Shown here in pieces: positions 1-64,000 of a stretch of 64,000 bases of DNA. The first letter of the stretch is position 1. Every line of letters begins with the position of its first letter. The notes under the pieces were generated by a model. The model searched no databases, was not told the origin of the DNA, and saw only the letters and a program-made list of their open reading frames with translations. The position numbers were made by a program, and so were the translations under genes. Source of the DNA: Nocardioides aurantiacus (GTDB taxonomy: Bacteria; Actinomycetota; Actinomycetes; Propionibacteriales; Nocardioidaceae); assembly GCF_003752505.1 (NCBI RefSeq), contig NZ_RKHO01000001.1, forward strand, positions 1,550,001 through 1,614,000. Reading direction: 5' to 3'.

Positions 1-1743
1 CACCAGGGCGAACGCGACGTCGTAGGACACGCTGTCGTCGCGCGTGTTGACGGCCAGGGCCTGGTTGTCGCCCTCGGAGGGCGGGAGCGGCCGGTCGAAG
101 GGGAACACCCACGGCTGCTCCGCGCCGTCGCCCGCCCCGCTCGCCCCGTCGCCGGTCCCGGCGCCCGCGTCGCTGCGGACGAGCACCATCGCCAGTCGCG
201 GCTCGGCCTTCGTGGGCAGCCGCTCGCCCTTCCCGAAGGTCGCGGCCAGCGGGTCGGAGCCCGCCAGGCGCCGCTCGGCGGCGGCCCCCGTGACCGAGGC
301 CGAGGCGGCCGGGGCGGCCTCGACGGCCGGGCCCCTCACCGCGCCGGGCAGAGCAGCGGTCAGCAGGCCCTTCTCGTCGGGTCCGATGGGGCGGTAGGCG
401 CCCGGGCGCGGAGCCCAGGCGAAGGACAGGAAGATCGCGACGGCGGCCACGAGCGCCACGGCGGCGGTCCGGCGGCCGACGGAGCCGCGGCTCCAGGCCA
501 CCAGCCCGGTGCTCCACCGCAGCACGAGGCGCCCGAGGATCATCCCGCCGGCCACGACGGGCAGGACGACGGCCAGCACCTGGACCACCTGGGCGGCGAC
601 GTCGACGGGGTCGCCCTGGGACCAGGCGGCGCCGACGGCCGAGGAGCTGTCGCCCATCGCGGCCCAGGCGGAGCCGACCAGTCGCGGGAAGGCCTTGACG
701 AGCGTGAAGAGCATGAAGGCCATGAGCGGCACGGTCACCAGCACCCAGGCGGTGATGACGACCCGTGCCCAGGGCTTGAGCACGCGGTTCTCGTCGTCGC
801 GCCAGTGGTGGGGCAGCAGGCCCAGGAGCGTGGGCCGGATCCGCTGGTAGAGGTCGGGGACGCCGGTGAGGTCGGCGAGGACGTGGTAGCCGTCGAAGCG
901 CAGCAGGGGCATCAGCTGCTGCACCATCTGCAGGACCTGCGTGGCCACGAGGAGCAGCAGGGCGTCCCAGCCGGTGGCCCACCAGCCGACGAAGGTGAGC
1001 ACCACGACGACGGCGTTGAAGTAGAGCCCTCCCAGGTCCGTGCGCAGCCGGCCTCCGCGGGGGAGGCGGTAGCTGTCGGTCACGTCGGTGTAGAACGCCG
1101 GCCAGACGAGGTAGAGGCCGGCGCCGATCACCCCGGGCACCGCACCGCCGTAGCGGGCGGCAGCGGCGTGACCGAACTCGTGGAAGCCACCCGACAGCAC
1201 GGTCACCACGAAGACCAGGAGCAGCAGGTGGGGCCGCTGGAAGGCGTCGTACGCCGCCGGGGCCAGCCCGTGCCGGAAGAAGACCCACCCGGTGACGGCC
1301 AGGAAGGCCAGCACCACCGCACCCATGACGCTCGGTCGGAAGAGGATCCGGAACGGGTCGGTGATGCGGCGTGTGGCGGCAGGGTCGGTGACCTTGAACC
1401 GCATCTTCAGCCCGAGCAGGGGGTCGGAGCGCTTCAGGGCCGGCTCGCTGCCGTCGGCCAGCTTCAGCAGGCCCAGCGGCCGGAGCTGTTGGTCGACCAG
1501 CGTGGCGACGACCTCGGGGGTCACCTCACGGCGCACACGCTCGCGCACCCGGGCGGCGACCTCCTCCGGGCTGCTGTGGCCGTCGATGGCGTCGAGGACG
1601 GCGTACAGCAGCGGCGTGAGCTGGAGCGTCTGGCCGTCGCCGCGTCGCACCAGTGCAGGTGGGGTCCGGTAGCCGGACCCCACCATGGTCCCGAGCAGCT
1701 GGAGGCCGTCGGCGCGCGCCGGCGCGTCGACGAGCGCGGTCAC
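1..1743 (-). CDS. M50 (site-2-type) zinc metalloprotease with PqqD-like N-terminus, 3' end outside window
   Basis: This is an intramembrane zinc protease of the 'putative peptide zinc metalloprotease' type. Residues about 20-85 look like a winged-helix PqqD-like domain, typical of proteins that grip a peptide leader. Several hydrophobic segments follow, with the zinc motif HEFGH at residues 188-192 and the third-ligand motif FDGYH around Asp284. After the last membrane segment comes an extracytoplasmic region containing FPFDRPLPPSEGDNQ. The GTG start at 1741-1743 overlaps the upstream gene's TGA in a GTGA tetranucleotide, so the two genes are translationally coupled. The frame is open to base 1, giving 581 codons; the C-terminus is missing. 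The protease assignment is firm; the substrate is unknown, and the coupled repeat protein is the obvious candidate (inference). Confidence 0.85.
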   Translation of the reverse strand, partial: MTALVDAPARADGLQLLGTMVGSGYRTPPALVRRGDGQTLQLTPLLYAVLDAIDGHSSPEEVAARVRERVRREVTPEVVATLVDQQLRPLGLLKLADGSEPALKRSDPLLGLKMRFKVTDPAATRRITDPFRILFRPSVMGAVVLAFLAVTGWVFFRHGLAPAAYDAFQRPHLLLLVFVVTVLSGGFHEFGHAAAARYGGAVPGVIGAGLYLVWPAFYTDVTDSYRLPRGGRLRTDLGGLYFNAVVVVLTFVGWWATGWDALLLLVATQVLQMVQQLMPLLRFDGYHVLADLTGVPDLYQRIRPTLLGLLPHHWRDDENRVLKPWARVVITAWVLVTVPLMAFMLFTLVKAFPRLVGSAWAAMGDSSSAVGAAWSQGDPVDVAAQVVQVLAVVLPVVAGGMILGRLVLRWSTGLVAWSRGSVGRRTAAVALVAAVAIFLSFAWAPRPGAYRPIGPDEKGLLTAALPGAVRGPAVEAAPAASASVTGAAAERRLAGSDPLAATFGKGERLPTKAEPRLAMVLVRSDAGAGTGDGASGAGDGAEQPWVFPFDRPLPPSEGDNQALAVNTRDDSVSYDVAFALV

Positions 1744-3194
1744 GGCGCCGTGGTGGGCGTGCCCTGGTCGCCGGTGCCGGCCGACGTGGTGTCGGCCGGG
1801 GCCTCAGTCGGGGTCTCGGCCGGGGCCGGGGCCTCTGCGGGAGCCGGGTCGGTCGCGGCAGCGTCGCCGGTCGCGTCGGTGCCGTCCGCCGAGGCGGTGT
1901 CGGTGTCCGGCGGCTCGATCGAGCCCTGGTCGATGGCCGAGGTCTGCTCCGAGACCGCGTCGGCGGAGCCGGTGATCGACTGCGTGATGATGGCGTCCTG
2001 CTGGGCCAGGGCCGTGGCCTCGGAGTTCTCCGAGAGGATGTTGGCCGCCACGGAGGCGTCGATCGGGGCCGCGACGTTGGCGTTGGCCGCCACCGCGCCG
2101 TTGATCGGTGCCGCGAGGTCGGCGTCGAGGTCGACGTTGACGTCCACGTTGAGCAGGTCGCCCTTGAGCAGGTCGCCCGTGTCGAGCTGGTCGAGGGTGT
2201 CGGTGACGTCGTCCACGACGCCGCCGACCTGGCCGACGAGGTTGCCGGCGGCGTCGAGCACCTGACCGGTCAGCGGGTCGAGCGCACCCACGACGTTGCC
2301 CGCGGTGTCGACGACGTCGCCCGTGGCTCCGTCGAGGACGCCGACGACGTTGCCCGCGGAGTCGAGCACCTGGGTGCCGTCGACCAGGCCGGTCACCGTG
2401 CCGAGCAGGTCGCCGGTGAGACCGACCACCTGACCCGTCACGGGGTCCAGGGTGCCCACCACGTCGCCGGTCGGGTCGAGCACGTTGCCGGTGGCCCCGT
2501 CGAGCACGCCGACGACGTCACCGGTGGGCCCGGCGACGGACGCACCGTCCACCAGGTCCGTGACGGAGCCGACGACGGCCCCGGTGGTGTCGGTGACCAG
2601 GCCGGTGGCCTCGTTGAGGGTGCCCACCACCGCGCCGTCCGCGCCGAGGACGGTGCCGGTCGCCGAGTCGAGCGTGCCCACGAGCGCGCCCGTGGAGTCC
2701 ACGACGAGGGCGCCGTCGACGGGAGCGCCGGCGGCAGCGGTGCCGGCGGCGTCCGCGGCGTCGGTCGTCCCGGCGGTCGCGTCGTCGACCGTCGTGGTCG
2801 CGGCCAGCGCGGGCTCCTCGCCCCCGGTGCCGCCGGTGTCGCCCGCGACCGGAGTGCCGGGCGTGACGGTGTCGGACTGGTCGATGGTGCTGTCCTGGAT
2901 GCCGGTCGCGGACGCGTCGGCGTCGATGGTCTGCGTGACCTGCACGCCCTGGTCGGCCAGCGCCTGCGACGTCGAGCCGTCGGAGAGCAGGTTGGCGCTC
3001 ACGGCGGCGTCGATCGGGGCCGCGACGTTGGCGTTCAGCGCGACGGCGAGGTCGATCGGCGCCGCACCGTCGATGGCGAGGTCGACGTCCGCAGCGAGGT
3101 CGAGGATCGAGACCACCTCCTTGTCCGGGAGGGCGGTCACCCCCTCGGACGCCAGGTCCTCAGCCGTGATGGGTGCGTACTCGTCGGTGCTCAT
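1740..3194 (-). CDS. Repeat-rich acidic protein of unknown function, coupled to M50 protease
   Basis: The product is 484 aa, very rich in Asp, Gly, Val, Thr and Ala, with almost no aromatic residues and no signal peptide or membrane helix. Three parts are visible: an N-terminal module (about residues 35-110) containing NANVAAPIDAAVSANLLS, a central block (about 170-330) of degenerate units of the form G-x-VVG-x-LD-xx-TG-x-V, and a C-terminal module (about 335-415) repeating the first (NANVAAPIDASVAANILS), followed by a Pro/Ala/Thr-rich tail. The central units resemble beta-roll or beta-helical repeats. A purine-rich ribosome-binding site (GGAGAGGGA) lies 7 nt before the ATG at 3192-3194. Similar proteins are often labelled 'peptidoglycan-binding', but no known binding domain is visible here. 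I do not recognise a function; secretion or processing by the downstream M50 protease is inference. Confidence 0.8.
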   Translation of the reverse strand: MSTDEYAPITAEDLASEGVTALPDKEVVSILDLAADVDLAIDGAAPIDLAVALNANVAAPIDAAVSANLLSDGSTSQALADQGVQVTQTIDADASATGIQDSTIDQSDTVTPGTPVAGDTGGTGGEEPALAATTTVDDATAGTTDAADAAGTAAAGAPVDGALVVDSTGALVGTLDSATGTVLGADGAVVGTLNEATGLVTDTTGAVVGSVTDLVDGASVAGPTGDVVGVLDGATGNVLDPTGDVVGTLDPVTGQVVGLTGDLLGTVTGLVDGTQVLDSAGNVVGVLDGATGDVVDTAGNVVGALDPLTGQVLDAAGNLVGQVGGVVDDVTDTLDQLDTGDLLKGDLLNVDVNVDLDADLAAPINGAVAANANVAAPIDASVAANILSENSEATALAQQDAIITQSITGSADAVSEQTSAIDQGSIEPPDTDTASADGTDATGDAAATDPAPAEAPAPAETPTEAPADTTSAGTGDQGTPTTAP

Positions 3195-3409
3195 GCGGTG
3201 TCCCTCTCCCTGTGCCGACCGGCGGGTGTGGACCAGTCGGACGCTCCTGTGTCGACGGGGACCGGTCCGTGGCCGGACGCGGGTCCTCGTGGGAAGACGC
3301 GTCGACCCGTCGGACGTGACGGCCCTCCGGGCCCCTTACTACCCTGGGGGGAACGGATCCACACCGAGTTCCCAGGAACACGGAGCGGCCGGTGGCGGCG
3401 GCAGGCGGG

Positions 3410-3428
3410 TAAGGGCAGCCTTATTTGA
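3410..3428. promoter_or_regulatory. Iron-box-like inverted repeat (DtxR/IdeR type candidate)
   Basis: TAAGG at 3410-3414 and CCTTA at 3419-3423 form a perfect inverted repeat around GCAG; the 19-bp stretch resembles the remembered DtxR/IdeR consensus (TTAGG...CCTAA type) at roughly two thirds of positions. It lies just upstream of the predicted sufR -35 element, where an iron repressor could act. It could equally serve the divergent repeat-protein gene. This is a visual match only. Confidence 0.35.
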
Positions 3429-3464
3429 AAGGCCCCCACCAATAAGAGCACACTTGCGTTGTGG
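3425..3464 (+). promoter_or_regulatory. sufR promoter with SufR-operator-like palindrome
   Basis: TTGAAA at 3425-3430 could be a -35 element, and CACACT at 3449-3454 a -10 element 18 nt downstream. That would put the transcription start at the GTG codon (3461), that is, a leaderless mRNA; no good ribosome-binding site precedes the GTG. Overlapping the -10 and the start codon is ACACT-N5-TGTGG (3450-3464), one base away from the ACACT-N5-TGTGA palindrome I recall for mycobacterial SufR. Autorepression of the operon by SufR is therefore likely. The promoter hexamers are weak; the palindrome is the stronger element. Confidence 0.5.
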
Positions 3465-4216
3465 AAATCCCCAGCCAGAGCCTCGCCCCCGGCGCCACCG
3501 GCGTCGTGGACGGGCACGACCGGCCGACGCGTGAGCGCGTCGCCCGTTCGATCCTGGACAACGGGCCCTCCACCGCAGCGGTGCTGGCACAGCGGCTCGG
3601 GCTCACTCCCGCCGCCGTGCGCCGCCACCTCGACCAGATGATCGAGGACGGGACGCTCGAGTCCCGCGAGGCCCGCAGCGTCGGTGCCCGCGGCCGAGGC
3701 CGTCCCGCTCGGGCCTTCGCCCTCACCGAGACCGGTCGCGACCGGTTCGACCAGGCCTACGACGACCTCGCCGTGCAGGCGATGCGCTTCCTGGCCGAGA
3801 CCGGCGGCGACGCAGCCGTCCGCGCCTTCGCCGAGCGTCGTGCCTCCCAGATCGAGCGGCGCTTCGCGGACCTCAGCGAGGAGCACCCCGAGCTGGTGGC
3901 CACCGAGGCGCTGGCCCGGGTGCTCTCCGAGGACGGCTACGCCGCCGCGGTCCGCGACGTGCCGGTGGGGGAGCAGCTGTGCCAGCAGCACTGCCCCGTG
4001 TCCCACGTTGCCCACGAGTTCCCCCAGCTGTGCGAGGCCGAGACCGAGGCCATCGGCCGCATGCTCGGCCGCCACGTCCAGCGCCTGGCCACCATCGCCC
4101 ACGGCGACGGCGTCTGCACCACCTGCATCCCCTCGGCGCCCGGCACGACCGGCGCCGGGTCCCGCACCACCACCGGATCGACCACCGCTCCCCAAGGCAA
4201 GGAGATCGTCACATGA
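3461..4216 (+). CDS. sufR: SufR, Fe-S-sensing repressor of the SUF operon
   Basis: A 251-aa winged-helix regulator that in actinobacteria represses the suf operon when its own [4Fe-4S] cluster is present. The helix-turn-helix spans about residues 24-65 ([20 protein letters not shown] onward), followed by a wing with GRGRPARAF. The C-terminal half carries the cluster-binding cysteines: Cys174, Cys178, Cys191, Cys219 and Cys222. The start is GTG at 3461, consistent with a leaderless transcript. The stop overlaps the ATG of sufB by 4 bp, so regulator and operon are co-translated. Its position as first gene of the operon is the usual actinobacterial order. Family and role are firm; the cluster ligands are assigned by analogy. 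Confidence 0.93.
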
Positions 4217-5631
4217 CGTCCATCGAGGAGCTCAACCCCGAGCTCAAGGGCATCGGCCGCTACGAGTTCGGCTGGTCCGACAAGAACGACGTCGGCGCCA
4301 ACGCCACGCGCGGCCTCAACGAGGACGTCGTGCGCAACATCTCCTCGCTCAAGAGCGAGCCGCAGTGGATGCTCGACCTCCGCCTGAAGGGCCTCAAGCT
4401 CTTCGGCCGCAAGCCCATGCCGACCTGGGGCTCCGACCTCGGCGGCATCGACTTCGACAACATCAAGTACTTCGTGCGGTCGACCGAGAAGCAGGCCCAG
4501 ACCTGGGACGACCTCCCCGAGGACATCAAGAACACCTACGACAAGCTCGGCATCCCCGAGGCCGAGAAGGCCCGCCTGGTCTCCGGCGTCGCCGCGCAGT
4601 ACGAGTCCGAGGTCGTCTACCACGCGATCAACGAGGAGCTCGAGGCCCAGGGCGTGCTGTTCCTGGACACCGACACCGCGCTCAAGGAGCACCCCGAGAT
4701 CTTCGAGGAGTACTTCGGCACCGTCATCCCCGTCGGTGACAACAAGTTTTCCGCGCTGAACTCCGCGGTGTGGTCCGGCGGCTCGTTCATCTACGTGCCC
4801 AAGGGCGTCCACGTCGAGATCCCGCTGCAGGCCTACTTCCGGATCAACACCGAGAACATGGGCCAGTTCGAGCGGACGCTGATCATCGCCGACGAGGGCT
4901 CCTACGTGCACTACGTCGAGGGCTGCACCGCGCCGATCTACTCCTCGGACTCGCTGCACTCCGCGGTCGTGGAGATCATCGTCAAGAAGAACGCCCGGGT
5001 GCGCTACACGACCATCCAGAACTGGTCGAACAACGTCTACAACCTGGTGACCAAGCGCGCGACCTGCGAGGCCGGCGCCACCATGGAGTGGGTCGACGGC
5101 AACATCGGCTCCAAGGTGACGATGAAGTACCCCGCCGTCTACCTCATGGGCGAGCACGCCAAGGGCGAGACCCTCTCGATCGCGTTCGCCGGCGAGGGCC
5201 AGCACCAGGACGCCGGCGCCAAGATGGTCCACGCCGCGCCCCACACCTCCAGCTCGATCCTGAGCAAGTCGGTGGCGCGTGGCGGTGGCCGGACGTCCTA
5301 CCGCGGCCTGATCCAGGTCAATGAGGGCGCCCACGGCTCCAAGAGCAACGTGCTGTGCGACGCGCTCCTGGTCGACCAGATCAGCCGCTCCGACACCTAC
5401 CCCTACGTCGACATCCGCGAGGACGACGTCTCGATGGGGCACGAGGCATCGGTCTCCAAGGTCTCCGACGACCAGCTCTTCTACCTCATGTCGCGCGGCA
5501 TGGAGGAGGACGAGGCCATGGCGATGATCGTGCGCGGCTTCGTCGAGCCGATCGCCAAGGAGCTGCCCATGGAGTACGCCCTCGAGCTCAACCGCCTCAT
5601 CGAGCTCCAGATGGAGGGCGCGGTCGGCTGA
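4213..5631 (+). CDS. sufB: SufB, Fe-S cluster scaffold subunit
   Basis: SufB, 472 aa, forms the SufBC2D scaffold on which sulfur from SufS/SufU and iron are assembled into Fe-S clusters in the cytosol. Recognisable stretches are the N-terminal [17 protein letters not shown], the beta-helix core with [16 protein letters not shown], and the C-terminal [20 protein letters not shown] and [18 protein letters not shown]. Length matches the intein-free family; unlike mycobacterial SufB there is no inserted intein. It overlaps sufR by ATGA. A 112-bp gap follows before sufD, the longest within the operon. Confidence 0.97.
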
Positions 5632-5743
5632 GCCGCCGGAGCCGGCACAGCCGACCAGTGGGGCCTGCTCGTCCTCGCTGGCGCTCGTCCTCGGTGTGGT
5701 CACCGACCAGCCGACCGTCAACCAGAACTACCGAAAGAGTCTT

Positions 5744-6970
5744 GTGACTGTTGCAACCGAACCCGTGCGCGACGCGCTCGAGGTGCCGGAGGGGTCCCAG
5801 GTGGTCTCCCACCTGAACCCCCCGGCGTCCTACGACCTGGCCGACCACCCGGCGCCCACCGGGCGCGAGGAGGTGTGGCGCTTCACCCCGCTGAAGCGGC
5901 TCCGCGGCATCCTCGACGGCGAGGCGTCCGACGCCTCGCTGACCTGGACGACCTCGCTGCCCGAGGGCGTCACCGTCTCGACCATCACCGCGCAGGAGGC
6001 TCGCGACCTCGGTGAGCTCGGGCCCAACGAGCGGCCCGCCGCGCTGGCCGTGGCCAACGCGGGCGGGGCCGTGCTCATCGACGTGCCCGCCGAGCTGGTC
6101 GGCGACGAGCCGCTGGTCATCGACCTGTCGGGCACGTCGGCCGACGACCTCGTGTGGGGCCACCTGGTCTTCCGGGTCGGCCACCACGCCGAGGTGACCA
6201 TCGTGGTGACCCACACCGGGTCCGCGCGCTACTGCGCCACGACGTCCTACCTCGTCGGCGAGGGCGCGCAGGTCGACGTCGTCAGCCTCCAGGACTGGGA
6301 CGACGACGCGGTGCACCTGGGCCGCGACGCGATCCGCGTCGGTCGCGACGCGCGGGTCAAGCACACCTCGATCAGCTTCGGGGGCGACCTGGTCCGGATG
6401 CACGCCAACGTCTCGTACGCCGGCCCGGGTGGCGAGTCCGAGCTGCTCGGCCTCTACTTCGCCGACGAGGGCCAGCACCTCGAGCACCGGCTCTTCGTCG
6501 ACCACGACGCCCCGCGGACCCAGAGCAACGTCCTCTACAAGGGCGCGCTGCAGGGCAAGGGCGCCCACACGGTGTGGATCGGCAACGTCTTGATCCGCAA
6601 GGTCGCCGAGGGCATCGAGACCTACGAGGAGAACCGCAACCTCGTCCTCACCGACGGCTGCCAGGCCGACTCCGTGCCCAACCTGGAGATCGAGACCGGC
6701 GAGATCGAGGGCGCCGGGCACGCCTCGGCGACCGCCCGGTTCGACGACCAGCAGCTGTTCTACCTCCGCTCGCGCGGGGTCACCGAGCAGGAGGCCCGAC
6801 GCCTCGTGCTGCACGGCTTCTTCCACGACCTGATCCGCAAGGTCGGCGTCCCGTCGCTCGAGGAGCGGCTGACCGCCACCGTCGAGGAGGAGCTGTCGAA
6901 GAACGTCTTCCGGGCCGACCACGTCGTGCCCGTGGACCAGCCGACGGTCGCCGCGGAGGCCGGCGCCTGA
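5744..6970 (+). CDS. sufD: SufD, Fe-S cluster scaffold subunit
   Basis: SufD (408 aa) pairs with SufB in the SufBC2D complex and helps acquire iron. The family signature is the C-terminal beta-helix with HLEHRLFVDHDAPRTQSNVL and YKGALQGKGAHTVWIGN, then FYLRSRGVTEQEARRLVLHG. I chose GTG at 5744 because GAAAGAG ends 4 nt upstream and the protein then starts VTVATEPVRDALEV; the frame is open back to a GTG at 5696, but that start has no ribosome-binding site. The stop overlaps the next ATG by one base (TGATG). Confidence 0.95.
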   Translation: MTVATEPVRDALEVPEGSQVVSHLNPPASYDLADHPAPTGREEVWRFTPLKRLRGILDGEASDASLTWTTSLPEGVTVSTITAQEARDLGELGPNERPAALAVANAGGAVLIDVPAELVGDEPLVIDLSGTSADDLVWGHLVFRVGHHAEVTIVVTHTGSARYCATTSYLVGEGAQVDVVSLQDWDDDAVHLGRDAIRVGRDARVKHTSISFGGDLVRMHANVSYAGPGGESELLGLYFADEGQHLEHRLFVDHDAPRTQSNVLYKGALQGKGAHTVWIGNVLIRKVAEGIETYEENRNLVLTDGCQADSVPNLEIETGEIEGAGHASATARFDDQQLFYLRSRGVTEQEARRLVLHGFFHDLIRKVGVPSLEERLTATVEEELSKNVFRADHVVPVDQPTVAAEAGA

Positions 6971-7296
6971 TGGCCTTCCAGCGCGCCTGCGCCCTCGCCG
7001 ACCTGACCCCCGACCGGCCCCTGCGGGTCGAGGTCGAGGGGGTCGACGTCGCCGTGGTGCGCCACGGCGAGGAGGTCTTCGCCATCGAGGACGAGTGCAG
7101 CCACGCCGCGGTCGCCCTCTCCGAGGGCGACGTGGAGGACTGCACCATCGAGTGCTGGCTGCACGGCTCGCGCTTCGACCTCCGCACCGGCAAGCCCACC
7201 GGCCTCCCGGCCACCGAACCCGTTCCCGTCCTCGCCGTCCGACTCGACGGCGACGACGTCCTCATCGACCCCGACACCACTCTGGGAGACAACTGA
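6970..7296 (+). CDS. Rieske-type [2Fe-2S] ferredoxin of the SUF operon
   Basis: A 108-aa stand-alone Rieske protein. The two cluster motifs are C-S-H in DECSHAAVAL and C-W-L-H in ECWLHGSRFDLRTG, spaced as in the ferredoxin components of non-haem oxygenases. No oxygenase subunit is nearby. Its place between sufD and sufC is conserved in actinobacterial suf operons, which suggests a role in cluster assembly or repair, for instance electron supply or a test acceptor (inference). It starts on the last base of the sufD stop and is followed after 1 bp by sufC. Confidence 0.92.
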   Translation: MAFQRACALADLTPDRPLRVEVEGVDVAVVRHGEEVFAIEDECSHAAVALSEGDVEDCTIECWLHGSRFDLRTGKPTGLPATEPVPVLAVRLDGDDVLIDPDTTLGDN

Positions 7297-7297
7297 C

Positions 7298-8074
7298 ATG
7301 GCAACGCTCGAGATCAAGGACCTGCACGTCGCGGTCGCCGCGTCCGACGAGGACGGGGGCTCCGAGGGGTTCAAGCAGATCCTCAAGGGCGTCGACCTCA
7401 CCATCCGCGACGGTGAGACCCACGCGATCATGGGGCCCAACGGCTCCGGCAAGTCGACCCTGGCCTACTCCATCGCCGGCCACCCCAAGTACACCGTCAC
7501 CCAGGGCTCGGTGACCCTCGACGGCGTCGACGTGCTCGCGATGAGCGTCGACGAGCGTGCCCGCGCCGGCCTGTTCCTGGCGATGCAGTACCCCGTGGAG
7601 GTGCCCGGCGTGTCCGTGGCCAACTTCCTGCGCACCGCCAAGACGGCCATCGACGGCGAGGCGCCCAAGCTGCGCACCTGGGTCAAGGACGTCAACGCCG
7701 CCATGGAGCAGGTCAAGATGGACACCGCGTTCGCGCAGCGCTCGGTCAACGAGGGCTTCTCCGGCGGCGAGAAGAAGCGTCACGAGATCGTCCAGCTCGA
7801 GCTGCTCGACCCCAAGGTCGCGGTGCTCGACGAGACCGACTCCGGCCTCGACATCGACGCGCTCAAGATCGTCTCCGAGGGCGTCAACCGCTTCAAGGCC
7901 AACGCCGACAAGGGCGTGCTGCTGATCACGCACTACACCCGCATCCTGCGCTACATCACCCCCGACTTCGTGCACGTCTTCGTCGACGGCCGGATGGTCG
8001 AGCAGGGCGGGCCCGAGCTCGCCGACGAGCTCGAGGCGCACGGCTACGACAAGTACGTCACGGCGAAGGCCTGA
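7298..8074 (+). CDS. sufC: SufC, ABC-type ATPase of Fe-S assembly
   Basis: SufC (258 aa) is the soluble ATPase that drives conformational change in SufBC2D. Walker A GPNGSGKST is at residues 46-54, the signature is FSGGEKKR, and Walker B with the SufC-typical variation reads VAVLDETDSGLDIDAL. The ending LADELEAHGYD is family-typical. There is no membrane domain partner, as expected. The ATG at 7298 lies 1 bp after the Rieske stop; sufS starts 3 bp after the sufC stop. Confidence 0.97.
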   Translation: MATLEIKDLHVAVAASDEDGGSEGFKQILKGVDLTIRDGETHAIMGPNGSGKSTLAYSIAGHPKYTVTQGSVTLDGVDVLAMSVDERARAGLFLAMQYPVEVPGVSVANFLRTAKTAIDGEAPKLRTWVKDVNAAMEQVKMDTAFAQRSVNEGFSGGEKKRHEIVQLELLDPKVAVLDETDSGLDIDALKIVSEGVNRFKANADKGVLLITHYTRILRYITPDFVHVFVDGRMVEQGGPELADELEAHGYDKYVTAKA

Positions 8075-8077
8075 GTC

Positions 8078-9358
8078 GTGACCGCGACCGGCTCGAGCAC
8101 CCTGCCGGGGCTGCTGCCCGACCTCGAGGTGATCCGCAAGGACTTCCCGATCCTGTCGCGGCGGCTGGCCGACGACCGGCCCCTGGTCTACCTCGACAGC
8201 GCGAACACCTCGCAGAAGCCGCAGTGCGTGATCGACGCGATGGTCGACCACCTCGAGCGGCACAACGCCAACGTGGCCCGGGCCATGCACCAGCTGGGCG
8301 CGGAGTCGAGCGAGGCCTTCGAGGCCGCGCGCGACAAGGTCGCGGCGTTCCTCAACGCCCCGTCGCGTGACGAGGTGATCTTCACCAAGAACGCCTCCGA
8401 GGCGCTCAACCTCGTGGCCAACACGCTCGCCTGGGCCCGCGGACCGCTCGAGGTCACCGACGGCGACCGGGTGGTGATCACGCAGATGGAGCACCACTCC
8501 AACATCGTGCCGTGGCAGCTGCTGACCCAGCGCACCGGCGCCGAGCTGCGCTGGTTCGGGCTCACCGACGACGGCCAGCTCGACCTGTCCGACATCGACG
8601 AGCTGATCACCGAGCGCACCAAGGTGGTCTCGCTGACCTGGGTGTCGAACATGCTCGGCACCATCAACCCGGTCGCCGAGATCGCCCGCCGGGCCCACGA
8701 GGTCGGCGCGATCGTCGTCGTCGACGCCTCGCAGGCAGCACCCCAGCTGCCCGTCGACGTGCAGGCGTCGGGGGCCGACGTCGTGGTGTTCACCGGCCAC
8801 AAGGTGACCGGGCCGACCGGGATCGGCGTGCTGTGGGGCAGGCGCGAGCTGCTCGACCAGCTGCCGCCTTTCCTCGGTGGCGGCGAGATGATCGAGACGG
8901 TCACGATGGAGCGGTCGACGTACGCCGGGATCCCGCACAAGTTCGAGGCCGGGACCCCGCCCATCGTCGAGGCCGTCGGTCTCGGTGCGGCCGTGGACTA
9001 CCTCGGCGCCATCGGGCTGGACAACATCCACCGGCACGAGCAGGCGATCACCGGCTACCTGCTCGAGGGTCTGGCGACCGTCCCGGGCGTGACCGTGCTC
9101 GGCCCGCTTGACCCGACGTTGCGCGGGGGAGCGGTCTCGTTCGAGGTCGACGGGGTCCACCCCCACGACGTCTCGCAGCTGCTCGACAGCTTCGGCATCG
9201 CCGTGCGCGCCGGGCACCACTGCGCCAAGCCGGCGCACAAGCGGTTCGGGGTGCAGAGCTCGACCCGCGCCTCGTCGTACCTCTACACCACGCCGGCCGA
9301 GGTCGACGCCTTCGTGGAGGGAATCATCGCCACCCAGAAGTACTTCAAGGTGGCATGA
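8078..9358 (+). CDS. sufS: SufS, group II cysteine desulfurase
   Basis: A PLP enzyme of 426 aa that removes sulfur from L-cysteine as an enzyme-bound persulfide and passes it to SufU. The internal-aldimine lysine lies in FTGHKVTGPTGIG, and the persulfide cysteine is in RAGHHCAKPAHKRFG near residue 380, in the short-loop context typical of type II desulfurases. The N-terminal VYLDSANTSQKP is the usual dimer/active-site segment. The start is GTG at 8078; the stop overlaps sufU by ATGA. Confidence 0.97.
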   Translation: MTATGSSTLPGLLPDLEVIRKDFPILSRRLADDRPLVYLDSANTSQKPQCVIDAMVDHLERHNANVARAMHQLGAESSEAFEAARDKVAAFLNAPSRDEVIFTKNASEALNLVANTLAWARGPLEVTDGDRVVITQMEHHSNIVPWQLLTQRTGAELRWFGLTDDGQLDLSDIDELITERTKVVSLTWVSNMLGTINPVAEIARRAHEVGAIVVVDASQAAPQLPVDVQASGADVVVFTGHKVTGPTGIGVLWGRRELLDQLPPFLGGGEMIETVTMERSTYAGIPHKFEAGTPPIVEAVGLGAAVDYLGAIGLDNIHRHEQAITGYLLEGLATVPGVTVLGPLDPTLRGGAVSFEVDGVHPHDVSQLLDSFGIAVRAGHHCAKPAHKRFGVQSSTRASSYLYTTPAEVDAFVEGIIATQKYFKVA

Positions 9359-9843
9359 GCGTGGACCTCGACAGCCTCTACCAGGAGATCATCCTGGACC
9401 ACTACCGCAACCCGCACCACGCGGGCCTGCGGGACCCCTTCGAGTCCGAGGTCCACCACGTCAACCCGACGTGCGGCGACGAGATCACGCTGCGGGTGCA
9501 CCTCGACGGCGAGCCCGGCCACGAGACCGTCTCCGACGTGTCCTACGACGCCGAGGGCTGCTCGATCAGCCAGGCGGCGGCCTCGGTGATGGCCGACCTC
9601 GTCATCGGCCAGCAGGTCGACGAGGCGCTGCGCAAGCACCAGGCGTTCCTGGAGCTGATGCAGTCCCGCGGCACGATCGAGCCCGACGAGGAGGTGCTGG
9701 AGGACGGCATCGCCTTCGCCGGCGTCTCCAAGTTCCCGGCACGCGTCAAGTGCGCGCTGCTGGGCTGGATGGCCTTCAAGGACGCCACCTCGACCATCCT
9801 GGCCGGGACCGCGTCCACCACGACCCCCGAGGAGAACCGATGA
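9355..9843 (+). CDS. sufU: SufU, zinc-dependent sulfurtransferase
   Basis: A 162-aa SufU/IscU-like protein. In Gram-positive bacteria SufU accepts sulfur from SufS by zinc-ligand swapping rather than acting as scaffold. Zinc-ligand motifs are visible: Cys in NPTCGDEITLRV, Cys in AEGCSISQAAAS and Cys in VKCALLGW, with the insertion between the second and third sites that distinguishes SufU from IscU. It overlaps sufS and the following gene by 4 bp each. Confidence 0.95.
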   Translation: MSVDLDSLYQEIILDHYRNPHHAGLRDPFESEVHHVNPTCGDEITLRVHLDGEPGHETVSDVSYDAEGCSISQAAASVMADLVIGQQVDEALRKHQAFLELMQSRGTIEPDEEVLEDGIAFAGVSKFPARVKCALLGWMAFKDATSTILAGTASTTTPEENR

Positions 9844-10211
9844 CCGCCGACCACAGCGACCTGCCCGACGTGCCCGAGGCCTCCGGCTCCGCCGGCACCG
9901 CCACGGTGAACCGCGAGGACGTCGTCGAGGCCATGAAGGACGTCGTCGACCCCGAGCTGGGCATCAACGTCGTCGACCTGGGCCTGGTCTACGACGTCCA
10001 CATCGACGACGCGTCGGCCGCCGTGCTCGACATGACGCTGACGTCCGCGGCCTGCCCGCTGACCGACGTCATCCAGGACCAGACCAACCAGGCGCTCGAG
10101 GGTCTGGTCACCGACGTGACGATCAACTGGGTCTGGATGCCGCCGTGGGGCCCGGACAAGATCACCGAGGACGGTCGCGAGCAGCTGCGGGCGCTGGGCT
10201 TCAACGTCTGA
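9840..10211 (+). CDS. sufT: SufT-like DUF59 Fe-S maturation factor
   Basis: A 123-aa MIP18/PaaD-type (DUF59) protein. Key features are DVVDPELGINVVDLGLVYDV and the conserved Cys in TSAACPLTD, with the WVWMPPWGPDKI ending usual for this group. It is thought to deliver clusters to apo-proteins. Its ATG overlaps the sufU stop by 4 bp, so it is the last member of the operon. It ends 11 bp inside the 3' end of the convergent lipoprotein gene. Confidence 0.93.
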   Translation: MTADHSDLPDVPEASGSAGTATVNREDVVEAMKDVVDPELGINVVDLGLVYDVHIDDASAAVLDMTLTSAACPLTDVIQDQTNQALEGLVTDVTINWVWMPPWGPDKITEDGREQLRALGFNV

Positions 10212-10896
10212 CGGACTCGCCCGACGCCCGCTGGCGGCGCAGCCCGTCCAGGGAGGCGTCGGCGTAGTAGCGCGGCTCGAGGTAGACCGACAGCTGCAGG
10301 GTCTCGCCCTCTCGCGCCGGCGTCGTCCTCGCGGTGATCTCGCCGACCAGACCGGAGGCGGCGAGGCCGACGCCGAAGCTGGTGCGGTGGGTGCTCTCCG
10401 GGTCGGCGAAGGGCCCGCTGGTGGCCAGCTCGACGCCCTCCTGCCAGCTCGCGACCGTGTCGTCCGGCAGTCCCCAGTGCTCGACCGCACGGGCCAGGGC
10501 GGCGTCGCCCTCGGCGCGGGTGTCGTAGGACTCGAACCAGGTCACCGAGGTCATCCGGTCGCGGCTGCTGTTGAAGAACGGCACGACCGTCGAGGTCCGC
10601 GCCCGCTCGGTGCCGCGGGGCCCGACCAGCTCGAGCTCGAGGAGCCGGTCGCGGGGCGAGCCGACCTGGGGGCCCAGGCGTCCGGGCTGGACGCCGACCT
10701 CCTGGCGGGTGACACGGAGGTCGCGCAGGTCGAACCGCATCCGGCCGGTCTGCTCGACGTGGGCGATGCCGGCCTCGGTGAGCAGCGAGAAACCCTCGGG
10801 ACCGACGCGCGGGCCCTCGGGCTCGGGTTCGGAGAAGCAGCCCGCGGTCAGCCCGAGCGCAGCCGCGAGGACGAGCGCGCGGACCCGGACTGGCAT
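10201..10896 (-). CDS. Putative lipoprotein, unknown function
   Basis: A 231-aa exported protein. It starts MPVRVRALVLAAALGLTAGC, with a short basic N-terminus, a hydrophobic stretch and a lipobox (LTAGC), so it should be lipidated at Cys20 and face outward. The remainder is a soluble domain without a motif I can name. I chose the ATG at 10894-10896 because the signal peptide begins there. A CAAACT hexamer lies 7 nt upstream and overlaps the divergent -10 element of the neighbouring hydrolase gene. The 3' end overlaps sufT by 11 bp tail to tail. Confidence 0.8.
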   Translation of the reverse strand: MPVRVRALVLAAALGLTAGCFSEPEPEGPRVGPEGFSLLTEAGIAHVEQTGRMRFDLRDLRVTRQEVGVQPGRLGPQVGSPRDRLLELELVGPRGTERARTSTVVPFFNSSRDRMTSVTWFESYDTRAEGDAALARAVEHWGLPDDTVASWQEGVELATSGPFADPESTHRTSFGVGLAASGLVGEITARTTPAREGETLQLSVYLEPRYYADASLDGLRRQRASGESVRR

Positions 10897-10915
10897 GCGG
10901 GCTAGTTTGGCACCC

Positions 10916-11614
10916 ATGACCCGTTCCGCGACGTACGTCGAGACTCCCGACGGCCAGATGCCCGCCCACCTCTGGCTGCCCGAGGGCGGGACCGGGCCGG
11001 GTCTGCTGCTGCTGCAGGAGATCTTCGGCATCAGCCGCTACGTGCAGTCCCGTGCCGAGGACCTCGCCGACCTCGGCTACGTCGTGCTCGCCCCGGAGAT
11101 CTACTGGCGGCTCGGGGTCAGCCGCGTCGCGGAGGGGCCGCAGGCGATGGACGAGGGCCTGGCGCTCATGGGCCGGGTCGACTGGGACGCCGCGGTCCGC
11201 GACGCGGGCACCGCGCTCGGAGACCTCCGAGGGCGCCCCGAGGTCGACGGTGGCGCGGGCGTCGTGGGCTTCTGCTTCGGCGGGGGACTGGGCTTCCACC
11301 TCGCCGCCGTCGAGGAGCCCGACGCCCTGGTGGCCTACTACGGCTCCGCGATCCCGCAGCTGCTGGAGCTGGCGCCACGGGTGACGTGCCCGTCGCTGCA
11401 CCACCTCGGGCTCGCCGACGCCTACATCGACGGCGACGCGCGGGCGGCGATGCTCGACGCACTGCGGTCGCGGCCCGCGACCCGGGTCGAGACCTACGAG
11501 GGCGCCGACCACGCGTTCGACAACCCCGACCTCCCGCTGCACCACGCGGACGCCTCGGCGGCGGCGTGGGAGCACACCGTGGCCTTCCTCGCCGAGCAGC
11601 TGCCCGCCACGTGA
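10916..11614 (+). CDS. Dienelactone hydrolase family protein
   Basis: An alpha/beta hydrolase of 232 aa. The nucleophile elbow is GFCFGGGLG (Cys nucleophile, as in dienelactone hydrolases), the acid is in the LGLADAYID segment, and the histidine is in EGADHAFDN. Family members hydrolyse lactones in aromatic degradation, but no ring-cleavage genes are nearby, so the real substrate is open. A TAGTTT hexamer 7 nt before the ATG suggests a leaderless transcript. The stop overlaps the next gene's GTG by 4 bp, so it is co-translated with the acVLRF1 gene. Confidence 0.9.
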   Translation: MTRSATYVETPDGQMPAHLWLPEGGTGPGLLLLQEIFGISRYVQSRAEDLADLGYVVLAPEIYWRLGVSRVAEGPQAMDEGLALMGRVDWDAAVRDAGTALGDLRGRPEVDGGAGVVGFCFGGGLGFHLAAVEEPDALVAYYGSAIPQLLELAPRVTCPSLHHLGLADAYIDGDARAAMLDALRSRPATRVETYEGADHAFDNPDLPLHHADASAAAWEHTVAFLAEQLPAT

Positions 11615-12228
11615 GCGCTGCCGGCGAGGTGCTGGTGCCGGCCGAGCGCGTGGTGCGCTGGACCGAGAACTTCGTCGCCCGCCACGGAGCCACGTCCTTC
11701 GTCGTCGCCGACGGGGTGCTGCACGGGACCGCGGCCGACGGGTCCGACTTCGTCGCCCGGCTGCCCTTCGACCTCGCCCACGCCGGCCCCGCCGACCCCG
11801 CGGCGCTGGCCCGGGCGTGCGTCACGCCCCCCGCCTGGGGGCTGCTGCTGGTGCGCAAGGGCGGCTTCGCGGTGGCGCGTCTGTCCGGCGACCGGCTGGT
11901 CGGCTCCAAGACCGGTCAGCGGCACGTGCAGGGTCGGACCAAGGCGGGCGGGCAGAGCCAGCAGCGCTTCGCCCGGCGGCGCGACAACCAGGCCCGGGCG
12001 GCGTACGACGCTGCGGCCGACCACGCGGCCCGCGTGCTGGGCGAGACCCCGCTGCTGCTGGTGACCGGCGGCGACCGGGAGGCCGTCGACGCGGTCGTGG
12101 CCGACCGCCGCCTGGCCGCCGTGTCCGTCGTCGGCCCGTGGCTGGCGGTCCCCGACCCTCGCCGGGCCGTGCTCGACCAGGCGGTCCGGGACGCGCAGGC
12201 GGTCCGGGTCGTGGTCCGGAACGCCTAG
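11611..12228 (+). CDS. acVLRF1-type peptidyl-tRNA hydrolase (Vms1/eRF1-like fold)
   Basis: A 205-aa actinobacterial Vms1-like release factor homologue. The decisive segment is GSKTGQRHVQGRTKAGGQSQ (near residues 97-116), matching the catalytic glutamine loop of the VLRF1 family, followed by the basic QRFARRRDNQA. Eukaryotic Vms1/ANKZF1 uses this loop to cut peptidyl-tRNA on stalled 60S subunits; the bacterial member is proposed to act in ribosome rescue. The start is GTG at 11611, overlapping the hydrolase stop. Its TAG stop shares a CTAG tetranucleotide with the stop of the convergent permease gene. Family firm, cellular role inferred. Confidence 0.88.
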   Translation: MSAAGEVLVPAERVVRWTENFVARHGATSFVVADGVLHGTAADGSDFVARLPFDLAHAGPADPAALARACVTPPAWGLLLVRKGGFAVARLSGDRLVGSKTGQRHVQGRTKAGGQSQQRFARRRDNQARAAYDAAADHAARVLGETPLLLVTGGDREAVDAVVADRRLAAVSVVGPWLAVPDPRRAVLDQAVRDAQAVRVVVRNA

Positions 12229-13616
12229 CGCTGGCCCCCGGTCGAGGCGGGCTGCTCGCTGAGCTCGTCGGGCGAGACCGACCCGCCGCGGGCCCGGGTG
12301 ACCAGGTAGAGGTCGACCACGACCGCCCAGGAGAGCAGGCTCAGGAGCAGCTGCGAGCGGGTGTCGCTGGAGAGCGCCATCTGCACCAGGATCGCCAGGA
12401 TCCCGGCGATGGCCACGATGGTCAGGGCCGGGAAGAGCCACATCCGGACCACGAGCTGCTCGTCGGGGGTCCGCCGCCGCAGCACCAGCTGCGAGATCGC
12501 GATCAGCAGGTAGACGAACAGGATCACCGCGCCCGAGGAGTTCAGCAAGAACAGGAAGACCGTGTCGGGCGAGACGTAGGCCGCGATCACGCTGAGGAAC
12601 CCGATGACCGTGGAGAACAGGATCGCCCACACCGGGACCCCGCGCCGGTTCGTGGAGACCAGCACCGCGGGGGCCTCCTTGCGCGCGGCCAGCACGAAGA
12701 TCATCCGCGAGGCGGTGTAGAGCCCGGAGTTCAAGCACGACAGCACGGCGGTCAGCACGACGGCGTTCATGATGTGGTCGGCGTACGGGATGCCCATCTC
12801 GCTGAAGGCGGCGACGTACGGCGAGGAGCCGAGCGCGTTGTCGTCCCACGGCACGATCAGCACCAGCAGGATCATCGAGCCGACGAAGAAGGTCGCCACG
12901 CGCAGGATGACCGACTGCGTGGCCCGGGCGATGGCGCGCTCGGGGTCGCTGGACTCGGCCGCCGCGATGGTCGCGATCTCGGCCCCCACCATCGAGAACA
13001 CCACGACCACGATGCTGGAGAAGATCGCGCCGACGCCGTTGGGCACGAACCCGCCCTGGCTGGTCATCAGGCTGACGTCGAAGTCCTTGTCGGGCCAGAG
13101 CCCGACGACGAACAGCGTGCCGAGCACGAGGAAGACGATGATCGCGAACACCTTGATGCCGGCGAACCAGTACTCGAACTCGCCGTAGGAGCCCACCGAG
13201 ACGAGGTTGGTGGCGGTCATCAGCACCATCAGCACCAGCGACATCAGCCACAGCGGGACGTCGATCCAGTAGCGCAGGATCTCCGCGCCGGCCACGGCCT
13301 CGAAGCCGACCACGATCACCCAGAAGTACCAGTACAGCCACGCCACCGAGAAGCCCGCCCAGCCGCCCAGCGCCCGCCGCGAGTAGTCGGAGAACGACCC
13401 GGTCGAGGGGTTGGCCGTGGCCATCTCGCCCAGCATCCGCATCACCAGGATGATCAGCACCCCGGTGACCAGGTAGGACAGGAACGCCGCCGGACCCGTC
13501 TGGTTGATCACGACGCCCGACCCCACGAACAGCCCGGCGCCGATCACGCCGCCGATCGCGATCATCGTCAGGTGGCGCTGCTTGAGGCCCTTCTGCAGCT
13601 GAGCGGGAGCGGACAT
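12225..13616 (-). CDS. Amino acid permease, AAT family (GABA/proline-type)
   Basis: A 463-aa inner-membrane transporter of the APC superfamily with about 12 predicted helices. The N-terminal KGLKQRHLTMIAIGGVIGAG is the AAT-family signature, forming the substrate-binding helix break; ANPSTGSFSDY is also typical. Such permeases take up neutral or basic amino acids or GABA by proton symport; the specificity cannot be read from sequence. The start at 13614-13616 is preceded by GAGGAT. The gene is monocistronic between two convergent or unrelated neighbours. Confidence 0.9.
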   Translation of the reverse strand: MSAPAQLQKGLKQRHLTMIAIGGVIGAGLFVGSGVVINQTGPAAFLSYLVTGVLIILVMRMLGEMATANPSTGSFSDYSRRALGGWAGFSVAWLYWYFWVIVVGFEAVAGAEILRYWIDVPLWLMSLVLMVLMTATNLVSVGSYGEFEYWFAGIKVFAIIVFLVLGTLFVVGLWPDKDFDVSLMTSQGGFVPNGVGAIFSSIVVVVFSMVGAEIATIAAAESSDPERAIARATQSVILRVATFFVGSMILLVLIVPWDDNALGSSPYVAAFSEMGIPYADHIMNAVVLTAVLSCLNSGLYTASRMIFVLAARKEAPAVLVSTNRRGVPVWAILFSTVIGFLSVIAAYVSPDTVFLFLLNSSGAVILFVYLLIAISQLVLRRRTPDEQLVVRMWLFPALTIVAIAGILAILVQMALSSDTRSQLLLSLLSWAVVVDLYLVTRARGGSVSPDELSEQPASTGGQR

Positions 13617-13712
13617 CGCGAGATCCTCACGGCCGGGGGGCCGCGCCCGAGCAGACGGAGCCGTCCGCCAGCATCGCACGGCAGGACCGCGGCGAGCGAG
13701 GGCTGCGGGCGA

Positions 13713-14396
13713 CTAGATGGTGAGCGAGGCCACACCCTCGAGCAGCTCCGAGACGGGCTCGCCGACCGCACGGTCCAGCAGCGTCGCCGTCGCGAAGTCG
13801 GCGGCGGCACGCTCGAAGACCGAGCCCCGTCGCAGCATGGCGTGCTTGCCGTCCTGCACGTCCAACCAGCCGAACGAGGCGGCGGTCCCGGCCACCTCCT
13901 GGCCGAGCCGTCGCGCCCGGCGGGGGTCGGCGACGCGGTCCGCGGTGCCGTGCACCATCAGCACCCGGCGACCGGCGAGCGTCGCGTGGTCGGCGGGTGC
14001 GATCCAGGCGTTGAGCGCGGCCACGCCCACGACCGGGGCGGCCGATCCCGCGAGGAGGGCCGCCCTGCCGCCGAGGGAGTGGCCGACCAGGCAGGTCGGC
14101 AGCGCGCCGAGCCGGCGGGCCACCTCGTCCAGGGCCCACAGCGCGTCGTCGACCGGGGTGTGCCCGGTGTCCCAGCCGCGGGTGGAGTTGAGCACCCGGA
14201 AGACGGCCAGCCCCCGGCCGCCCCCGACCCGGCCGACCCGCGCGATGCGCCGTGCCACCGGCACCATCCGCAGCACCGACAGCTGGGTCGGGCTGACCTC
14301 GGCGCGGTCCCGGCGGGCGGCACCCCCGTGCAGCACCAGCACGACGCCGTCGGGGTGGCGTGGCTCGCGGACGGGGACGAGACGGGGCTGCGGCAC
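13713..14396 (-). CDS. Alpha/beta hydrolase
   Basis: A 227-aa serine hydrolase. It has the oxyanion-side motif VLVLHGGA, the nucleophile elbow GHSLGG (in CLVGHSLGGRAALLAG), the acid in MVHGTADRVADP, and the final histidine in VQDGKHAML. No signal peptide. The GTG at 14394-14396 is preceded by AGGAG 7 nt upstream, which fixes the start better than any alternative. Small esterase or peptidase activity is plausible; the substrate is unknown. Confidence 0.85.
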   Translation of the reverse strand: MPQPRLVPVREPRHPDGVVLVLHGGAARRDRAEVSPTQLSVLRMVPVARRIARVGRVGGGRGLAVFRVLNSTRGWDTGHTPVDDALWALDEVARRLGALPTCLVGHSLGGRAALLAGSAAPVVGVAALNAWIAPADHATLAGRRVLMVHGTADRVADPRRARRLGQEVAGTAASFGWLDVQDGKHAMLRRGSVFERAAADFATATLLDRAVGEPVSELLEGVASLTI

Positions 14397-14477
14397 GTGG
14401 GCGCTCCTGGGCGTACGACGGGGGAGGGTGCTCGGCGACCGGCGGGTCGACGGTGATCGCGGGGGGCTGCTGCCAGG

Positions 14478-15407
14478 ATGACGGACGTGTGGGAGCCGGA
14501 CCCCTCGTGGGAGGTGCTGCCCGGCGCGGCCGGCCCGGCGAGCGCCGGGGTGTGGCGCGCCCGGTCGGGTGGTCGGAGCTGGGTCGTCAAGCGGCTGCGC
14601 CCCCCGTCTTACGACGAGCCGGGCGGTCACCTCGCGCTCGACCCCGTGCACCCCGGCTACTGGCGCCGTGAGGCCGACGCGGCCCTGACCGGCTTCGGCG
14701 ACGGTCCCGGCCTGGTCCGCGCCGGCGACGGCCCGGTCGAGGAGGACGGCGAGGGCGTGACGCTGTGGAGCCCGGAGGCGGTGGGGGAGCCGCCGACGGG
14801 GCTCCACGTCGCCCGGGCCCTCGGCAGCTTCGCCGCGGCGGCGTACGACACCCCGCCGTGGGCCGCCCGCGAGCAGCTGCGCCGGCGGCTCGAGCTGGTG
14901 GAGGCCCGGGGCGGGTGGCGCACCCTGGCGCGCACCACGCTGGCCGACGTCACGAGCCTGCTGTGGGAGCGTCGCGGGCACTGGCTGGCCCGCCTCGACG
15001 AGGGGCCCCAGGGGCGGGTGCACGGCGACGCGGTGCCCTCGAACTTCCTCACCACCGGTCGGGGCGGTGCGGTCGTGGCGGTCGACTGGCAGTGCCTGGG
15101 CGTGGGACCCGTGGGTGCCGACCTGGGCTACTGGTCGCTGTCGAGCCGCGAGGAGTTCGGGGTGCTGCTGGAGGCGTTCCTCGCCGGGGTGGTCGCGGCG
15201 GCCGGTCGCGAGGTCGACGTCGAGGCCGTGGCGCGGGCGGCGCGGGTGCACGCGGCGTACTCCGTGCTGAGCCGTGCCGAGTGGGCGCTGGCCCAGGCGG
15301 CGAAGGGCGAGGGAGCGCTCGCCGGCAAGTTCCGCCACCCGGCCGTCGCGCCCTACCTGCGCGCGATCGAGCGGCAGTTCCCCCAGCTCGAGGCACTGCT
15401 CCCCTGA
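14478..15407 (+). CDS. Aminoglycoside phosphotransferase-fold protein
   Basis: A 309-aa kinase-fold protein. The catalytic loop is VHGDAVPSNFL and the metal-binding loop VAVDWQCLG, the two hallmarks of the APH/choline-kinase superfamily; VVKRL near residue 40 is the ATP-binding lysine. There is no evidence that it confers resistance; most such chromosomal genes act on small metabolites. The ATG at 14478 lacks a strong ribosome-binding site. It is divergent from the alpha/beta hydrolase gene, with 81 bp between them. Confidence 0.82.
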   Translation: MTDVWEPDPSWEVLPGAAGPASAGVWRARSGGRSWVVKRLRPPSYDEPGGHLALDPVHPGYWRREADAALTGFGDGPGLVRAGDGPVEEDGEGVTLWSPEAVGEPPTGLHVARALGSFAAAAYDTPPWAAREQLRRRLELVEARGGWRTLARTTLADVTSLLWERRGHWLARLDEGPQGRVHGDAVPSNFLTTGRGGAVVAVDWQCLGVGPVGADLGYWSLSSREEFGVLLEAFLAGVVAAAGREVDVEAVARAARVHAAYSVLSRAEWALAQAAKGEGALAGKFRHPAVAPYLRAIERQFPQLEALLP

Positions 15408-15472
15408 GCCCCGGGTCCCGAGGCGGACCCCAGCGCCTCACCGGAGGGCTGGCGCCGACCTAGGCTGACGCG

Positions 15473-15925
15473 GTGACCCCTGCGCACCCCCTGGCCGACC
15501 CGCGGCTCCTGCTCGGCGGCTGGCTGCTGGAGCGCACCATCGAGGACCGCCGCGGCGACCTCGACGGGGTGGTCGAGGGCCGGCTCGAGCTGGCCGAGGA
15601 GGCGCCCGACCGGCTGCGCTGGGAGGAGCGGGCCACCTGGCTCCGCCCCGGCGGCGAGGTGCCGGTGACCCGCACGCTGCGCGTCGTACGCCGCGGCGAG
15701 GGGTGGTGGGTCCTCTTCGAGGACGGGCGCGACTTCCACCCGTGGTCACCCGGCGACGCGGTGGTGCACGACTGCCGGTCCGACACCTACCGCGGCGTGG
15801 TCACCGGGTCCCCGGCCTCGTGGTCGGTGACCTGGGAGGTGACCGGGCCGGCCAAGGACTACGTGATGCACACGCGGCTGCGGCCCGCCCGCCCCGGCGA
15901 GGGGACGAGCGGGCCGCAGCAGTGA
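15473..15925 (+). CDS. DUF6314 family protein
   Basis: A 150-aa soluble protein, recognised as DUF6314 by the N-terminal LLLGGWLLERTIEDRRGDL and the C-terminal WSVTWEVTGPAKDYVM with TRLRP. The many beta-strand-like stretches and the lipocalin-like G-x-W start suggest a small beta barrel (inference). TAGGCT at 15461-15466 followed by 6 nt and GTG indicates a leaderless transcript. Function unknown. Confidence 0.8.
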   Translation: MTPAHPLADPRLLLGGWLLERTIEDRRGDLDGVVEGRLELAEEAPDRLRWEERATWLRPGGEVPVTRTLRVVRRGEGWWVLFEDGRDFHPWSPGDAVVHDCRSDTYRGVVTGSPASWSVTWEVTGPAKDYVMHTRLRPARPGEGTSGPQQ

Positions 15926-15944
15926 CGTGCGGTGAGGAGGATCC

Positions 15945-16544
15945 TCAGCGGTGCAGCTTGTCGACGAGGCGCCACGCGACGGGCAGGCACCCGGCCGCGA
16001 GCAGGATCTTCAGGCCGTCGCCCAGCAGGTAGTTCTTCATGCCGATGTCGAAGGCCTCGCCGAGACCGATGCCGAGCGAGGCGGCGAGGTAGGGCAGGCC
16101 GATCGCGTAGACCACGGCGTTGCCGAGCACCATCGTGGCGATGGTGCGGCCCGGCGAGCGGTCGCCGCCACGGCTGGCCAGCAGGCCGACGACGCCGGCT
16201 GCGACCACGAAGCCGATGACGTAGCCGAGGGAGGGTGCCATCACGCCGGAGCCGCCGTCGGCGTACCACGGCATCCCGGCCATGCCGGCGAGCAGGTAGA
16301 CGAGCAGCGCGAGCGCGCCACGCTGCCAGCCGAGGGCCGCACCGACCCCGAGCGCGGCGAAGGTCTGGCCGGTCACCGGCACGGGGGAGCCCGCGACCGG
16401 GATCGCGACCTGGGCGGCGAGACCGGTCAGTGCGGCACCGCCGAGGACGAGGGCGATGTCCCGGGCGAGCGCCCCGGGGACGACGTCGGCCAGGACCAGC
16501 GGGCGACGCCGGTGCAGCGGGACGGACAGGGCGGAGCTGGACAT
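15945..16544 (-). CDS. bioY: BioY, biotin transporter S-component
   Basis: A 199-aa membrane protein with about six helices. The BioY signature is visible as IPVAGSPVPVTGQTFAALGVGAALGW, here read in two overlapping parts, with YLLAGMAGMPWYADGG behind it. BioY binds biotin and normally works with an ECF energising module; no bioM or bioN is in this window, so it may act alone or share a remote module. GGAGG lies 5 nt before the ATG at 16542-16544. The 115 bp upstream show no operator I can name. Confidence 0.92.
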   Translation of the reverse strand: MSSSALSVPLHRRRPLVLADVVPGALARDIALVLGGAALTGLAAQVAIPVAGSPVPVTGQTFAALGVGAALGWQRGALALLVYLLAGMAGMPWYADGGSGVMAPSLGYVIGFVVAAGVVGLLASRGGDRSPGRTIATMVLGNAVVYAIGLPYLAASLGIGLGEAFDIGMKNYLLGDGLKILLAAGCLPVAWRLVDKLHR

Positions 16545-16659
16545 GGGGACCTCCGTGACGGACGTGCGGTGCGGCTATCTCTACCAGAACGCGACGCCCG
16601 GGACCGGCGTCGCCGTCCTACTGGACGGTGCTACCGGTGGGTCCGCCGCGAGAGCCGCG

Positions 16660-17598
16660 TCACAGTCGACCGGCGGAGAAGGTGTCGCAGGCCTCCAGCG
16701 AGCCCTGCTCGAGGCCGATGTTGAACCACTTCACGCGCTGGGCGGCGGAGCCGTGGGTGAAGGAGTCGGTGTCGACCCGGCCCGAGGAGCGCTGCTGGAT
16801 CCGGTCGTCGCCGACCGCCTCCGCGGCGTCGATGGCCCGCTCGATGTCGTCCTGGGTCAGGTCGGAGATGATCGTCTGGCCGTCCTGGTCCCGGGTGCGG
16901 GTCGCGCTGCGGGCCCACATGCCGGCCAGGCAGTCGGCCTTGAGCTCGACCCGCACGGCGTCGCTGTCGGCGCCCTGCTGGGTGCGGATCCGGCCGAGGT
17001 CGCCCTGGAGGTCCTCCACGTGGTGGCCGTACTCGTGGGCGATGACGTAGCCGATCGCGAACGGGCCGCCCTGCGCCCCGAGCCGGCCGCGCAGCATGTC
17101 GTCGAAGAAGGTGGTGTCGAGGTAGACCAGCTGGTCGTTGGGGCAGTAGAACGGCCCCATCTCCGAGCTGGCCTGGCCGCAGCCGGACTGCGTCGATCCC
17201 TCGAACCGCACCGTCTTGATCTGCTGGTAGGCCTCGCCCGTCTGGTCGGGGTAGGCCCGGTCCCAGAAGTCCTGCACCGAGGTGGTGAACAGGTCGATCG
17301 CGCAGGCGTCGGAGCTGTTGGCGTCCTCCCCGGTGCGGCACTCGTTGGTGGTCTGCTCGCCGGTCGCGCCCGAGGAGCCGGTCCCGCCGCCCCCACCGCC
17401 TCCGCCGAGGAACTGGATGGCCACGTAGACCAGCACCACCAGGATGATCCCGCCGATCCCGAGGCCACCCTTGCCGCCGGTGGGGATGGGCAGTCGGCCG
17501 CCGCCGCCTCCCGTGCCGCCGCCGAAGCCACCGCCGCCACCGCCGCGGCGTACCTCCACCTGGCCCTGGTCGATGCGGGCCTTGGGGTTGAAGCGCAT
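16660..17598 (-). CDS. Neutral zinc metallopeptidase, YpfJ family
   Basis: A 312-aa membrane-anchored metallopeptidase. A Gly-rich N-terminus (residues 18-45) precedes a single transmembrane helix (about 47-63), then a second Gly-rich stretch and the extracytoplasmic peptidase domain. The zinc motif is HEYGHH in GYVIAHEYGHHVEDLQ, with the downstream ELKADCLAGMWA carrying the glutamate. Paired cysteines (C in NECRTG and SGCGQA) suggest disulfides outside the cell. It starts at ATG 17596-17598 behind GGAGC. Substrate unknown. Confidence 0.9.
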   Translation of the reverse strand: MRFNPKARIDQGQVEVRRGGGGGGFGGGTGGGGGRLPIPTGGKGGLGIGGIILVVLVYVAIQFLGGGGGGGGTGSSGATGEQTTNECRTGEDANSSDACAIDLFTTSVQDFWDRAYPDQTGEAYQQIKTVRFEGSTQSGCGQASSEMGPFYCPNDQLVYLDTTFFDDMLRGRLGAQGGPFAIGYVIAHEYGHHVEDLQGDLGRIRTQQGADSDAVRVELKADCLAGMWARSATRTRDQDGQTIISDLTQDDIERAIDAAEAVGDDRIQQRSSGRVDTDSFTHGSAAQRVKWFNIGLEQGSLEACDTFSAGRL

Positions 17599-17740
17599 GG
17601 GTGCTCCGCTCGGTCGGGGTGGCTCGTAGACTAGGGCCCGCGGGTCGGTCGTGTCGCAGCCCGGCTGCGGCCCGCGATCCACCGTGAGTACCCCGTCCCG
17701 GGGAGCCCAGCACGGTGGCCACCCCCGACGAAGGCCTGTC

Positions 17741-19339
<1,599 letters not shown>

Positions 19340-19387
19340 GCGTCGGTGCGGGGCCGGGTGTCGGTGGCGCGCACTAGCCTCGGGCCC

Positions 19388-20206
19388 ATGTCCACCGGCT
19401 CCTCACCCTCCACCACGCCCTTCCCCGACACCGAGCGGCTGAGCCGGGTCGGGTTGCGGGCCGAGCTCGACGGGGCCGTGCTGACCGTCACCCTCGACCG
19501 GCCGCAGCGCCGCAACAGCCAGACCCCGGGCCAGTGGCACGCCCTGGGCGACCTCGGCGCGTCGGTGCCCGACGAGGTCCGGGTGGTGGTGGTGCGCGGC
19601 GAGGGGGCGACGTTCTCGGCCGGCCTCGACACGCGCCTGCTGGGCCCCGACGGCGTCCCGGGGGAGGACTCGGTCCACGACCTGATGCGCGGCGACGACC
19701 AGCACGTGCTGGACACCATCGACGCCTACCAGCGCGGCTTCACCTGGCTGGGCGACCCCCGGTTCGTCTCGGTCGCGCAGGTGCGCGGGCACGCCATCGG
19801 CGCGGGGTTCCAGCTGGCCCTGGCCTGCGACCTGCGGGTGGTGGCCGAGGACGCGCTGTTCTGCATGAAGGAGCCGGCGCTGGGCCTGGTGCCGGACCTG
19901 GCGGGAACAAAACCCCTGGTCGAGCTGGTTGGCTACTCGCGGGCGCTGGAGATCTGCGCGACGGCGAGGTTCCTCGGGGCCGAGGAGGCACGTCACCTCG
20001 GCCTGGCCACCGCGGTGGTGCCGGGCGACGACCTCGAGGCCACCACGGCCGACCTCGTCGAGGCCCTGCTCTCCAGCGACGCAGGAGCGGTCCGCGAGAC
20101 CAAGGCACTGCTGCAGTCAGCAGGCAGCCTCGGTCTGGAGGAGCAGCGCCTGCGCGAGCGACAGGCACAGCTGCGTCGGTTCCGGGCCCTCACCGCGAGG
20201 GGCTGA
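19388..20206 (+). CDS. Enoyl-CoA hydratase/isomerase family protein
   Basis: A 272-aa crotonase-fold enzyme. The oxyanion-hole regions are GATFSAGLDTRLLG and RGHAIGAGFQLALACDLRV, and MKEPALGLVPDL carries a glutamate at the usual catalytic region. The protein probably hydrates or isomerises an acyl-CoA in fatty-acid or related catabolism. The ATG at 19388 is 7 nt after TAGCCT, so the mRNA is probably leaderless. The exporter gene follows after 28 bp with its own strong ribosome-binding site. Confidence 0.88.
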   Translation: MSTGSSPSTTPFPDTERLSRVGLRAELDGAVLTVTLDRPQRRNSQTPGQWHALGDLGASVPDEVRVVVVRGEGATFSAGLDTRLLGPDGVPGEDSVHDLMRGDDQHVLDTIDAYQRGFTWLGDPRFVSVAQVRGHAIGAGFQLALACDLRVVAEDALFCMKEPALGLVPDLAGTKPLVELVGYSRALEICATARFLGAEEARHLGLATAVVPGDDLEATTADLVEALLSSDAGAVRETKALLQSAGSLGLEEQRLRERQAQLRRFRALTARG

Positions 20207-20234
20207 GCGGCCGGGCAGCCGGGAAGGAGAACCC

Positions 20235-22121
20235 ATGAGCGGCATGAGTCCCTGGGCGATGCTCGGGTCGGCCCGGCGCGACCGGTCGGTGGTGGACCAC
20301 CGGCTGAGCCGCGACACGGTGCGTCGGGTCGTCGGCTTCGCCCTGCCCCACCGGGCGTTGATCGCGGGGTTCCTGACCTTCGTGGTCCTCGACGCCGCCC
20401 TGGTGGTCGTCAACCCGCTGCTGGTCAAGCACCTCCTCGACGACGGGGTCCTGGCCCAGGACGTCTCCGTCGTGGTGTGGCTGGCCGTCGCGATGGGCGT
20501 CACCTCGATCCTCTCCGCCGGGCTGGGTGTGGGGTCGGGCTTCTTGTCCTCGCGCATCGGCGAGAGCCTGATCTTCGACCTGCGCACCCAGGTGTTCGCC
20601 CACGTCCAGCGGCTCAGCCTCGCCTTCTTCACGCGCACCCAGACCGGCGCGCTCGTCTCCCGGCTCAACAACGACGTCGTGGGGGCGCAGCGCGCCTTCA
20701 CCTCGACGCTGTCCAGCGTGGTCTCCAACTCGATCAGCGTGGTCGTCGTGGGGATCACGATGTTCGCGCTCAGCTGGCAGGTCACGCTGGCCTGCCTGGC
20801 GCTGTTCCCGCTGCTGCTGCTGGCCTCGCGCTGGGTGGGCCGTCAGATCAGCGGCCTGACGCGGCGCCAGATGGACGGCAACGCCGACCTGGGCAACATG
20901 ATGACCGAGCGCTTCAACGTGGGCGGCGCGCTGCTGCTCAAGCTGTTCGGCCGACGCGACGAGGAGGACGACCGCTACGCCGAGAAGGCCGGCGTGGTGC
21001 GCGACCTCGGCATCCGGATCGCGCTCGTCACCCGGATCTTCATGGCCTTCATGATGCTGATCCCGGCGCTGGCGACCGCGCTGGTCTACGGCATCGGCGG
21101 CACCCTGGCCGTGAGCGGGGCGCTCACCATCGGCACCCTGACCGCGCTCGCGACGCTGCTGCTGCGACTGCTCGGGCCGATGCAGGGCCTGTCCAACGTG
21201 CGTGTCGACGTGATGACCGCGCTGGTCAGCTTCGACCGCGTCTTCGAGGTGCTCGACCTGCCCTCCACCGTGGCGGAGAAGGACGACCCCGTGGAGGTCG
21301 ACCCCCACCACGGCCGGGTGCAGTTCTCCCACGTCGGCTTCGGCTACCCCTCCGCCGAGGAGGTCTCCCTGGCCAGCCTCGAGACCGTCGCACGGGTCGA
21401 GACCCGCGACAACGGGCCCGTGCTGCACGACGTCGACTTCGTGGCCGAGCCCGGCCAGATGGTGGCCCTGGTGGGCCCCTCGGGCGCCGGCAAGACCACC
21501 ATCACCCACCTCGTCGCCCGGCTCTACGACGTGACGAGCGGGGCCGTGCTGGTCGGCGGCCACGACGTCCGCGAGGTGTCGCTGCAGTCGCTGGAGGACT
21601 CCGTCGGCTACGTCACCCAGGACGCCCACATGTTCCACGACACCATCCGCGAGAACCTCCGCTACGCCCATCCCGACGCCTCGGACGAGCAGGTCTGGGC
21701 GGCCCTGGAGGCGGCGCGGATCGCCTCGCTGGTGCGCTCGATGCCCGACGGCCTCGACACCGTCGTGGGCGACCGCGGCTACCGGCTCTCCGGGGGCGAG
21801 CGGCAGCGGCTGGCCATCGCCCGGCTGCTGCTCAAGGCGCCGTCCATCGTGGTGCTCGACGAGGCCACCGCCCACCTCGACTCCGAGTCGGAGTTCGCGG
21901 TGCAGCAGGCCCTGGACTCCGCCCTGGAGGGACGCACCTCGCTCGTCATCGCCCACCGGCTCTCCACCGTCCGCAACGCCGACCTGATCCTCGTCGTCGA
22001 CGGCGGTCGCATCGTGCAGCGCGGCACCCACGCCGAGCTGCTGGCCGCCGGCGGCCTCTACGCCGACCTGCACCGCACCCAGTTCGAGGAGGACGCCCCC
22101 GCCCCGCAGACGGTGGGCTGA
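20235..22121 (+). CDS. ABC transporter, fused membrane and ATPase domains (exporter)
   Basis: A 628-aa half-transporter of the multidrug/lipid exporter type: six-helix membrane domain (about residues 35-325), then the ATPase domain with Walker A GPSGAGKTT, signature LSGGERQR and Walker B IVVLDEATAHLD, ending with the H-loop SLVIAHRLSTV. Between the two lies a region with FGYPSAEEVSLASLETVARV, longer than the usual first strand pair, where a short insertion occurs. It should work as a homodimer. The ribosome-binding site GGGAAGGAGA is excellent. Substrate unknown. Confidence 0.92.
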   Translation: MSGMSPWAMLGSARRDRSVVDHRLSRDTVRRVVGFALPHRALIAGFLTFVVLDAALVVVNPLLVKHLLDDGVLAQDVSVVVWLAVAMGVTSILSAGLGVGSGFLSSRIGESLIFDLRTQVFAHVQRLSLAFFTRTQTGALVSRLNNDVVGAQRAFTSTLSSVVSNSISVVVVGITMFALSWQVTLACLALFPLLLLASRWVGRQISGLTRRQMDGNADLGNMMTERFNVGGALLLKLFGRRDEEDDRYAEKAGVVRDLGIRIALVTRIFMAFMMLIPALATALVYGIGGTLAVSGALTIGTLTALATLLLRLLGPMQGLSNVRVDVMTALVSFDRVFEVLDLPSTVAEKDDPVEVDPHHGRVQFSHVGFGYPSAEEVSLASLETVARVETRDNGPVLHDVDFVAEPGQMVALVGPSGAGKTTITHLVARLYDVTSGAVLVGGHDVREVSLQSLEDSVGYVTQDAHMFHDTIRENLRYAHPDASDEQVWAALEAARIASLVRSMPDGLDTVVGDRGYRLSGGERQRLAIARLLLKAPSIVVLDEATAHLDSESEFAVQQALDSALEGRTSLVIAHRLSTVRNADLILVVDGGRIVQRGTHAELLAAGGLYADLHRTQFEEDAPAPQTVG

Positions 22122-22160
22122 GCCGCGCCCGGGCCGGTCGGTGTCCCCTAGCGTGGGGGC

Positions 22161-22919
22161 ATGGACCTCCAGCTGACCGACCGTGTCTTCCTCGTCACCG
22201 GGGGCGCTCGCGGCCTGGGCCGGGCCAGTGCCGAGCTGCTCGTCGCCGAGGGCGCGCGCGTGGTGCTGTCGGGGCGGAGCGAGAGCTCGCTCGGCGAGGC
22301 CGTGACCGCGCTGGGCGAGGACCGGGCCACCGCGGTGGTCGCCGACAACGCCGACCCCGCCACCGCCCACCGGCTCGTCGAGACGGCCCTGTCGCGCTGG
22401 GGCCGGCTCGACGGGGCCCTGGTCTCGGTCGGTGGACCACCGCCCGGCTCGGTGATGGAGACCGAGGACCGGATCTGGAGCGAGGCCTTCGAGTCGATCG
22501 TCGTCGGAGGCCTGCGGGTCGCACGGGCGACCGCGCGGGCCGTCGAGGGGCCGGCGTCGATCGTGTTCGTGCTCTCCACGTCGGTGCGCGAGCCGGTGGC
22601 CGGCCTGGCGGTGTCCAACGGCCTGCGTCCGGGCCTGGCCATGGCGGCCAAGGTGCTCGCCGGCGAGCTCGGGCCGCGGCAGGTGCGCGTCAACGGCCTG
22701 CTGCCCGGGCGCATCTCCACCGACCGGGTGGCCGAGCTCGACCAGGCGACCGGCAACGCCGAGGAGGCCCGACGCCGGGCGGTGGCCTCGATCCCGCTCG
22801 GACGCTACGGCCGGCCCGAGGAGTTCGCCGCCGCGGCGGCGTTCCTGCTCAGCCCGGTCTCATCCTTCGTCACGGGGACGATGCTGCCCGTGGACGGCGG
22901 TCTGCTGCGCGGGCTCTGA
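22161..22919 (+). CDS. Short-chain dehydrogenase/reductase
   Basis: A 252-aa SDR. The cofactor motif TGGARGLG is near residue 13 and the SGRSE after strand 2 suggests NADPH preference. The expected catalytic YxxxK is replaced: the equivalent region reads SNGLRPGLAMAAKVLAGELG, so the tyrosine is missing while a lysine remains. That pattern, with the C-terminal FVTGTMLPVDGG, is known from a subset of SDRs of unclear activity. TAGCGT lies 6 nt before the ATG. The last 60 bp overlap the convergent SURF1 gene. Confidence 0.88.
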   Translation: MDLQLTDRVFLVTGGARGLGRASAELLVAEGARVVLSGRSESSLGEAVTALGEDRATAVVADNADPATAHRLVETALSRWGRLDGALVSVGGPPPGSVMETEDRIWSEAFESIVVGGLRVARATARAVEGPASIVFVLSTSVREPVAGLAVSNGLRPGLAMAAKVLAGELGPRQVRVNGLLPGRISTDRVAELDQATGNAEEARRRAVASIPLGRYGRPEEFAAAAAFLLSPVSSFVTGTMLPVDGGLLRGL

Positions 22920-23687
22920 GTCACGGCCGGGGCGGCGTCGCGCCTCGCCCGCGGGCGTGCCCTCCCGTCGCCGGCCGCGCAGCTCGTCGTAGGCCAGGTA
23001 GGCGAACCCGAAGACGGCCAGCGCCCCGAAGAACCACCACTGCAGGCCGTAGAAGAAGTGCGGGCCGTTGCTGCCGGCGTCCGGGAGCTCGGTGAGGGCG
23101 AGCTGCTGCTCCGGCTCCGGGCTCTCCTCGGCCAGGTCGAGGAACCCGCGGTAGAGCGGGTGGGGGACCGCCTCGGCGGCCGCCTGCGAGGACACGGCCC
23201 GGGTGCTGAGGTCCTGGACCTGCGTCGCGCCGCCGGTCGCGTCCTGCCGGACGTAGCCGGTCACCGTGACCGTCCCCTCGGTCGCGGGTGGCAGGTCGGG
23301 GCGGGTGCGGCCGGAGTTGTCGGTCGCGAGCCAGCCACGGTCGACCAGCACCGCGGTGCCGTCCTCGGTGACCAGGGGGGTGACGACGTCGACGCCGGCA
23401 CCGCCCTCGCGGGTCTGGTACTTCAGCACGATCGTGTGCTCGTCGTCCCAGGTGCCCCGGGCGGTCACCCGCTGCCACGCCGCCTCGGCCGGGGGCTGTC
23501 GATCGGTGGAGAGCACCTCCTCGACGGGCACGGGAGCCGCGCGGAGGTTGGTGCTCACGATGCGGTTCTCCTGCTTGCGGTCCTCCAGCCGGCCGAACTG
23601 CCACTGCCCCAGCAGCAGGGTCAGGTAGGCCAGGAGCGCGACCACGACGGCGAACACGACCCAGCGACGTGACAGCAGGAACCCCAC
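22860..23687 (-). CDS. SURF1 family cytochrome oxidase assembly protein
   Basis: A 275-aa membrane protein. It shows the SURF1 layout: an N-terminal helix (RRWVVFAVVVALLAYLTLLL) followed directly by GQWQFGRLEDRKQEN, a large extracytoplasmic domain with VDRGWLATDNSGRTRP, and a C-terminal helix after NGPHFFYGLQWWFFGALAVF. SURF1 helps insert haem a into cytochrome c oxidase. The start is GTG at 23685-23687, 6 nt after TACGCT on the minus strand, which indicates a leaderless mRNA. The charged tail of about 45 residues runs over the SDR 3' end. Confidence 0.9.
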   Translation of the reverse strand: MGFLLSRRWVVFAVVVALLAYLTLLLGQWQFGRLEDRKQENRIVSTNLRAAPVPVEEVLSTDRQPPAEAAWQRVTARGTWDDEHTIVLKYQTREGGAGVDVVTPLVTEDGTAVLVDRGWLATDNSGRTRPDLPPATEGTVTVTGYVRQDATGGATQVQDLSTRAVSSQAAAEAVPHPLYRGFLDLAEESPEPEQQLALTELPDAGSNGPHFFYGLQWWFFGALAVFGFAYLAYDELRGRRREGTPAGEARRRPGRDSEPAQQTAVHGQHRPRDEG

Positions 23688-23728
23688 GGCACGAGCGTAG
23701 TTCGGGGTTCCGTCCCTAGACTGGCCGG

Positions 23729-24754
23729 GTGAGCGCCCACGACGACATCCAGCCAGCCCCGGCGGGCGGCCTGCTCGACGGCTTCGGCCGGGTCGCCACC
23801 GACCTGCGGGTCTCCCTGACCGACCGGTGCAACCTGCGGTGCAACTACTGCATGCCGGCCGAGGGGCTCGACTGGATGCCCACCGACCAGACGCTGACCG
23901 ACGACGAGGTCGTCCGTCTGGTGAGGATCGGCGTCGAGGACCTCGGCATCCGCGAGGTCCGCTTCACCGGGGGGGAGCCGCTGCTGCGCCGGGGGCTCAC
24001 CGACATCGTCCGGCGTACGGCGCAGCTGCGCCCGCGCCCGGAGGTCTCGCTCACCACCAACGCCCTCGGCCTCGCCCGCACCGCCGGGGCCCTCGCCGAG
24101 TCGGGCCTGGACCGGGTGAACGTCAGCCTCGACACCATCCGCGCCGACGTGTTCGCGCAGATCACGCGCCGCGACCGGCTGCACGACGTGGTCGCCGGGC
24201 TCGAGGCGGCGGACGCGGCCGGCATCGGCCCGATCAAGATCAACGCCGTGCTGCTGCGCGGCGTCAACGACCACCTCGCGCCGGAGCTGCTCGGCTGGTG
24301 CCTGGAGCGCGGCTACCAGCTGCGGATCATCGAGCAGATGCCGCTCGACGCCCAGCACGCCTGGTCCCGGGAGGGCATGGTCACCGCCGAGGAGATCTTC
24401 GCCTCGCTGGCCACCGCCTTCACGCTGACGCCCGACCCCGACCACCGCGGCAGCGCCCCGGCCGAGACGTTCCTCGTCGACGGCGGGCCCGCCCGTGTCG
24501 GGGTGATCGCCTCGGTGACGCGCCCGTTCTGCGGCGACTGCGACCGGGTGCGGCTCACCGCAGACGGTCAGGTCCGCAACTGCCTGTTCGCCCGTGAGGA
24601 GTCCGACCTGCGGGCGGCGCTGCGCGGCGGTGCGAGCGACGACGAGATCGCCGACCGCTGGCGCCTGGCGATGGTCACCAAGCGTCCCGGCCACGGCATC
24701 GACGACACCACGTTCCTGCAGCCGACGCGTCCGATGTCGGCGATCGGCGGCTGA
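23729..24754 (+). CDS. moaA: MoaA, GTP 3',8-cyclase of molybdenum cofactor synthesis
   Basis: A 341-aa radical-SAM enzyme that starts molybdopterin synthesis from GTP. The SAM cluster motif is DRCNLRCNYCMP, the C-terminal second cluster motif is PFCGDCDRVRLTADGQVRNC, and the chain ends in the conserved Gly-Gly. No other moa or mog gene is in the window. TAGACT at 23717-23722 is followed by 6 nt and the GTG start, so the transcript is probably leaderless; the promoter is back to back with that of SURF1 within about 40 bp. Confidence 0.96.
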   Translation: MSAHDDIQPAPAGGLLDGFGRVATDLRVSLTDRCNLRCNYCMPAEGLDWMPTDQTLTDDEVVRLVRIGVEDLGIREVRFTGGEPLLRRGLTDIVRRTAQLRPRPEVSLTTNALGLARTAGALAESGLDRVNVSLDTIRADVFAQITRRDRLHDVVAGLEAADAAGIGPIKINAVLLRGVNDHLAPELLGWCLERGYQLRIIEQMPLDAQHAWSREGMVTAEEIFASLATAFTLTPDPDHRGSAPAETFLVDGGPARVGVIASVTRPFCGDCDRVRLTADGQVRNCLFAREESDLRAALRGGASDDEIADRWRLAMVTKRPGHGIDDTTFLQPTRPMSAIGG

Positions 24755-24763
24755 CCGGGAGAC

Positions 24764-24792
24764 CGACCGGGCGGCTGCTCGGCGGCCGGTCG
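24764..24792. terminator. Weak hairpin between convergent genes
   Basis: CGACCGG (24764-24770) can pair with CCGGTCG (24786-24792) around a 15-nt GC-rich interior. It lies between the moaA stop and the convergent 71-aa gene and could act as a terminator for either strand. There is no U-tract, as is common at this GC content. Confidence 0.3.
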
Positions 24793-24815
24793 ACCCGCTG
24801 CGTGCGACGCCCGCC

Positions 24816-25031
24816 TCAGGCGTGCGGGACGACGTCGCGCAGGAACTGGCGCGCGGCGAGGAAGTCGCCCAGGGAGCCGCGGTGCTCCTCGCACGCCAGC
24901 CACACCTTGCGCCGGTCGGGCGTGTGCAGCTTGGGGTTGTTCCACAGCAGCTGGTGGGTCGCGGGGGCCTGGCAGCCCTTGGCCGAGCAGGTGGCCTCGA
25001 CCTCGGGGGCGGTCTCGTCGGCCGTGCTCAC
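24816..25031 (-). CDS. Small Cys/His-rich conserved protein
   Basis: A 71-aa protein with a likely zinc-binding arrangement: Cys-x4-Cys in TCSAKGCQAPATH, and Cys-x2-His in LACEEHRGSL. The stretch HQLLWNNPKLHTPDRRK is characteristic of a small conserved actinobacterial family, sometimes carrying the unsupported name 'acetone carboxylase'. No enzyme domain fits in this length. The GTG start overlaps the stop of the upstream DUF3099 gene (GTGA), so the two are co-translated. Function unknown. Confidence 0.75.
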   Translation of the reverse strand: MSTADETAPEVEATCSAKGCQAPATHQLLWNNPKLHTPDRRKVWLACEEHRGSLGDFLAARQFLRDVVPHA

Positions 25032-25324
25032 CCGAGCTCCTTGTAGCCCCGCCCGGGCTGCACCAGGTCGGCGCCGTCGGTGCGCGGTGCGGCGCTGTTG
25101 GCCACGATCACCGCGACGTAGGGCAGGAAGACCGCGCCGAAGATGAGGACCCAGCGGACCCAGCCCGGACCGACCACGGCCGCGCCGACGAAGCAGAGCG
25201 TCCGCACGACCATCGAGATGATGTAGCGGCGTCGCCGCCGGTCGAGGTCGTCGCGGTGGCTCTGGGGTGCGGTCGTGATGCGGACCGGCTCGGTACCGCG
25301 CCGGTTGCTGCGTGTTCCTGCCAC
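25028..25324 (-). CDS. DUF3099 family membrane protein
   Basis: A 98-aa protein with two predicted transmembrane helices (around VVRTLCFVGAAVVG and WVLIFGAVFLPYVAVIVAN). ITTAPQSHRDDLDRRRRRYI before the first helix is the family signature. The GTG at 25322-25324 is supported by TACGCT ending 7 nt upstream (25332-25337), that is, a leaderless start; the GGAGG just before the codon is too close to serve as a ribosome-binding site. Function unknown. Confidence 0.8.
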   Translation of the reverse strand: MAGTRSNRRGTEPVRITTAPQSHRDDLDRRRRRYIISMVVRTLCFVGAAVVGPGWVRWVLIFGAVFLPYVAVIVANSAAPRTDGADLVQPGRGYKELG

Positions 25325-25438
25325 ACCTCCCAGCGTACGGGCGGGCTCCCAGCCCCTCGGGCGGCCGGGGGAGCCGCAGTGCGACACTGGCGCCGTCATG
25401 GGGCCCCGAGCCTCCACCGCGCACCCAGGAGGACGTTG

Positions 25439-25651
25439 ATGTCCGACCGCACCTACCGAGTGACCGAGATCGTCGGCACCTCCACCGAGGGCATCGACCA
25501 GGCGATCCGCAACGGCGTCGAGCGCGCCGCGCGCACGCTGCGCCACGTCGACTGGTTCGAGATGACCCAGGTCCGCGGCCACGTCAAGGACGGCCAGGTG
25601 GAGCACTTCCAGGTCGGTCTCAAGGTCGGCTTCCGGCTCGAGGACGACTGA
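25439..25651 (+). CDS. Dodecin family flavin-binding protein
   Basis: A 70-aa dodecin. These proteins form hollow dodecamers that bind FMN or riboflavin and sequester flavin. The family features are YRVTEIVGTSTEGIDQAI and the central DWFEMTQVRGHV, where the Trp stacks on the flavin rings. CAGGAGG lies 6 nt before the ATG. The following gene begins 4 bp after the stop, so the two are probably one operon. Confidence 0.93.
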   Translation: MSDRTYRVTEIVGTSTEGIDQAIRNGVERAARTLRHVDWFEMTQVRGHVKDGQVEHFQVGLKVGFRLEDD

Positions 25652-25655
25652 GGCG

Positions 25656-27386
25656 TTGGGCTCCTCGGCCGAGGGCACGTCCGGTTCGGCCCTGGTCGAG
25701 CTGAGGGTGCTCGAGGGACCCAACCTCTACTTCCCCCGCGCGGCGGTGAAGCTCACCGTCGACGTCCACCCGTTGGCCGCGGCCGACGAGGCCACGCTGC
25801 GGGCGCTGGCCGCCGGGCTGGGCCTGCGCTCGGTGCGTGCCGGGGCACCGCTCAGCGGGTTCCGCCAGCGGGCGCTGGTGCGCGTGGTCACCGCCGTGGT
25901 GCGGCGGGTGGCGCGCGAGTCGGGCACCACCCGGCTCGGCGTACGGGTGCGGGCCACGGCCGAGGCCGACCGTCTCGTGGTGGCCTTCCCCTGGCGTGAC
26001 CGCGCCCGGGCGCAGGCACTGGGGCAGCAGGTGGTCGCGGTGCTCGACGGACTGGAGGGGGGCGGCTCCCTGGAGGAGCTCGTCGCCGCCGCCGCCGCGG
26101 TGGTGCGGGACACCCCTCGCGGCCCCGGCCCCACGACCGTGCGGCCCCGGGTCCCCCTCGTGGCGGTCACCGGCACGAACGGCAAGACGACCACCTCGCG
26201 CATGGTCGCGCACATCGCCCGCGAGGCGGGCCACCACGTGGGGTGGTCCAGCACCGACGGGGTGTACGTCGACGGGGTGCTCGTCGAGCCGGGTGACTAC
26301 TCCGGCCCCTCGGGTGCCGGGCAGGTGCTCTCCCGCCCGGAGGTCGACTTCGCGGTGACCGAGACCGCCCGCGGCGGCATCCTGCTCAAGGGCATCGGCG
26401 TCACCAGCAACGACGTCTCCGTCGTCACCAACGTGACCGCCGACCACCTCGGCCTGCAGGGCATCGACACCGTCGACCAGCTGGCCGAGGTCAAGGCCGT
26501 CGTGCCCTCGATCACCCGGCGCGACGGCTGGGCCGTGCTCAACGCCGACGACCCGCGGACGCTGGCCATGCGCGGCGTCACCAAGGCGCAGCCGTGGCTG
26601 TTCTCCCGCGACCCCGACTCTCCCGCGCTGCGCGAGGTGCTGGGCGCGGGCGGTCGCGCCACCACCGTCATCGACGGGTGGATCACCGTCCTGGAGGGCC
26701 GCGGCTCCGACCTGCTCCTCGAGCTGGTCGACGTGCCGATGACCCTGGGCGGGCTGTCACGCTTCAACGTGGAGAACGCCCTCGCCGCGGCGTCGGCCGG
26801 CCTGGCCGCCGGGCTCGGTCGCGAGCACGTCGTGGCCGGGCTGCGCTCCTTCCGGCCCGACGCCGAGCACAACCCGGGCCGGATGAACTTCTTCACCGTC
26901 CCCACCGAGCGCGGCGACCTGTGCGTGGTGATGGACCTCGCGCACAACGAGGCCGGCCTCGAGGCGATGGTCGAGATCATGCGGGGCGTGCGCGCGCCGG
27001 GTGGACGGCTGCTGTTGGGGCTCGGCGCGGTCGGTGACCGCACCGACGAGCTGCTCGAGGCACTCGGCGAGATCGCCGCCCGTGACACCGACGTGGTCGC
27101 GATCGGGCACAAGCAGAAGTACCTCCGCGGTCGCACGGTGGCGGAGATGGACGCCCTGCTCCGCGCCGGCGCGGAGCGCGTCGGGGTCACCGACGTCACG
27201 TCGTACCCCACCGAGCTGGCCTCGCTGCAGGCCCTCGTCGCCCAGGCCGGGCCCGACGACGTCGTGGGCCTGATGTGCCACGCGGAGCGCCAGGAGGTCT
27301 ACGACTGGCTGGCCACGCTCGGTGCCACGCCCGACTCCGCGGAGCAGCTCGCCACGCGCGTACGGCGGGCGGCGGCGCAGGACTGA
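25656..27386 (+). CDS. CphA-like Mur ligase lacking the ATP-grasp domain
   Basis: A 576-aa paralogue of cyanophycin synthetase. The N-terminal part (about residues 8-110) resembles the CphA N-domain (VELRVLEGPNLYFPRAAVKL against VETRVYRGANVWSYDKAIHL). It then passes directly to the Mur-ligase half, with P-loop VTGTNGKTTTSRM near residue 171, RGGILLKGIG, NVTADHLGLQGIDTV and NVENALAAASAGLA. The ATP-grasp domain, which in CphA adds aspartate, is absent. In CphA the Mur half adds arginine to the aspartate side chain, so a single-step ligase is plausible; the substrate is unknown. I take the TTG at 25656, 4 bp after dodecin; a downstream start is possible. Confidence 0.85.
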   Translation: MGSSAEGTSGSALVELRVLEGPNLYFPRAAVKLTVDVHPLAAADEATLRALAAGLGLRSVRAGAPLSGFRQRALVRVVTAVVRRVARESGTTRLGVRVRATAEADRLVVAFPWRDRARAQALGQQVVAVLDGLEGGGSLEELVAAAAAVVRDTPRGPGPTTVRPRVPLVAVTGTNGKTTTSRMVAHIAREAGHHVGWSSTDGVYVDGVLVEPGDYSGPSGAGQVLSRPEVDFAVTETARGGILLKGIGVTSNDVSVVTNVTADHLGLQGIDTVDQLAEVKAVVPSITRRDGWAVLNADDPRTLAMRGVTKAQPWLFSRDPDSPALREVLGAGGRATTVIDGWITVLEGRGSDLLLELVDVPMTLGGLSRFNVENALAAASAGLAAGLGREHVVAGLRSFRPDAEHNPGRMNFFTVPTERGDLCVVMDLAHNEAGLEAMVEIMRGVRAPGGRLLLGLGAVGDRTDELLEALGEIAARDTDVVAIGHKQKYLRGRTVAEMDALLRAGAERVGVTDVTSYPTELASLQALVAQAGPDDVVGLMCHAERQEVYDWLATLGATPDSAEQLATRVRRAAAQD

Positions 27387-27411
27387 GCCGGGTTGGTGGA
27401 GACTGTCGGTC

Positions 27412-28806
27412 ATGACCGACTCACGACGCCTCGCCGTCCTCATCGACGCCGACAACGTCTCCTCCAAGGTCTCGACCGACCTGTTCGCCGAGCTCGCGGG
27501 CTACGGCCTGCTGACCGTGAAGCGCGCGTACGGCGACTGGACCACCGACCAGCTCAACGGGTGGAAGAAGCGGCTCCACGAGCACGCCATCTCCCCGATG
27601 CAGCAGTTCGCCTACACGACCGGCAAGAACTCCAGCGACTCCGCGCTCATCATCGACGCGATGGACCTGCTGTACGCCGGCAACCTCGACGGCTTCGTCA
27701 TCGTCTCCAGCGACAGCGACTTCACCCGCCTGGCCACCCGGCTGCGCGAGTCGGCGATGACCGTCTACGGCGTCGGCGCCGGCAAGACGCCCCGCGCCTT
27801 CCGTGACGCCTGCGACAAGTTCACCTTCCTCGAGGTGCTCGGCGCCGCCGTCGCCGAGGACGAGGAGGAGGAGCCCGCCCCGCAGCGCAGCCGGCGGTCG
27901 TCGCGCGGGGGTGGCGGAGGTGGTGGCGCCGGCGGCGAGAGCCCCGAGCCCCGCGAGACCAGCGACGCCGGCACCCGCGACCAGGCAGCGGTGCTGCAGA
28001 GCGTGCTGTCGCGCAGCCTCAACAAGGCCGACTCCGACGACGAGGACTGGACGACCCTCGGCTCGCTCGGCACCCTGCTGACCCGCACCGACCCGTCCTT
28101 CGATGCCCGCACCCACGGGTTCGGCAAGCTGAGCGACCTGATCCGCGAGCAGCCCTTCCTCGAGACCCGCACCATCACCACGGCCGCCGGCACCGAGCAG
28201 CTGATGGTGCGGCTCAAGGGCCGCCGCCGCAACAACCGCGGCCCCGGCCGCCGCTCGCGCGGCGAGGGCGCTCCCGAGCAGGTCCAGGAGCAGCCGACGC
28301 CGGAGCCCCCCGGCGACTCCGCCCCGGAGCCGGTCGTCGAGCCGGCCGTCGCCCCCGGCGTCGTCGACGTGCCCGAGGTCCCCGAGGCCGCTCCCGCGCA
28401 GGCCGAGGTCCCCGAGGTCGAGAGCGTCACCCCGGTGGCGCCCGAGACCGTGGACGGCGACGAGCCCGGCGACGAGCTTGTCGAAGCGGAGCCGGTGAAG
28501 AAGACCGCAAAGAAGGCTGCCAGGAAGGCACCCGCCAAGAAGGCGGCCGCCAAGACCGCGGCTGCGAAGAAGGCGCCGGCCAAGAAGACGGCCAAGAAGA
28601 CGTCGGCGAAGAAGTCCGCCCCCGCGGAGGGGACGAGCGCTCCGGAGACCACCGAGCCCGCCCCGCAACCCGCCGTCGAGGCGGAGCCCGCGGCGGCACC
28701 CGCGCCCGGCGGTCACACCGTCACGGTGGGCCGCACGTCGCGCCGGTCGGCCAAGCGCGCAGCCGGGCCGTCGAAGGCGACCGACGAGGCACCCGCTCCG
28801 TCCTAG
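27412..28806 (+). CDS. NYN domain / OST-HTH protein with histone-H1-like tail
   Basis: A 464-aa three-part protein. Residues 1-150 are a LabA-like NYN (PIN-fold) domain: AVLIDADNVS near the start, SDSALIIDAMDLLY and VIVSSDSDFTRLATRLRE hold the acidic residues expected for metal-dependent RNase activity. A Gly-rich linker leads to an OST-HTH/LOTUS-like domain (about 195-270, TLGSLGTLLTRTDPSFDART and GFGKLSDLI). The rest is low complexity: Pro/Glu/Val-rich, then a Lys/Ala-rich segment (about 363-405) of AKK/PAKK units like histone H1 and mycobacterial HupB tails. A nucleic-acid-targeted RNase is the likely role (inference). The preceding GAGACT hexamer lies 7 nt before the ATG. Confidence 0.85.
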   Translation: MTDSRRLAVLIDADNVSSKVSTDLFAELAGYGLLTVKRAYGDWTTDQLNGWKKRLHEHAISPMQQFAYTTGKNSSDSALIIDAMDLLYAGNLDGFVIVSSDSDFTRLATRLRESAMTVYGVGAGKTPRAFRDACDKFTFLEVLGAAVAEDEEEEPAPQRSRRSSRGGGGGGGAGGESPEPRETSDAGTRDQAAVLQSVLSRSLNKADSDDEDWTTLGSLGTLLTRTDPSFDARTHGFGKLSDLIREQPFLETRTITTAAGTEQLMVRLKGRRRNNRGPGRRSRGEGAPEQVQEQPTPEPPGDSAPEPVVEPAVAPGVVDVPEVPEAAPAQAEVPEVESVTPVAPETVDGDEPGDELVEAEPVKKTAKKAARKAPAKKAAAKTAAAKKAPAKKTAKKTSAKKSAPAEGTSAPETTEPAPQPAVEAEPAAAPAPGGHTVTVGRTSRRSAKRAAGPSKATDEAPAPS

Positions 28807-28831
28807 GCGACCGCGGGGACCGCTCCCGCCG

Positions 28832-28886
28832 TTGGTGGAACGGTCGTTCCACCAAGGCGCGTTGGTGGAACAGCTGTTCCACCAAC
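28832..28886. repeat. Two tandem perfect palindromes between convergent genes
   Basis: The first palindrome has 10-bp arms (TTGGTGGAAC / GTTCCACCAA) around GGTC at 28832-28855. The second, 28861-28886, is a perfect 26-bp palindrome with the same core, 13 bp per side. They repeat at a 30-bp period. They lie after the NYN gene stop and before the cphA stop on the other strand. A bidirectional terminator, a protein-binding site or a REP-like element are all possible. Confidence 0.85.
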
Positions 28887-28944
28887 GCCGGGAACGGACC
28901 CGAGGCGGGTCGGGCTGGCTCTGGGCCCGCCCAGGGGGCCGGTC

Positions 28945-28992
28945 GTGAGGTCAGGCCGTGGGGTCGGCCGTGGGGTCAGGCCGTGGGGTCGG
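28945..28992. repeat. Tandem 12-13-bp repeat across the cphA stop
   Basis: About four imperfect copies of GTGGGGTC(A)GGCC run from 28945 to 28992 and cross the cphA stop at 28976-28978. Read on the cphA strand they encode repeated DPTA and alternative stops, so replication slippage here would only change the last residues of the protein. Confidence 0.75.
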
Positions 28993-31828
28993 TCGGCGGC
29001 GTCCAGTCGGGGTCGGCCACGGGCGCGTCGCTCGACCCGGCACCGGCGCCGGCCTGGGCATGGGGCGACCAGTTCTCCAGCTCGCTCATGACCAGCGGGT
29101 GCTGGTCGACGCAGACCACGACGAGGTCGCCGTAGTTCGCGCGGCTCATCGCGTGGTGCACGGCCTCGATCTCGTCGAGGATGACCTCGAGCTGCTTGCA
29201 GCGGCTGCCGGCGTCCATGGCCCGGCGTACCCCCTCGGCGACGAGGGAGGCGGTCTCGCCGCGCTCGCGGCGGCGCAGCGCCTTGTCCTCGCGCACCACG
29301 ACCACGTCGAAGTGCTGGGCCGCGACGTCGCCGAGCTCGCGCATGTCCTCGTCGCGGCGGTCGCCGGCGGTGGCGATGACGCCGATGCGCGACGGCTTGC
29401 CCAGCTCGTGACCGGAGTCGAGGCTCTCCCCGAGCCGGTCGACGAAGTCACCCAGCGCGCGCATGCCGGGCGCGTTGTGGCAGTAGTCGACGATGACGTT
29501 GACCCCGTTGACCTCGATCTCGTTGAGGCGTCCGGGGGAGAGGTAGTAGCTGGTGGAGAAGGTCCGCAGGCCCTGCCGGATGTCGTGCAGCGGAGCGCCC
29601 GCGGCGAAGGCGGCGGCTGCGGCGGCGAGGGTGTTCTGGACGTTCATCCGGGCGCGGCCCGAGAACGTGGCGGGGAGCAGGTGGGTGAAGGCCAGCTGCA
29701 TCTGGCGGGCACCGTGGCGCACCACGATCATCTCGCCGCGCTCGGTGCGCTGCAGCACCAGCGCCTTGCCGCCCCGGCGGCAGTGGGCGTCGATGAGGTC
29801 GATCTCCTCCGAGCCGGGCTCGGCCATGGAGAACCACACCACCTGGCCCGAGCAGCGCCGGCGCATCTGGCGCACCAGCGGGTCGTCTGCGTTGAGCACG
29901 GCGTGGCCGTCGCGCGGCACGGCCTCGACCAGGACGGCCTTGACGTCGGCGAGCTGCTCGACGGTGTCGATGCCGCGCAGGCCGAGGTGGTCGGGCTGCA
30001 CGTTGAGCACGACGGCGACGTCGTTGCGCTCGTAGCCCAGGCCCTCGCGCAGGATGCCGCCGCGCGCGACCTCGAAGACGGCGAAGTCGACGCGGGGGTT
30101 CTGGAGCACCATCCGCGCGCTGCGCGGGCCCGAGGCATCCGAGCGGATCAGCAGCCGCTCGTCGATCACGACGCCGTCGGTCGAGGTCATGCCGACCTTG
30201 CGACCCATTCCCTTGAAGATGTGGCTGATCATCCGGCTGGTGGTCGTCTTGCCGTTGGTGCCGGTGACGGCCACGATCGGGATCCGGCTCGGGGTCCCCG
30301 GCGGGATCAGCATGTCGACGACCGGCTTGGCGATGAACTGCGGCTCGCCGATGGTCGGGTGGGTGTGCATCCGGAAGCCCGGGGCGGCGTTGACCTCGCA
30401 GATCGCGCCGCCGGTCTCGCGGACCGGCTGGGTGATGTCGGGGCAGATGAAGTCGATGCCGGCGATGTCGAGCCCGATCATCCGGGCCGCCTCCTCGGCG
30501 ATCTCGACGTTCTCGGGGTGCGCCTCGAAGGTGCGGTCGATGGAGATGCCGCCGGTGGACATGTTGCCGGTGAGTGCGAGCTTGACCATCTCGCCCTCGG
30601 CGGGCACGGAGTCCAGCGTGTGGCCCTGGCCGGCCAGCACCTCCTCGGCGGCCGCGTCGACCTTGATCCGGGTCAGCACCTTCTCGTGGCCCAGGCCGCG
30701 GCGCGGGTCGGCGTTGGTGAGGTCGACCAGCGACCGCACGGTGCTGGTGCCGTCACCGGTCACCGAGGCGGGGACCCGCTCGGCGATCGCGGCCATCCGG
30801 CCGTCGATGATCAGGCAGCGGTAGTCCTTGCCGGTGACGAAGGACTCCACGATCACGGTGCCGCGGCGGGACTGGGCACGCGCCACGTCGAAGGCCTCGC
30901 GGACGTCGTCGTCGGACTGCAGGTCCAGGCACACGCCGCGACCGTGGTTGCCGTCCAGGGGCTTCACGACGACCGGGAAGCCGATCCGGCGCGCCATGGC
31001 GACCGCCTGGTCCGCCGTACGCACCGACTCCTGCTTGGGCACGGGCAGCCCGGCGGCGCCGAGCAGCCGGGTGGTGAGGTCCTTGTCGGAGGCGATGTCG
31101 ACCGCGATCGAGCTGGTCTCCGAGGTCATGGTGGCGCGGATCCGCTTGGCGTGGACGCCCTGGCCCAGCTGCACCAGCGAGTGCTGGTTGAGCCGGATCC
31201 AGGGGATGTCGCGCGAGACGGCCTCGTCGAGGATCGCCTGCGTGGAGGGGCCGAAGGCGGTGCGCTGGGCCCGCAGGATGAAGGCGTCGAGCTCGGCCTC
31301 GAAGTCCAGCTCGGGATCGGGCTGGACGAGGTGGTTGACCAGGCGTACGGCGAGCCGGGCGGCCGCCAGCCCGACCTGTTCGTCGACGTAGCCGAAGATG
31401 ACGTTGTAGTGGCCCGGCCGGCCCTTGACCTGACGGGTCTTGCCGCGCCGTACGTCGTGGCCGACCACCTGCTGCAGCGCCAGCGCGCAGTGCTCGGCGA
31501 CGTGGCCGAGCCAGGTGCCCTCGTGCAGCCGCTCCACGAACCCACCGCGCCGACCGCGCGAGCAGGAGTGCTCGCGCAGGCCGGGCAGGGCCTCGAGGAG
31601 GTGCTCGGTGAGGCCGGGGATCGTGTTGGTGGGGTACTCCTCGATGACGCCGAGGTCCACCACGAGGTGGATCGCCTTGTCGTAGGACCACACGTTGGCG
31701 CCGCGGTAGACGCGGGTCTCCACGATCGCGAGGTCCGGGGTGGGCCGACCGCCGCCGCTCACCTGGGTCACGCCGCTGCGCGGCTCGGGGGAGTGGTCGT
31801 CACGGCGGTCCTGGGGGCTCTGCGTCAC
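28976..31828 (-). CDS. cphA: CphA, cyanophycin synthetase
   Basis: A 950-aa enzyme that makes cyanophycin (multi-L-arginyl-poly-L-aspartate), a nitrogen and carbon store. Order: N-domain (to about residue 190, with NVWSYDKAIHLVVDLG), ATP-grasp domain (about 215-480, with PVVVKPLDGNHGRGVCLDLQ) that adds Asp to the backbone, and Mur-ligase domain (P-loop VTGTNGKTTTSRM near residue 519, then VARGGILREGLG) that adds Arg to side chains. Length is slightly above cyanobacterial CphA. The GTG start at 31826-31828 overlaps the cphB stop by 4 bp, so synthesis and breakdown enzymes are co-translated. Confidence 0.95.
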   Translation of the reverse strand: MTQSPQDRRDDHSPEPRSGVTQVSGGGRPTPDLAIVETRVYRGANVWSYDKAIHLVVDLGVIEEYPTNTIPGLTEHLLEALPGLREHSCSRGRRGGFVERLHEGTWLGHVAEHCALALQQVVGHDVRRGKTRQVKGRPGHYNVIFGYVDEQVGLAAARLAVRLVNHLVQPDPELDFEAELDAFILRAQRTAFGPSTQAILDEAVSRDIPWIRLNQHSLVQLGQGVHAKRIRATMTSETSSIAVDIASDKDLTTRLLGAAGLPVPKQESVRTADQAVAMARRIGFPVVVKPLDGNHGRGVCLDLQSDDDVREAFDVARAQSRRGTVIVESFVTGKDYRCLIIDGRMAAIAERVPASVTGDGTSTVRSLVDLTNADPRRGLGHEKVLTRIKVDAAAEEVLAGQGHTLDSVPAEGEMVKLALTGNMSTGGISIDRTFEAHPENVEIAEEAARMIGLDIAGIDFICPDITQPVRETGGAICEVNAAPGFRMHTHPTIGEPQFIAKPVVDMLIPPGTPSRIPIVAVTGTNGKTTTSRMISHIFKGMGRKVGMTSTDGVVIDERLLIRSDASGPRSARMVLQNPRVDFAVFEVARGGILREGLGYERNDVAVVLNVQPDHLGLRGIDTVEQLADVKAVLVEAVPRDGHAVLNADDPLVRQMRRRCSGQVVWFSMAEPGSEEIDLIDAHCRRGGKALVLQRTERGEMIVVRHGARQMQLAFTHLLPATFSGRARMNVQNTLAAAAAAFAAGAPLHDIRQGLRTFSTSYYLSPGRLNEIEVNGVNVIVDYCHNAPGMRALGDFVDRLGESLDSGHELGKPSRIGVIATAGDRRDEDMRELGDVAAQHFDVVVVREDKALRRRERGETASLVAEGVRRAMDAGSRCKQLEVILDEIEAVHHAMSRANYGDLVVVCVDQHPLVMSELENWSPHAQAGAGAGSSDAPVADPDWTPPTDPTA

Positions 31829-32808
31829 GGTCGGGCTCCTCTGCTCCGTCGGGCCACCCGGCGGCGGAGCACCGAGGGCGAGGCGTCGTCGGCGGCGATG
31901 TCGCGCGCCAGCTTGGACAGGTCGCGGTTGGCCACGGCCAGCTCGTCCGCCTCCGCGGGGTCGCCGACGGTGGGGGCCGGGAGCAGCGTGCGGTCGGTCA
32001 GGTCGAAGTGGGACCCGGCGGGCAGCGCGTGCAGCACCACCCCCGAGGCCAGGATCGGCCGGTGCTCCTTGGCGGCGTGGGCGTCGGTGACCATCGTGCT
32101 GCCGTCCAGCAGCGTCACCACGCCGCGGCCGACCACCTCGAGCCGCTGGCGGCCGTCCTCGTCGGTCGTGACGACCGCCGCGGTGTCCTCGTCGACGCCG
32201 ATCCCGAGCAGCTGGGGGCTCTGGGAGACGATCATCAGCAGCCGTCCGTAGCGGTTGCGCTGCGCGAAGTGCTGGTCGACGACGCAGTCCGCGAGCAGCC
32301 CCAGCCCGGCGGCGACCTGGGTCATCCGCTGCTTGGCCGTCGCGCCGCCCGGGCCGAAGGCGACCATGTGCGAGGACTGGATGCTGGCGCCGGCCGAGGT
32401 GCCGCCGACGGTCACGCCGCGGCGGTGGGCGTCGTGGAGCGCGTCGCCGAAGGGTGTCCCCGCGACGACGGTGCCGAGCTTGAGCTGGTTGCCGCCCGTC
32501 ATGAAGACGCCGGTGGCGCGGTCGAGCTCGGCCACCAGCGCCGGGTCGAAGGCCTCGGCGCGGTCCTGCGGGCGGACGCCGTAGACCTCGGCGGCCCCCA
32601 GCTTGGCGAACACCGCGGCGTACACCTCGACGATCTCGTCGCCGAGCGAGGAGGCGGTGGGGACCACCGCGATCCGGGCCTGCTCACCGCCGGCGCGGCG
32701 GACGAAGTCGGCGAGGACGGCCCGCTTGCCGAGCTTGTCCTCGGCCCCGCCGATGACGACGAGGTCACCGCGGGAGGACCCCGGCACGGGCGTGGCACCG
32801 AATGGCAT
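31825..32808 (-). CDS. cphB: CphB, cyanophycinase
   Basis: A 327-aa serine peptidase of family S51 that cuts cyanophycin into beta-Asp-Arg dipeptides. The nucleophile is in VGGTSAGAS, and the downstream VVDQHFAQRNRYGRL is the other cyanophycinase signature; GVFMTGGNQLKL is also typical. There is no signal peptide, so it acts on intracellular granules. TAGGCT (32816-32821, minus strand) lies 7 nt before the ATG at 32806-32808, suggesting a leaderless mRNA for the cphB-cphA operon. A C-terminal extension of about 60 residues is rich in Asp and Arg. Confidence 0.94.
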   Translation of the reverse strand: MPFGATPVPGSSRGDLVVIGGAEDKLGKRAVLADFVRRAGGEQARIAVVPTASSLGDEIVEVYAAVFAKLGAAEVYGVRPQDRAEAFDPALVAELDRATGVFMTGGNQLKLGTVVAGTPFGDALHDAHRRGVTVGGTSAGASIQSSHMVAFGPGGATAKQRMTQVAAGLGLLADCVVDQHFAQRNRYGRLLMIVSQSPQLLGIGVDEDTAAVVTTDEDGRQRLEVVGRGVVTLLDGSTMVTDAHAAKEHRPILASGVVLHALPAGSHFDLTDRTLLPAPTVGDPAEADELAVANRDLSKLARDIAADDASPSVLRRRVARRSRGARP

Positions 32809-32841
32809 GACAGGCAGCCTAGGGGGTGGAAGATTGACGGT

Positions 32842-33381
32842 GTGACCCCCTCTTCCCCCGACGATCCTGCGGTCCCGCAGCGCCTCCTCGTGGTCCTCCG
32901 GCACGCTCGTGCCGAGTCCTTCGCCGAGGAGGACCACGCCCGGCGACTGACCGCCCGGGGCCGCCGCGACGCCGCCGCCGTGGGGGAGTGGCTGGCCGGC
33001 ACGGACGTCCGGCCGGACGTCGCGCTGGTGTCCTCGGCCGCCCGCACCCGCGAGACCTGGGACCTCCTGACGGCCGCCCTGGCCGACGCCCCCGAGGCGC
33101 AGGTCCGCGACGACCTCTACTCCGCCTCGGCCGACACCGTCCTCGACGCCCTCCGCGCGGTGCCCGAGGACGTCACGACCGTGATGTACGTCGGCCACAA
33201 CCCGACCGCCGCGTCGCTGGCGCAGGCCCTGGAGGACGGGGAGCCCGACGTCGAGGCGTTCGTCGCCCTGAGCCGAGGCTTCCCGCCCGGGGCGGCCGCG
33301 GTGCTGCGCGTGCCGGTCGCCTGGTCCGACCTGGACGCAGCCGGTGCGCGGCTGGTCGACTTCCACGCCCCCGTCGGCTGA
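32842..33381 (+). CDS. SixA-type histidine phosphatase
   Basis: A 179-aa branch-1 histidine phosphatase. The catalytic RHG-like motif is LVVLRHARAESF, and the second histidine is in MYVGHNPTAASLA; LTARGRRDAAAVGEWL is typical of SixA. SixA removes phosphate from phosphohistidine proteins in E. coli; the target here is unknown. I use GTG at 32842, 6 nt after AAGATT, an imperfect -10. It is divergent from cphB with 33 bp between the start codons. The stop overlaps the following ATG by one base. Confidence 0.87.
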   Translation: MTPSSPDDPAVPQRLLVVLRHARAESFAEEDHARRLTARGRRDAAAVGEWLAGTDVRPDVALVSSAARTRETWDLLTAALADAPEAQVRDDLYSASADTVLDALRAVPEDVTTVMYVGHNPTAASLAQALEDGEPDVEAFVALSRGFPPGAAAVLRVPVAWSDLDAAGARLVDFHAPVG

Positions 33382-33941
33382 TGTCGCTCGTCGTGCCCGG
33401 CCCGGGGTCGCAGGCCGCGTTCACCTACGCGCCCGTCGGCGGCACCCGGGAGACCGGCCCGCCGCCTGCGGGCTACCGCGCCGTGCGGGAGCGCCGCCGG
33501 GTCGGCACCACCGAGGCCGACCTGGAGGCCGCGGCCGCGTTCGTGCTGGGCTTCGGGATGCAGCGCGCCCTCGGTCTCGACCCCGTCTCGGTCTCCCCGG
33601 TCGCCGTCGAGGGGGTCACGGTGGTGCTGACCGCCGGCGCCGGCCCGCTGCGGCTGCGGGCTCCCACGCGGGTGGTCTACGTCGTCGACGAGCCCGACCG
33701 GCGCGGCTTCGCCTACGGCACCCTGCCCGGTCACCCCGAGAGCGGCGAGGAGCTGTTCGTCGTCGAGCGGACGGCCGCGGGCGTCGTCGCCGAGGTGCGG
33801 GCCTTCTCGCGTCCGGCCTGGGGCCTCCTGCGGGCGGCCGGACCGGCCGGTCGGCTGGCCCAGCGGTTCGCGGCCCGGCGCTACCTGGCGGCCTGCGCCC
33901 GGGCGTGCGCCGACGCGCGGGGCGACGGCGCGGCCGGGTGA
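33381..33941 (+). CDS. DUF1990 family protein
   Basis: A 186-aa soluble protein of DUF1990. The signature is YVVDEPDRRGFAYGTLPGHP followed by ESGEELFVVER, and an N-terminal FTYAPVGGTRE. This family is sometimes linked to START-like folds. The ATG overlaps the SixA-type gene's stop by one base, so they are one transcription unit. Function unknown. Confidence 0.85.
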   Translation: MSLVVPGPGSQAAFTYAPVGGTRETGPPPAGYRAVRERRRVGTTEADLEAAAAFVLGFGMQRALGLDPVSVSPVAVEGVTVVLTAGAGPLRLRAPTRVVYVVDEPDRRGFAYGTLPGHPESGEELFVVERTAAGVVAEVRAFSRPAWGLLRAAGPAGRLAQRFAARRYLAACARACADARGDGAAG

Positions 33942-33948
33942 GCGGTGC

Positions 33949-35202
33949 TCAGACCTCGGGCTCGGGCGTGGTGAAGCCGGCCTCGGCGTCGGCGGCCACG
34001 ACCTCCTCGCGCGTGATGCCGAGCAGGTAGAGGACGGCGTCCATGTAGGGGACGTTGACCGACGTCTGCGCCGCCTCCTGGACGACCGGCTTGGCGTTGA
34101 AGGCGATGCCCAGGCCGGCCGCGTTGAGCATGTCGAGGTCGTTGGCGCCGTCGCCGATGGCCACCGTGGAGGTGACGGGCACACCCACCTCGGCGGCGAA
34201 CCGGCGCAGCGCGTCGGCCTTGCCGGCCCGGTCGACCACGGGTCCGACGACGCGGCCGGTGAGCCGCCCGTCGAGGACCTCGAGCTCGTTGGCGACCGCG
34301 AAGTCGATGCCGAGGTCCGCGGCCAGCCGGTCGGTGAGCTGGGAGAAGCCGCCGCTGACGATCGCGAATCGGTAGCCGAGCCGCTTCAGCACCCGGACGG
34401 TGGTCCGGGCCCCGGGGGTGAGCTGCAGCTCGTCGTACACCTCGTCGAGGGCGGTGGCCTCCAGACCCTCGAGCAGCGCGACGCGGGAGCGCAGGCTCTC
34501 GGCGAAGTCGAGCTCGCCGCGCATCGCCTCCTCGGTGACCCGCGCGACCTCCTCCTCGCAGCCGGCCTTGGCGGCGAGCATCTCGATGACCTCGCCCTGG
34601 ACGAGGGTGGAGTCGACGTCCATCACGATCAGCCGCATGCCGCGGCGCAGCAGGCTCGCGGGCTGGACCGCGATGTCGACGCCCTGGACGGCGGCCTCGC
34701 GGGCCAGCAGGTCCCGGAGCTGGTCGGGGTCGGTGCCGGACACGTGCAGGTCGATGGCGGTGATCGGGTAGCGGGCCATCCGCTCGATGCGATCGATATT
34801 GGCGCCGGTGTCGGCCACCCGGCCGGCGATGGCGGCGACGGCGGCGGCGCGCAGCGGGCTGCCGAGCACGGTCACGTGGCTGCGGCCCTCGGGGCGCGGC
34901 CGGTTGTCGCCCGAACCCTGGACGACCTCGACGGTCATGTCGAGGTCGGCGGCCACCTGCTCCAGCGCGTTGCGCAGCGCCTGCCACTGTCGCGGCGAGG
35001 AGACCAGCAGCCCGAGGACGAGGCGTCGCCGCAGCACGATCTGCTCGATGTCGAGCACCTCGACCGAGAAGGCGGCCAGGGTGTCGAAGACCAGCGAGGT
35101 GACACCCGGACGGTCACGGCCGGTGAGGGTCACCAGGAGGGTCCGCTCCCCCCCGGGAGGCTCGGGGGCGGGTCCAGCGGGGACGTCGGGCTGCTCCGGC
35201 AC
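33949..35202 (-). CDS. serB: SerB, phosphoserine phosphatase with ACT domains
   Basis: A 417-aa enzyme for the last step of serine synthesis. Residues about 18-175 hold two ACT-like domains (TLLVTLTGRDRPGVTSLVFD first), expected to bind serine as feedback inhibitor. The HAD domain starts with VMDVDSTLVQGE near residue 189 (both catalytic aspartates present), then IVSGGFSQL and GDGANDLDML. Length matches mycobacterial SerB2. The GTG start at 35200-35202 lies 7 nt after TAGCCT, which sits inside the 3' end of the upstream gene, so serB may have its own leaderless promoter. Confidence 0.95.
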   Translation of the reverse strand: MPEQPDVPAGPAPEPPGGERTLLVTLTGRDRPGVTSLVFDTLAAFSVEVLDIEQIVLRRRLVLGLLVSSPRQWQALRNALEQVAADLDMTVEVVQGSGDNRPRPEGRSHVTVLGSPLRAAAVAAIAGRVADTGANIDRIERMARYPITAIDLHVSGTDPDQLRDLLAREAAVQGVDIAVQPASLLRRGMRLIVMDVDSTLVQGEVIEMLAAKAGCEEEVARVTEEAMRGELDFAESLRSRVALLEGLEATALDEVYDELQLTPGARTTVRVLKRLGYRFAIVSGGFSQLTDRLAADLGIDFAVANELEVLDGRLTGRVVGPVVDRAGKADALRRFAAEVGVPVTSTVAIGDGANDLDMLNAAGLGIAFNAKPVVQEAAQTSVNVPYMDAVLYLLGITREEVVAADAEAGFTTPEPEV

Positions 35203-35212
35203 GCGGACGAGG

Positions 35213-35917
35213 CTAGCGGTCGTGACGCCCGGTGCAGGCGCCGACCACGGCCCGGCGGGCGGCCCGGTCGAGGTCGGCCAGCGCCTCGCGGCGCCGGGCC
35301 ACCTCGTGGGTCGACAGCGCGCCGCCCTCGTCGGCCCGGGCGGCGTCGACGACGTCGAGGCACAGCGCGGCCCGCTCGAGGGTCTCGCGACGCCGCGGGT
35401 CGAGGACCGGCGGGAGCGGCAGCGGGGGCCGGTGGCGCAGGTTCATCAGCAGGTCGGGCACCTCGGGGCTCCACGACGCGACGTCGAGGTCCACCAGGCG
35501 CTGGGTGACGGTGGCGAGGGCCAGCCGCAGCTCGGAGGCGCTCTCGCGCTCGTCGACGTACGGCGCCGGGGCCGCCCGGTGGGCGCGCCAGACCACGCTG
35601 CGGGCGTCGAGCTCGGGCACCAGCGCCACCGATCCCGCGAGCACGGCCTGGCCGGACTCCAGCGCCGCGTGGTTGAGCGCCGGCGGACCGCCCAGCCCGG
35701 TTAGGTCGCCCGGGACCGGCAGCGCCAGCGAGACCGGGCCGCGCAGGGCGCCGGGGAGCTCGACCAGCTCGGCCACCTCGCGGTCCGGCAGCCCGACCAC
35801 GAGGTGGCGGGGGTCCTCGCCGCGCACGGCGTCGGCGAGGTCGTCGGGACCGACGTGGCCGGCGCGGACGGCGTCCAACCAGGTCGCCAGGACGGCGGAG
35901 ACGGGCAGCGAGCTCAC
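35213..35917 (-). CDS. Conserved actinobacterial protein of unknown function
   Basis: A 234-aa soluble protein that I do not recognise. It contains VLATWLDAVRAGHVGPDDLA near the start, then HLVVGLP, SLALPVPGDLTGLGGPPALN and a helical C-terminal half rich in Arg and Glu. No signal peptide or membrane helix is seen. The GTG at 35915-35917 is 6 nt after TACGAT (35924-35929, minus strand), a leaderless pattern. The gene ends 10 bp before serB. The conserved loop around PGDLTGLGGPPALN could bind a ligand, but this is only a guess. Confidence 0.7.
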   Translation of the reverse strand: MSSLPVSAVLATWLDAVRAGHVGPDDLADAVRGEDPRHLVVGLPDREVAELVELPGALRGPVSLALPVPGDLTGLGGPPALNHAALESGQAVLAGSVALVPELDARSVVWRAHRAAPAPYVDERESASELRLALATVTQRLVDLDVASWSPEVPDLLMNLRHRPPLPLPPVLDPRRRETLERAALCLDVVDAARADEGGALSTHEVARRREALADLDRAARRAVVGACTGRHDR

Positions 35918-36014
35918 CGGGGAATCGTAGGAGCCCGCGCCACGCCGCGTCCCCACCGCCCGGTAGGTTGACCCAGGTCCGTCGCCCCCGTCCCGCCGCG
36001 TGAGGTCCCCACCC

Positions 36015-36812
<798 letters not shown>

Positions 36813-36858
36813 GCGCCGGACCCGGGAAGGCTGTTCGGTCCCCGGCTAGGGTTCGGCC

Positions 36859-37320
36859 ATGGACTGGCTACGGGACAACGCATGGCAGAGCTGGATGCTC
36901 CTCGCCGTCGTCCTGGGCGGCCTGGAGATGCTCGGCCTGGAGCTGTTCCTGCTGATGCTGGCCGGTGGCGCCGTCGTCGGAGGCGTGACGGCCCTGCTCG
37001 GCGGGGATCCGCCCCTCCAGCTCATCCTCGCGCTGGTCACCTCGGTCGCGCTGCTGGGCCTGGTGCGTCCCAACATCATCGGCAGGCTCCACTCGACCCC
37101 CAAGCTGGTCACCGGCCACCACTCGCTGATCGGACGTCGGGCCACCGTGCTCCGGGAGCTGTCCACCTCGGCGCCGGGCCGGGTCAAGGTCGAGGGCGAG
37201 GAGTGGACCGCGCTGCCGTACGACGAGGACGACGCCATCGAGGCCGGTGCCGTGGTCGACGTCGTGATGATCAAGGGTGCGACGGCGTACGTGCTGCGCG
37301 CCCACCCGCCGACGACGTAG
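36859..37320 (+). CDS. NfeD-like membrane protein
   Basis: A 153-aa short-form NfeD. Two to three transmembrane helices (about residues 12-75) are followed by a C-terminal OB-fold domain with LIGRRATVLRELS and GRVKVEGEEWTAL. NfeD proteins partner stomatins in membrane microdomains. TAGGGT at 36847-36852 and 6 nt before the ATG indicate a leaderless start. The stomatin-type gene follows after 47 bp, the standard pairing. Confidence 0.92.
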   Translation: MDWLRDNAWQSWMLLAVVLGGLEMLGLELFLLMLAGGAVVGGVTALLGGDPPLQLILALVTSVALLGLVRPNIIGRLHSTPKLVTGHHSLIGRRATVLRELSTSAPGRVKVEGEEWTALPYDEDDAIEAGAVVDVVMIKGATAYVLRAHPPTT

Positions 37321-37367
37321 CCACGTCGCGGCGTTCCGCTGCAACTCGGGTGACAAGGGGGATAGCC

Positions 37368-38561
37368 ATGGGACTTCTCATCGTGCTGGTGGTGCTGCTG
37401 CTCTTCGTGGTGGTGCTGCTGGCCAAGTCCATCCAGATCGTGCCGCAGTCGCGGGTGGGCATCGTGGAGCGGCTGGGCAAGTACCAGCGCACGCTCACCG
37501 AGGGCCCCAACCTGCTCGTGCCGTTCATCGACCGGGTGCGCTACAAGATCGACCTGCGTGAGCAGGTGGTCTCGTTCCCGCCCGTCTCGGTGATCACCGA
37601 GGACAACCTCTCGGTCGACATCGACACGGTCATCTACTTCACCGTCACCGACCCGGTCGCGGCGACGTACGAGATCGTGAACTACATCCAGGGCGTCGAG
37701 CAGCTGACCATCACCACCACCCGCAACATCGTCGGTGGCATGACGCTGGAGGAGACGCTGACCTCCCGCGACCGCATCAACACCAGCCTCTCCGAGGTCC
37801 TCGACGACGCCACCGGCCGCTGGGGCATCAAGGTCAAGCGCGTCGAGATCAAGGCGATCGACCCGCCGGCCTCCATCAAGGACTCGATGGAGAAGCAGAT
37901 GCGCGCCGACCGCGACAAGCGGGCCGCGATCCTCACCGCCGAGGGCCAGCGCCAGTCCGCGATCCTCACCGCCGAGGGCGGCAAGCAGGCCGCCATCCTC
38001 AACGCCGAGGGCGACCGCCAGTCGCTGATCCTGCGGGCCCAGGCGGAGCGTGAGTCCTCGATCCTCAAGGCGCAGGGTGAGGGCCAGGCCATCCAGACGG
38101 TGTTCCAGGCCATCCACGACGGGCAGCCCGACCAGGCGCTGCTCGCCTACCAGTACCTCCAGATGATGCCCAAGATCGCCGAGGGCTCGGCCAACAAGGT
38201 GTGGGTCGTGCCGTCGGAGATCACCAAGGCGCTCGAGGGCCTCGGCTCGGCCATGAACCAGGTCAGCGGCATCCCGAAGGACTCCGGCGGTCCGCGCGTG
38301 CGGGTCGACCCCGGGGCCATGGACGTCGAGATCCCCGAGGTCGATACCAGCAGCGCCGACGAGGCCGTCCGCGAGGCGCTGCGCGCCGCCGAGGAGTCGG
38401 CACGCACCGCGCCGGGCCAGGCGGCCAGCCCGATCGGCGGACTCGACGCCGGCCGCGACCTCGCGGCCGGCATCCCCGACCCGTCGGTGACGCCCCCGCC
38501 CGCCGAGGCCCCGCCGGCCGGCGCCGACGGGCCGCCCGACGACGGGTCGACCCGGGCCTAG
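37368..38561 (+). CDS. SPFH/Band 7 (stomatin-like) protein
   Basis: A 397-aa membrane-microdomain scaffold. An N-terminal helix (residues 1-20) anchors it, then IVPQSRVGIVERLGKYQRTL opens the Band 7 domain (to about 200). Next is a coiled coil made of repeated units such as AAILTAEGQRQS and AAILNAEGDRQS (about residues 182-240), and a Pro/Ala-rich tail that family members often carry. It oligomerises on the inner membrane with NfeD and may control proteolysis or lipid order. The stop overlaps the following GTG by one base. Confidence 0.93.
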   Translation: MGLLIVLVVLLLFVVVLLAKSIQIVPQSRVGIVERLGKYQRTLTEGPNLLVPFIDRVRYKIDLREQVVSFPPVSVITEDNLSVDIDTVIYFTVTDPVAATYEIVNYIQGVEQLTITTTRNIVGGMTLEETLTSRDRINTSLSEVLDDATGRWGIKVKRVEIKAIDPPASIKDSMEKQMRADRDKRAAILTAEGQRQSAILTAEGGKQAAILNAEGDRQSLILRAQAERESSILKAQGEGQAIQTVFQAIHDGQPDQALLAYQYLQMMPKIAEGSANKVWVVPSEITKALEGLGSAMNQVSGIPKDSGGPRVRVDPGAMDVEIPEVDTSSADEAVREALRAAEESARTAPGQAASPIGGLDAGRDLAAGIPDPSVTPPPAEAPPAGADGPPDDGSTRA

Positions 38562-39367
38562 TGGGTCCCTTCGAATCGGCGGCGATCCTCCTCGCGGGGG
38601 TCGCCGCCGGCACGATCAACACCGTCGTGGGCTCCGGGACGCTGATCACCTTCCCGACGCTGCTCGCCTTCGGCGTACCGCCCGTGACGGCCAACGTCTC
38701 CAACACCCTGGGCCTGGCACCGGGCTCGCTCTCCGGCGCGATCGGCTACCGCGCCGAGCTCCGCGGGCAGCGCCGCCGGCTCGTGGTGCTGGGCTCGGCC
38801 TCGCTGCTCGGCGGCATCGTCGGGGCGCTGCTGCTGCTCTGGCTCCCGTCCTCGGCCTTCGACGCCGTGGTGCCCGTGCTCATCCTCCTCGGGTGCGCCC
38901 TCGTGGTCGTCGGCCCGCGCCTCTCGCGCCGGGTCGCGGCGCGGGCGGCCACCCGCGGCGGCCTGGCCGAGCACGGCGCGTGGTGGGTGTGGCCCGCGGT
39001 GGGCCTGGCCGGGGTGTACGGCGGCTACTTCGGCGCCGCCCAGGGCGTGCTGCTCATGGCGATCCTCGGCATCGGCGTCGCCGACACCATGCAGCGCCAC
39101 AACGCCGCCAAGAACGTGCTGGCGCTGATCGTCAACGGCATCGCCGCGGTGGTGTTCGTGCTGCTCGCCTTCGTCGACGTGCCGTTCGCCCCGTCGAGCT
39201 CGGCGGGGAGCATCGACTGGTCGGTCGCCGGCCTGATCGCGGCGGGCTCGGTGATCGGCGGCCAGATCGGCGCCAAGGTCGGCCGCCGGCTGCCGCCACC
39301 GTTCCTGCGGGCCGTCATCGTGACGGTCGGCCTGGTCGCCGTCGCGGCGTTCGTGCTGCCGCTGTAG
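38561..39367 (+). CDS. TauE/SafE family sulfite/anion exporter
   Basis: A 268-aa polytopic membrane protein with about eight helices. The family repeat appears as GTINTVVGSGTLITFPTLLA in the first half and GGYFGAAQGVLLMAILGIG in the second. Members move sulfite, sulfoacetate or other small organic anions. The GTG at 38561 starts on the last base of the stomatin gene's TAG, so it is co-translated; whether it works with the NfeD-stomatin pair is unknown. Confidence 0.9.
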   Translation: MGPFESAAILLAGVAAGTINTVVGSGTLITFPTLLAFGVPPVTANVSNTLGLAPGSLSGAIGYRAELRGQRRRLVVLGSASLLGGIVGALLLLWLPSSAFDAVVPVLILLGCALVVVGPRLSRRVAARAATRGGLAEHGAWWVWPAVGLAGVYGGYFGAAQGVLLMAILGIGVADTMQRHNAAKNVLALIVNGIAAVVFVLLAFVDVPFAPSSSAGSIDWSVAGLIAAGSVIGGQIGAKVGRRLPPPFLRAVIVTVGLVAVAAFVLPL

Positions 39368-39436
39368 GTGCGGGCGGCGTACGCCCTCGGGGGAGGCGGC
39401 CGCGCCCCCGGACGTCCGGGCCGGCCCCCGACGTAC

Positions 39437-39471
39437 GACGCCCCCGACCGCGCGCGGCGGACGGGGGCGTC
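39437..39471. terminator. GC-rich hairpin between convergent tauE-type and catalase genes
   Basis: GACGCCCCCG (39437-39446) pairs perfectly with CGGGGGCGTC (39462-39471) around a 15-nt loop. It lies between two convergent stop codons and probably terminates both transcripts. No U-tract is present. Confidence 0.7.
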
Positions 39472-39488
39472 GGGTGGAGCGGGGTGCG

Positions 39489-41036
39489 TCAGGCCGAGCG
39501 GGCGTGGCTCTTGCTCGACTCGGTGATCACGCCCACGCGGTCGGTCGGGCCGGGGGCCGGCGCCTTCTCGTCCTGGCCAGCGTTGACGGCCTCCTCGATG
39601 CGCTTGCCGGTGTCGGCGTCGACGTTCTTCCAGTACTCGAGGACGCGGGGGAGCGTCTCGGGCTTCACGCCGCCGAGGATGTGACCGGCGACGTTGCCGA
39701 CGAAGCGCTCGCGCTGCTCGTCGTCCCAGACCTCGCGCACCAGCGTGCCGGCCTGGCCGAAGTCGTCGTCCTCGGAGCGCAGCGTGTAGGCCTCGCGGAC
39801 CATGGCGCCGTCGACCTCCCAGCCGTCCTCGGCGACACCGGTCTCGTCGGAGTAGCCGCGCCCGTAGGAGTTCGGGGCGTAGACCGGGGCGTCACCGGAG
39901 TGCTGGTAGGCCATCGGCCCGTCGAAGGTGTAGGTGTTGTGGTCGGCCACGCGGTTCTGGTTGACCGGCAGCTGGTGGTAGTTCGGGCCGATCCGGTAGC
40001 GGTGCGTGTCGGCGTAGGAGAACACCCGTCCCTGCAGCATCTTGTCGGGGCTGAAGGAGATCCCCGGCACGATCGCGCTGGGCTCGAAGGCCGCCTGCTC
40101 GATCTGCGCGAAGAAGTTGTCGGGGTTCTTGTCGAGCCGCATCGTGCCGACCTTGATCAGCGGGTAGTCCGCGTGCGACCAGGTCTTGGTCAGGTCGAAC
40201 GGGTTGAACCGGTAGGTCTTGGCGTCCTCGTAGGGCATCACCTGCACGTTCAGGGTCCAGGACGGGAAGTCGCCGTTGTCGATGGCCTCCTGCAGGTCGC
40301 GACGGTGGAAGTCGCTGTCCTCGCCGGCGATCTTGTTGGCCGCCTCCTGGGTCAGGTTGCGCACGCCCTGGTCGGAGTGGAAGTGGAACTTCACCCACGA
40401 CTTCTCGCCGGCGGCGTTGATCCACATGTAGGTGTGCGAGCCGTAGCCGTTCATCTCGCGCCACGAGGCCGGGATGCCGCGGTCGCCCATCAGGTAGGTC
40501 ACCTGGTGCGCGGACTCGGGGTTGAGGGTCCAGAAGTCCCACTGCATGTCGTTGTCGCGCAGGCCGGTGCCGCCGCGCCGCTTCTGCGAGCGGATGAAGT
40601 GGGGGAACTTCATGGTGTCGCGCACGAAGAACACCGGGGTGTTGTTGCCGACGAGGTCCCAGTTGCCCTCGGTCGTGTAGAACTTCAGCGCGAAGCCGCG
40701 GGGGTCGCGCCAGGTGTCGGGGGAGCCCTGCTCGCCGGCGACGGTGGAGAAGCGGGCCAGCATGTCGGTGGTGACACCGGGCTGGAACAGCGCCGCCTTG
40801 GTGTACGCCGAGACGTCCTCGGTCGTCTCGAAGGTGCCGAACGCACCCGAGCCCTTGGCGTGGACGTTGCGCTCCGGGACGCGCTCACGGTTGAAGTGCG
40901 CCATCTGGTTGATGAAGTGGTGGTCGTTGAGCAGGATCGGGCCGGTGTCGCCGACGGTCAGCGAGTTCTTCTCGCTGGGTGCCGGGGCACCCGACTCGGT
41001 CGTGGAACCGCCATGGGGGCGGGTGGTGTCACTCAT
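39489..41036 (-). CDS. katA: KatA-type monofunctional haem catalase
   Basis: A 515-aa clade-3-type small-subunit catalase that breaks down hydrogen peroxide in the cytosol. The N-terminal arm precedes [20 protein letters not shown] with the catalytic His, the catalytic Asn is in [11 protein letters not shown], and the haem tyrosine lies in [14 protein letters not shown]. Length fits the small-subunit group. GGAGG lies 5 nt before the ATG at 41034-41036. No adjacent OxyR, Fur or CatR gene is visible. The last residues (KSHARSA) are not a targeting signal I know. Confidence 0.96.
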
Positions 41037-41110
41037 CGGGGTCCTCCAAGGACGGGCTGCGTCGAACGGTGAGAGGGGGTGGGCCGCGAGGGCCGCACTC
41101 CAGCCGGGTA

Positions 41111-41156
41111 CCCCGAACCGGCAGGTCCGTTCAGCCGGACCCGCCGGTTCTCGGGG
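41111..41156 (-). terminator. Terminator hairpin after the PEBP gene
   Basis: CCCCGAACCGGC (41111-41122) followed by GGTCCG pairs with CGGACC and GCCGGTT-CT-CGGGG (to 41156), a long stem with small bulges and a 5-nt TTCAG-type loop. It begins 1 bp after the PEBP gene stop and lies upstream of the catalase gene, so it should isolate the two. Confidence 0.65.
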
Positions 41157-41157
41157 C

Positions 41158-41685
41158 TCAGTGCTGGTAGGTGCCGGTCAGGATCGCGCGGCCGGCGGTC
41201 TTGAAGGCCAGGTTGAAGCTGACCACCGCAGGGCTGGCGCCGGCGTCCACGCCGAGCTGCTCCTCGGTCACGGCGTGCACCACGAAGTAGTAGCGGTGGA
41301 CCTGGTCGCCCTCGGGCGGGGCCGCCCCGGTGAAGGCCAGCGTGCCGACGTCGTTGCGGCACATGAAGGCGCCGCCCGGCAGGGACGCCCCCTCGGCGCC
41401 GGCGCCGGTGTCCAGCGAGGTGGTGTCGGCCGGGAGGTCGACGAGCACCCAGTGCCAGAAGCCCGACGGGGTCGGGGCGTCGGGGTCGAAGCAGGTCACG
41501 GTGAAGCTGCGGGTGCCCTCGGGGGCGCCGCTCCAGCTCAGCTGCGGCGAGGTGTCGCCGGCGGCGGCCACCTGGGCGTCGGCCAACGGCTGGCCGTCGG
41601 TCACGTCCTCGCTGGTGACGGTGAAGGAGGGCACGCTCGGGAGCAGCTCGTAGGGGTCGGGGTGCACGGGTCGGTCCAGGCTCAT
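41158..41685 (-). CDS. YbhB/YbcL family PEBP-like protein
   Basis: A 175-aa phosphatidylethanolamine-binding-protein homologue (Raf-kinase-inhibitor-like in name only). The ligand-site motifs are [20 protein letters not shown] and the later [10 protein letters not shown]. No signal peptide. The ATG at 41683-41685 lies 7 nt after TATGTT, a leaderless pattern; an earlier GTG (41706) would add seven residues. The true ligand is unknown. Confidence 0.9.
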
Positions 41686-41744
41686 GGGCCCGAACATAGT
41701 CCGCACGGTGGCGGGGGTCGGGTCGAACGACGGGACGCCTCACA

Positions 41745-43052
41745 ATGGTGTGCGTGAACGGCACCGTCACTCCTCCGACCAGCCCACCGGCCGACCGTCC
41801 GACGTACGCCGTGGGGCTGCGGCTCGCAGGCCGGCGCGTGCTCGTCGTCGGGGGCGGCAACGTCGCGCAGCGCCGGGTCCCGACGCTGATCGCGGCCGGG
41901 GCCGACGTCCGCCTGGTCTCGCCGGAGGTCACCCCGGCGATCGAGGGGCTCGTGGGGTCGGGGGAGATCACCTGGTCCGAGCGCGGTTTCGACGACGGCG
42001 ATCTCGACGGGGCGTGGTACGTCCTGGCCGCCACCGACGACGCGGCCGTCAACGCCCGGGTCTGCGAGCTCGCCGAGGAGCAGCGGCTGTGGTGCGTGCG
42101 CGCCGACGACGCGGAGGAGGGCACCGCCTTCACCCCGGCCGTGGGCACCCACGACGGCGACCTCGTCGCCGTGATGGCCAGCACCGCGGCCGACCGCGAC
42201 CCCCGCCACCACGCCGCCCTGCGCGACGAAATCGTCGCCGCGATGCGGCAGGGCGCCGTGGCCGCCCGCCACCACCGCGAGCGGGTGCCCGGGGTGGTGC
42301 TCGTCGGCGGCGGACCGGGCGACCCCGAGCTGGTCACCATCGCCGGTCGCAAGGCGCTGATGGACGCCGACGTCGTCGTCGCCGACCGACTGGCGCCGCG
42401 CGAGCTGCTGGCCGAGCTGCCCGCGAGCACCCGCATCGTCGACGTCGCCAAGCTGCCCCGCGGCCGCTCCGCCCTGCAGGAGGAGATCAACCGGGTCATC
42501 GTCGAGGAGGCCCTGGCAGGTCGCCGGGTGGCGCGCTTCAAGGGCGGCGACAACTTCGTCTTCGGCCGCGGCTACGAGGAGATCCAGGCCTGCGAGGCCG
42601 CCGGCGTACCGGTCACGGTGATCCCCGGCATCAGCAGCCCGATCGCGGTCCCCGCCATCGCGGGCATCCCGGTCACCCACCGCGGCGTCACCCACGAGTT
42701 CACCGTGGTCAGCGGCCACCTGCCCCCCGGCCACCCCGAGTCGCTCGTCAACTGGGAGGCGCTGGCCCGCCTCACCGGCACCGTCGTGCTGATGATGGCG
42801 GTGGAGAACGCCCCCCACATCGCGGCGGCGCTGCTCGAGGGGGGACGCCCCGCCGGCACCCCCGTGGCGGTGGTCTGCGACGGCTCGATGCCGACCGAGC
42901 GCACCGTGCTCTCGACGCTCGGCGGGCTCGCCGAGACGCTCACGGCCGAGCGGGTGCGCCCGCCGGCGATCATCGTGGTCGGCGACGTGGTCGCGGTGGC
43001 GCGGCCCCAGCACTTCGAGGGCCACCTGCTCCCGGGCACGCAGGACGCCTGA
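41745..43052 (+). CDS. cysG: CysG, siroheme synthase (dehydrogenase/chelatase plus methyltransferase)
   Basis: A 435-aa fused enzyme that makes siroheme from uroporphyrinogen III. The N-terminal half (to about residue 165) is the Rossmann dehydrogenase/ferrochelatase with VLVVGGGNVAQRRVPTLIAA. The C-terminal half is the SAM-dependent methyltransferase with GVVLVGGGPGDPELVTI, VARFKGGDNFVFGRG and GISSPIAVPAIAGIPVTHRG. Siroheme serves sulfite or nitrite reductase, not encoded here. The start is uncertain: ATG 41745 is listed, while GTG 41754 lies 7 nt after CACAAT and might be a leaderless start. The next gene begins at the following base. Confidence 0.93.
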   Translation: MVCVNGTVTPPTSPPADRPTYAVGLRLAGRRVLVVGGGNVAQRRVPTLIAAGADVRLVSPEVTPAIEGLVGSGEITWSERGFDDGDLDGAWYVLAATDDAAVNARVCELAEEQRLWCVRADDAEEGTAFTPAVGTHDGDLVAVMASTAADRDPRHHAALRDEIVAAMRQGAVAARHHRERVPGVVLVGGGPGDPELVTIAGRKALMDADVVVADRLAPRELLAELPASTRIVDVAKLPRGRSALQEEINRVIVEEALAGRRVARFKGGDNFVFGRGYEEIQACEAAGVPVTVIPGISSPIAVPAIAGIPVTHRGVTHEFTVVSGHLPPGHPESLVNWEALARLTGTVVLMMAVENAPHIAAALLEGGRPAGTPVAVVCDGSMPTERTVLSTLGGLAETLTAERVRPPAIIVVGDVVAVARPQHFEGHLLPGTQDA

Positions 43053-43862
43053 GTGGCCTCCTTCACCGAGGTCACGGACCCTGCCGACCCGGTGCTGGCC
43101 GACTACCGCCACCTGCGCGACGTACAGCTGCGCCAGTCGATCGAGGCCGAGCACGGGCTGTTCCTCGCCGAGGGCGAGAAGGTCGTGCGCCGTGCCGTGG
43201 AGGCCGGCTACGAGCCCCGGTCCTTCCTGATGGCACCGCGGTGGCTCGACGGCCTGGCCGACGTGCTGGAGCAGACCGACGCGCCCTGCTACGTCGCCCC
43301 GGAGGCGCTGACCGAGGAGGTCACCGGCTTCCACGTCCACCGCGGCGCGCTGGCCTCGCTGCACCGACGGCCACTGCCGAGCGTCGCCGAGGTCCTCGCC
43401 GGCGCCCGCACCGTGGCGGTGCTCGAGGACGTCACCGACCACACCAACGTCGGCGCGGTGCTCCGCAGCGCGGCCGCGCTCGGGATCGACGCGGTGCTGC
43501 TGGCCCCCCGGTGCGCCGACCCGCTCTACCGCCGCGCCGTCAAGGTCGCGATGGGGGCGGTGTTCAAGGTCCCGTGGACCCGCCTGCCCGACTGGTACGA
43601 CGCCCTCCCGCAGCTGCACGACGCGGGGTTCACCACCGTGGCGCTGACGCTGGCCGACGACGCGGTCGAGCTCGAGGCGGCCGTCGCCGGGCTCGACCGG
43701 GTGGCGCTGGTGCTCGGCTCGGAGGGGCACGGCCTGTCGGCGCGCTGGCAGGAGGCGGCCGACGTCCGGGCCGTGGTGCCGATGCGGGCGGGCGTGGACT
43801 CCCTCAACGTCGCGGCCGCGGCCGCGGTGGCCTGCTACGTCACCGTCCGCCGATCGGGGTAG
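43053..43862 (+). CDS. SpoU/TrmH-type RNA 2'-O-methyltransferase
   Basis: A 269-aa SPOUT methyltransferase. The N-terminal substrate-binding part has EAEHGLFLAEGEKVVRRAVE. The catalytic trefoil-knot domain shows VTDHTNVGAVLRSAAALGID, then LVLGSEGHGLS, and VPMRAGVDSLNVAAAAAVA, the three SpoU motifs. The target is a ribose in rRNA or tRNA; it cannot be read from sequence. The GTG starts immediately after the cysG stop. The TAG stop lies within the left arm of a long inverted repeat. Confidence 0.93.
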   Translation: MASFTEVTDPADPVLADYRHLRDVQLRQSIEAEHGLFLAEGEKVVRRAVEAGYEPRSFLMAPRWLDGLADVLEQTDAPCYVAPEALTEEVTGFHVHRGALASLHRRPLPSVAEVLAGARTVAVLEDVTDHTNVGAVLRSAAALGIDAVLLAPRCADPLYRRAVKVAMGAVFKVPWTRLPDWYDALPQLHDAGFTTVALTLADDAVELEAAVAGLDRVALVLGSEGHGLSARWQEAADVRAVVPMRAGVDSLNVAAAAAVACYVTVRRSG

Positions 43863-43920
43863 TCCGAGACGTTCGGCACCCCCAGAGACCTCCGGCGCGG
43901 TGCCGAACGTCTCGGACTAC
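43859..43920. repeat. 22-bp perfect inverted repeat between convergent genes
   Basis: The left arm (43859-43880, core GTAGTCCGAGACGTTCGGCA) and right arm (43899-43920) are perfect reverse complements over 22 bp, separated by 18 nt. The left arm holds the methyltransferase stop codon; the right arm ends 5 bp before the stop of the opposite gene. It can act as a bidirectional terminator, but arms of this length and perfection are unusual and suggest a repeated genomic element. Confidence 0.9.
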
Positions 43921-43925
43921 GCGGA

Positions 43926-44900
43926 TCAGCCGCGCGCCAGGGAGGCCAGCTCCTCGAGGGAGGCGTTGCCGCCGCTGACGACGATCGCGGAGACGGCCGG
44001 GGCCGCGGGGCGGGCCAGGAGCGCCGCGAGCGACGCGGCGCCGGCGCCCTCGGCGAGGGTGTGGGCGTCGGTGGCCAGCACGCGGGCGGCGGCGTCGATC
44101 TGGTCGTCGGTGACCAGGACGAAGTCGTCGAGTCCGGCCGCCAGCACCGACTGCGGCAGCGCGTAGCCCGCGCAGGTCGCCAGCCCGGCGACGCGGGTGC
44201 GGCAGTCGGCGCTGACGAGCGAGCCGCTGCGCCAGGAGTCGTGGGCGGCCGGGGCGGCGGCGGACTGCACCCCGACGACGCGGCAGTCGGGCGCGAGCGC
44301 GTCACGGACCAGGCAGGCGCCGGCCGCGCTGGTGCCGCTGCCGATCGGCACGAACAGCACCTCGAGGTCGGGATGGACGCGGAACAGCTCGAGGTGCAGC
44401 GTGGCGTGGCCCAGCACGATCGCCGGGTCGTCGCCGGGGGAGACCCAGCGCAGCCCGTCGCGCTCGGCGAGCTCGCGGGCGTGGGCGGCCGAGGCGCCCA
44501 GGTCGGGGCCGTGGACGACCACCTCGGCGCCCAGCGCGGCCACCGCGTCGCGCTTGACGGCCGGGGCGGAGGTCGGCATCACGACGACCGCGCGGGTGCC
44601 GGCCAGCCGGGCGGCGTACGCCGTGGACTGGGCGTGGTTGCCGGTCGAGGCGGTGACCAGGCCGCGGCGTACCTCCGAGGGCGTCAGCGACGCGGCGAGG
44701 TTGACCCCACCGCGCACCTTGAAGGCGCCGGTCGGCTGCACGTTCTCGTGCTTGACCACCACGCGGCCGCCGACCCGTCGGTCCAGCACGGGGTAGGACC
44801 ACGAGGGCGTGGCCGGCAGGTGGCGGGCGACCACCTCGGCGGCACGCAGGACACCGTCGAGGTCGAGCGTCGAGGGGGTCAGCAGCGGGGTCGGGGTCAC
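43926..44900 (-). CDS. Threonine/serine dehydratase-like PLP enzyme
   Basis: A 324-aa fold-type II PLP enzyme without a regulatory ACT domain. The PLP lysine is in VQPTGAFKVRGGVN, the loop TASTGNHAQSTAYAARLAG is the substrate-binding motif, and the phosphate loop is PIGSGTSAAG. Threonine, serine or hydroxy-aspartate dehydratase and racemase are all possible. The GTG at 44898-44900 lies 6 nt after GAGACT. It is divergent from a LysR regulator gene that probably controls it. Confidence 0.9.
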   Translation of the reverse strand: MTPTPLLTPSTLDLDGVLRAAEVVARHLPATPSWSYPVLDRRVGGRVVVKHENVQPTGAFKVRGGVNLAASLTPSEVRRGLVTASTGNHAQSTAYAARLAGTRAVVVMPTSAPAVKRDAVAALGAEVVVHGPDLGASAAHARELAERDGLRWVSPGDDPAIVLGHATLHLELFRVHPDLEVLFVPIGSGTSAAGACLVRDALAPDCRVVGVQSAAAPAAHDSWRSGSLVSADCRTRVAGLATCAGYALPQSVLAAGLDDFVLVTDDQIDAAARVLATDAHTLAEGAGAASLAALLARPAAPAVSAIVVSGGNASLEELASLARG

Positions 44901-44930
44901 CGGTCCAGTCTCGGCCGTCGGATACCGATC

Positions 44931-44943
44931 GGTCCAATAGACC
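44931..44943. promoter_or_regulatory. LysR operator candidate
   Basis: GGTCCAATAGACC is a 13-bp interrupted palindrome (GGTC-N5-GACC) between the divergent dehydratase and LysR genes. It extends imperfectly to ATCGGTC-N5-GACCTGAT. LysR proteins typically bind such dyads between themselves and their target. Confidence 0.5.
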
Positions 44944-44984
44944 TGATTACCGCGAATCATCGCTGGTGTCGATACGATGTCCCG

Positions 44985-45929
44985 GTGCTGGACGTACGCC
45001 GCCTCGAGGCGCTGCTCGCCGTGGCCCGGACCGGGTCGGTCTCCCGGGCGGCCGAGGAGCTGCACTACGGCCAGCCGACGGTCTCCCACCACCTGCGGCG
45101 CCTCGAGGCCGAGACCGGCGCGGTGCTGCTGCAGCGGGTCGGTCGCGGCGTCCGCCTCACCGCCGAGGGGCGGCGCCTCGCGGACCGTGCCGAGGAGCTG
45201 CTGGGGCTGCTGCAGCGTGCCGAGACCGAGCTGGCCGACGCCACCACGCTGCGTCACGGCCGGGTGCGGCTCGCCGCGTTCCCCTCGGCGACGGCGACGC
45301 TGGTGCCGCGGCTGCTGGCCGCGCTGGCCGACGAGGCGCCCGGGCTGGTGCTGGAGCTGACCGAGGCCGAGCCCCCGGAGGGGATCGCCATGCTGCGCAC
45401 GGGCGAGGCCGACCTGGCGCTCGCCTTCAGCTACCCCGACCGCGAGGAGGACCCCCAGCTCACGGTCACCGAGCTCCTCGACGACCCGCTGTTCCTGGTC
45501 ACCGACGCCGCGCGGGCGCCGGAGGGCGCCCTCCGCGACCTGGGGGCGTACGCCGCGGCGCGCTGGGTCACCGGCTGCGAGCGCTGCCGCAGCGAGCTGC
45601 TCGTGCTGTGCGAGGCGGCGGGCTTCGAGCCGGACGTGGTGTTCGCGACCGACGACTACGTCGCCGTGCAGGCCATGGTGGCCGCCGGGCTCGGGGTCAG
45701 CCTGCTGCCGGGGCTGGCGCTGCGGGCCCACCGCCACCCAGGGGTGGTGGTCACGCCCGTGCCGGACGCCCACCGCCGGATCCACGTGCTCGGCTACGGC
45801 CAGCCGCCGCTCCCGCCGGCCGTGGCCCGGGTGGTCGCCGTGCTGGCGGCCGTGGCCCGCGGATCGGCGAGGTCGGCTCAGTCCGCGTCGGACGCCGGCG
45901 AGGCCACGGCCGGCCAGCCCTCGGGGTAG
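44985..45929 (+). CDS. LysR family transcriptional regulator
   Basis: A 314-aa LysR-type regulator. The HTH covers about residues 1-60 (LEALLAVARTGSVSRAAEEL and QPTVSHHLRRLEAETGAVLL). The effector domain follows, with LRTGEADLALAFSYPDREED and VAAGLGVSLLPGLAL. TACGAT at 44973-44978 and 6 nt before the GTG indicate a leaderless mRNA. It probably regulates the divergent dehydratase in response to an amino acid. The final 52 bp overlap the convergent peptide deformylase gene. Confidence 0.92.
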   Translation: MLDVRRLEALLAVARTGSVSRAAEELHYGQPTVSHHLRRLEAETGAVLLQRVGRGVRLTAEGRRLADRAEELLGLLQRAETELADATTLRHGRVRLAAFPSATATLVPRLLAALADEAPGLVLELTEAEPPEGIAMLRTGEADLALAFSYPDREEDPQLTVTELLDDPLFLVTDAARAPEGALRDLGAYAAARWVTGCERCRSELLVLCEAAGFEPDVVFATDDYVAVQAMVAAGLGVSLLPGLALRAHRHPGVVVTPVPDAHRRIHVLGYGQPPLPPAVARVVAVLAAVARGSARSAQSASDAGEATAGQPSG

Positions 45930-46498
45930 TCGGCCGCCTCGGCCTCCATCTGCTTGCGCAGCCGCTTGCGCGCCTTGGCCGCCACCCGGTCGCCGAACAC
46001 GGTGCCCAGCGTGTGGTCGGTCTCGTGCTGCAGGCAGCGCGCGAGCAGGCCGTCGCCCTCGTAGGAGACCTCCGTGCCGTCCAAGCCGGTGCCGGTCACC
46101 CGCGCCCAGTCGGGGCGGGGGCACTCGACGAACGCGCCGGGGTAGGACAGGCAGCCCTCGTCACCGTCGTCGAGCCGGCGGTCACGTCCCACCGGCAGGG
46201 CGACCTCGGGGTTGCACACCACGCCGCGGTGGATGACGCCGTCCTCGTCGGGGCAGTCGAAGACGAAGACCGCGAGGTCCACCCCGATCTGGCACGCGGC
46301 CAGCCCGACGCCGTCGGCGGCGTACATGGTGGCGGTCATGTCGGCCACGAGCCGCGCCAGGTCCTCGTCGTGGGCCGTGACGGGCCGCTGCCGCCGGTGC
46401 ATCACGTCGGTGCCCCAGCGGGTGATCGGGCGGACGGTGCCGCCGGTCGGCAGCTCCGCCGACGTGGGGGCGACGGGGAGATCGCTGGTGTCACGCAT
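45878..46498 (-). CDS. def: Peptide deformylase
   Basis: A 206-aa metalloenzyme that removes the formyl group from nascent proteins. All three motifs are present: GVGLAACQIG, EGCLSYPG (metal Cys) and CLQHETDHTLG (metal His pair and catalytic Glu). The C-terminal extension with RKRLRKQMEAEA is basic and may bind the ribosome. The ATG at 46496-46498 is 7 nt after TAGGAT on the minus strand. The 3' end overlaps lysR tail to tail by 52 bp. Confidence 0.95.
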   Translation of the reverse strand: MRDTSDLPVAPTSAELPTGGTVRPITRWGTDVMHRRQRPVTAHDEDLARLVADMTATMYAADGVGLAACQIGVDLAVFVFDCPDEDGVIHRGVVCNPEVALPVGRDRRLDDGDEGCLSYPGAFVECPRPDWARVTGTGLDGTEVSYEGDGLLARCLQHETDHTLGTVFGDRVAAKARKRLRKQMEAEAADYPEGWPAVASPASDAD

Positions 46499-46550
46499 GG
46501 GCGGGATCCTATGCGTGAGCCGCGACACGACAGGAAGGTGTGGCGCACTG

Positions 46551-46569
46551 TGTAACTCCTAGTTACATT
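46551..46569 (+). promoter_or_regulatory. Palindromic operator over the -10 of an acyl-CoA dehydrogenase gene
   Basis: TGTAACT-CCT-AGTTACA (46551-46567) is a perfect 7-bp-arm palindrome. It overlaps TACATT (46564-46569), a -10-like hexamer lying 7 nt before the ATG at 46577. The size and symmetry fit a TetR-type repressor site. No regulator gene is adjacent. Confidence 0.55.
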
Positions 46570-46576
46570 GGGTGTC

Positions 46577-47974
46577 ATGGCTTCCTCGAAGGACTCCGCG
46601 ACCCACCGGACCACCGCCCGACTGCCGTGGACGCTGCTGCGCACCGGCGGCCGCCACGGCCTCGCCGAGGGGGAGACCCGCGACCCGATCGGCCTGGCCG
46701 TCGCCGCGCTCAACCGGCTCGCCTCCTCCGAGCTGCTCGACTCGCTCGGCCTGCGCAAGGCCAGCGAGCAGACCGTCTACCGCGTGACCAGCGCCGGCTT
46801 CCGCACCGCCGGCACGGTGGGCCGCCAGTTCGCCCGGGCCGGCAAGGCCACCCGCGGCCAGCGGGTGCCGGCCGCCGCCTCGACCGGCCAGTTCGACCTG
46901 ACGCCGGGCGAGGACGAGCAGATGCTCGCCGACGTCGTGGCCGAGTTCGCCGAGGAGGTCGTCCGCCCGGCCGCCTCGGCGGCCAACGAGGAGTGCGCCG
47001 CACCCGAGGAGCTGCTCAAGGCGACCCTCGAGATCGGGCTGCCGATCCTGGGCGTGCCGGAGGAGCTCGGCGGCATCGCCACCGAGCGCTCGACCGTGGC
47101 CGGCGTGCTCGTCCACGAGGCGCTCGCCAAGGGCGACATGGGCCTGGCCGTCGCGGCCCTGGCTCCCGGTGCCGTGGCCACGGCGCTCTCGCTCTACGGC
47201 ACCGACGAGCAGCAGGCGACCTACCTCCCGGCCTTCACCGGTGACGAGGTCCCGGCCGCCGCGCTGGCGCTGGCCGAGCCCACCGCCCTCTACGACGCCA
47301 TGGCCCCCGCCACGACGGCCGAGCGCCGCGGCGGCAGGATCGTCCTCAACGGCGTCAAGTCCGGCGTCGTGCGCGGCGCCGACGCCGAGCTGTTCGTCCT
47401 CAGCGCCACCCTCGACGGCGAGGCGCGGCTGTTCCTCGTCGAGTCCCGCACCGAGGGCATCACCATCGAGTCCGACCCCTCCATGGGGCTGCGCGCCGCG
47501 AGCCTCTCGCGGCTGCTGCTCGACGACGTCGAGGTGGAGGAGATCGCCCTCCTCGGCGACGCGGCCGACCACGCCGCCTGCGTGCGCGCCTCCCGGCTGG
47601 CCTGGTGCGCCCTGGCCGTGGGCACCGCCCAGGCGGTGCTCGACTACGTCACCCCCTACGTCAAGGAGCGCCAGGCGTTCGGCGAGCCGATCGCCCACCG
47701 GCAGTCGGTGGCCTTCATGGTCGCCAACATCGCCATCGAGCTCCAGGGCATGCGGCTGGTCACCTGGCGCGCCGCGAGCCGGGTCGCGCAGGGCAGGACG
47801 GCCGAGCGCGAGGTGGCGCTCGCCCGCAAGCTCTGCACCGAGCACGGCATGCGCATCGGCCTGGACGGCGTCCAGCTGCTCGGTGGCCACGGCTTCGTCA
47901 AGGAGCACCCCGTCGAGCGGTGGTACCGCGACCTGCGTGCCATCGGCGTGATGGAAGGAGCGGTGCTGGTCTGA
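46577..47974 (+). CDS. Acyl-CoA dehydrogenase family protein (first of a pair)
   Basis: A 465-aa flavoenzyme. The first ~100 residues are an extra N-terminal region before the dehydrogenase fold opens with EDEQMLADVVAEFAEEVVRP. Later segments are LPILGVPEELGGIATERSTV, YVKERQAFGEPIAHRQSVAF and LDGVQLLGGHGFVKEHPVER. It probably oxidises acyl-CoA in beta-oxidation with electron-transfer flavoprotein. The ATG at 46577 fits a leaderless start. The second dehydrogenase follows after 67 bp; heteromeric pairing is known for actinobacterial acyl-CoA dehydrogenases (inference here). Confidence 0.9.
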   Translation: MASSKDSATHRTTARLPWTLLRTGGRHGLAEGETRDPIGLAVAALNRLASSELLDSLGLRKASEQTVYRVTSAGFRTAGTVGRQFARAGKATRGQRVPAAASTGQFDLTPGEDEQMLADVVAEFAEEVVRPAASAANEECAAPEELLKATLEIGLPILGVPEELGGIATERSTVAGVLVHEALAKGDMGLAVAALAPGAVATALSLYGTDEQQATYLPAFTGDEVPAAALALAEPTALYDAMAPATTAERRGGRIVLNGVKSGVVRGADAELFVLSATLDGEARLFLVESRTEGITIESDPSMGLRAASLSRLLLDDVEVEEIALLGDAADHAACVRASRLAWCALAVGTAQAVLDYVTPYVKERQAFGEPIAHRQSVAFMVANIAIELQGMRLVTWRAASRVAQGRTAEREVALARKLCTEHGMRIGLDGVQLLGGHGFVKEHPVERWYRDLRAIGVMEGAVLV

Positions 47975-48041
47975 GGCCCCGCCGCCCCCGACCAGCCGAC
48001 CGCCCCGCTCGCCGACCACCCCAGGACACCAGGAGAACCCC

Positions 48042-49256
48042 GTGATCAACCTCGAGACCCCCAAGAAGGTCCGCCCCCTCATCGACCAGGCCCACCAGGT
48101 CGCGATGAACATGCTCCGGCCGATCTCGCGCAAGTACGACGAGGGCGAGCACCAGTACCCCAAGGAGCTGGACATGCTGGCCGCGATGATCGACGGCATC
48201 AGCGAGTCCGGGGCCACCGGCGGCGCGGGTGCGGCCGGCGTACGACGCGACGAGAAGCCCCAGGAGAAGAAGGGCAACAAGAACGGCGCCAACCTGGCCT
48301 CCGTGCTCTCCGTCATGGAGATGTGCTGGGGCGACGTCGGCCTGCTGCTCTCGATGCCCCGCCAGGGGTTGGGCAACTCCGCCATCGCCTCGGTCGCGGA
48401 CGACGAGCAGCAGGAGCGGTTCGCCGGCACCTGGGCCGCGATGGCCATCACCGAGCCCGGCGTCGGGTCCGACTCCGCCAACATCACCACCACGGCGGTC
48501 AAGGACGGCGACGAGTACGTCATCAACGGCGAGAAGATCTACGTCACCTCCGGCGAGCGCGCCGACAGCGTCGTGGTGTGGGCGACGCTCGACAAGTCGC
48601 TCGGCCGCGCCGCGATCAAGTCGTTCGTGGTGCAGAAGGGCACGCCGGGCATGCGGGTGGAGCGCCTCGAGCACAAGCTCGGCATCCGCGCGTCCGACAC
48701 CGCGGTCATCATGTTCGAGGACTGCCGCGTCCCGGCCGCCAACCTGCTCGGCTCGCCCGAGGTGGACACCAAGCAGGGCTTCGCGGGCGCCATGGCGACC
48801 TTCGACAACACCCGCCCGCTGGTCGCCGCCATGGCCGTGGGCTGCGCCCGCGCCTCGCTCGACCTGACTCGCAGCATCCTGGCCGACGCCGGGGTCGAGG
48901 TCGACTACGACAAGCCGGTCTGGCTGCAGCCCGCTGCGGCGGCGACCTTCCTGCAGCTCGAGGCCGAGTGGGAGTCCGCCTACCTGCTGACGCTGGAGTC
49001 GGCGTGGATGGCCGACAACCGCAAGCCCAACTCCAAGGAGGCCTCGATGGCCAAGGCCAAGGCCGGCCGGATGGGCTCCGAGGTCACGCTGCGCTGCGTC
49101 GAGCTGGCCGGCACCCTGGGCTACTCCGAGGCCGAGCTGCTCGAGAAGTGGGGCCGCGACTCCAAGATCCTCGACATCTTCGAGGGCACCCAGCAGATCC
49201 AGCAGCTGATCGTGGCCCGCCGCGTGCTGGGTCTCACCTCCGCGCAGCTGAAGTAG
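48042..49256 (+). CDS. Acyl-CoA dehydrogenase family protein (second of a pair)
   Basis: A 404-aa acyl-CoA dehydrogenase. The FAD/substrate loop is ITEPGVGSDSANITTTAVKD, then YVINGEKIYVTSGERADSVV, and the C-terminal EGTQQIQQLIVARRVLG is the usual FAD-binding end. Between residues about 40 and 85 is a charged insertion with Lys/Glu-rich EKPQEKKGNKNG, unusual for the family but common in this gene's actinobacterial relatives. The GTG at 48042 follows AGGAGA. It is probably co-transcribed with the preceding dehydrogenase. Confidence 0.92.
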   Translation: MINLETPKKVRPLIDQAHQVAMNMLRPISRKYDEGEHQYPKELDMLAAMIDGISESGATGGAGAAGVRRDEKPQEKKGNKNGANLASVLSVMEMCWGDVGLLLSMPRQGLGNSAIASVADDEQQERFAGTWAAMAITEPGVGSDSANITTTAVKDGDEYVINGEKIYVTSGERADSVVVWATLDKSLGRAAIKSFVVQKGTPGMRVERLEHKLGIRASDTAVIMFEDCRVPAANLLGSPEVDTKQGFAGAMATFDNTRPLVAAMAVGCARASLDLTRSILADAGVEVDYDKPVWLQPAAAATFLQLEAEWESAYLLTLESAWMADNRKPNSKEASMAKAKAGRMGSEVTLRCVELAGTLGYSEAELLEKWGRDSKILDIFEGTQQIQQLIVARRVLGLTSAQLK

Positions 49257-49291
49257 CGACCGAGCAGCCCCCGACGGGGAACGGGAGCGGC

Positions 49292-49927
49292 ATGAAGCTC
49301 TACGCCGACCTCCCGCTCCGTCGTGCCCGCCAGGTCGTGGGCGACGTCCTCGTCCTGGTGTGGGTGTGGGTCTGGATCCAGGTGGCGGGCTCGGTGCGCG
49401 ACGCCACGCTGGAGCTGGCCGGGCCGGGGCGCCGCATCGACGCCTCCGCGACGGACCTCGCCGGTCGGCTGCGCGACGCCGGCGACACCGTCTCGGGCCT
49501 GCCGCTGGTGGGCGACGAGGTCCGCAGCCCCTTCGACGGTGCCGGGGGAGCGGCCGAGGGCATCGCGGGCGCGGGCCGTGACCAGGTCGCCGCGGTGGAG
49601 TCGCTCGCCCACTGGCTGGGGATCACCGTGGCGGTCGTGCCGATCCTGCTCGTGCTGCTGCTCTGGCTGCCCGGCCGGGTCCGCTTCGTACGCCGCGCCA
49701 CCGCCGGGCAGCGGTTCCTCGACGCCCGCGCCGACCTCGACCTGTTCGCGCTGCGGGCGATGGCCCACCAGCCGCTGCACGTCCTCGCCCGCGTCGACGA
49801 CGACCCCGCGGGGGCGTGGCGCCGCGGCGACGCCGACGTCGTCGACCGACTGGCCCGGCTCGAGCTGAGGTCGGTGGGGCTGAAACCGCCGGTCGGCGGG
49901 GCGAGGGGTGGCAGGGTGGACGCGTGA
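49292..49927 (+). CDS. Two-helix membrane protein of unknown function
   Basis: A 211-aa protein with a transmembrane helix near each end of its first part: VVGDVLVLVWVWVWIQVAG (about residues 15-34) and ITVAVVPILLVLLLWLPG (about 110-130). The loop between them (about 75 residues, Asp/Ala/Gly-rich) should lie outside, and the basic C-terminal region inside. I do not recognise the family. GGGAG lies upstream of the ATG, and the stop overlaps the DUF2252 gene's GTG by 4 bp, so the two are co-translated and may work together. Confidence 0.75.
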   Translation: MKLYADLPLRRARQVVGDVLVLVWVWVWIQVAGSVRDATLELAGPGRRIDASATDLAGRLRDAGDTVSGLPLVGDEVRSPFDGAGGAAEGIAGAGRDQVAAVESLAHWLGITVAVVPILLVLLLWLPGRVRFVRRATAGQRFLDARADLDLFALRAMAHQPLHVLARVDDDPAGAWRRGDADVVDRLARLELRSVGLKPPVGGARGGRVDA

Positions 49928-51273
49928 CCGACGCCACCACCGACGCCCGCGCCGACGAGCCCTCGGACCCCCAGGCCCGCACCGACCTCATCGTCTCGGT
50001 GTTCAAGGACGCCTTCGCCCCGCTGATGAAGGCCGACCCCCAGGCGTTCCGCTTCAAGTACCGCAAGATGGCGGCCAGCCCGCACGCCTTCTACCGCGGC
50101 TCCGCCTGCCTGTTCTACGCCGACATGACCGGCGTGGACGACGAGTGGATCGACGAGCGCACCGGTGCGATCTGGATCCACGGCGACCTGCACGTGGAGA
50201 ACTTCGGCACCTACCTCAACTCTGACGGCCGGCTCGTGTTCGACATCAACGACTTCGACGAGGCCTACATCGGCCACTACACGTGGGACCTGCGTCGGTT
50301 CGCCGCCAGCCTGGCCCTGATGGCGTGGCAGAAGGCGCTGCCGGCCGCCGACGTCGAGGCGCTCGTACGCCGCTTCCTGCGCGGCTACCTCTCCCAGGTC
50401 GACCACTACGCCTCCACCGCGGACGACGAGGACTTCGCGCTGCACCTGGCCAACACCGAGGGCCCGATCCTCAACGCCCTGCTGAGCGCCCGCGCCATCA
50501 AGCGGGCCGACCTGCTCGACGGCATGACCCACATCGAGGAGGGGGTGCGGGTGTTCACGCCCGACCACTCGATCCGGATGCTGCCCGACGCCGAGCGCGC
50601 GGCCGTCGAGGCGGCGTTCGCGGCGTACCTCGAGACGATCCCGGCCTCCAAGCGCTTCGACCGCTCGCTGTTCTACGACCTGCGCGACGCGGTGGGCAAG
50701 TCGGGCTTCGGCATCGGCAGCGCCGGGCTCCCGGCGTACAACCTGCTGGTGGAGGGCTACAGCCAGGCGCTCGACAACGACGTCGTGCTGTCGATGAAAC
50801 AGGCCAACGTCCCCGCGCTGAGCCGGTTCCAGGACTCCGCGACCATCGAGGGCTACTTCGAGCACGAGGGCCACCGCACGGTGGTCAGCCAGCGTGCGCT
50901 GCAGGTGCACACCGATCCGTTGCTGGGTCACACCGAGATGGGCGGCACCGGCTACGTCGTCTCGGAGATCTCGCCCTACGAGGTCGACCTCGACTGGGAC
51001 GACATCACCGAGCCCGACGACATCGCCGCCGTCGTGGAGCTGCTCGGCCGGGCGACGGCCAAGATCCACTGCGCCTCGGACGAGGACAGCGACCAGGACC
51101 TCGTCGACTTCCAGGTCGAGGAGGCCATCGTGGCCTCGTTGAAGGGCCGCCGGCGCGCGTTCGCCGACCACCTCGTGGAGTTCGCCGTGACCTACGCCGA
51201 GACGGTGCGCACCGACCACGCGCTGTTCGTCGATGCCTTCCGCAGCGGCCAGATCGGCGTCGCCGCGACCTGA
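49924..51273 (+). CDS. DUF2252 family protein (kinase-like fold)
   Basis: A 449-aa protein of DUF2252. The signature pair is WIHGDLHVENFGTYLNS and FDINDFDEAYIGHYTWDLRR, which mirror the catalytic HxDxxxxN and DxD loops of aminoglycoside-kinase folds. FRFKYRKMAASPHAFYRGSA at the N-terminus is also family-typical. No substrate has been shown for this family to my knowledge. The start is GTG at 49924 inside the preceding stop (GTGA). Confidence 0.88.
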   Translation: MTDATTDARADEPSDPQARTDLIVSVFKDAFAPLMKADPQAFRFKYRKMAASPHAFYRGSACLFYADMTGVDDEWIDERTGAIWIHGDLHVENFGTYLNSDGRLVFDINDFDEAYIGHYTWDLRRFAASLALMAWQKALPAADVEALVRRFLRGYLSQVDHYASTADDEDFALHLANTEGPILNALLSARAIKRADLLDGMTHIEEGVRVFTPDHSIRMLPDAERAAVEAAFAAYLETIPASKRFDRSLFYDLRDAVGKSGFGIGSAGLPAYNLLVEGYSQALDNDVVLSMKQANVPALSRFQDSATIEGYFEHEGHRTVVSQRALQVHTDPLLGHTEMGGTGYVVSEISPYEVDLDWDDITEPDDIAAVVELLGRATAKIHCASDEDSDQDLVDFQVEEAIVASLKGRRRAFADHLVEFAVTYAETVRTDHALFVDAFRSGQIGVAAT

Positions 51274-53886
<2,613 letters not shown>

Positions 53887-53898
53887 GGGGGTGCCCGA

Positions 53899-53929
53899 TT
53901 GGTCGCCGGCCCCGGCACCTTGGTAGTGT
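53899..53929 (+). promoter_or_regulatory. Candidate promoter of tRNA-Leu
   Basis: TTGGTC (53899-53904) and TAGTGT (53924-53929) are separated by 19 nt and lie 11 nt before the first tRNA base. The -10 fits well; the spacing is at the long end. Confidence 0.4.
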
Positions 53930-53940
53930 TCCCCTCGCTC

Positions 53941-54025
53941 GTCCGGGTGGCGGAATAGGCAGACGCGCTAGCTTGAGGTGCTAGTCCCCGTATAGGGGGT
54001 GGGGGTTCAAGTCCCCCCTCGGACA
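53941..54025 (+). tRNA. tRNA-Leu (anticodon GAG)
   Basis: The acceptor stem GTCCGGG pairs with CTCGGAC (54018-54024). The anticodon stem CTAGC/GCTAG encloses the 7-nt loop TTGAGGT with anticodon GAG, reading CUC and CUU. A long variable arm (CCCC...GGGGG) marks it as class II, and the T arm is GGGGG-TTCAAGT-CCCCC. The 3' CCA is not encoded. The D-arm GGTGGCGGAATAGGCAGACG is characteristic of leucine tRNAs. Confidence 0.97.
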
Positions 54026-54031
54026 CACACA

Positions 54032-54058
54032 GAAGGGCCCCGCTCCGCGGGGCCCTTC
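54032..54058 (+). terminator. Terminator after tRNA-Leu
   Basis: GAAGGGCCCCGC and GCGGGGCCCTTC form a perfect 12-bp stem with a TCC loop directly after the tRNA gene. It is the strongest hairpin terminator in the window; the bases after it (GTCGTG) hold no U-tract. Confidence 0.88.
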
Positions 54059-54217
54059 GTCGTGCCACGGGTCGCTCTGTCAGCGGTGGGGCGCCTCCGG
54101 AGCACAACGACCGTGCTCACGGGAACGGGCGGGAACGAGGTACGACGGGGCGTCGCGACCGCCCGGCCCGGCTCGGTGCGCTAGTTTCCGCGGACCGGAA
54201 CCCACTCGGAGGCACCC

Positions 54218-54895
54218 ATGCGCAGGTCCACGGCAGCACCCGCCCTGATCGGCCTCGTGCTGCTCGTCGGGACCGCCGGCTGCGGCGGCGACGGGTCGCC
54301 GGCCTCGGAGCCGTCGGGCTCGTCCTCTCCCGGTGCGTCCGCCTCGGCATCGGACTCTGCCTCGGACTCCGCGTCCGACTCCCCGTCGGGGACGACCTCG
54401 CCGACGCCGTCCGGGACCTCCTCGACCTCGGGCGCCCCCGCGACCACCCCGTCCTTCCCGGCGGACGTCCGTCCCGACGAGGGCGGCCAGGGCGAGGGCA
54501 ACGGGCTCGGGGTCACGAACGTGCGCGTCGGGCGGCAGGACGGCTTCGACCGCGTCGTCTTCGACCTCGGCGGCACCGGCACCCCCGGCTGGCGGGTGGC
54601 CTACGTCGCCCGGCCGGTCCAGGACGGGTCCGGCGAGCCGGTGCGGCTCCGGGGCTCGGCGTACCTCCAGGTCGACCTCCGCGGGATGGGGATGCCCTTC
54701 GACACCGGCGTCCCGGAGTTCGGCGACAGCAGCACCCGCGTCGACGGCACCGGCGGCATCGCCCAGGTCGCCCCCGGCTCGGTCTTCGAGGGACAGCAGC
54801 AGGCGTTCATCGGCCTCACCGGCTCCCGGCGTCCGTTCCGCGCCTTCGCGCTGACCGACCCCACCCGCGTCGTGGTCGACGTCCGCCGCGACTAG
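54218..54895 (+). CDS. AMIN-like domain lipoprotein
   Basis: A 225-aa exported lipoprotein. The signal peptide MRRSTAAPALIGLVLLVGTAGC ends in a lipobox (Cys22). A Ser/Ala/Thr/Pro-rich linker of about 60 residues leads to an AMIN-like beta domain, with VTNVRVGRQDGFDRVVFDLG, GWRVAYVARPVQD and TDPTRVVVDVRRD. AMIN domains place proteins on the cell wall. GGAGG lies 5 nt before the ATG; TAGTTT at 54182-54187 could be the -10 of a short-leader transcript. The gene is convergent with the M23 peptidase gene, 9 bp away. Confidence 0.88.
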   Translation: MRRSTAAPALIGLVLLVGTAGCGGDGSPASEPSGSSSPGASASASDSASDSASDSPSGTTSPTPSGTSSTSGAPATTPSFPADVRPDEGGQGEGNGLGVTNVRVGRQDGFDRVVFDLGGTGTPGWRVAYVARPVQDGSGEPVRLRGSAYLQVDLRGMGMPFDTGVPEFGDSSTRVDGTGGIAQVAPGSVFEGQQQAFIGLTGSRRPFRAFALTDPTRVVVDVRRD

Positions 54896-54904
54896 CCACC
54901 GCCG

Positions 54905-55567
54905 CTAGGCAGCAAGCCCCCGGTCGCGCAGCCACTGGTCGGGGTCGACCGGGGCGTCGCCCGTGGGGTGCACCTCGAGGTGGAGGTGGGGCCCGGTCAC
55001 GTTGCCGGTGGAGCCGACCCGACCGATCGGGGTGCCGGGGCCGACGCGCTGGCCCGGCTCGGCGACGAAGGCGCTCTGGTGGCAGTACCAGAGCTCGGTG
55101 CCGTCGTCGAGGCGCACGACCGTCTTGTTGCCGAAGGCGCCGTCGGACTCGGCCGAGACCACCGTGCCGGGACCGATCGCGACCAGCGGTGTGCCCTCGG
55201 GTGCGGCGAAGTCGAGACCGGTGTGGCTGCTGGACCACAGCGAGCTGGAGGCACCGAACCGCCCGGTGAGGTGGTACGCCGCGACGGGGAGCTGCCACGG
55301 CGGGGGCTTCTCCTCCAGCTCGGTGCCGCCCACCACCCGGGCGGGCGGCACCAGCGCCGCCAGGCCGGCGGGGGAGAGGGCGGGCTCGCCGACGCGCGTG
55401 CGGTCGGCGGCGCGGAGGACGGCCTCGGTGCCGGCGTCGCGGCCGGCAGCGTCCTCGGTGGCGGCGACGGCGGAGCCGGGTGCGGCGAGGAGCAGCAGGG
55501 AGGGGATCGCCAACGGCAGCACGAACAGACGTCGTCGCGACCCGGGCATGACGGAGATCAGGGGCAT
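54905..55567 (-). CDS. M23 family metallopeptidase (LytM-type)
   Basis: A 220-aa secreted peptidoglycan endopeptidase. A signal peptide covers about residues 1-36 (hydrophobic core LPLAIPSLLLLAAPGSAVA). The M23 domain has the zinc motifs HTGLDFAAPEGTPL (H-x3-D) and GPHLHLEV (HxH), with GTELWYCHQSAF between. All catalytic residues look intact. The start is ATG at 55565-55567, although a second ATG six codons later is possible; neither has a close ribosome-binding site. A long non-coding stretch lies upstream. Confidence 0.92.
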   Translation of the reverse strand: MPLISVMPGSRRRLFVLPLAIPSLLLLAAPGSAVAATEDAAGRDAGTEAVLRAADRTRVGEPALSPAGLAALVPPARVVGGTELEEKPPPWQLPVAAYHLTGRFGASSSLWSSSHTGLDFAAPEGTPLVAIGPGTVVSAESDGAFGNKTVVRLDDGTELWYCHQSAFVAEPGQRVGPGTPIGRVGSTGNVTGPHLHLEVHPTGDAPVDPDQWLRDRGLAA

Positions 55568-56032
55568 GGTGAGGGGGTGACACCTCGAGGCGCCGCGGTG
55601 GACGGGTGGGCGGCCGAGTCCGCCTGCCGTGGTGGCCCGCGTGGTCGGGGCGCACCGCTGCTCGTGGGAGGAGTCCTGAGGTCGGGGTCACCGCGGCCCG
55701 CACGAGCAGGTGGGGCGCATCTCGGGCGCGCGGCTCTGGTCTGGTGCGACGCCGGCGCACGGGGCGTCCGGACCACCCGTACGGGTGCGTCGCCCGTCCA
55801 GTGAGACAGGTCGGGTCCGCAGGCGCAAACCGGGATGTCGGCCCCGTCACACGATCCGGAGCGGCCCACGCTCAGCGGGTGAGCAAGGTCACCGGAGCGC
55901 AGCGGGTCCCACCCGGGCTTTCCTTCCCGGGCCCCGGGGATGCAAACGTCGACACACCTGCGGGCTAGACAGGTGGAGGGCGCGCGCGTCGCAGGCTGGG
56001 CGTCGGTCCGGGTGCCGCTTAGCCTCGACCCC
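55568..56032. other. 465-bp non-coding region between divergent genes
   Basis: This is the longest gene-free stretch of the window, between the M23 peptidase gene (minus) and a small hypothetical gene (plus). I see GC-rich self-complementary segments on the minus strand, including CACCCGTACGGGTG (55774-55787, perfect palindrome) inside a longer imperfect stem, and CCCGGG pairs near 55912-55936. TAGCCT at 56020-56025 is the likely -10 of the plus-strand gene. Actinobacterial cell-wall peptidase genes often carry a c-di-AMP (ydaO) riboswitch here, but I cannot find its conserved core, so I do not call one. Confidence 0.6.
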
Positions 56033-56395
56033 ATGGACGACACGCACGCCCCGACCGTGGGGGCCGGCATCGGCAGCACCGCCCTCGGGCGGCTGCAGCT
56101 GCGCGTCCCCGACGACGGCGGCTTCGAGGACGTCGTCGTCGAGCGTCGGTGGCCCGACATGGTCGCCGCGCGGGCGTGGTGCGAGCGCACCATCGCGCGG
56201 TCGAGCGCCGGCACCACCGTGATGGAGGTGCAGGTCTTCGAGGAGTCGTGGCGGCACGCCAAGTCGTGGGAGACCACGAGGCACCGCCCGGTCGCCGAGG
56301 TGCTGCAGCTCGCCGTCGTCGCGGCCGACGGCTCGCTGCGCTGGGCCGAGCCCCGGTCGATGACGCCGCGCGCCGGCGCCCGTCACCTGCTCTGA
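56033..56395 (+). CDS. Hypothetical protein, 120 aa
   Basis: A small soluble protein that I do not recognise. It has a beta-strand-rich first half (LGRLQLRVPDDGGFEDVVVE) and a central helix with VAARAWCERTIARSSAGTTV, without signal peptide or membrane helix. The ATG is 7 nt after TAGCCT (56020-56025), which supports a leaderless transcript and argues that the gene is real. It ends 25 bp before the M20 peptidase gene, on the same strand. Confidence 0.65.
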   Translation: MDDTHAPTVGAGIGSTALGRLQLRVPDDGGFEDVVVERRWPDMVAARAWCERTIARSSAGTTVMEVQVFEESWRHAKSWETTRHRPVAEVLQLAVVAADGSLRWAEPRSMTPRAGARHLL

Positions 56396-56420
56396 CCCCG
56401 CCTGGGGCACGATGGGGCGC

Positions 56421-57749
56421 ATGACGACCCCCGCCTCGGACCCGAGTCCCGCGTCGACGTACGACCCCGCCGCCGAGGTCGTGGAGATCTGCCGCGACCT
56501 GATCCGGATGGACACCACCAACTACGGCGACGGCGAGGGGCCGGGGGAGCGCAAGGCCGCCGAGCACGTCGCCTCGCTGCTCGAGGACGTCGGCATCACC
56601 ACCGAGCTGTGGGAGGCCGAGAGCGGCCGCACCAACGTGCTGGCCCGGTGGGGCGGCGACCAGGGGGAGCCGATGCTCCTGCACGGCCACCTGGACGTGG
56701 TGCCGGCGAACGCCGACGACTGGCAGGTCCACCCCTTCAGCGGCGAGGTCCAGGACGGCCAGGTCTGGGGCCGTGGCGCGGTGGACATGAAGGACTTCGA
56801 CGCGATGCTGCTCTCCACCGTCCGGGCACGGGCCGCGGCGGGCCAGGTGCCCTCCCGGCCGCTGGTGCTCGCGTTCACCGCCGACGAGGAGGCCGGCGGC
56901 CACCTCGGGGCCGGTCCGCTCGTGGAGGCCAAGCGGGAGTGGTTCGAGGGCTGCACCTACGCCGTGGGCGAGGTCGGCGGGTTCTCCACCACCGTGCGCG
57001 GCCGCCGCCTCTACCTCGTCGAGGCCGCCGAGAAGGGGATGGCCTGGATGCGGCTCACCGCGACCGGCAACGCCGGCCACGGCTCGATGCGGCACCCCGA
57101 CAACGCCGTCACCCACCTCGCCGAGGCGGTCGCCCGCATCGGCCGCCACCCGTGGCCGGTGACGCTGACCCCCACCATGCAGGTGCTGATGGCGGTCGTC
57201 GGCGAGCTCGCCGGGGTGGAGGCCACGCCCGAGAACGCCGAGGAGCTGGTCGAGGAGTTCGGGAGCGCGTCACGGATGCTCGCCGCGGTGCTGAAGCACA
57301 CCACCAACCCGACGATGCTCGAGGCCGGCTACAAGGTCAACGTCGTGCCCGGCCAGGCCACCGCCCGCATCGACGGCCGCTTCCTGCCCGGCCACCAGGA
57401 GGACTTCGTCGCCACGCTCCACGAGCTGGCCGGTCCCCACGTCGAGGTCACCTTCGACAGCCTGCAGGCCGGCCTGGAGACGTCGTACGACGGATCGGTG
57501 GCCGAGGCGATGACCGCCTCCCTGCTCGAGGAGGACCCGGACGCCCTCGTGGCGCCCTACCTGATGAGCGGCGGCACCGACGCCAAGCACTTCACCAAGC
57601 TGGGCATGCGCGCCTACGGCTTCGCGCCGCTGCGCCTGCCCGAGGACCTCGACTTCACCGGGCTCTTCCACGGGGTCGACGAGCGGGTGCCGGTCGACGC
57701 GCTGGAGTTCGGGGCGCGGGTCTTCGACAGGTTTCTCGGCAAGCTCTGA
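56421..57749 (+). CDS. M20 family metallopeptidase/amidohydrolase
   Basis: A 442-aa di-zinc hydrolase of the ArgE/DapE/CPG2 group. Metal and catalytic residues are in LLHGHLDVVPA (His, Asp), GRGAVDMKDF (bridging Asp) and TADEEAGG (catalytic Glu, metal Glu); a late histidine is in FTGLFHGVDERVP. The dimerisation domain lies about residues 205-325. It removes an acyl or amino-acid group from a small substrate. The ATG at 56421 follows CACGAT by 7 nt; an ATG at 56412 is in frame. The 3' end lies in a tandem repeat. Confidence 0.92.
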   Translation: MTTPASDPSPASTYDPAAEVVEICRDLIRMDTTNYGDGEGPGERKAAEHVASLLEDVGITTELWEAESGRTNVLARWGGDQGEPMLLHGHLDVVPANADDWQVHPFSGEVQDGQVWGRGAVDMKDFDAMLLSTVRARAAAGQVPSRPLVLAFTADEEAGGHLGAGPLVEAKREWFEGCTYAVGEVGGFSTTVRGRRLYLVEAAEKGMAWMRLTATGNAGHGSMRHPDNAVTHLAEAVARIGRHPWPVTLTPTMQVLMAVVGELAGVEATPENAEELVEEFGSASRMLAAVLKHTTNPTMLEAGYKVNVVPGQATARIDGRFLPGHQEDFVATLHELAGPHVEVTFDSLQAGLETSYDGSVAEAMTASLLEEDPDALVAPYLMSGGTDAKHFTKLGMRAYGFAPLRLPEDLDFTGLFHGVDERVPVDALEFGARVFDRFLGKL

Positions 57750-57827
57750 GCCCCGGCACGCTCTGAGCCCTCGGCAAGCTCTGAGACCCTCGGCACGCCC
57801 TGAGGCCCTCGGCACGCTCCGGGCCCC
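57737..57827. repeat. Five tandem 17-19-bp copies derived from the M20 gene end
   Basis: Units beginning CGGCAAGCTCTGAG or CGGCACGCTCTGAG repeat at 57737, 57754, 57772, 57791 and 57810 with growing divergence. The first copy encodes the last residues and stop of the M20 peptidase. Each of the first four copies keeps a TGAG, so the array looks like a local slippage expansion of the stop-codon region. Confidence 0.85.
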
Positions 57828-57855
57828 CGACGGGTCGGACCGGCGGGCCCGCGCC

Positions 57856-58092
57856 TCAGACGAAGACGGTGCGCTGCCGGATGATCCGGCGGCGCAGCAG
57901 CACCCGGCGGGTGCCGTCGTGCTTGATCTGCACCCGATCCAGCTCCCAGCCGCCGTGCTCGGCACGCTCGACGAGCATCCGGGTGACGGCGGTGCGGGAG
58001 TGCTCGCGGGAGATCAGCAGCTTCTCGAACTCGTACTCCACGCCCGGGCGGAGCGCGCGGTGCTGCATCCGGCGGGCCTTGGCCGACGTCAT
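57856..58092 (-). CDS. DUF5703 family protein
   Basis: A 78-aa basic protein. The DUF5703 signature is YEFEKLLISREHSRTAVTRM followed by AEHGGWELDRVQI and VLLRRRIIRQ. No signal peptide or membrane helix; the high Arg content could suit nucleic-acid or ribosome binding (inference). The ATG overlaps the stop of the aldo/keto reductase gene by 4 bp, so it is translated with that enzyme. Confidence 0.85.
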   Translation of the reverse strand: MTSAKARRMQHRALRPGVEYEFEKLLISREHSRTAVTRMLVERAEHGGWELDRVQIKHDGTRRVLLRRRIIRQRTVFV

Positions 58093-59057
58093 CTGGTGGT
58101 CTCCTCCTCGGGTGTGGACGACACGTCCTCGAGCGCGGTGACGATCTCGGCGGGGAGGGTGCACTCCTCGACGCCGAGGGCGTCGCGCAGCTGGGCCGCG
58201 GTGCGGGCCCCCACCACCGGCGCCACGACGCCGGGGCGGTCCCGCACCCACGTCAACGCCACCTCCAGCGGAGTCCATCCCAGTCCGTCGGCCGCCTTGA
58301 CGACGGCCTCGACCACGCGCGCCGAGCGCTCGTCGAGGTAGCGGCCCACGAAGCCGCCGAAGTGCGGCGAGGCGGCCCGGGAGTCCGCCGGGGTGCCGCC
58401 GCGGTACTTGCCCGTGAGCACCCCCCGGCCCAGCGGTGACCAGGGCAGCAGCCCCAGGCCCAGCGCCTGCGCCGCCGGCACGACCTCGGCCTCCACGGCG
58501 CGGTTGAGCAGGGAGTACTCCACCTGGTGGGCGGCCAGCACCGCCCGCCCCGGCACGGCACGCTGCCAGGTCGCGGCCTGGGCGGACTGCCACCCGGAGT
58601 AGTTGCTGATCCCGACGTACGCCGTCCGGCCGGTCGTCACGGCCAGGTCGAGCGCCGCGAGCGTCTCCTCCAGCGGCACCCGGTCGCTCCAGGTGTGCAC
58701 CTGCCAGAGGTCGACGTGGTCCACGCCGAGCCGGGCCAGGGAGGCGTCGAGCGAGGCGAGCAGGTGGCGGCGGGAGACGTCGACGTAGCGCTCGCCGCGC
58801 CGACGGCCGACCCCGGCCTTGGTCGCGATGACCACGTCGTCGCGGGCCACCACGTCGCCGACCAGGCGGCCCAGCAGCCGCTCGGAGTCGCCGTCGGTGT
58901 AGCCGGCGGCGGTGTCGACCAGGGTCCCGCCGGCGCCGGTGAAGGCCGCGAGCTGCTCGCGGGCCTCGTGCTCGTCGGTGTCCCGGCCCCAGGTCATCGT
59001 CCCCAGGGCGAGCCGGGAGACCGAGAGCCCGGTCTGCCCGACGTACCGCGTCCGCAT
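58089..59057 (-). CDS. Aldo/keto reductase
   Basis: A 322-aa NADPH-dependent (beta/alpha)8 reductase. The catalytic tetrad is visible: Asp and Tyr in VDTAAGYTDGDSE, Lys in VIATKAG, His in WQVHTWSD. The N-terminal LGLSV-type YVGQTGLSVSRLALGTMTWG and the cofactor region PVVGARTAAQLRDAL fit the AKR family related to YajO/general stress proteins. The start ATG at 59055-59057 lies 6 nt after TAGCGT on the minus strand. Physiological substrate unknown. Confidence 0.92.
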   Translation of the reverse strand: MRTRYVGQTGLSVSRLALGTMTWGRDTDEHEAREQLAAFTGAGGTLVDTAAGYTDGDSERLLGRLVGDVVARDDVVIATKAGVGRRRGERYVDVSRRHLLASLDASLARLGVDHVDLWQVHTWSDRVPLEETLAALDLAVTTGRTAYVGISNYSGWQSAQAATWQRAVPGRAVLAAHQVEYSLLNRAVEAEVVPAAQALGLGLLPWSPLGRGVLTGKYRGGTPADSRAASPHFGGFVGRYLDERSARVVEAVVKAADGLGWTPLEVALTWVRDRPGVVAPVVGARTAAQLRDALGVEECTLPAEIVTALEDVSSTPEEETTR

Positions 59058-59150
59058 GCCCGCACGCTATCCAGGCCGCCCGCGCAGCCGGTCCGCGGCT
59101 CGCCGGGCGGGGTCGGGTGAGGTGCGGCTGGACGTTCCTAGACTGCTCCG

Positions 59151-59975
59151 GTGCTCGATCTCCTCAAGGCCGTCGTCCTGGGCCTCATCCAGGGACTCAC
59201 CGAGTTCCTGCCCGTCTCCAGCAGCGCCCACCTCCGGATCTTCCCGGAGTGGTTCGGCTGGGGCGACCCCGGAGCCGCGTTCACCGCGGTGATCCAGATC
59301 GGCACCGAGCTGGCGGTGCTCATCTACTTCCGCAAGGACATCTGGCGCATCGCCAGCACCTGGGTGCGGTCGCTGTTCCGGCCCGAGTACCGCGGCCACG
59401 CCGACGCCCGGATGGGGTGGTACGTCATCGTCGGCTCGCTGCCGATCGTGCTGCTCGGCATCGCGCTCAAGGACGTGATCGAGCGCGACTTCCGCAACCT
59501 GTGGATCATCGCCGCCGCGCTGATCGTCATGGGCGTGATCCTCGGCGTCGCCGACCGGACCGCCACCCAGAGCCGCGAGCTCAAGCAGATCGGTCTCAAG
59601 CACGCGCTGCTGCTCGGCGGTGCGCAGGCGCTGGCGCTGGTGCCGGGGGTCTCGCGCTCCGGCGCGACGATCTCGATGGGGCTGTTCCTCGGCCTGACCC
59701 GTGAGGCGGCGACCCGGTTCGCGTTCCTGCTGGCCATCCCCGCGGTCGTCGGCGCCGGGCTGTTCGAGCTCAAGGAGATCCCCGACGGCGAGAACACCTA
59801 CGGCTGGGGCCCCACCATCGTGGCGACCATCGTGTCCTTCGTCGTCGGGTACGCCGCGATCGCGTGGCTGCTGCGCTACGTCTCGACCCGGTCCTACGCG
59901 CCGTTCGTGGTCTACCGGATCGCGCTGGGCCTGCTCACCATGGGCCTGCTCGCCGCCGGGGTCCTCAGCGCCTGA
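59151..59975 (+). CDS. uppP: UppP (BacA), undecaprenyl-diphosphatase
   Basis: A 274-aa membrane enzyme that recycles undecaprenyl diphosphate for cell-wall synthesis and gives basal bacitracin tolerance. Both family motifs are present: GLTEFLPVSSSAHL (residues about 15-28) and LVPGVSRSGATISMGLFLGL (about 165-185). Seven to eight helices are expected. TAGACT at 59139-59144 and 6 nt before the GTG indicate a leaderless mRNA. Confidence 0.96.
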   Translation: MLDLLKAVVLGLIQGLTEFLPVSSSAHLRIFPEWFGWGDPGAAFTAVIQIGTELAVLIYFRKDIWRIASTWVRSLFRPEYRGHADARMGWYVIVGSLPIVLLGIALKDVIERDFRNLWIIAAALIVMGVILGVADRTATQSRELKQIGLKHALLLGGAQALALVPGVSRSGATISMGLFLGLTREAATRFAFLLAIPAVVGAGLFELKEIPDGENTYGWGPTIVATIVSFVVGYAAIAWLLRYVSTRSYAPFVVYRIALGLLTMGLLAAGVLSA

Positions 59976-59985
59976 CCGCTGTCCG

Positions 59986-60029
59986 CCCCGGCCGCGCCGA
60001 CCCCGGCCGCGCCGACCCCGGCCGCGCCG
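59986..60029. repeat. Three tandem copies of a 15-bp GC unit
   Basis: CCCCGGCCGCGCCGA is repeated three times head to tail (59986-60000, 60001-60015, 60016-60029, the last ending one base short). It fills the gap between the convergent uppP and corA stops. Confidence 0.9.
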
Positions 60030-60032
60030 GGC

Positions 60033-61007
60033 TCACAGCCAGCCGGAGCGCTTGCTGATCAGGAACACGGTCAGCGAGCTCAGCAGCATCAGCCCGAGCG
60101 CCCACGGGTAGCCGTAGAGCCAGTGCAGCTCGGGCATGCGGTCGAAGTTCATGCCGTAGATGCCCGCCACCAGGGTGGGCGCCGCGATCAGGCCGATGGC
60201 GGCCGAGATGCGACGGGTGTCGTCGTTCTGCTGGATCGAGATCTGCGCCAGGTGCGCGTCGAAGGCCGTGGAGAGCAGCGAGTCGAGGGTGTCGATGGTG
60301 TCGGCCACCCGCGCGAGGTGGTCGGCGACGTCGCGGAAGTAGGGGCCGGCCTCGGTGTGGACGCCGTTGCCGGTGGCGAACCGGTTCATCGGCTCGCGCA
60401 GCGGCAGCACCGCCCGGCGCATCTCGGCGAGCTCGCGCTTGAGCACGTAGATCCGGGCGCTGTCGTTGGTGCGGGTGTCGGAGAACACCGACTCCTCGAC
60501 CTCGTCGACGTCCTCCTGCAGCGAGTTGGCGACGTCCTCGTAGCGGTCGACCACGTCGTCGCAGACGGCGTACAGCACCGCGGAGGGGCCGTGGACCAGC
60601 ACGTGGCTGTTGGCCTCGAGGCGGCGCCGTGCCTCGGTCAGCGACGCGCCCTCGCCGTGACGGACGGTGACGATGAAGCCGGGTCCGACGAACAGGCTGA
60701 TCTCCCCGGTCTCGACGGCGTCCTGCGCGTCGACGTACCAGAGCGTCTTGAGCACGACGAACATCGAGTCGGCGTAGCGCTCGACCTTGGGTCGCTGGTG
60801 CGCCGAGAGCGCGTCCTCCACGGCCAGCTCGTGCAGGCCGTAGAGCTCCGCCACCCGGGCCAGCTCCTCGCCGGTCGGGTCGTGCAGCCCCACCCAGGTG
60901 AAGTCCTGAGGCTCCGAGACGCTGCCGCGCACGGCGGTCAGGTCGCCCGGCTCGCAGCCCAGCTCGACCCGCCTGCCGTCGCGGTAGAGGGCGTTGTCGA
61001 CGATCAC
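60033..61007 (-). CDS. corA: CorA family Mg2+/Co2+ transporter
   Basis: A 324-aa divalent-cation channel. A large cytoplasmic domain (to about residue 260) leads to two C-terminal helices; the pore signature GIYGMNFDRMPEL is at the end of the first. A pentamer is expected. The chain ends FLISKRSGWL with the basic tail normal for CorA. The GTG at 61005-61007 lies 6 nt after TATCTT on the minus strand, supporting the start. Confidence 0.95.
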   Translation of the reverse strand: MIVDNALYRDGRRVELGCEPGDLTAVRGSVSEPQDFTWVGLHDPTGEELARVAELYGLHELAVEDALSAHQRPKVERYADSMFVVLKTLWYVDAQDAVETGEISLFVGPGFIVTVRHGEGASLTEARRRLEANSHVLVHGPSAVLYAVCDDVVDRYEDVANSLQEDVDEVEESVFSDTRTNDSARIYVLKRELAEMRRAVLPLREPMNRFATGNGVHTEAGPYFRDVADHLARVADTIDTLDSLLSTAFDAHLAQISIQQNDDTRRISAAIGLIAAPTLVAGIYGMNFDRMPELHWLYGYPWALGLMLLSSLTVFLISKRSGWL

Positions 61008-61038
61008 CCGAGCAAGATACGACGGCTACGCTCCGGGC

Positions 61039-61746
61039 ATGGCAACGGTGATCCTGGCGCGTCACGGGCGGACGGCGGCGAACGCGACCGGGGTGCTCGC
61101 CGGACGCACGCCGGGGGTCCACCTCGACGACACCGGGAAGCAGCAGGCGCAGCGCGCGGCCGAGCGGCTCGCGGGCCTGACGTTCGCCGGCGTGGTGAGC
61201 AGCCCGCTGCAGCGGTGCCGCGAGACCGCCCGGCTGCTGGCGCCCGACCTCCGGCCGGTCACCGAGCAGCGGCTCTCGGAGTGCGACTACGGCGAGTGGA
61301 CCGGCCGGGAGCTGAAGACGCTGGCCAAGGAGAAGCTCTGGCGCACCGTCCAGGCCCAGCCGTCGGCCGCGCGGTTCCCGGGCGGCGAGTCGCTGCAGGA
61401 GATGTCGGCGCGGGCCGTGGCCGCGGTCCGCGAGCGCGACGCGGCGTACGACGCGGAGGCCGGAGGCGACGCGGTCTGGCTGGCCGTCTCGCACGGCGAC
61501 GTCATCAAGGCCGTGCTGGCCGACGCGCTCGGGATGCACCTGGACGCCTTCCAGCGCATCATGGTCGACCCGGCGAGTCTGTCGGTGGTGCGCTACACCC
61601 CCGAGCGGGCCTTCGTGGTGACGATGAACTCCAGCTCGGGCCCGCTGGGTCACCTGGCCCCGCCGCCAGGGCGTAAGCGGCGGCGCAGCTCGGACGCGGC
61701 GGTCGGCGGGGGAGCGGGCCCCGAGGCCGCTTCCGCGACGTCCTAG
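61039..61746 (+). CDS. Histidine phosphatase family protein (MSMEG_4193-type)
   Basis: A 235-aa phosphoglycerate-mutase-like phosphatase. The catalytic histidine is in LARHGRTAAN, the second in AVSHGDVIKAVLADALGM; Glu of ECDYGEWTG completes the site. It belongs to the group named after MSMEG_4193, fixed in actinobacteria beside DUF3090 and mshC. The C-terminal tail is basic and low in complexity. The ATG lies 6 nt after TACGCT (61027-61032). Substrate unknown. Confidence 0.9.
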   Translation: MATVILARHGRTAANATGVLAGRTPGVHLDDTGKQQAQRAAERLAGLTFAGVVSSPLQRCRETARLLAPDLRPVTEQRLSECDYGEWTGRELKTLAKEKLWRTVQAQPSAARFPGGESLQEMSARAVAAVRERDAAYDAEAGGDAVWLAVSHGDVIKAVLADALGMHLDAFQRIMVDPASLSVVRYTPERAFVVTMNSSSGPLGHLAPPPGRKRRRSSDAAVGGGAGPEAASATS

Positions 61747-61755
61747 AGTCGAGCC

Positions 61756-62346
61756 ATGCCCGTCGTCCACAGCTTCGACCCGCCCGACCGCTTCGTGCCG
61801 GGGACGGTCGGTGAGCCCGGGTCGCGCACGTTCTTCCTGCAGGCCCGGTCGGGCGCCCAGCTGACCTCGGTGTCGCTGGAGAAGCAGCAGGTGCAGATCC
61901 TCGGCGAGCGCATCGCCGAGCTGCTCGACGAGCTGATCGCGACCGCCGAGCCCCGCGACACGGTGCCCGCCGTGACCCCGGTGTCGATGATCGACAACGA
62001 CCCGCTCGAGCAGCCCATCGAGGAGGAGTTCCGCGCCGGCACCATCACGCTGTCGTGGGACGCCGACGACGAGCGGGTGGTCGTCGAGGTCTTCCCGGTG
62101 GCCGAGGTCGAGATCGAGGTGCCGGTCGAGGCGGCCGAGCAGGAGCTGATCGACCTGCCCATCGAGGAGCCCGAGCCCGACGAGCTGCTGCTGGTGCGGA
62201 TGACGGCCGCCATGGCCCGGGCGTTCGCCGCCCGCGCCGAGTCGGTCGTCGCCGCCGGTCGGGCCCCGTGCCCGCTGTGCGGTGGCCCGCTCGACCCCGA
62301 GGGGCACCTGTGCCCGCGGGCCAACGGCTACCGCCGCAGCGCCTGA
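61756..62346 (+). CDS. DUF3090 family zinc-ribbon protein
   Basis: A 196-aa protein found next to mshC across actinobacteria. Residues 1-150 are strand-rich and acidic, starting VVHSFDPPDRFVPGTVGEPG and SRTFFLQARSGAQ. The C-terminus is a zinc ribbon, CPLCGGPLDPEGHLCPRANG, with Cys-x2-Cys and His/Cys ligands. The DPPDRFVPG start is the family signature. TAGAGT ends 6 nt before the ATG. The SCO1664-type gene follows 10 bp after the stop. Confidence 0.92.
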   Translation: MPVVHSFDPPDRFVPGTVGEPGSRTFFLQARSGAQLTSVSLEKQQVQILGERIAELLDELIATAEPRDTVPAVTPVSMIDNDPLEQPIEEEFRAGTITLSWDADDERVVVEVFPVAEVEIEVPVEAAEQELIDLPIEEPEPDELLLVRMTAAMARAFAARAESVVAAGRAPCPLCGGPLDPEGHLCPRANGYRRSA

Positions 62347-62356
62347 CCGCACCCGC

Positions 62357-63172
62357 ATGGACCCCGCCATGGAACCCGCGCCCGGACCCGTCGCCGACGA
62401 GGCGCTGCTCGAGGCCGAGCTGCACGTGCAGGGCCGGATCATGCCGGCCTCCAACCAGACCTTCCTGGCCACGCTCGGAGAGGACGGTCCGCGGTGCGTC
62501 TACAAGCCCGTGTCCGGCGAGCGGCCGCTGTGGGACTTCCCGCACGGCACCCTGGCCGAGCGGGAGTACGCCGCCTGGGTGGTCTCGGACCACCTCGGCT
62601 GGGACGTCGTGCCGCCCACCGTGCTGCGTGAGGGACCCGTCGGCCGCGGCATGGTGCAGCTGTGGCGCGAGCCCGTGGCCGGTCCCGACGACGTGCCCGA
62701 CACCGTCGACGTGGTCCCCGAGGGCATCGTGCCGCGCGGCTGGCTGCACGTCCTGGACGCCTCCGGCCCCCAGGACGAGCCGGTGATGCTGATCCACGAG
62801 GACACCGCGCCGCTGCGCCGGATGGCGGTCTTCGACGTCGTCACCAACAACACCGACCGCAAGGGCGGCCACGTCCTGGCCATGGCCGACGGGCACCGCC
62901 ACGGCGTCGACCACGGCGTCTGCTTCCACCACGAGGACAAGCTCCGCACCGTGCTGTGGGGCTGGGCCGGCCAGGCGTTGACCGACGAGGAGCGCGACGG
63001 CGTCGAGGACGTCCTGCTCGGCCTCCACGGCGAGCTCCGGGAACGGCTCGAGGAGCTGCTCGCCGTCCACGAGGTCGACGCGGCCGCCCGCCGCTGCGAG
63101 CGGCTGCTGCGCGCCGGGAGCTTCCCGGTGCCGGCCGGAGGGTGGCCCTCCATCCCCTGGCCGCCGTTCTGA
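62357..63172 (+). CDS. SCO1664 family protein (kinase-like fold)
   Basis: A 271-aa protein in the PI3/4-kinase-like superfamily. ATP-binding-like residues are in [17 protein letters not shown], the catalytic-like loop is [16 protein letters not shown] (Asn and Asp present), and the metal loop is [23 protein letters not shown]1664-type genes sit between DUF3090 and mshC in most actinobacteria, so a link to mycothiol is possible (inference). The ATG at 62357 (MDPAMEP) lacks a strong ribosome-binding site; translation is likely coupled to the gene 10 bp upstream. Confidence 0.88.
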
Positions 63173-63195
63173 GCCGACCACATACCCTTCGGTCC

Positions 63196-64000
63196 ATGCG
63201 TGCGTGGACCTCACCCGGACCGGGACAGCTGCCGGCGGGGGCCCGTGGCCCGGAGGTCGCGGTGCACGACAGTGCGACCGGCGGGCTGCGCCCGAGCGTC
63301 CCGGAGTCGGGGACGGCGCGGCTCTACGTCTGCGGCATCACGCCGTACGACGCGACGCACCTCGGCCACGCCGCGACCTACGTCGCCTTCGACCTGCTCC
63401 AGCGCGCCTGGCGCTCGGCGGGCCACGACGTGCGCTACGTGCAGAACGTCACCGACGTGGACGACCCGCTGCTCGAGCGGGCCACCGCGACCGGCGAGGA
63501 CTGGACGGCGCTCGCCGAGCGCGAGACCGAGCTGTTCCGCACCGACATGGAGGCGCTGCGGGTGCTGCCGCCCGACGCCTACGTCGGTGCGGTGGAGGCG
63601 ATCCCGCTCGTGCTCGAGATGGTGGAGCGGCTGCAGGGTCTCGGGGCGACCTACGAGGTCGACGTCGACGGGCCGGGGGAGGACCTCTACTTCCGCGTCA
63701 CCGACGACCCGCGCTTCGGCACCGTGTCGGGCTGGTCGCGCGAGCAGATGCTGGAGGTCTTCGCCGAGCGCGGCGGCGACCCCGGGCGCCCGGGCAAGCA
63801 GGACCCCCTCGACTGCCTGCTGTGGCAGGCCGAGCGCGCCGGCGAGCCCGCGTGGGACAGCGCCCTGGGCCGCGGCCGACCCGGCTGGCACGTGGAGTGC
63901 TCGGCCATCGCCCGTCACCACCTCGACACCGCCACCCACGGTCCGATCGACGTGCAGGGCGGTGGCAGCGACCTCGTCTTCCCCCACCACGAGATGAGCG
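63196..64000 (+). CDS. mshC: MshC, cysteine:glucosaminyl-inositol ligase of mycothiol synthesis (3' truncated by window)
   Basis: The first 268 residues of MshC, which joins L-cysteine to GlcN-inositol in mycothiol synthesis. It is a class-I cysteinyl-tRNA-synthetase relative: [20 protein letters not shown] holds the zinc Cys and the HIGH-like motif (HLGH), followed by [29 protein letters not shown] gives further zinc ligands, and [12 protein letters not shown] follows. The KMSKS-like region lies beyond the window. TACCCT 7 nt before the ATG at 63196 suggests its own leaderless start, despite 23 bp to the previous gene. Confidence 0.96.

Follow-up and report, generated by a model that had tools for sequence, protein, structure and literature searches.

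M50 proteases are best known for regulated intramembrane proteolysis. Among the surface proteins of actinobacteria, the chaplins and rodlins of Streptomyces are small, self-assembling and equipped with Sec signal peptides and, to our knowledge, have no dedicated protease. For daptides, an M50 protease removes the leader in an RRE-dependent manner (excerpts of PMC10036551), and for EpeP cleavage plus export has been proposed, export without another transporter being a proposal even there (excerpts of PMC10885120 and PMC7614699). In curli (CsgA/CsgB) and Fap (FapC/FapB), the major exported subunit and the nucleator share a repeat, according to the excerpted sources, and the excerpted part of a 2013 survey places Fap in Proteobacteria only; further literature was drawn on in excerpt (PMC12710340, PMC3792158 and PMC12822426). 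Here we describe a gene pair at the left edge of a 64,000-nucleotide stretch of Nocardioides aurantiacus DNA (the whole stretch analysed, hereafter the window) and compare it with related loci in samples of Actinomycetota, to which all genome searches were confined.

An M50 protease and a partner with an acidic leader

The pair comprises two open reading frames on the minus strand, on which all features below lie: a partner of 484 aa running from 3194 to 1740, and a protease that starts at 1743 and continues leftwards past the window edge. Residues 1-581 of the protease fall inside the window (1..1743), and the whole protein has 795 aa in the genome (L012:14356-16743). The partner's stop and the protease's GTG start share 4 bases, so the GTGA overlap reported in the original prediction is real; such an overlap is possible in 13 of the 38 close-subfamily loci tested, with other spacings in the remaining 25.

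The protease zinc site is intact, as had been claimed. HEFGH lies at residues 188-192 (1168..1182), and the region of the third zinc ligand, DGY with invariant D, G and Y, at residues 284-286 (886..894) within RFDGY (282-286); none of H188, E189, H192, D284 and G285 varies among 38 aligned sequences. Across 80 protease loci HExxH is present in every one and RxDGY in 75, the five exceptions being the most distant loci. The combination of HExxH in a membrane segment with a downstream DG motif identifies an M50 (site-2) protease, and the protease profile matches mjS2P (3b4r, E 0.0018). At E up to 0.1, Pfam recognised Peptidase_M50 in 14 of the 38 members, the strongest at 2.2e-8; the window protease scores 9.7 bits, below the cut-off of 27.2.

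Profile–profile comparison supports the PqqD-like N-terminus that had been proposed, placing a PqqD/RRE-like domain at residues 28-93 (1465..1662; hhalign 95.2%, E 2.9e-8). Forty column shuffles gave at most 7.8%, and 94.0% was retained after dropping the most distant rows. AlphaFold models this region as strand-strand followed by three helices (pLDDT about 55-72), so that both similarity and fold order point to PqqD/RRE; leader binding is predicted. Pfam PqqD did not match the window protease; at E up to 0.1 it was recognised in 3 of the 38 members, the strongest at 0.0091, and the PqqD structure 3g2b aligned to the protease profile at E 0.12. Hydropathy and charge counts place the membrane segments at residues 138-444 (412..1332), and the C-terminus is predicted to lie outside because the loop before the last segment (426-444) has five K+R and no D+E. 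An AlphaFold model of the L009 protease, built from 4 sequences, was poor except in the RRE region (mean pLDDT 39.8), and its VIA-align search returned common helix matches only.

The partner is as acidic and low in aromatic residues as first described, with 78 D+E, 2 K+R and 1 aromatic residue, and it has no cysteine. Its leader (residues 1-33; 3096..3194) is hydrophilic and acidic, with a maximal 19-residue mean hydropathy of 0.52; because the leader has no hydrophobic stretch and the whole-protein peak is only 1.41, no ordinary signal peptide is visible, in line with the claim that an export signal is missing. Within the leader lies LPDKE (residues 22-26; 3117-3131), a motif type in which L and P are invariant and E nearly so across 40 precursors. 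A 57-residue segment occurs twice, as core unit 1 (residues 52-108; 2871..3041) and, without a leader, as core unit 2 (residues 369-425; 1920..2090); genome-wide profile matches reached E 3.2e-22 for leader plus unit 1 and E 3.3e-9, over core positions only, for unit 2. An acidic, Pro/Thr-rich tail follows (residues 426-484; 1743..1919).

The centre of the partner holds three 56-residue super-repeats (residues 160-327; 2214..2717), pairwise identical at 31, 33 and 28 of 56 positions, which bears out its description as a repeat protein. Each copy is modelled as three beta-hairpins (block pLDDT mostly 51-85), and this centre matches Pfam DUF3659 (26.2 bits, cut-off 24.8) and Bflower_2 (25.8 bits). 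The AlphaFold model, built from 3 sequences, was otherwise poor (mean pLDDT 49.6), and Foldseek returned no match to it at E up to 0.001; we build no conclusion on these results. A DUF3659-type segment was absent from the short precursors tested, and the hairpin centre looks like an insert of the window clade.

A precursor family that accompanies the protease

Distant relatives of the protease adjoin one to five peptides of about 70 aa that belong to the partner's family, a kinship missed in the original prediction. A profile built from 19 short peptides of other loci matched the window partner (L044) at E 2.3e-19 and retrieved 86 open reading frames at E<1e-3 among 11,847 frames from 80 loci, all on the same strand as the protease and upstream of its conserved start. 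Matches occurred in 40 of 41 loci of group A, 13 of 13 of group B and 7 of 8 of group C, the training group for this profile, and both misses were at contig ends. A wider profile (A4), whose training set included neither group D nor group E, matched 6 of 6 and 4 of 6 of their loci, respectively. The sequence of the partner (1740..3194), together with its co-occurrence with the protease, thus makes it an oversized representative of a family of short precursor peptides that has no annotation, the LPxRE family.

Across 294 genomes of the bacterial family, a precursor was found in 40 of 41 with the protease (the locus of the remaining one is cut by a contig end) and in none of the 253 without it. 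The co-occurrence check put forward with the original prediction therefore finds the pair conserved as a unit. In a sample of the phylum, the protease was matched in 29 genomes, 11 of which lacked a precursor match, and a precursor was matched in 19, one of which lacked a protease match; one genome (G761) carries the protease on one contig and the precursor and CxxC genes on another. Substrate sizes range from about 65 aa to open frames of 936 codons, and some loci hold two or three different small peptides. Precursors have no clear transmembrane segment (maximal mean hydropathy 1.2-1.4 by group), Pfam found no DNA-binding or sigma-factor domain in the window partner and seven others, and no PDB sequence matched the profile of the precursors, even at E values as high as 10.

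The expectation that an exporter, radical SAM or kinase gene to the left would decide the function was not borne out. Names read mostly from translations identify a DinB-like gene, an ABC ATPase and permease, COX15- and COX10-type genes and a transketolase, which look like housekeeping genes. In congeners, sufR adjoins the DinB-like gene or the ABC gene and the pair is absent, leaving an empty insertion site; the pair is therefore a self-contained insert, and we rejected the left-hand genes as candidates for modification or export. BLAST clustering of genes within 7 kb at the 80 loci, with a family scan of some of these neighbours, found no gene common to most loci besides the three parts of the system, and no common modifying enzyme or resistance transporter. 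The PAS/sensor-type proteins of 14 loci were rejected as a shared neighbour because they are heterogeneous. A BTAD-type regulator, read from translation, is present in 12 of 13 group B loci and in that group only.

The CxxC domain and its likeness to the core

The third recurring part, also missed at first and lying mostly beyond the window edge, is a predicted extracytoplasmic CxxC repeat domain at residues 570-660 of the protease, of which the start falls at 1..36 of the window (whole domain G000:C1:1549764-1550036). It is fused to the protease in the window clade and is mostly a separate open reading frame elsewhere, in which case it begins with an apparent signal peptide, as read by eye. 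A CxxC profile trained on group A matched all 41 loci of that group, inside the protease, as well as 13 of 13 in group B, 7 of 8 in group C and 5 of 6 in group D.

The CxxC unit, N.A.A.N..C..C...A.A.Q, aligns without gaps with the precursor core, where S or T replaces Cys, over a common unit of about 21-28 residues. With its Cys columns masked, a CxxC position matrix gave 110 of the 137 precursors a higher score than any of 14,128 other frames, the remaining 27 falling below the best of these; 95 precursors outscored every one of 200 shuffles of their own sequence, in a match that is gapless over 28 positions. The partner's best gapless match to this unit is core unit 2 (21.5 bits). In profile comparison the second CxxC repeat matched the cores at 74% (E 2.7e-5), a level reached by none of 60 shuffles, and neither the first CxxC repeat nor the secreted repeats of group B, taken alone, resembled the cores above shuffles. 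A beta-like pattern was present in the first half of group A and C cores only (mean z about 2) and absent from group B cores and from the second half of cores, and AlphaFold places low-confidence helices in the cores of the partner. Because this result is mixed, we do not use the beta pattern as proof of amyloid.

Proposed export route and comparison with known systems

We lean towards reading the pair as a leader-guided system that processes and exports a surface protein, which then assembles on an anchor homologous to it. The partner would be made without a signal peptide, and the cytosolic PqqD/RRE domain would bind its acidic LPDKE leader, as suggested by the type of domain, the conservation of the motif and the co-occurrence of the two genes. 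The moderately hydrophobic stretch right after LPDKE would then enter the intramembrane zinc site, with cleavage near the end of the leader, and the cut core would exit on the outer side, by analogy with what has been proposed for EpeP and the daptide protease. Outside, the core would meet the CxxC domain, which in the window clade forms the C-terminal tail of the protease itself. Since domain and core share one unit, the domain could anchor or nucleate a fibre or coat built from cores, in the way that CsgB serves CsgA. That the partner is a substrate of the protease is highly probable, and this part of the original prediction of a maturation or export system stands on co-occurrence and the RRE; export we infer and consider likely, and assembly of the core on the CxxC domain is more tentative, at somewhat below even chances. 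As no conserved modifying enzyme was found, the product is probably an unmodified protein outside the strict RiPP class. Several observations weigh against this reading as a whole: the incomplete co-occurrence in the phylum sample, the separate contigs of G761, the 27 precursors that score below the best other frame, the CxxC repeats that do not resemble the cores, the mixed beta pattern, and the fact that transporter-free export is a proposal even for EpeP.

The nearest curated families, the daptide and epipeptide leader proteases, serve products described in the excerpted sources as a haemolysin and an envelope toxin, and the sets of two or three peptides are reminiscent of multi-peptide bacteriocins and of the daptide precursors, of which there are three. 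The loci could accordingly form a RiPP-like antibacterial or signalling system in which the short peptides are protease-released toxins or pheromones and the CxxC domain is a ligand-like immunity or capture protein. We regard this as unlikely, however, given that the neighbour clustering revealed no modifying enzyme or resistance transporter shared by the loci, that the window-clade product, at 484 aa, very acidic and with 2 basic residues, is unlike membrane-active peptides, and that the CxxC domain is part of the protease in 41 of 41 group A loci.

Regulated intramembrane proteolysis of a cytosolic or membrane-bound signalling partner, with no export, would fit the missing signal peptide and the best-known role of M50 proteases, but we judge it quite improbable: the precursors have neither a DNA-binding or sigma-factor Pfam domain nor a clear transmembrane segment, and neither a leader-binding domain nor a predicted outer domain with the same unit as the substrate would be expected. 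The two CxxC motifs in that predicted outside domain, and the first repeat's failure to match the cores by itself, would also suit a domain that serves the exported core as thiol-disulphide chaperone or redox anchor and resembles it by convergence on an alternating N/A/Q strand pattern. This too is improbable in light of the 28-position gapless match with Cys masked, the fact that most precursors beat 200 shuffles of their own composition, and a window precursor with no Cys to oxidise.

If leader-guided export onto a homologous anchor is correct, actinobacteria would own a compact two- or three-gene route to export and build surface material, the leader/RRE logic of RiPPs would also serve unmodified proteins of several hundred residues, and a protease could bear the nucleator of its own product; a direct prediction is that an active-site or LPDKE mutant should retain the partner inside the cell. 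Searches of the open-licence PMC literature turned up no listing that names the system. Pfam and NCBIfam do not describe its families in the members tested, and public plasmid annotation labels such genes hypothetical proteins.

Like the daptide peptidase MpaP (NF041824), the window protease fuses an RRE to an M50 intramembrane protease, and its family goes with several precursors that carry a short, conserved motif for recognition. The alignment to the profile covers RRE and catalytic region alike (residues 30-350 against profile positions 19-343), and the daptide RRE families could include the family of the window protease. However, the window protease scores 99.8 bits against a cut-off of 300, is larger than MpaP and carries the CxxC domain, the substrates in its family run from about 65 aa to 936-codon frames, and no decarboxylase, aminotransferase or methyltransferase recurs in the window translations or the 80-locus clustering. 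EpeP/YydH/LiaK (NF058609) is likewise an M50 protease thought, from the excerpted literature, to cut and export its own peptide, but here the window protease scores 39.9 bits against a cut-off of 225 and no radical SAM epimerase is among the recurring neighbours of the 80 loci. The likeness to DUF3659/beta-flower proteins is confined to the centre of the window partner. Chaplins and rodlins resemble the proposed product in being small surface proteins that self-assemble in actinobacteria, but a Pfam scan at E up to 1 detected no chaplin family in the partner, seven precursors, four separate CxxC proteins and the protease tail, and the precursor leaders have no signal-like stretch.

By our own reading, curli and Fap share with this system an N/Q-marked strand-turn-strand unit of about 20 residues. 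No curlin match appeared in Pfam at E up to 1 in a sequence test of the partner, seven precursors, four separate CxxC proteins and the protease tail, the units tested match no Pfam repeat, and export in curli and Fap crosses a Gram-negative outer membrane. It is possible, though doubtful, that monoderm actinobacteria have here a third type of dedicated machinery for making a fibre or coat, in which one protease would be recognition factor, maturation enzyme and, through its CxxC tail, outside nucleator for a self-assembling protein without Sec signal, outer-membrane pore or peptide modification, the window clade having fused separate short peptides into a single 484-aa chain with two core units.

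The protease–partner pair in its genomic setting

The window (G000:C1:1550001-1614000) starts inside a gene. The coupled pair seen in the original prediction is confirmed: an M50 protease gene (L012:14356-16743, minus strand; 795 amino acids in the genome) and a partner gene (window 3194-1740, 484 amino acids) lie together on the minus strand, sharing the bases GTGA of the partner's stop and the protease's start. Its interpretation of the partner as the substrate of a leader-reading protease was supported, but the expected modifying neighbours did not appear. The pair is flanked by sufR on one side and a DinB-like gene on the other, beyond which lie ABC ATPase, ABC permease and COX15-type genes (names mostly from reading translations); the sufR product is SufR-like, scoring 66.8 bits against TIGR02702, under the cut-off of 178.8. 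A genus search yielded the sufR locus in 23 of 24 genomes, with the partner beside sufR in two, the window's and L198. Among the other 21, sufR adjoined DinB-like and ABC ATPase genes in five, an ABC ATPase gene without the DinB-like gene was present in nine, and sufR was the sole match, on a short flank, in seven. Genome G104 retains the sufR–DinB order (L204) and carries the pair on different contigs. Because sufR loci occur without the pair and G104 has the pair elsewhere, protease and partner are a self-contained accessory unit.

A probable precursor family that accompanies the protease

Protease relatives at around 38–45% identity adjoin short ORFs of around 70 amino acids with a common plan of acidic leader, LPxRE motif and N/A/V/Q-rich core. 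We built a profile from only 19 short group C peptides (L124-L130) and compared it with 11,847 stop-to-stop frames from six-frame translation of 80 protease loci; it gave 86 matches at E<1e-3, all on the protease strand and upstream of the protease. These comprised 41 ORFs in 40/41 group A loci, 25 ORFs in 13/13 group B loci and, in the training group C itself, 20 ORFs in 7/8 loci; the two loci without a match (L069 and L123) are both truncated at a contig end. For the window partner the match had E 2.3e-19. A wider profile, A4, matched 6/6 loci of group D and 4/6 of group E, both absent from its training set. None of seven short precursors tested had a convincing family match in Pfam or NCBIfam.

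A4 matched 40 of 294 family genomes and the protease 44, three weakly (E 4e-4 to 4e-9) and 41 strongly. All 40 A4 genomes fell within the 41, and the remaining one, G059, has a protease cut by a contig end. A4 was partly trained on these genomes; its lack of any match in the other 253 is independent of that training. In a phylum sample of 296 genomes, A4 matched 19, the protease profile 29 (E<1e-30) and both 18, with weak or distant matches among the 11 protease-only genomes.

The window partner has core units at residues 52-108 and 369-425, an acidic tail and a hairpin insert of three 56-residue super-repeats, each modelled as three hairpins (window 2214-2717, minus strand), which by profile are similar to DUF3659 and the beta-flower families. 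In the close subfamily, an ORF usually contains a second core match that lacks the leader.

Several related loci vary this arrangement. In group B (L070-L081, L132), two short precursors precede a protease fused, from reading of translations, to a MinD/ParA-like ATPase; in 12/13 loci the opposite strand encodes a BTAD-type regulator. L183, L186 and L187 form a separate subgroup with shorter proteases (open frames of 464-480 codons) and Cys-containing precursors of type LPEREMMALVNV. In L185 (G814:C1:4655138-4655923), the precursor relative adjoining the protease is very long, with a 936-codon open frame. Precursors of group E (L139-L144) have a different core type (LLPDRLTLAAVEINR..., NSPGSNN), and the CxxC profile found no CxxC ORF for their adjoining proteases. 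On the linear Streptomyces changanensis plasmid NZ_CP102333.1 (L196), a protease relative at 41.8% identity has an 86-amino-acid gene immediately upstream, both annotated as hypothetical.

The CxxC domain and a unit common to core and repeat

The protease tail contains two CxxC repeats. A profile trained on this region of group A matched 41/41 loci of that group and ORFs in 13/13, 7/8 and 5/6 loci of groups B, C and D and in 9/16 further phylum loci; at the threshold applied, the 12 loci of groups E, F and Z had no match. The domain is mostly a separate downstream ORF in groups B to D. Several such ORFs start with an apparent signal peptide, by reading, and many have a C-terminal tail rich in Pro, Ser and Thr. 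A CxxC protein directly follows three precursors in G761, where the protease is on a different contig.

Gapless comparison of the CxxC repeat APENVAIAVNENCTACETLASAYQFVVS (L130) with the precursor core APVNAAVAANVLSDNSVAYANAEQDVDI showed agreement at AP.N.A.A.N and A.A.Q, the core having S where the repeat has Cys. A matrix of 81 unique CxxC repeats with Cys columns masked, scored over all frames, gave 110/137 precursors a higher score than any of the 14,128 other frames and 124/137 a score above the 99.9th percentile of those frames; 95/137 outscored all 200 of their own shuffles and 116/137 were beaten by at most two. In profile comparison with all cores, the second CxxC repeat reached 74%, with 0/60 shuffles as high, and nothing was found for the first repeat alone or for group B secreted repeats alone. 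We read this likeness between sequences as probable common descent of core and CxxC anchor, although convergence could also have produced it.

Small ORFs beside precursors carry a basic version of this unit, N.A.A.N.G.K and later S[ST][RK]Q (L192:8530-8886 and L180:9831-10082, minus strand; L191:8384-8809, plus strand), and are possibly a fourth component.

Proposed mechanism and relation to known proteases

The N-terminal domain of the protease resembles PqqD (hhalign, 95%, E 2.9e-8), compared with at most 7.8% in 40 column-shuffled control runs. HExxH is present in 80/80 loci and RxDGY in 75/80, the five without it being the most distant. The protease has six to seven predicted membrane segments, and the loop just before the last (426-444) has five K+R and no acidic residues, so residues 445-795 should lie on the extracellular side.

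The co-occurring gene set combines an RRE-like domain and an intact zinc site with a conserved leader motif, no visible signal peptide and a shared unit. We infer that the protease RRE would bind LPxRE, and that the hydrophobic stretch following this motif (maximum mean hydropathy around 1.4 in groups A and C) would enter the membrane site, where cutting would release the core outside; the CxxC domain may be where cores assemble.

Searches of an open-access library turned up no description of this three-part set. The closest NCBIfam models to the protease are those of the daptide protease (NF041824; 99.8 bits against a cut-off of 300) and the YydH/LiaK epipeptide protease (NF058609; 39.9 bits against 225), making it a relative, but not a member, of both families.
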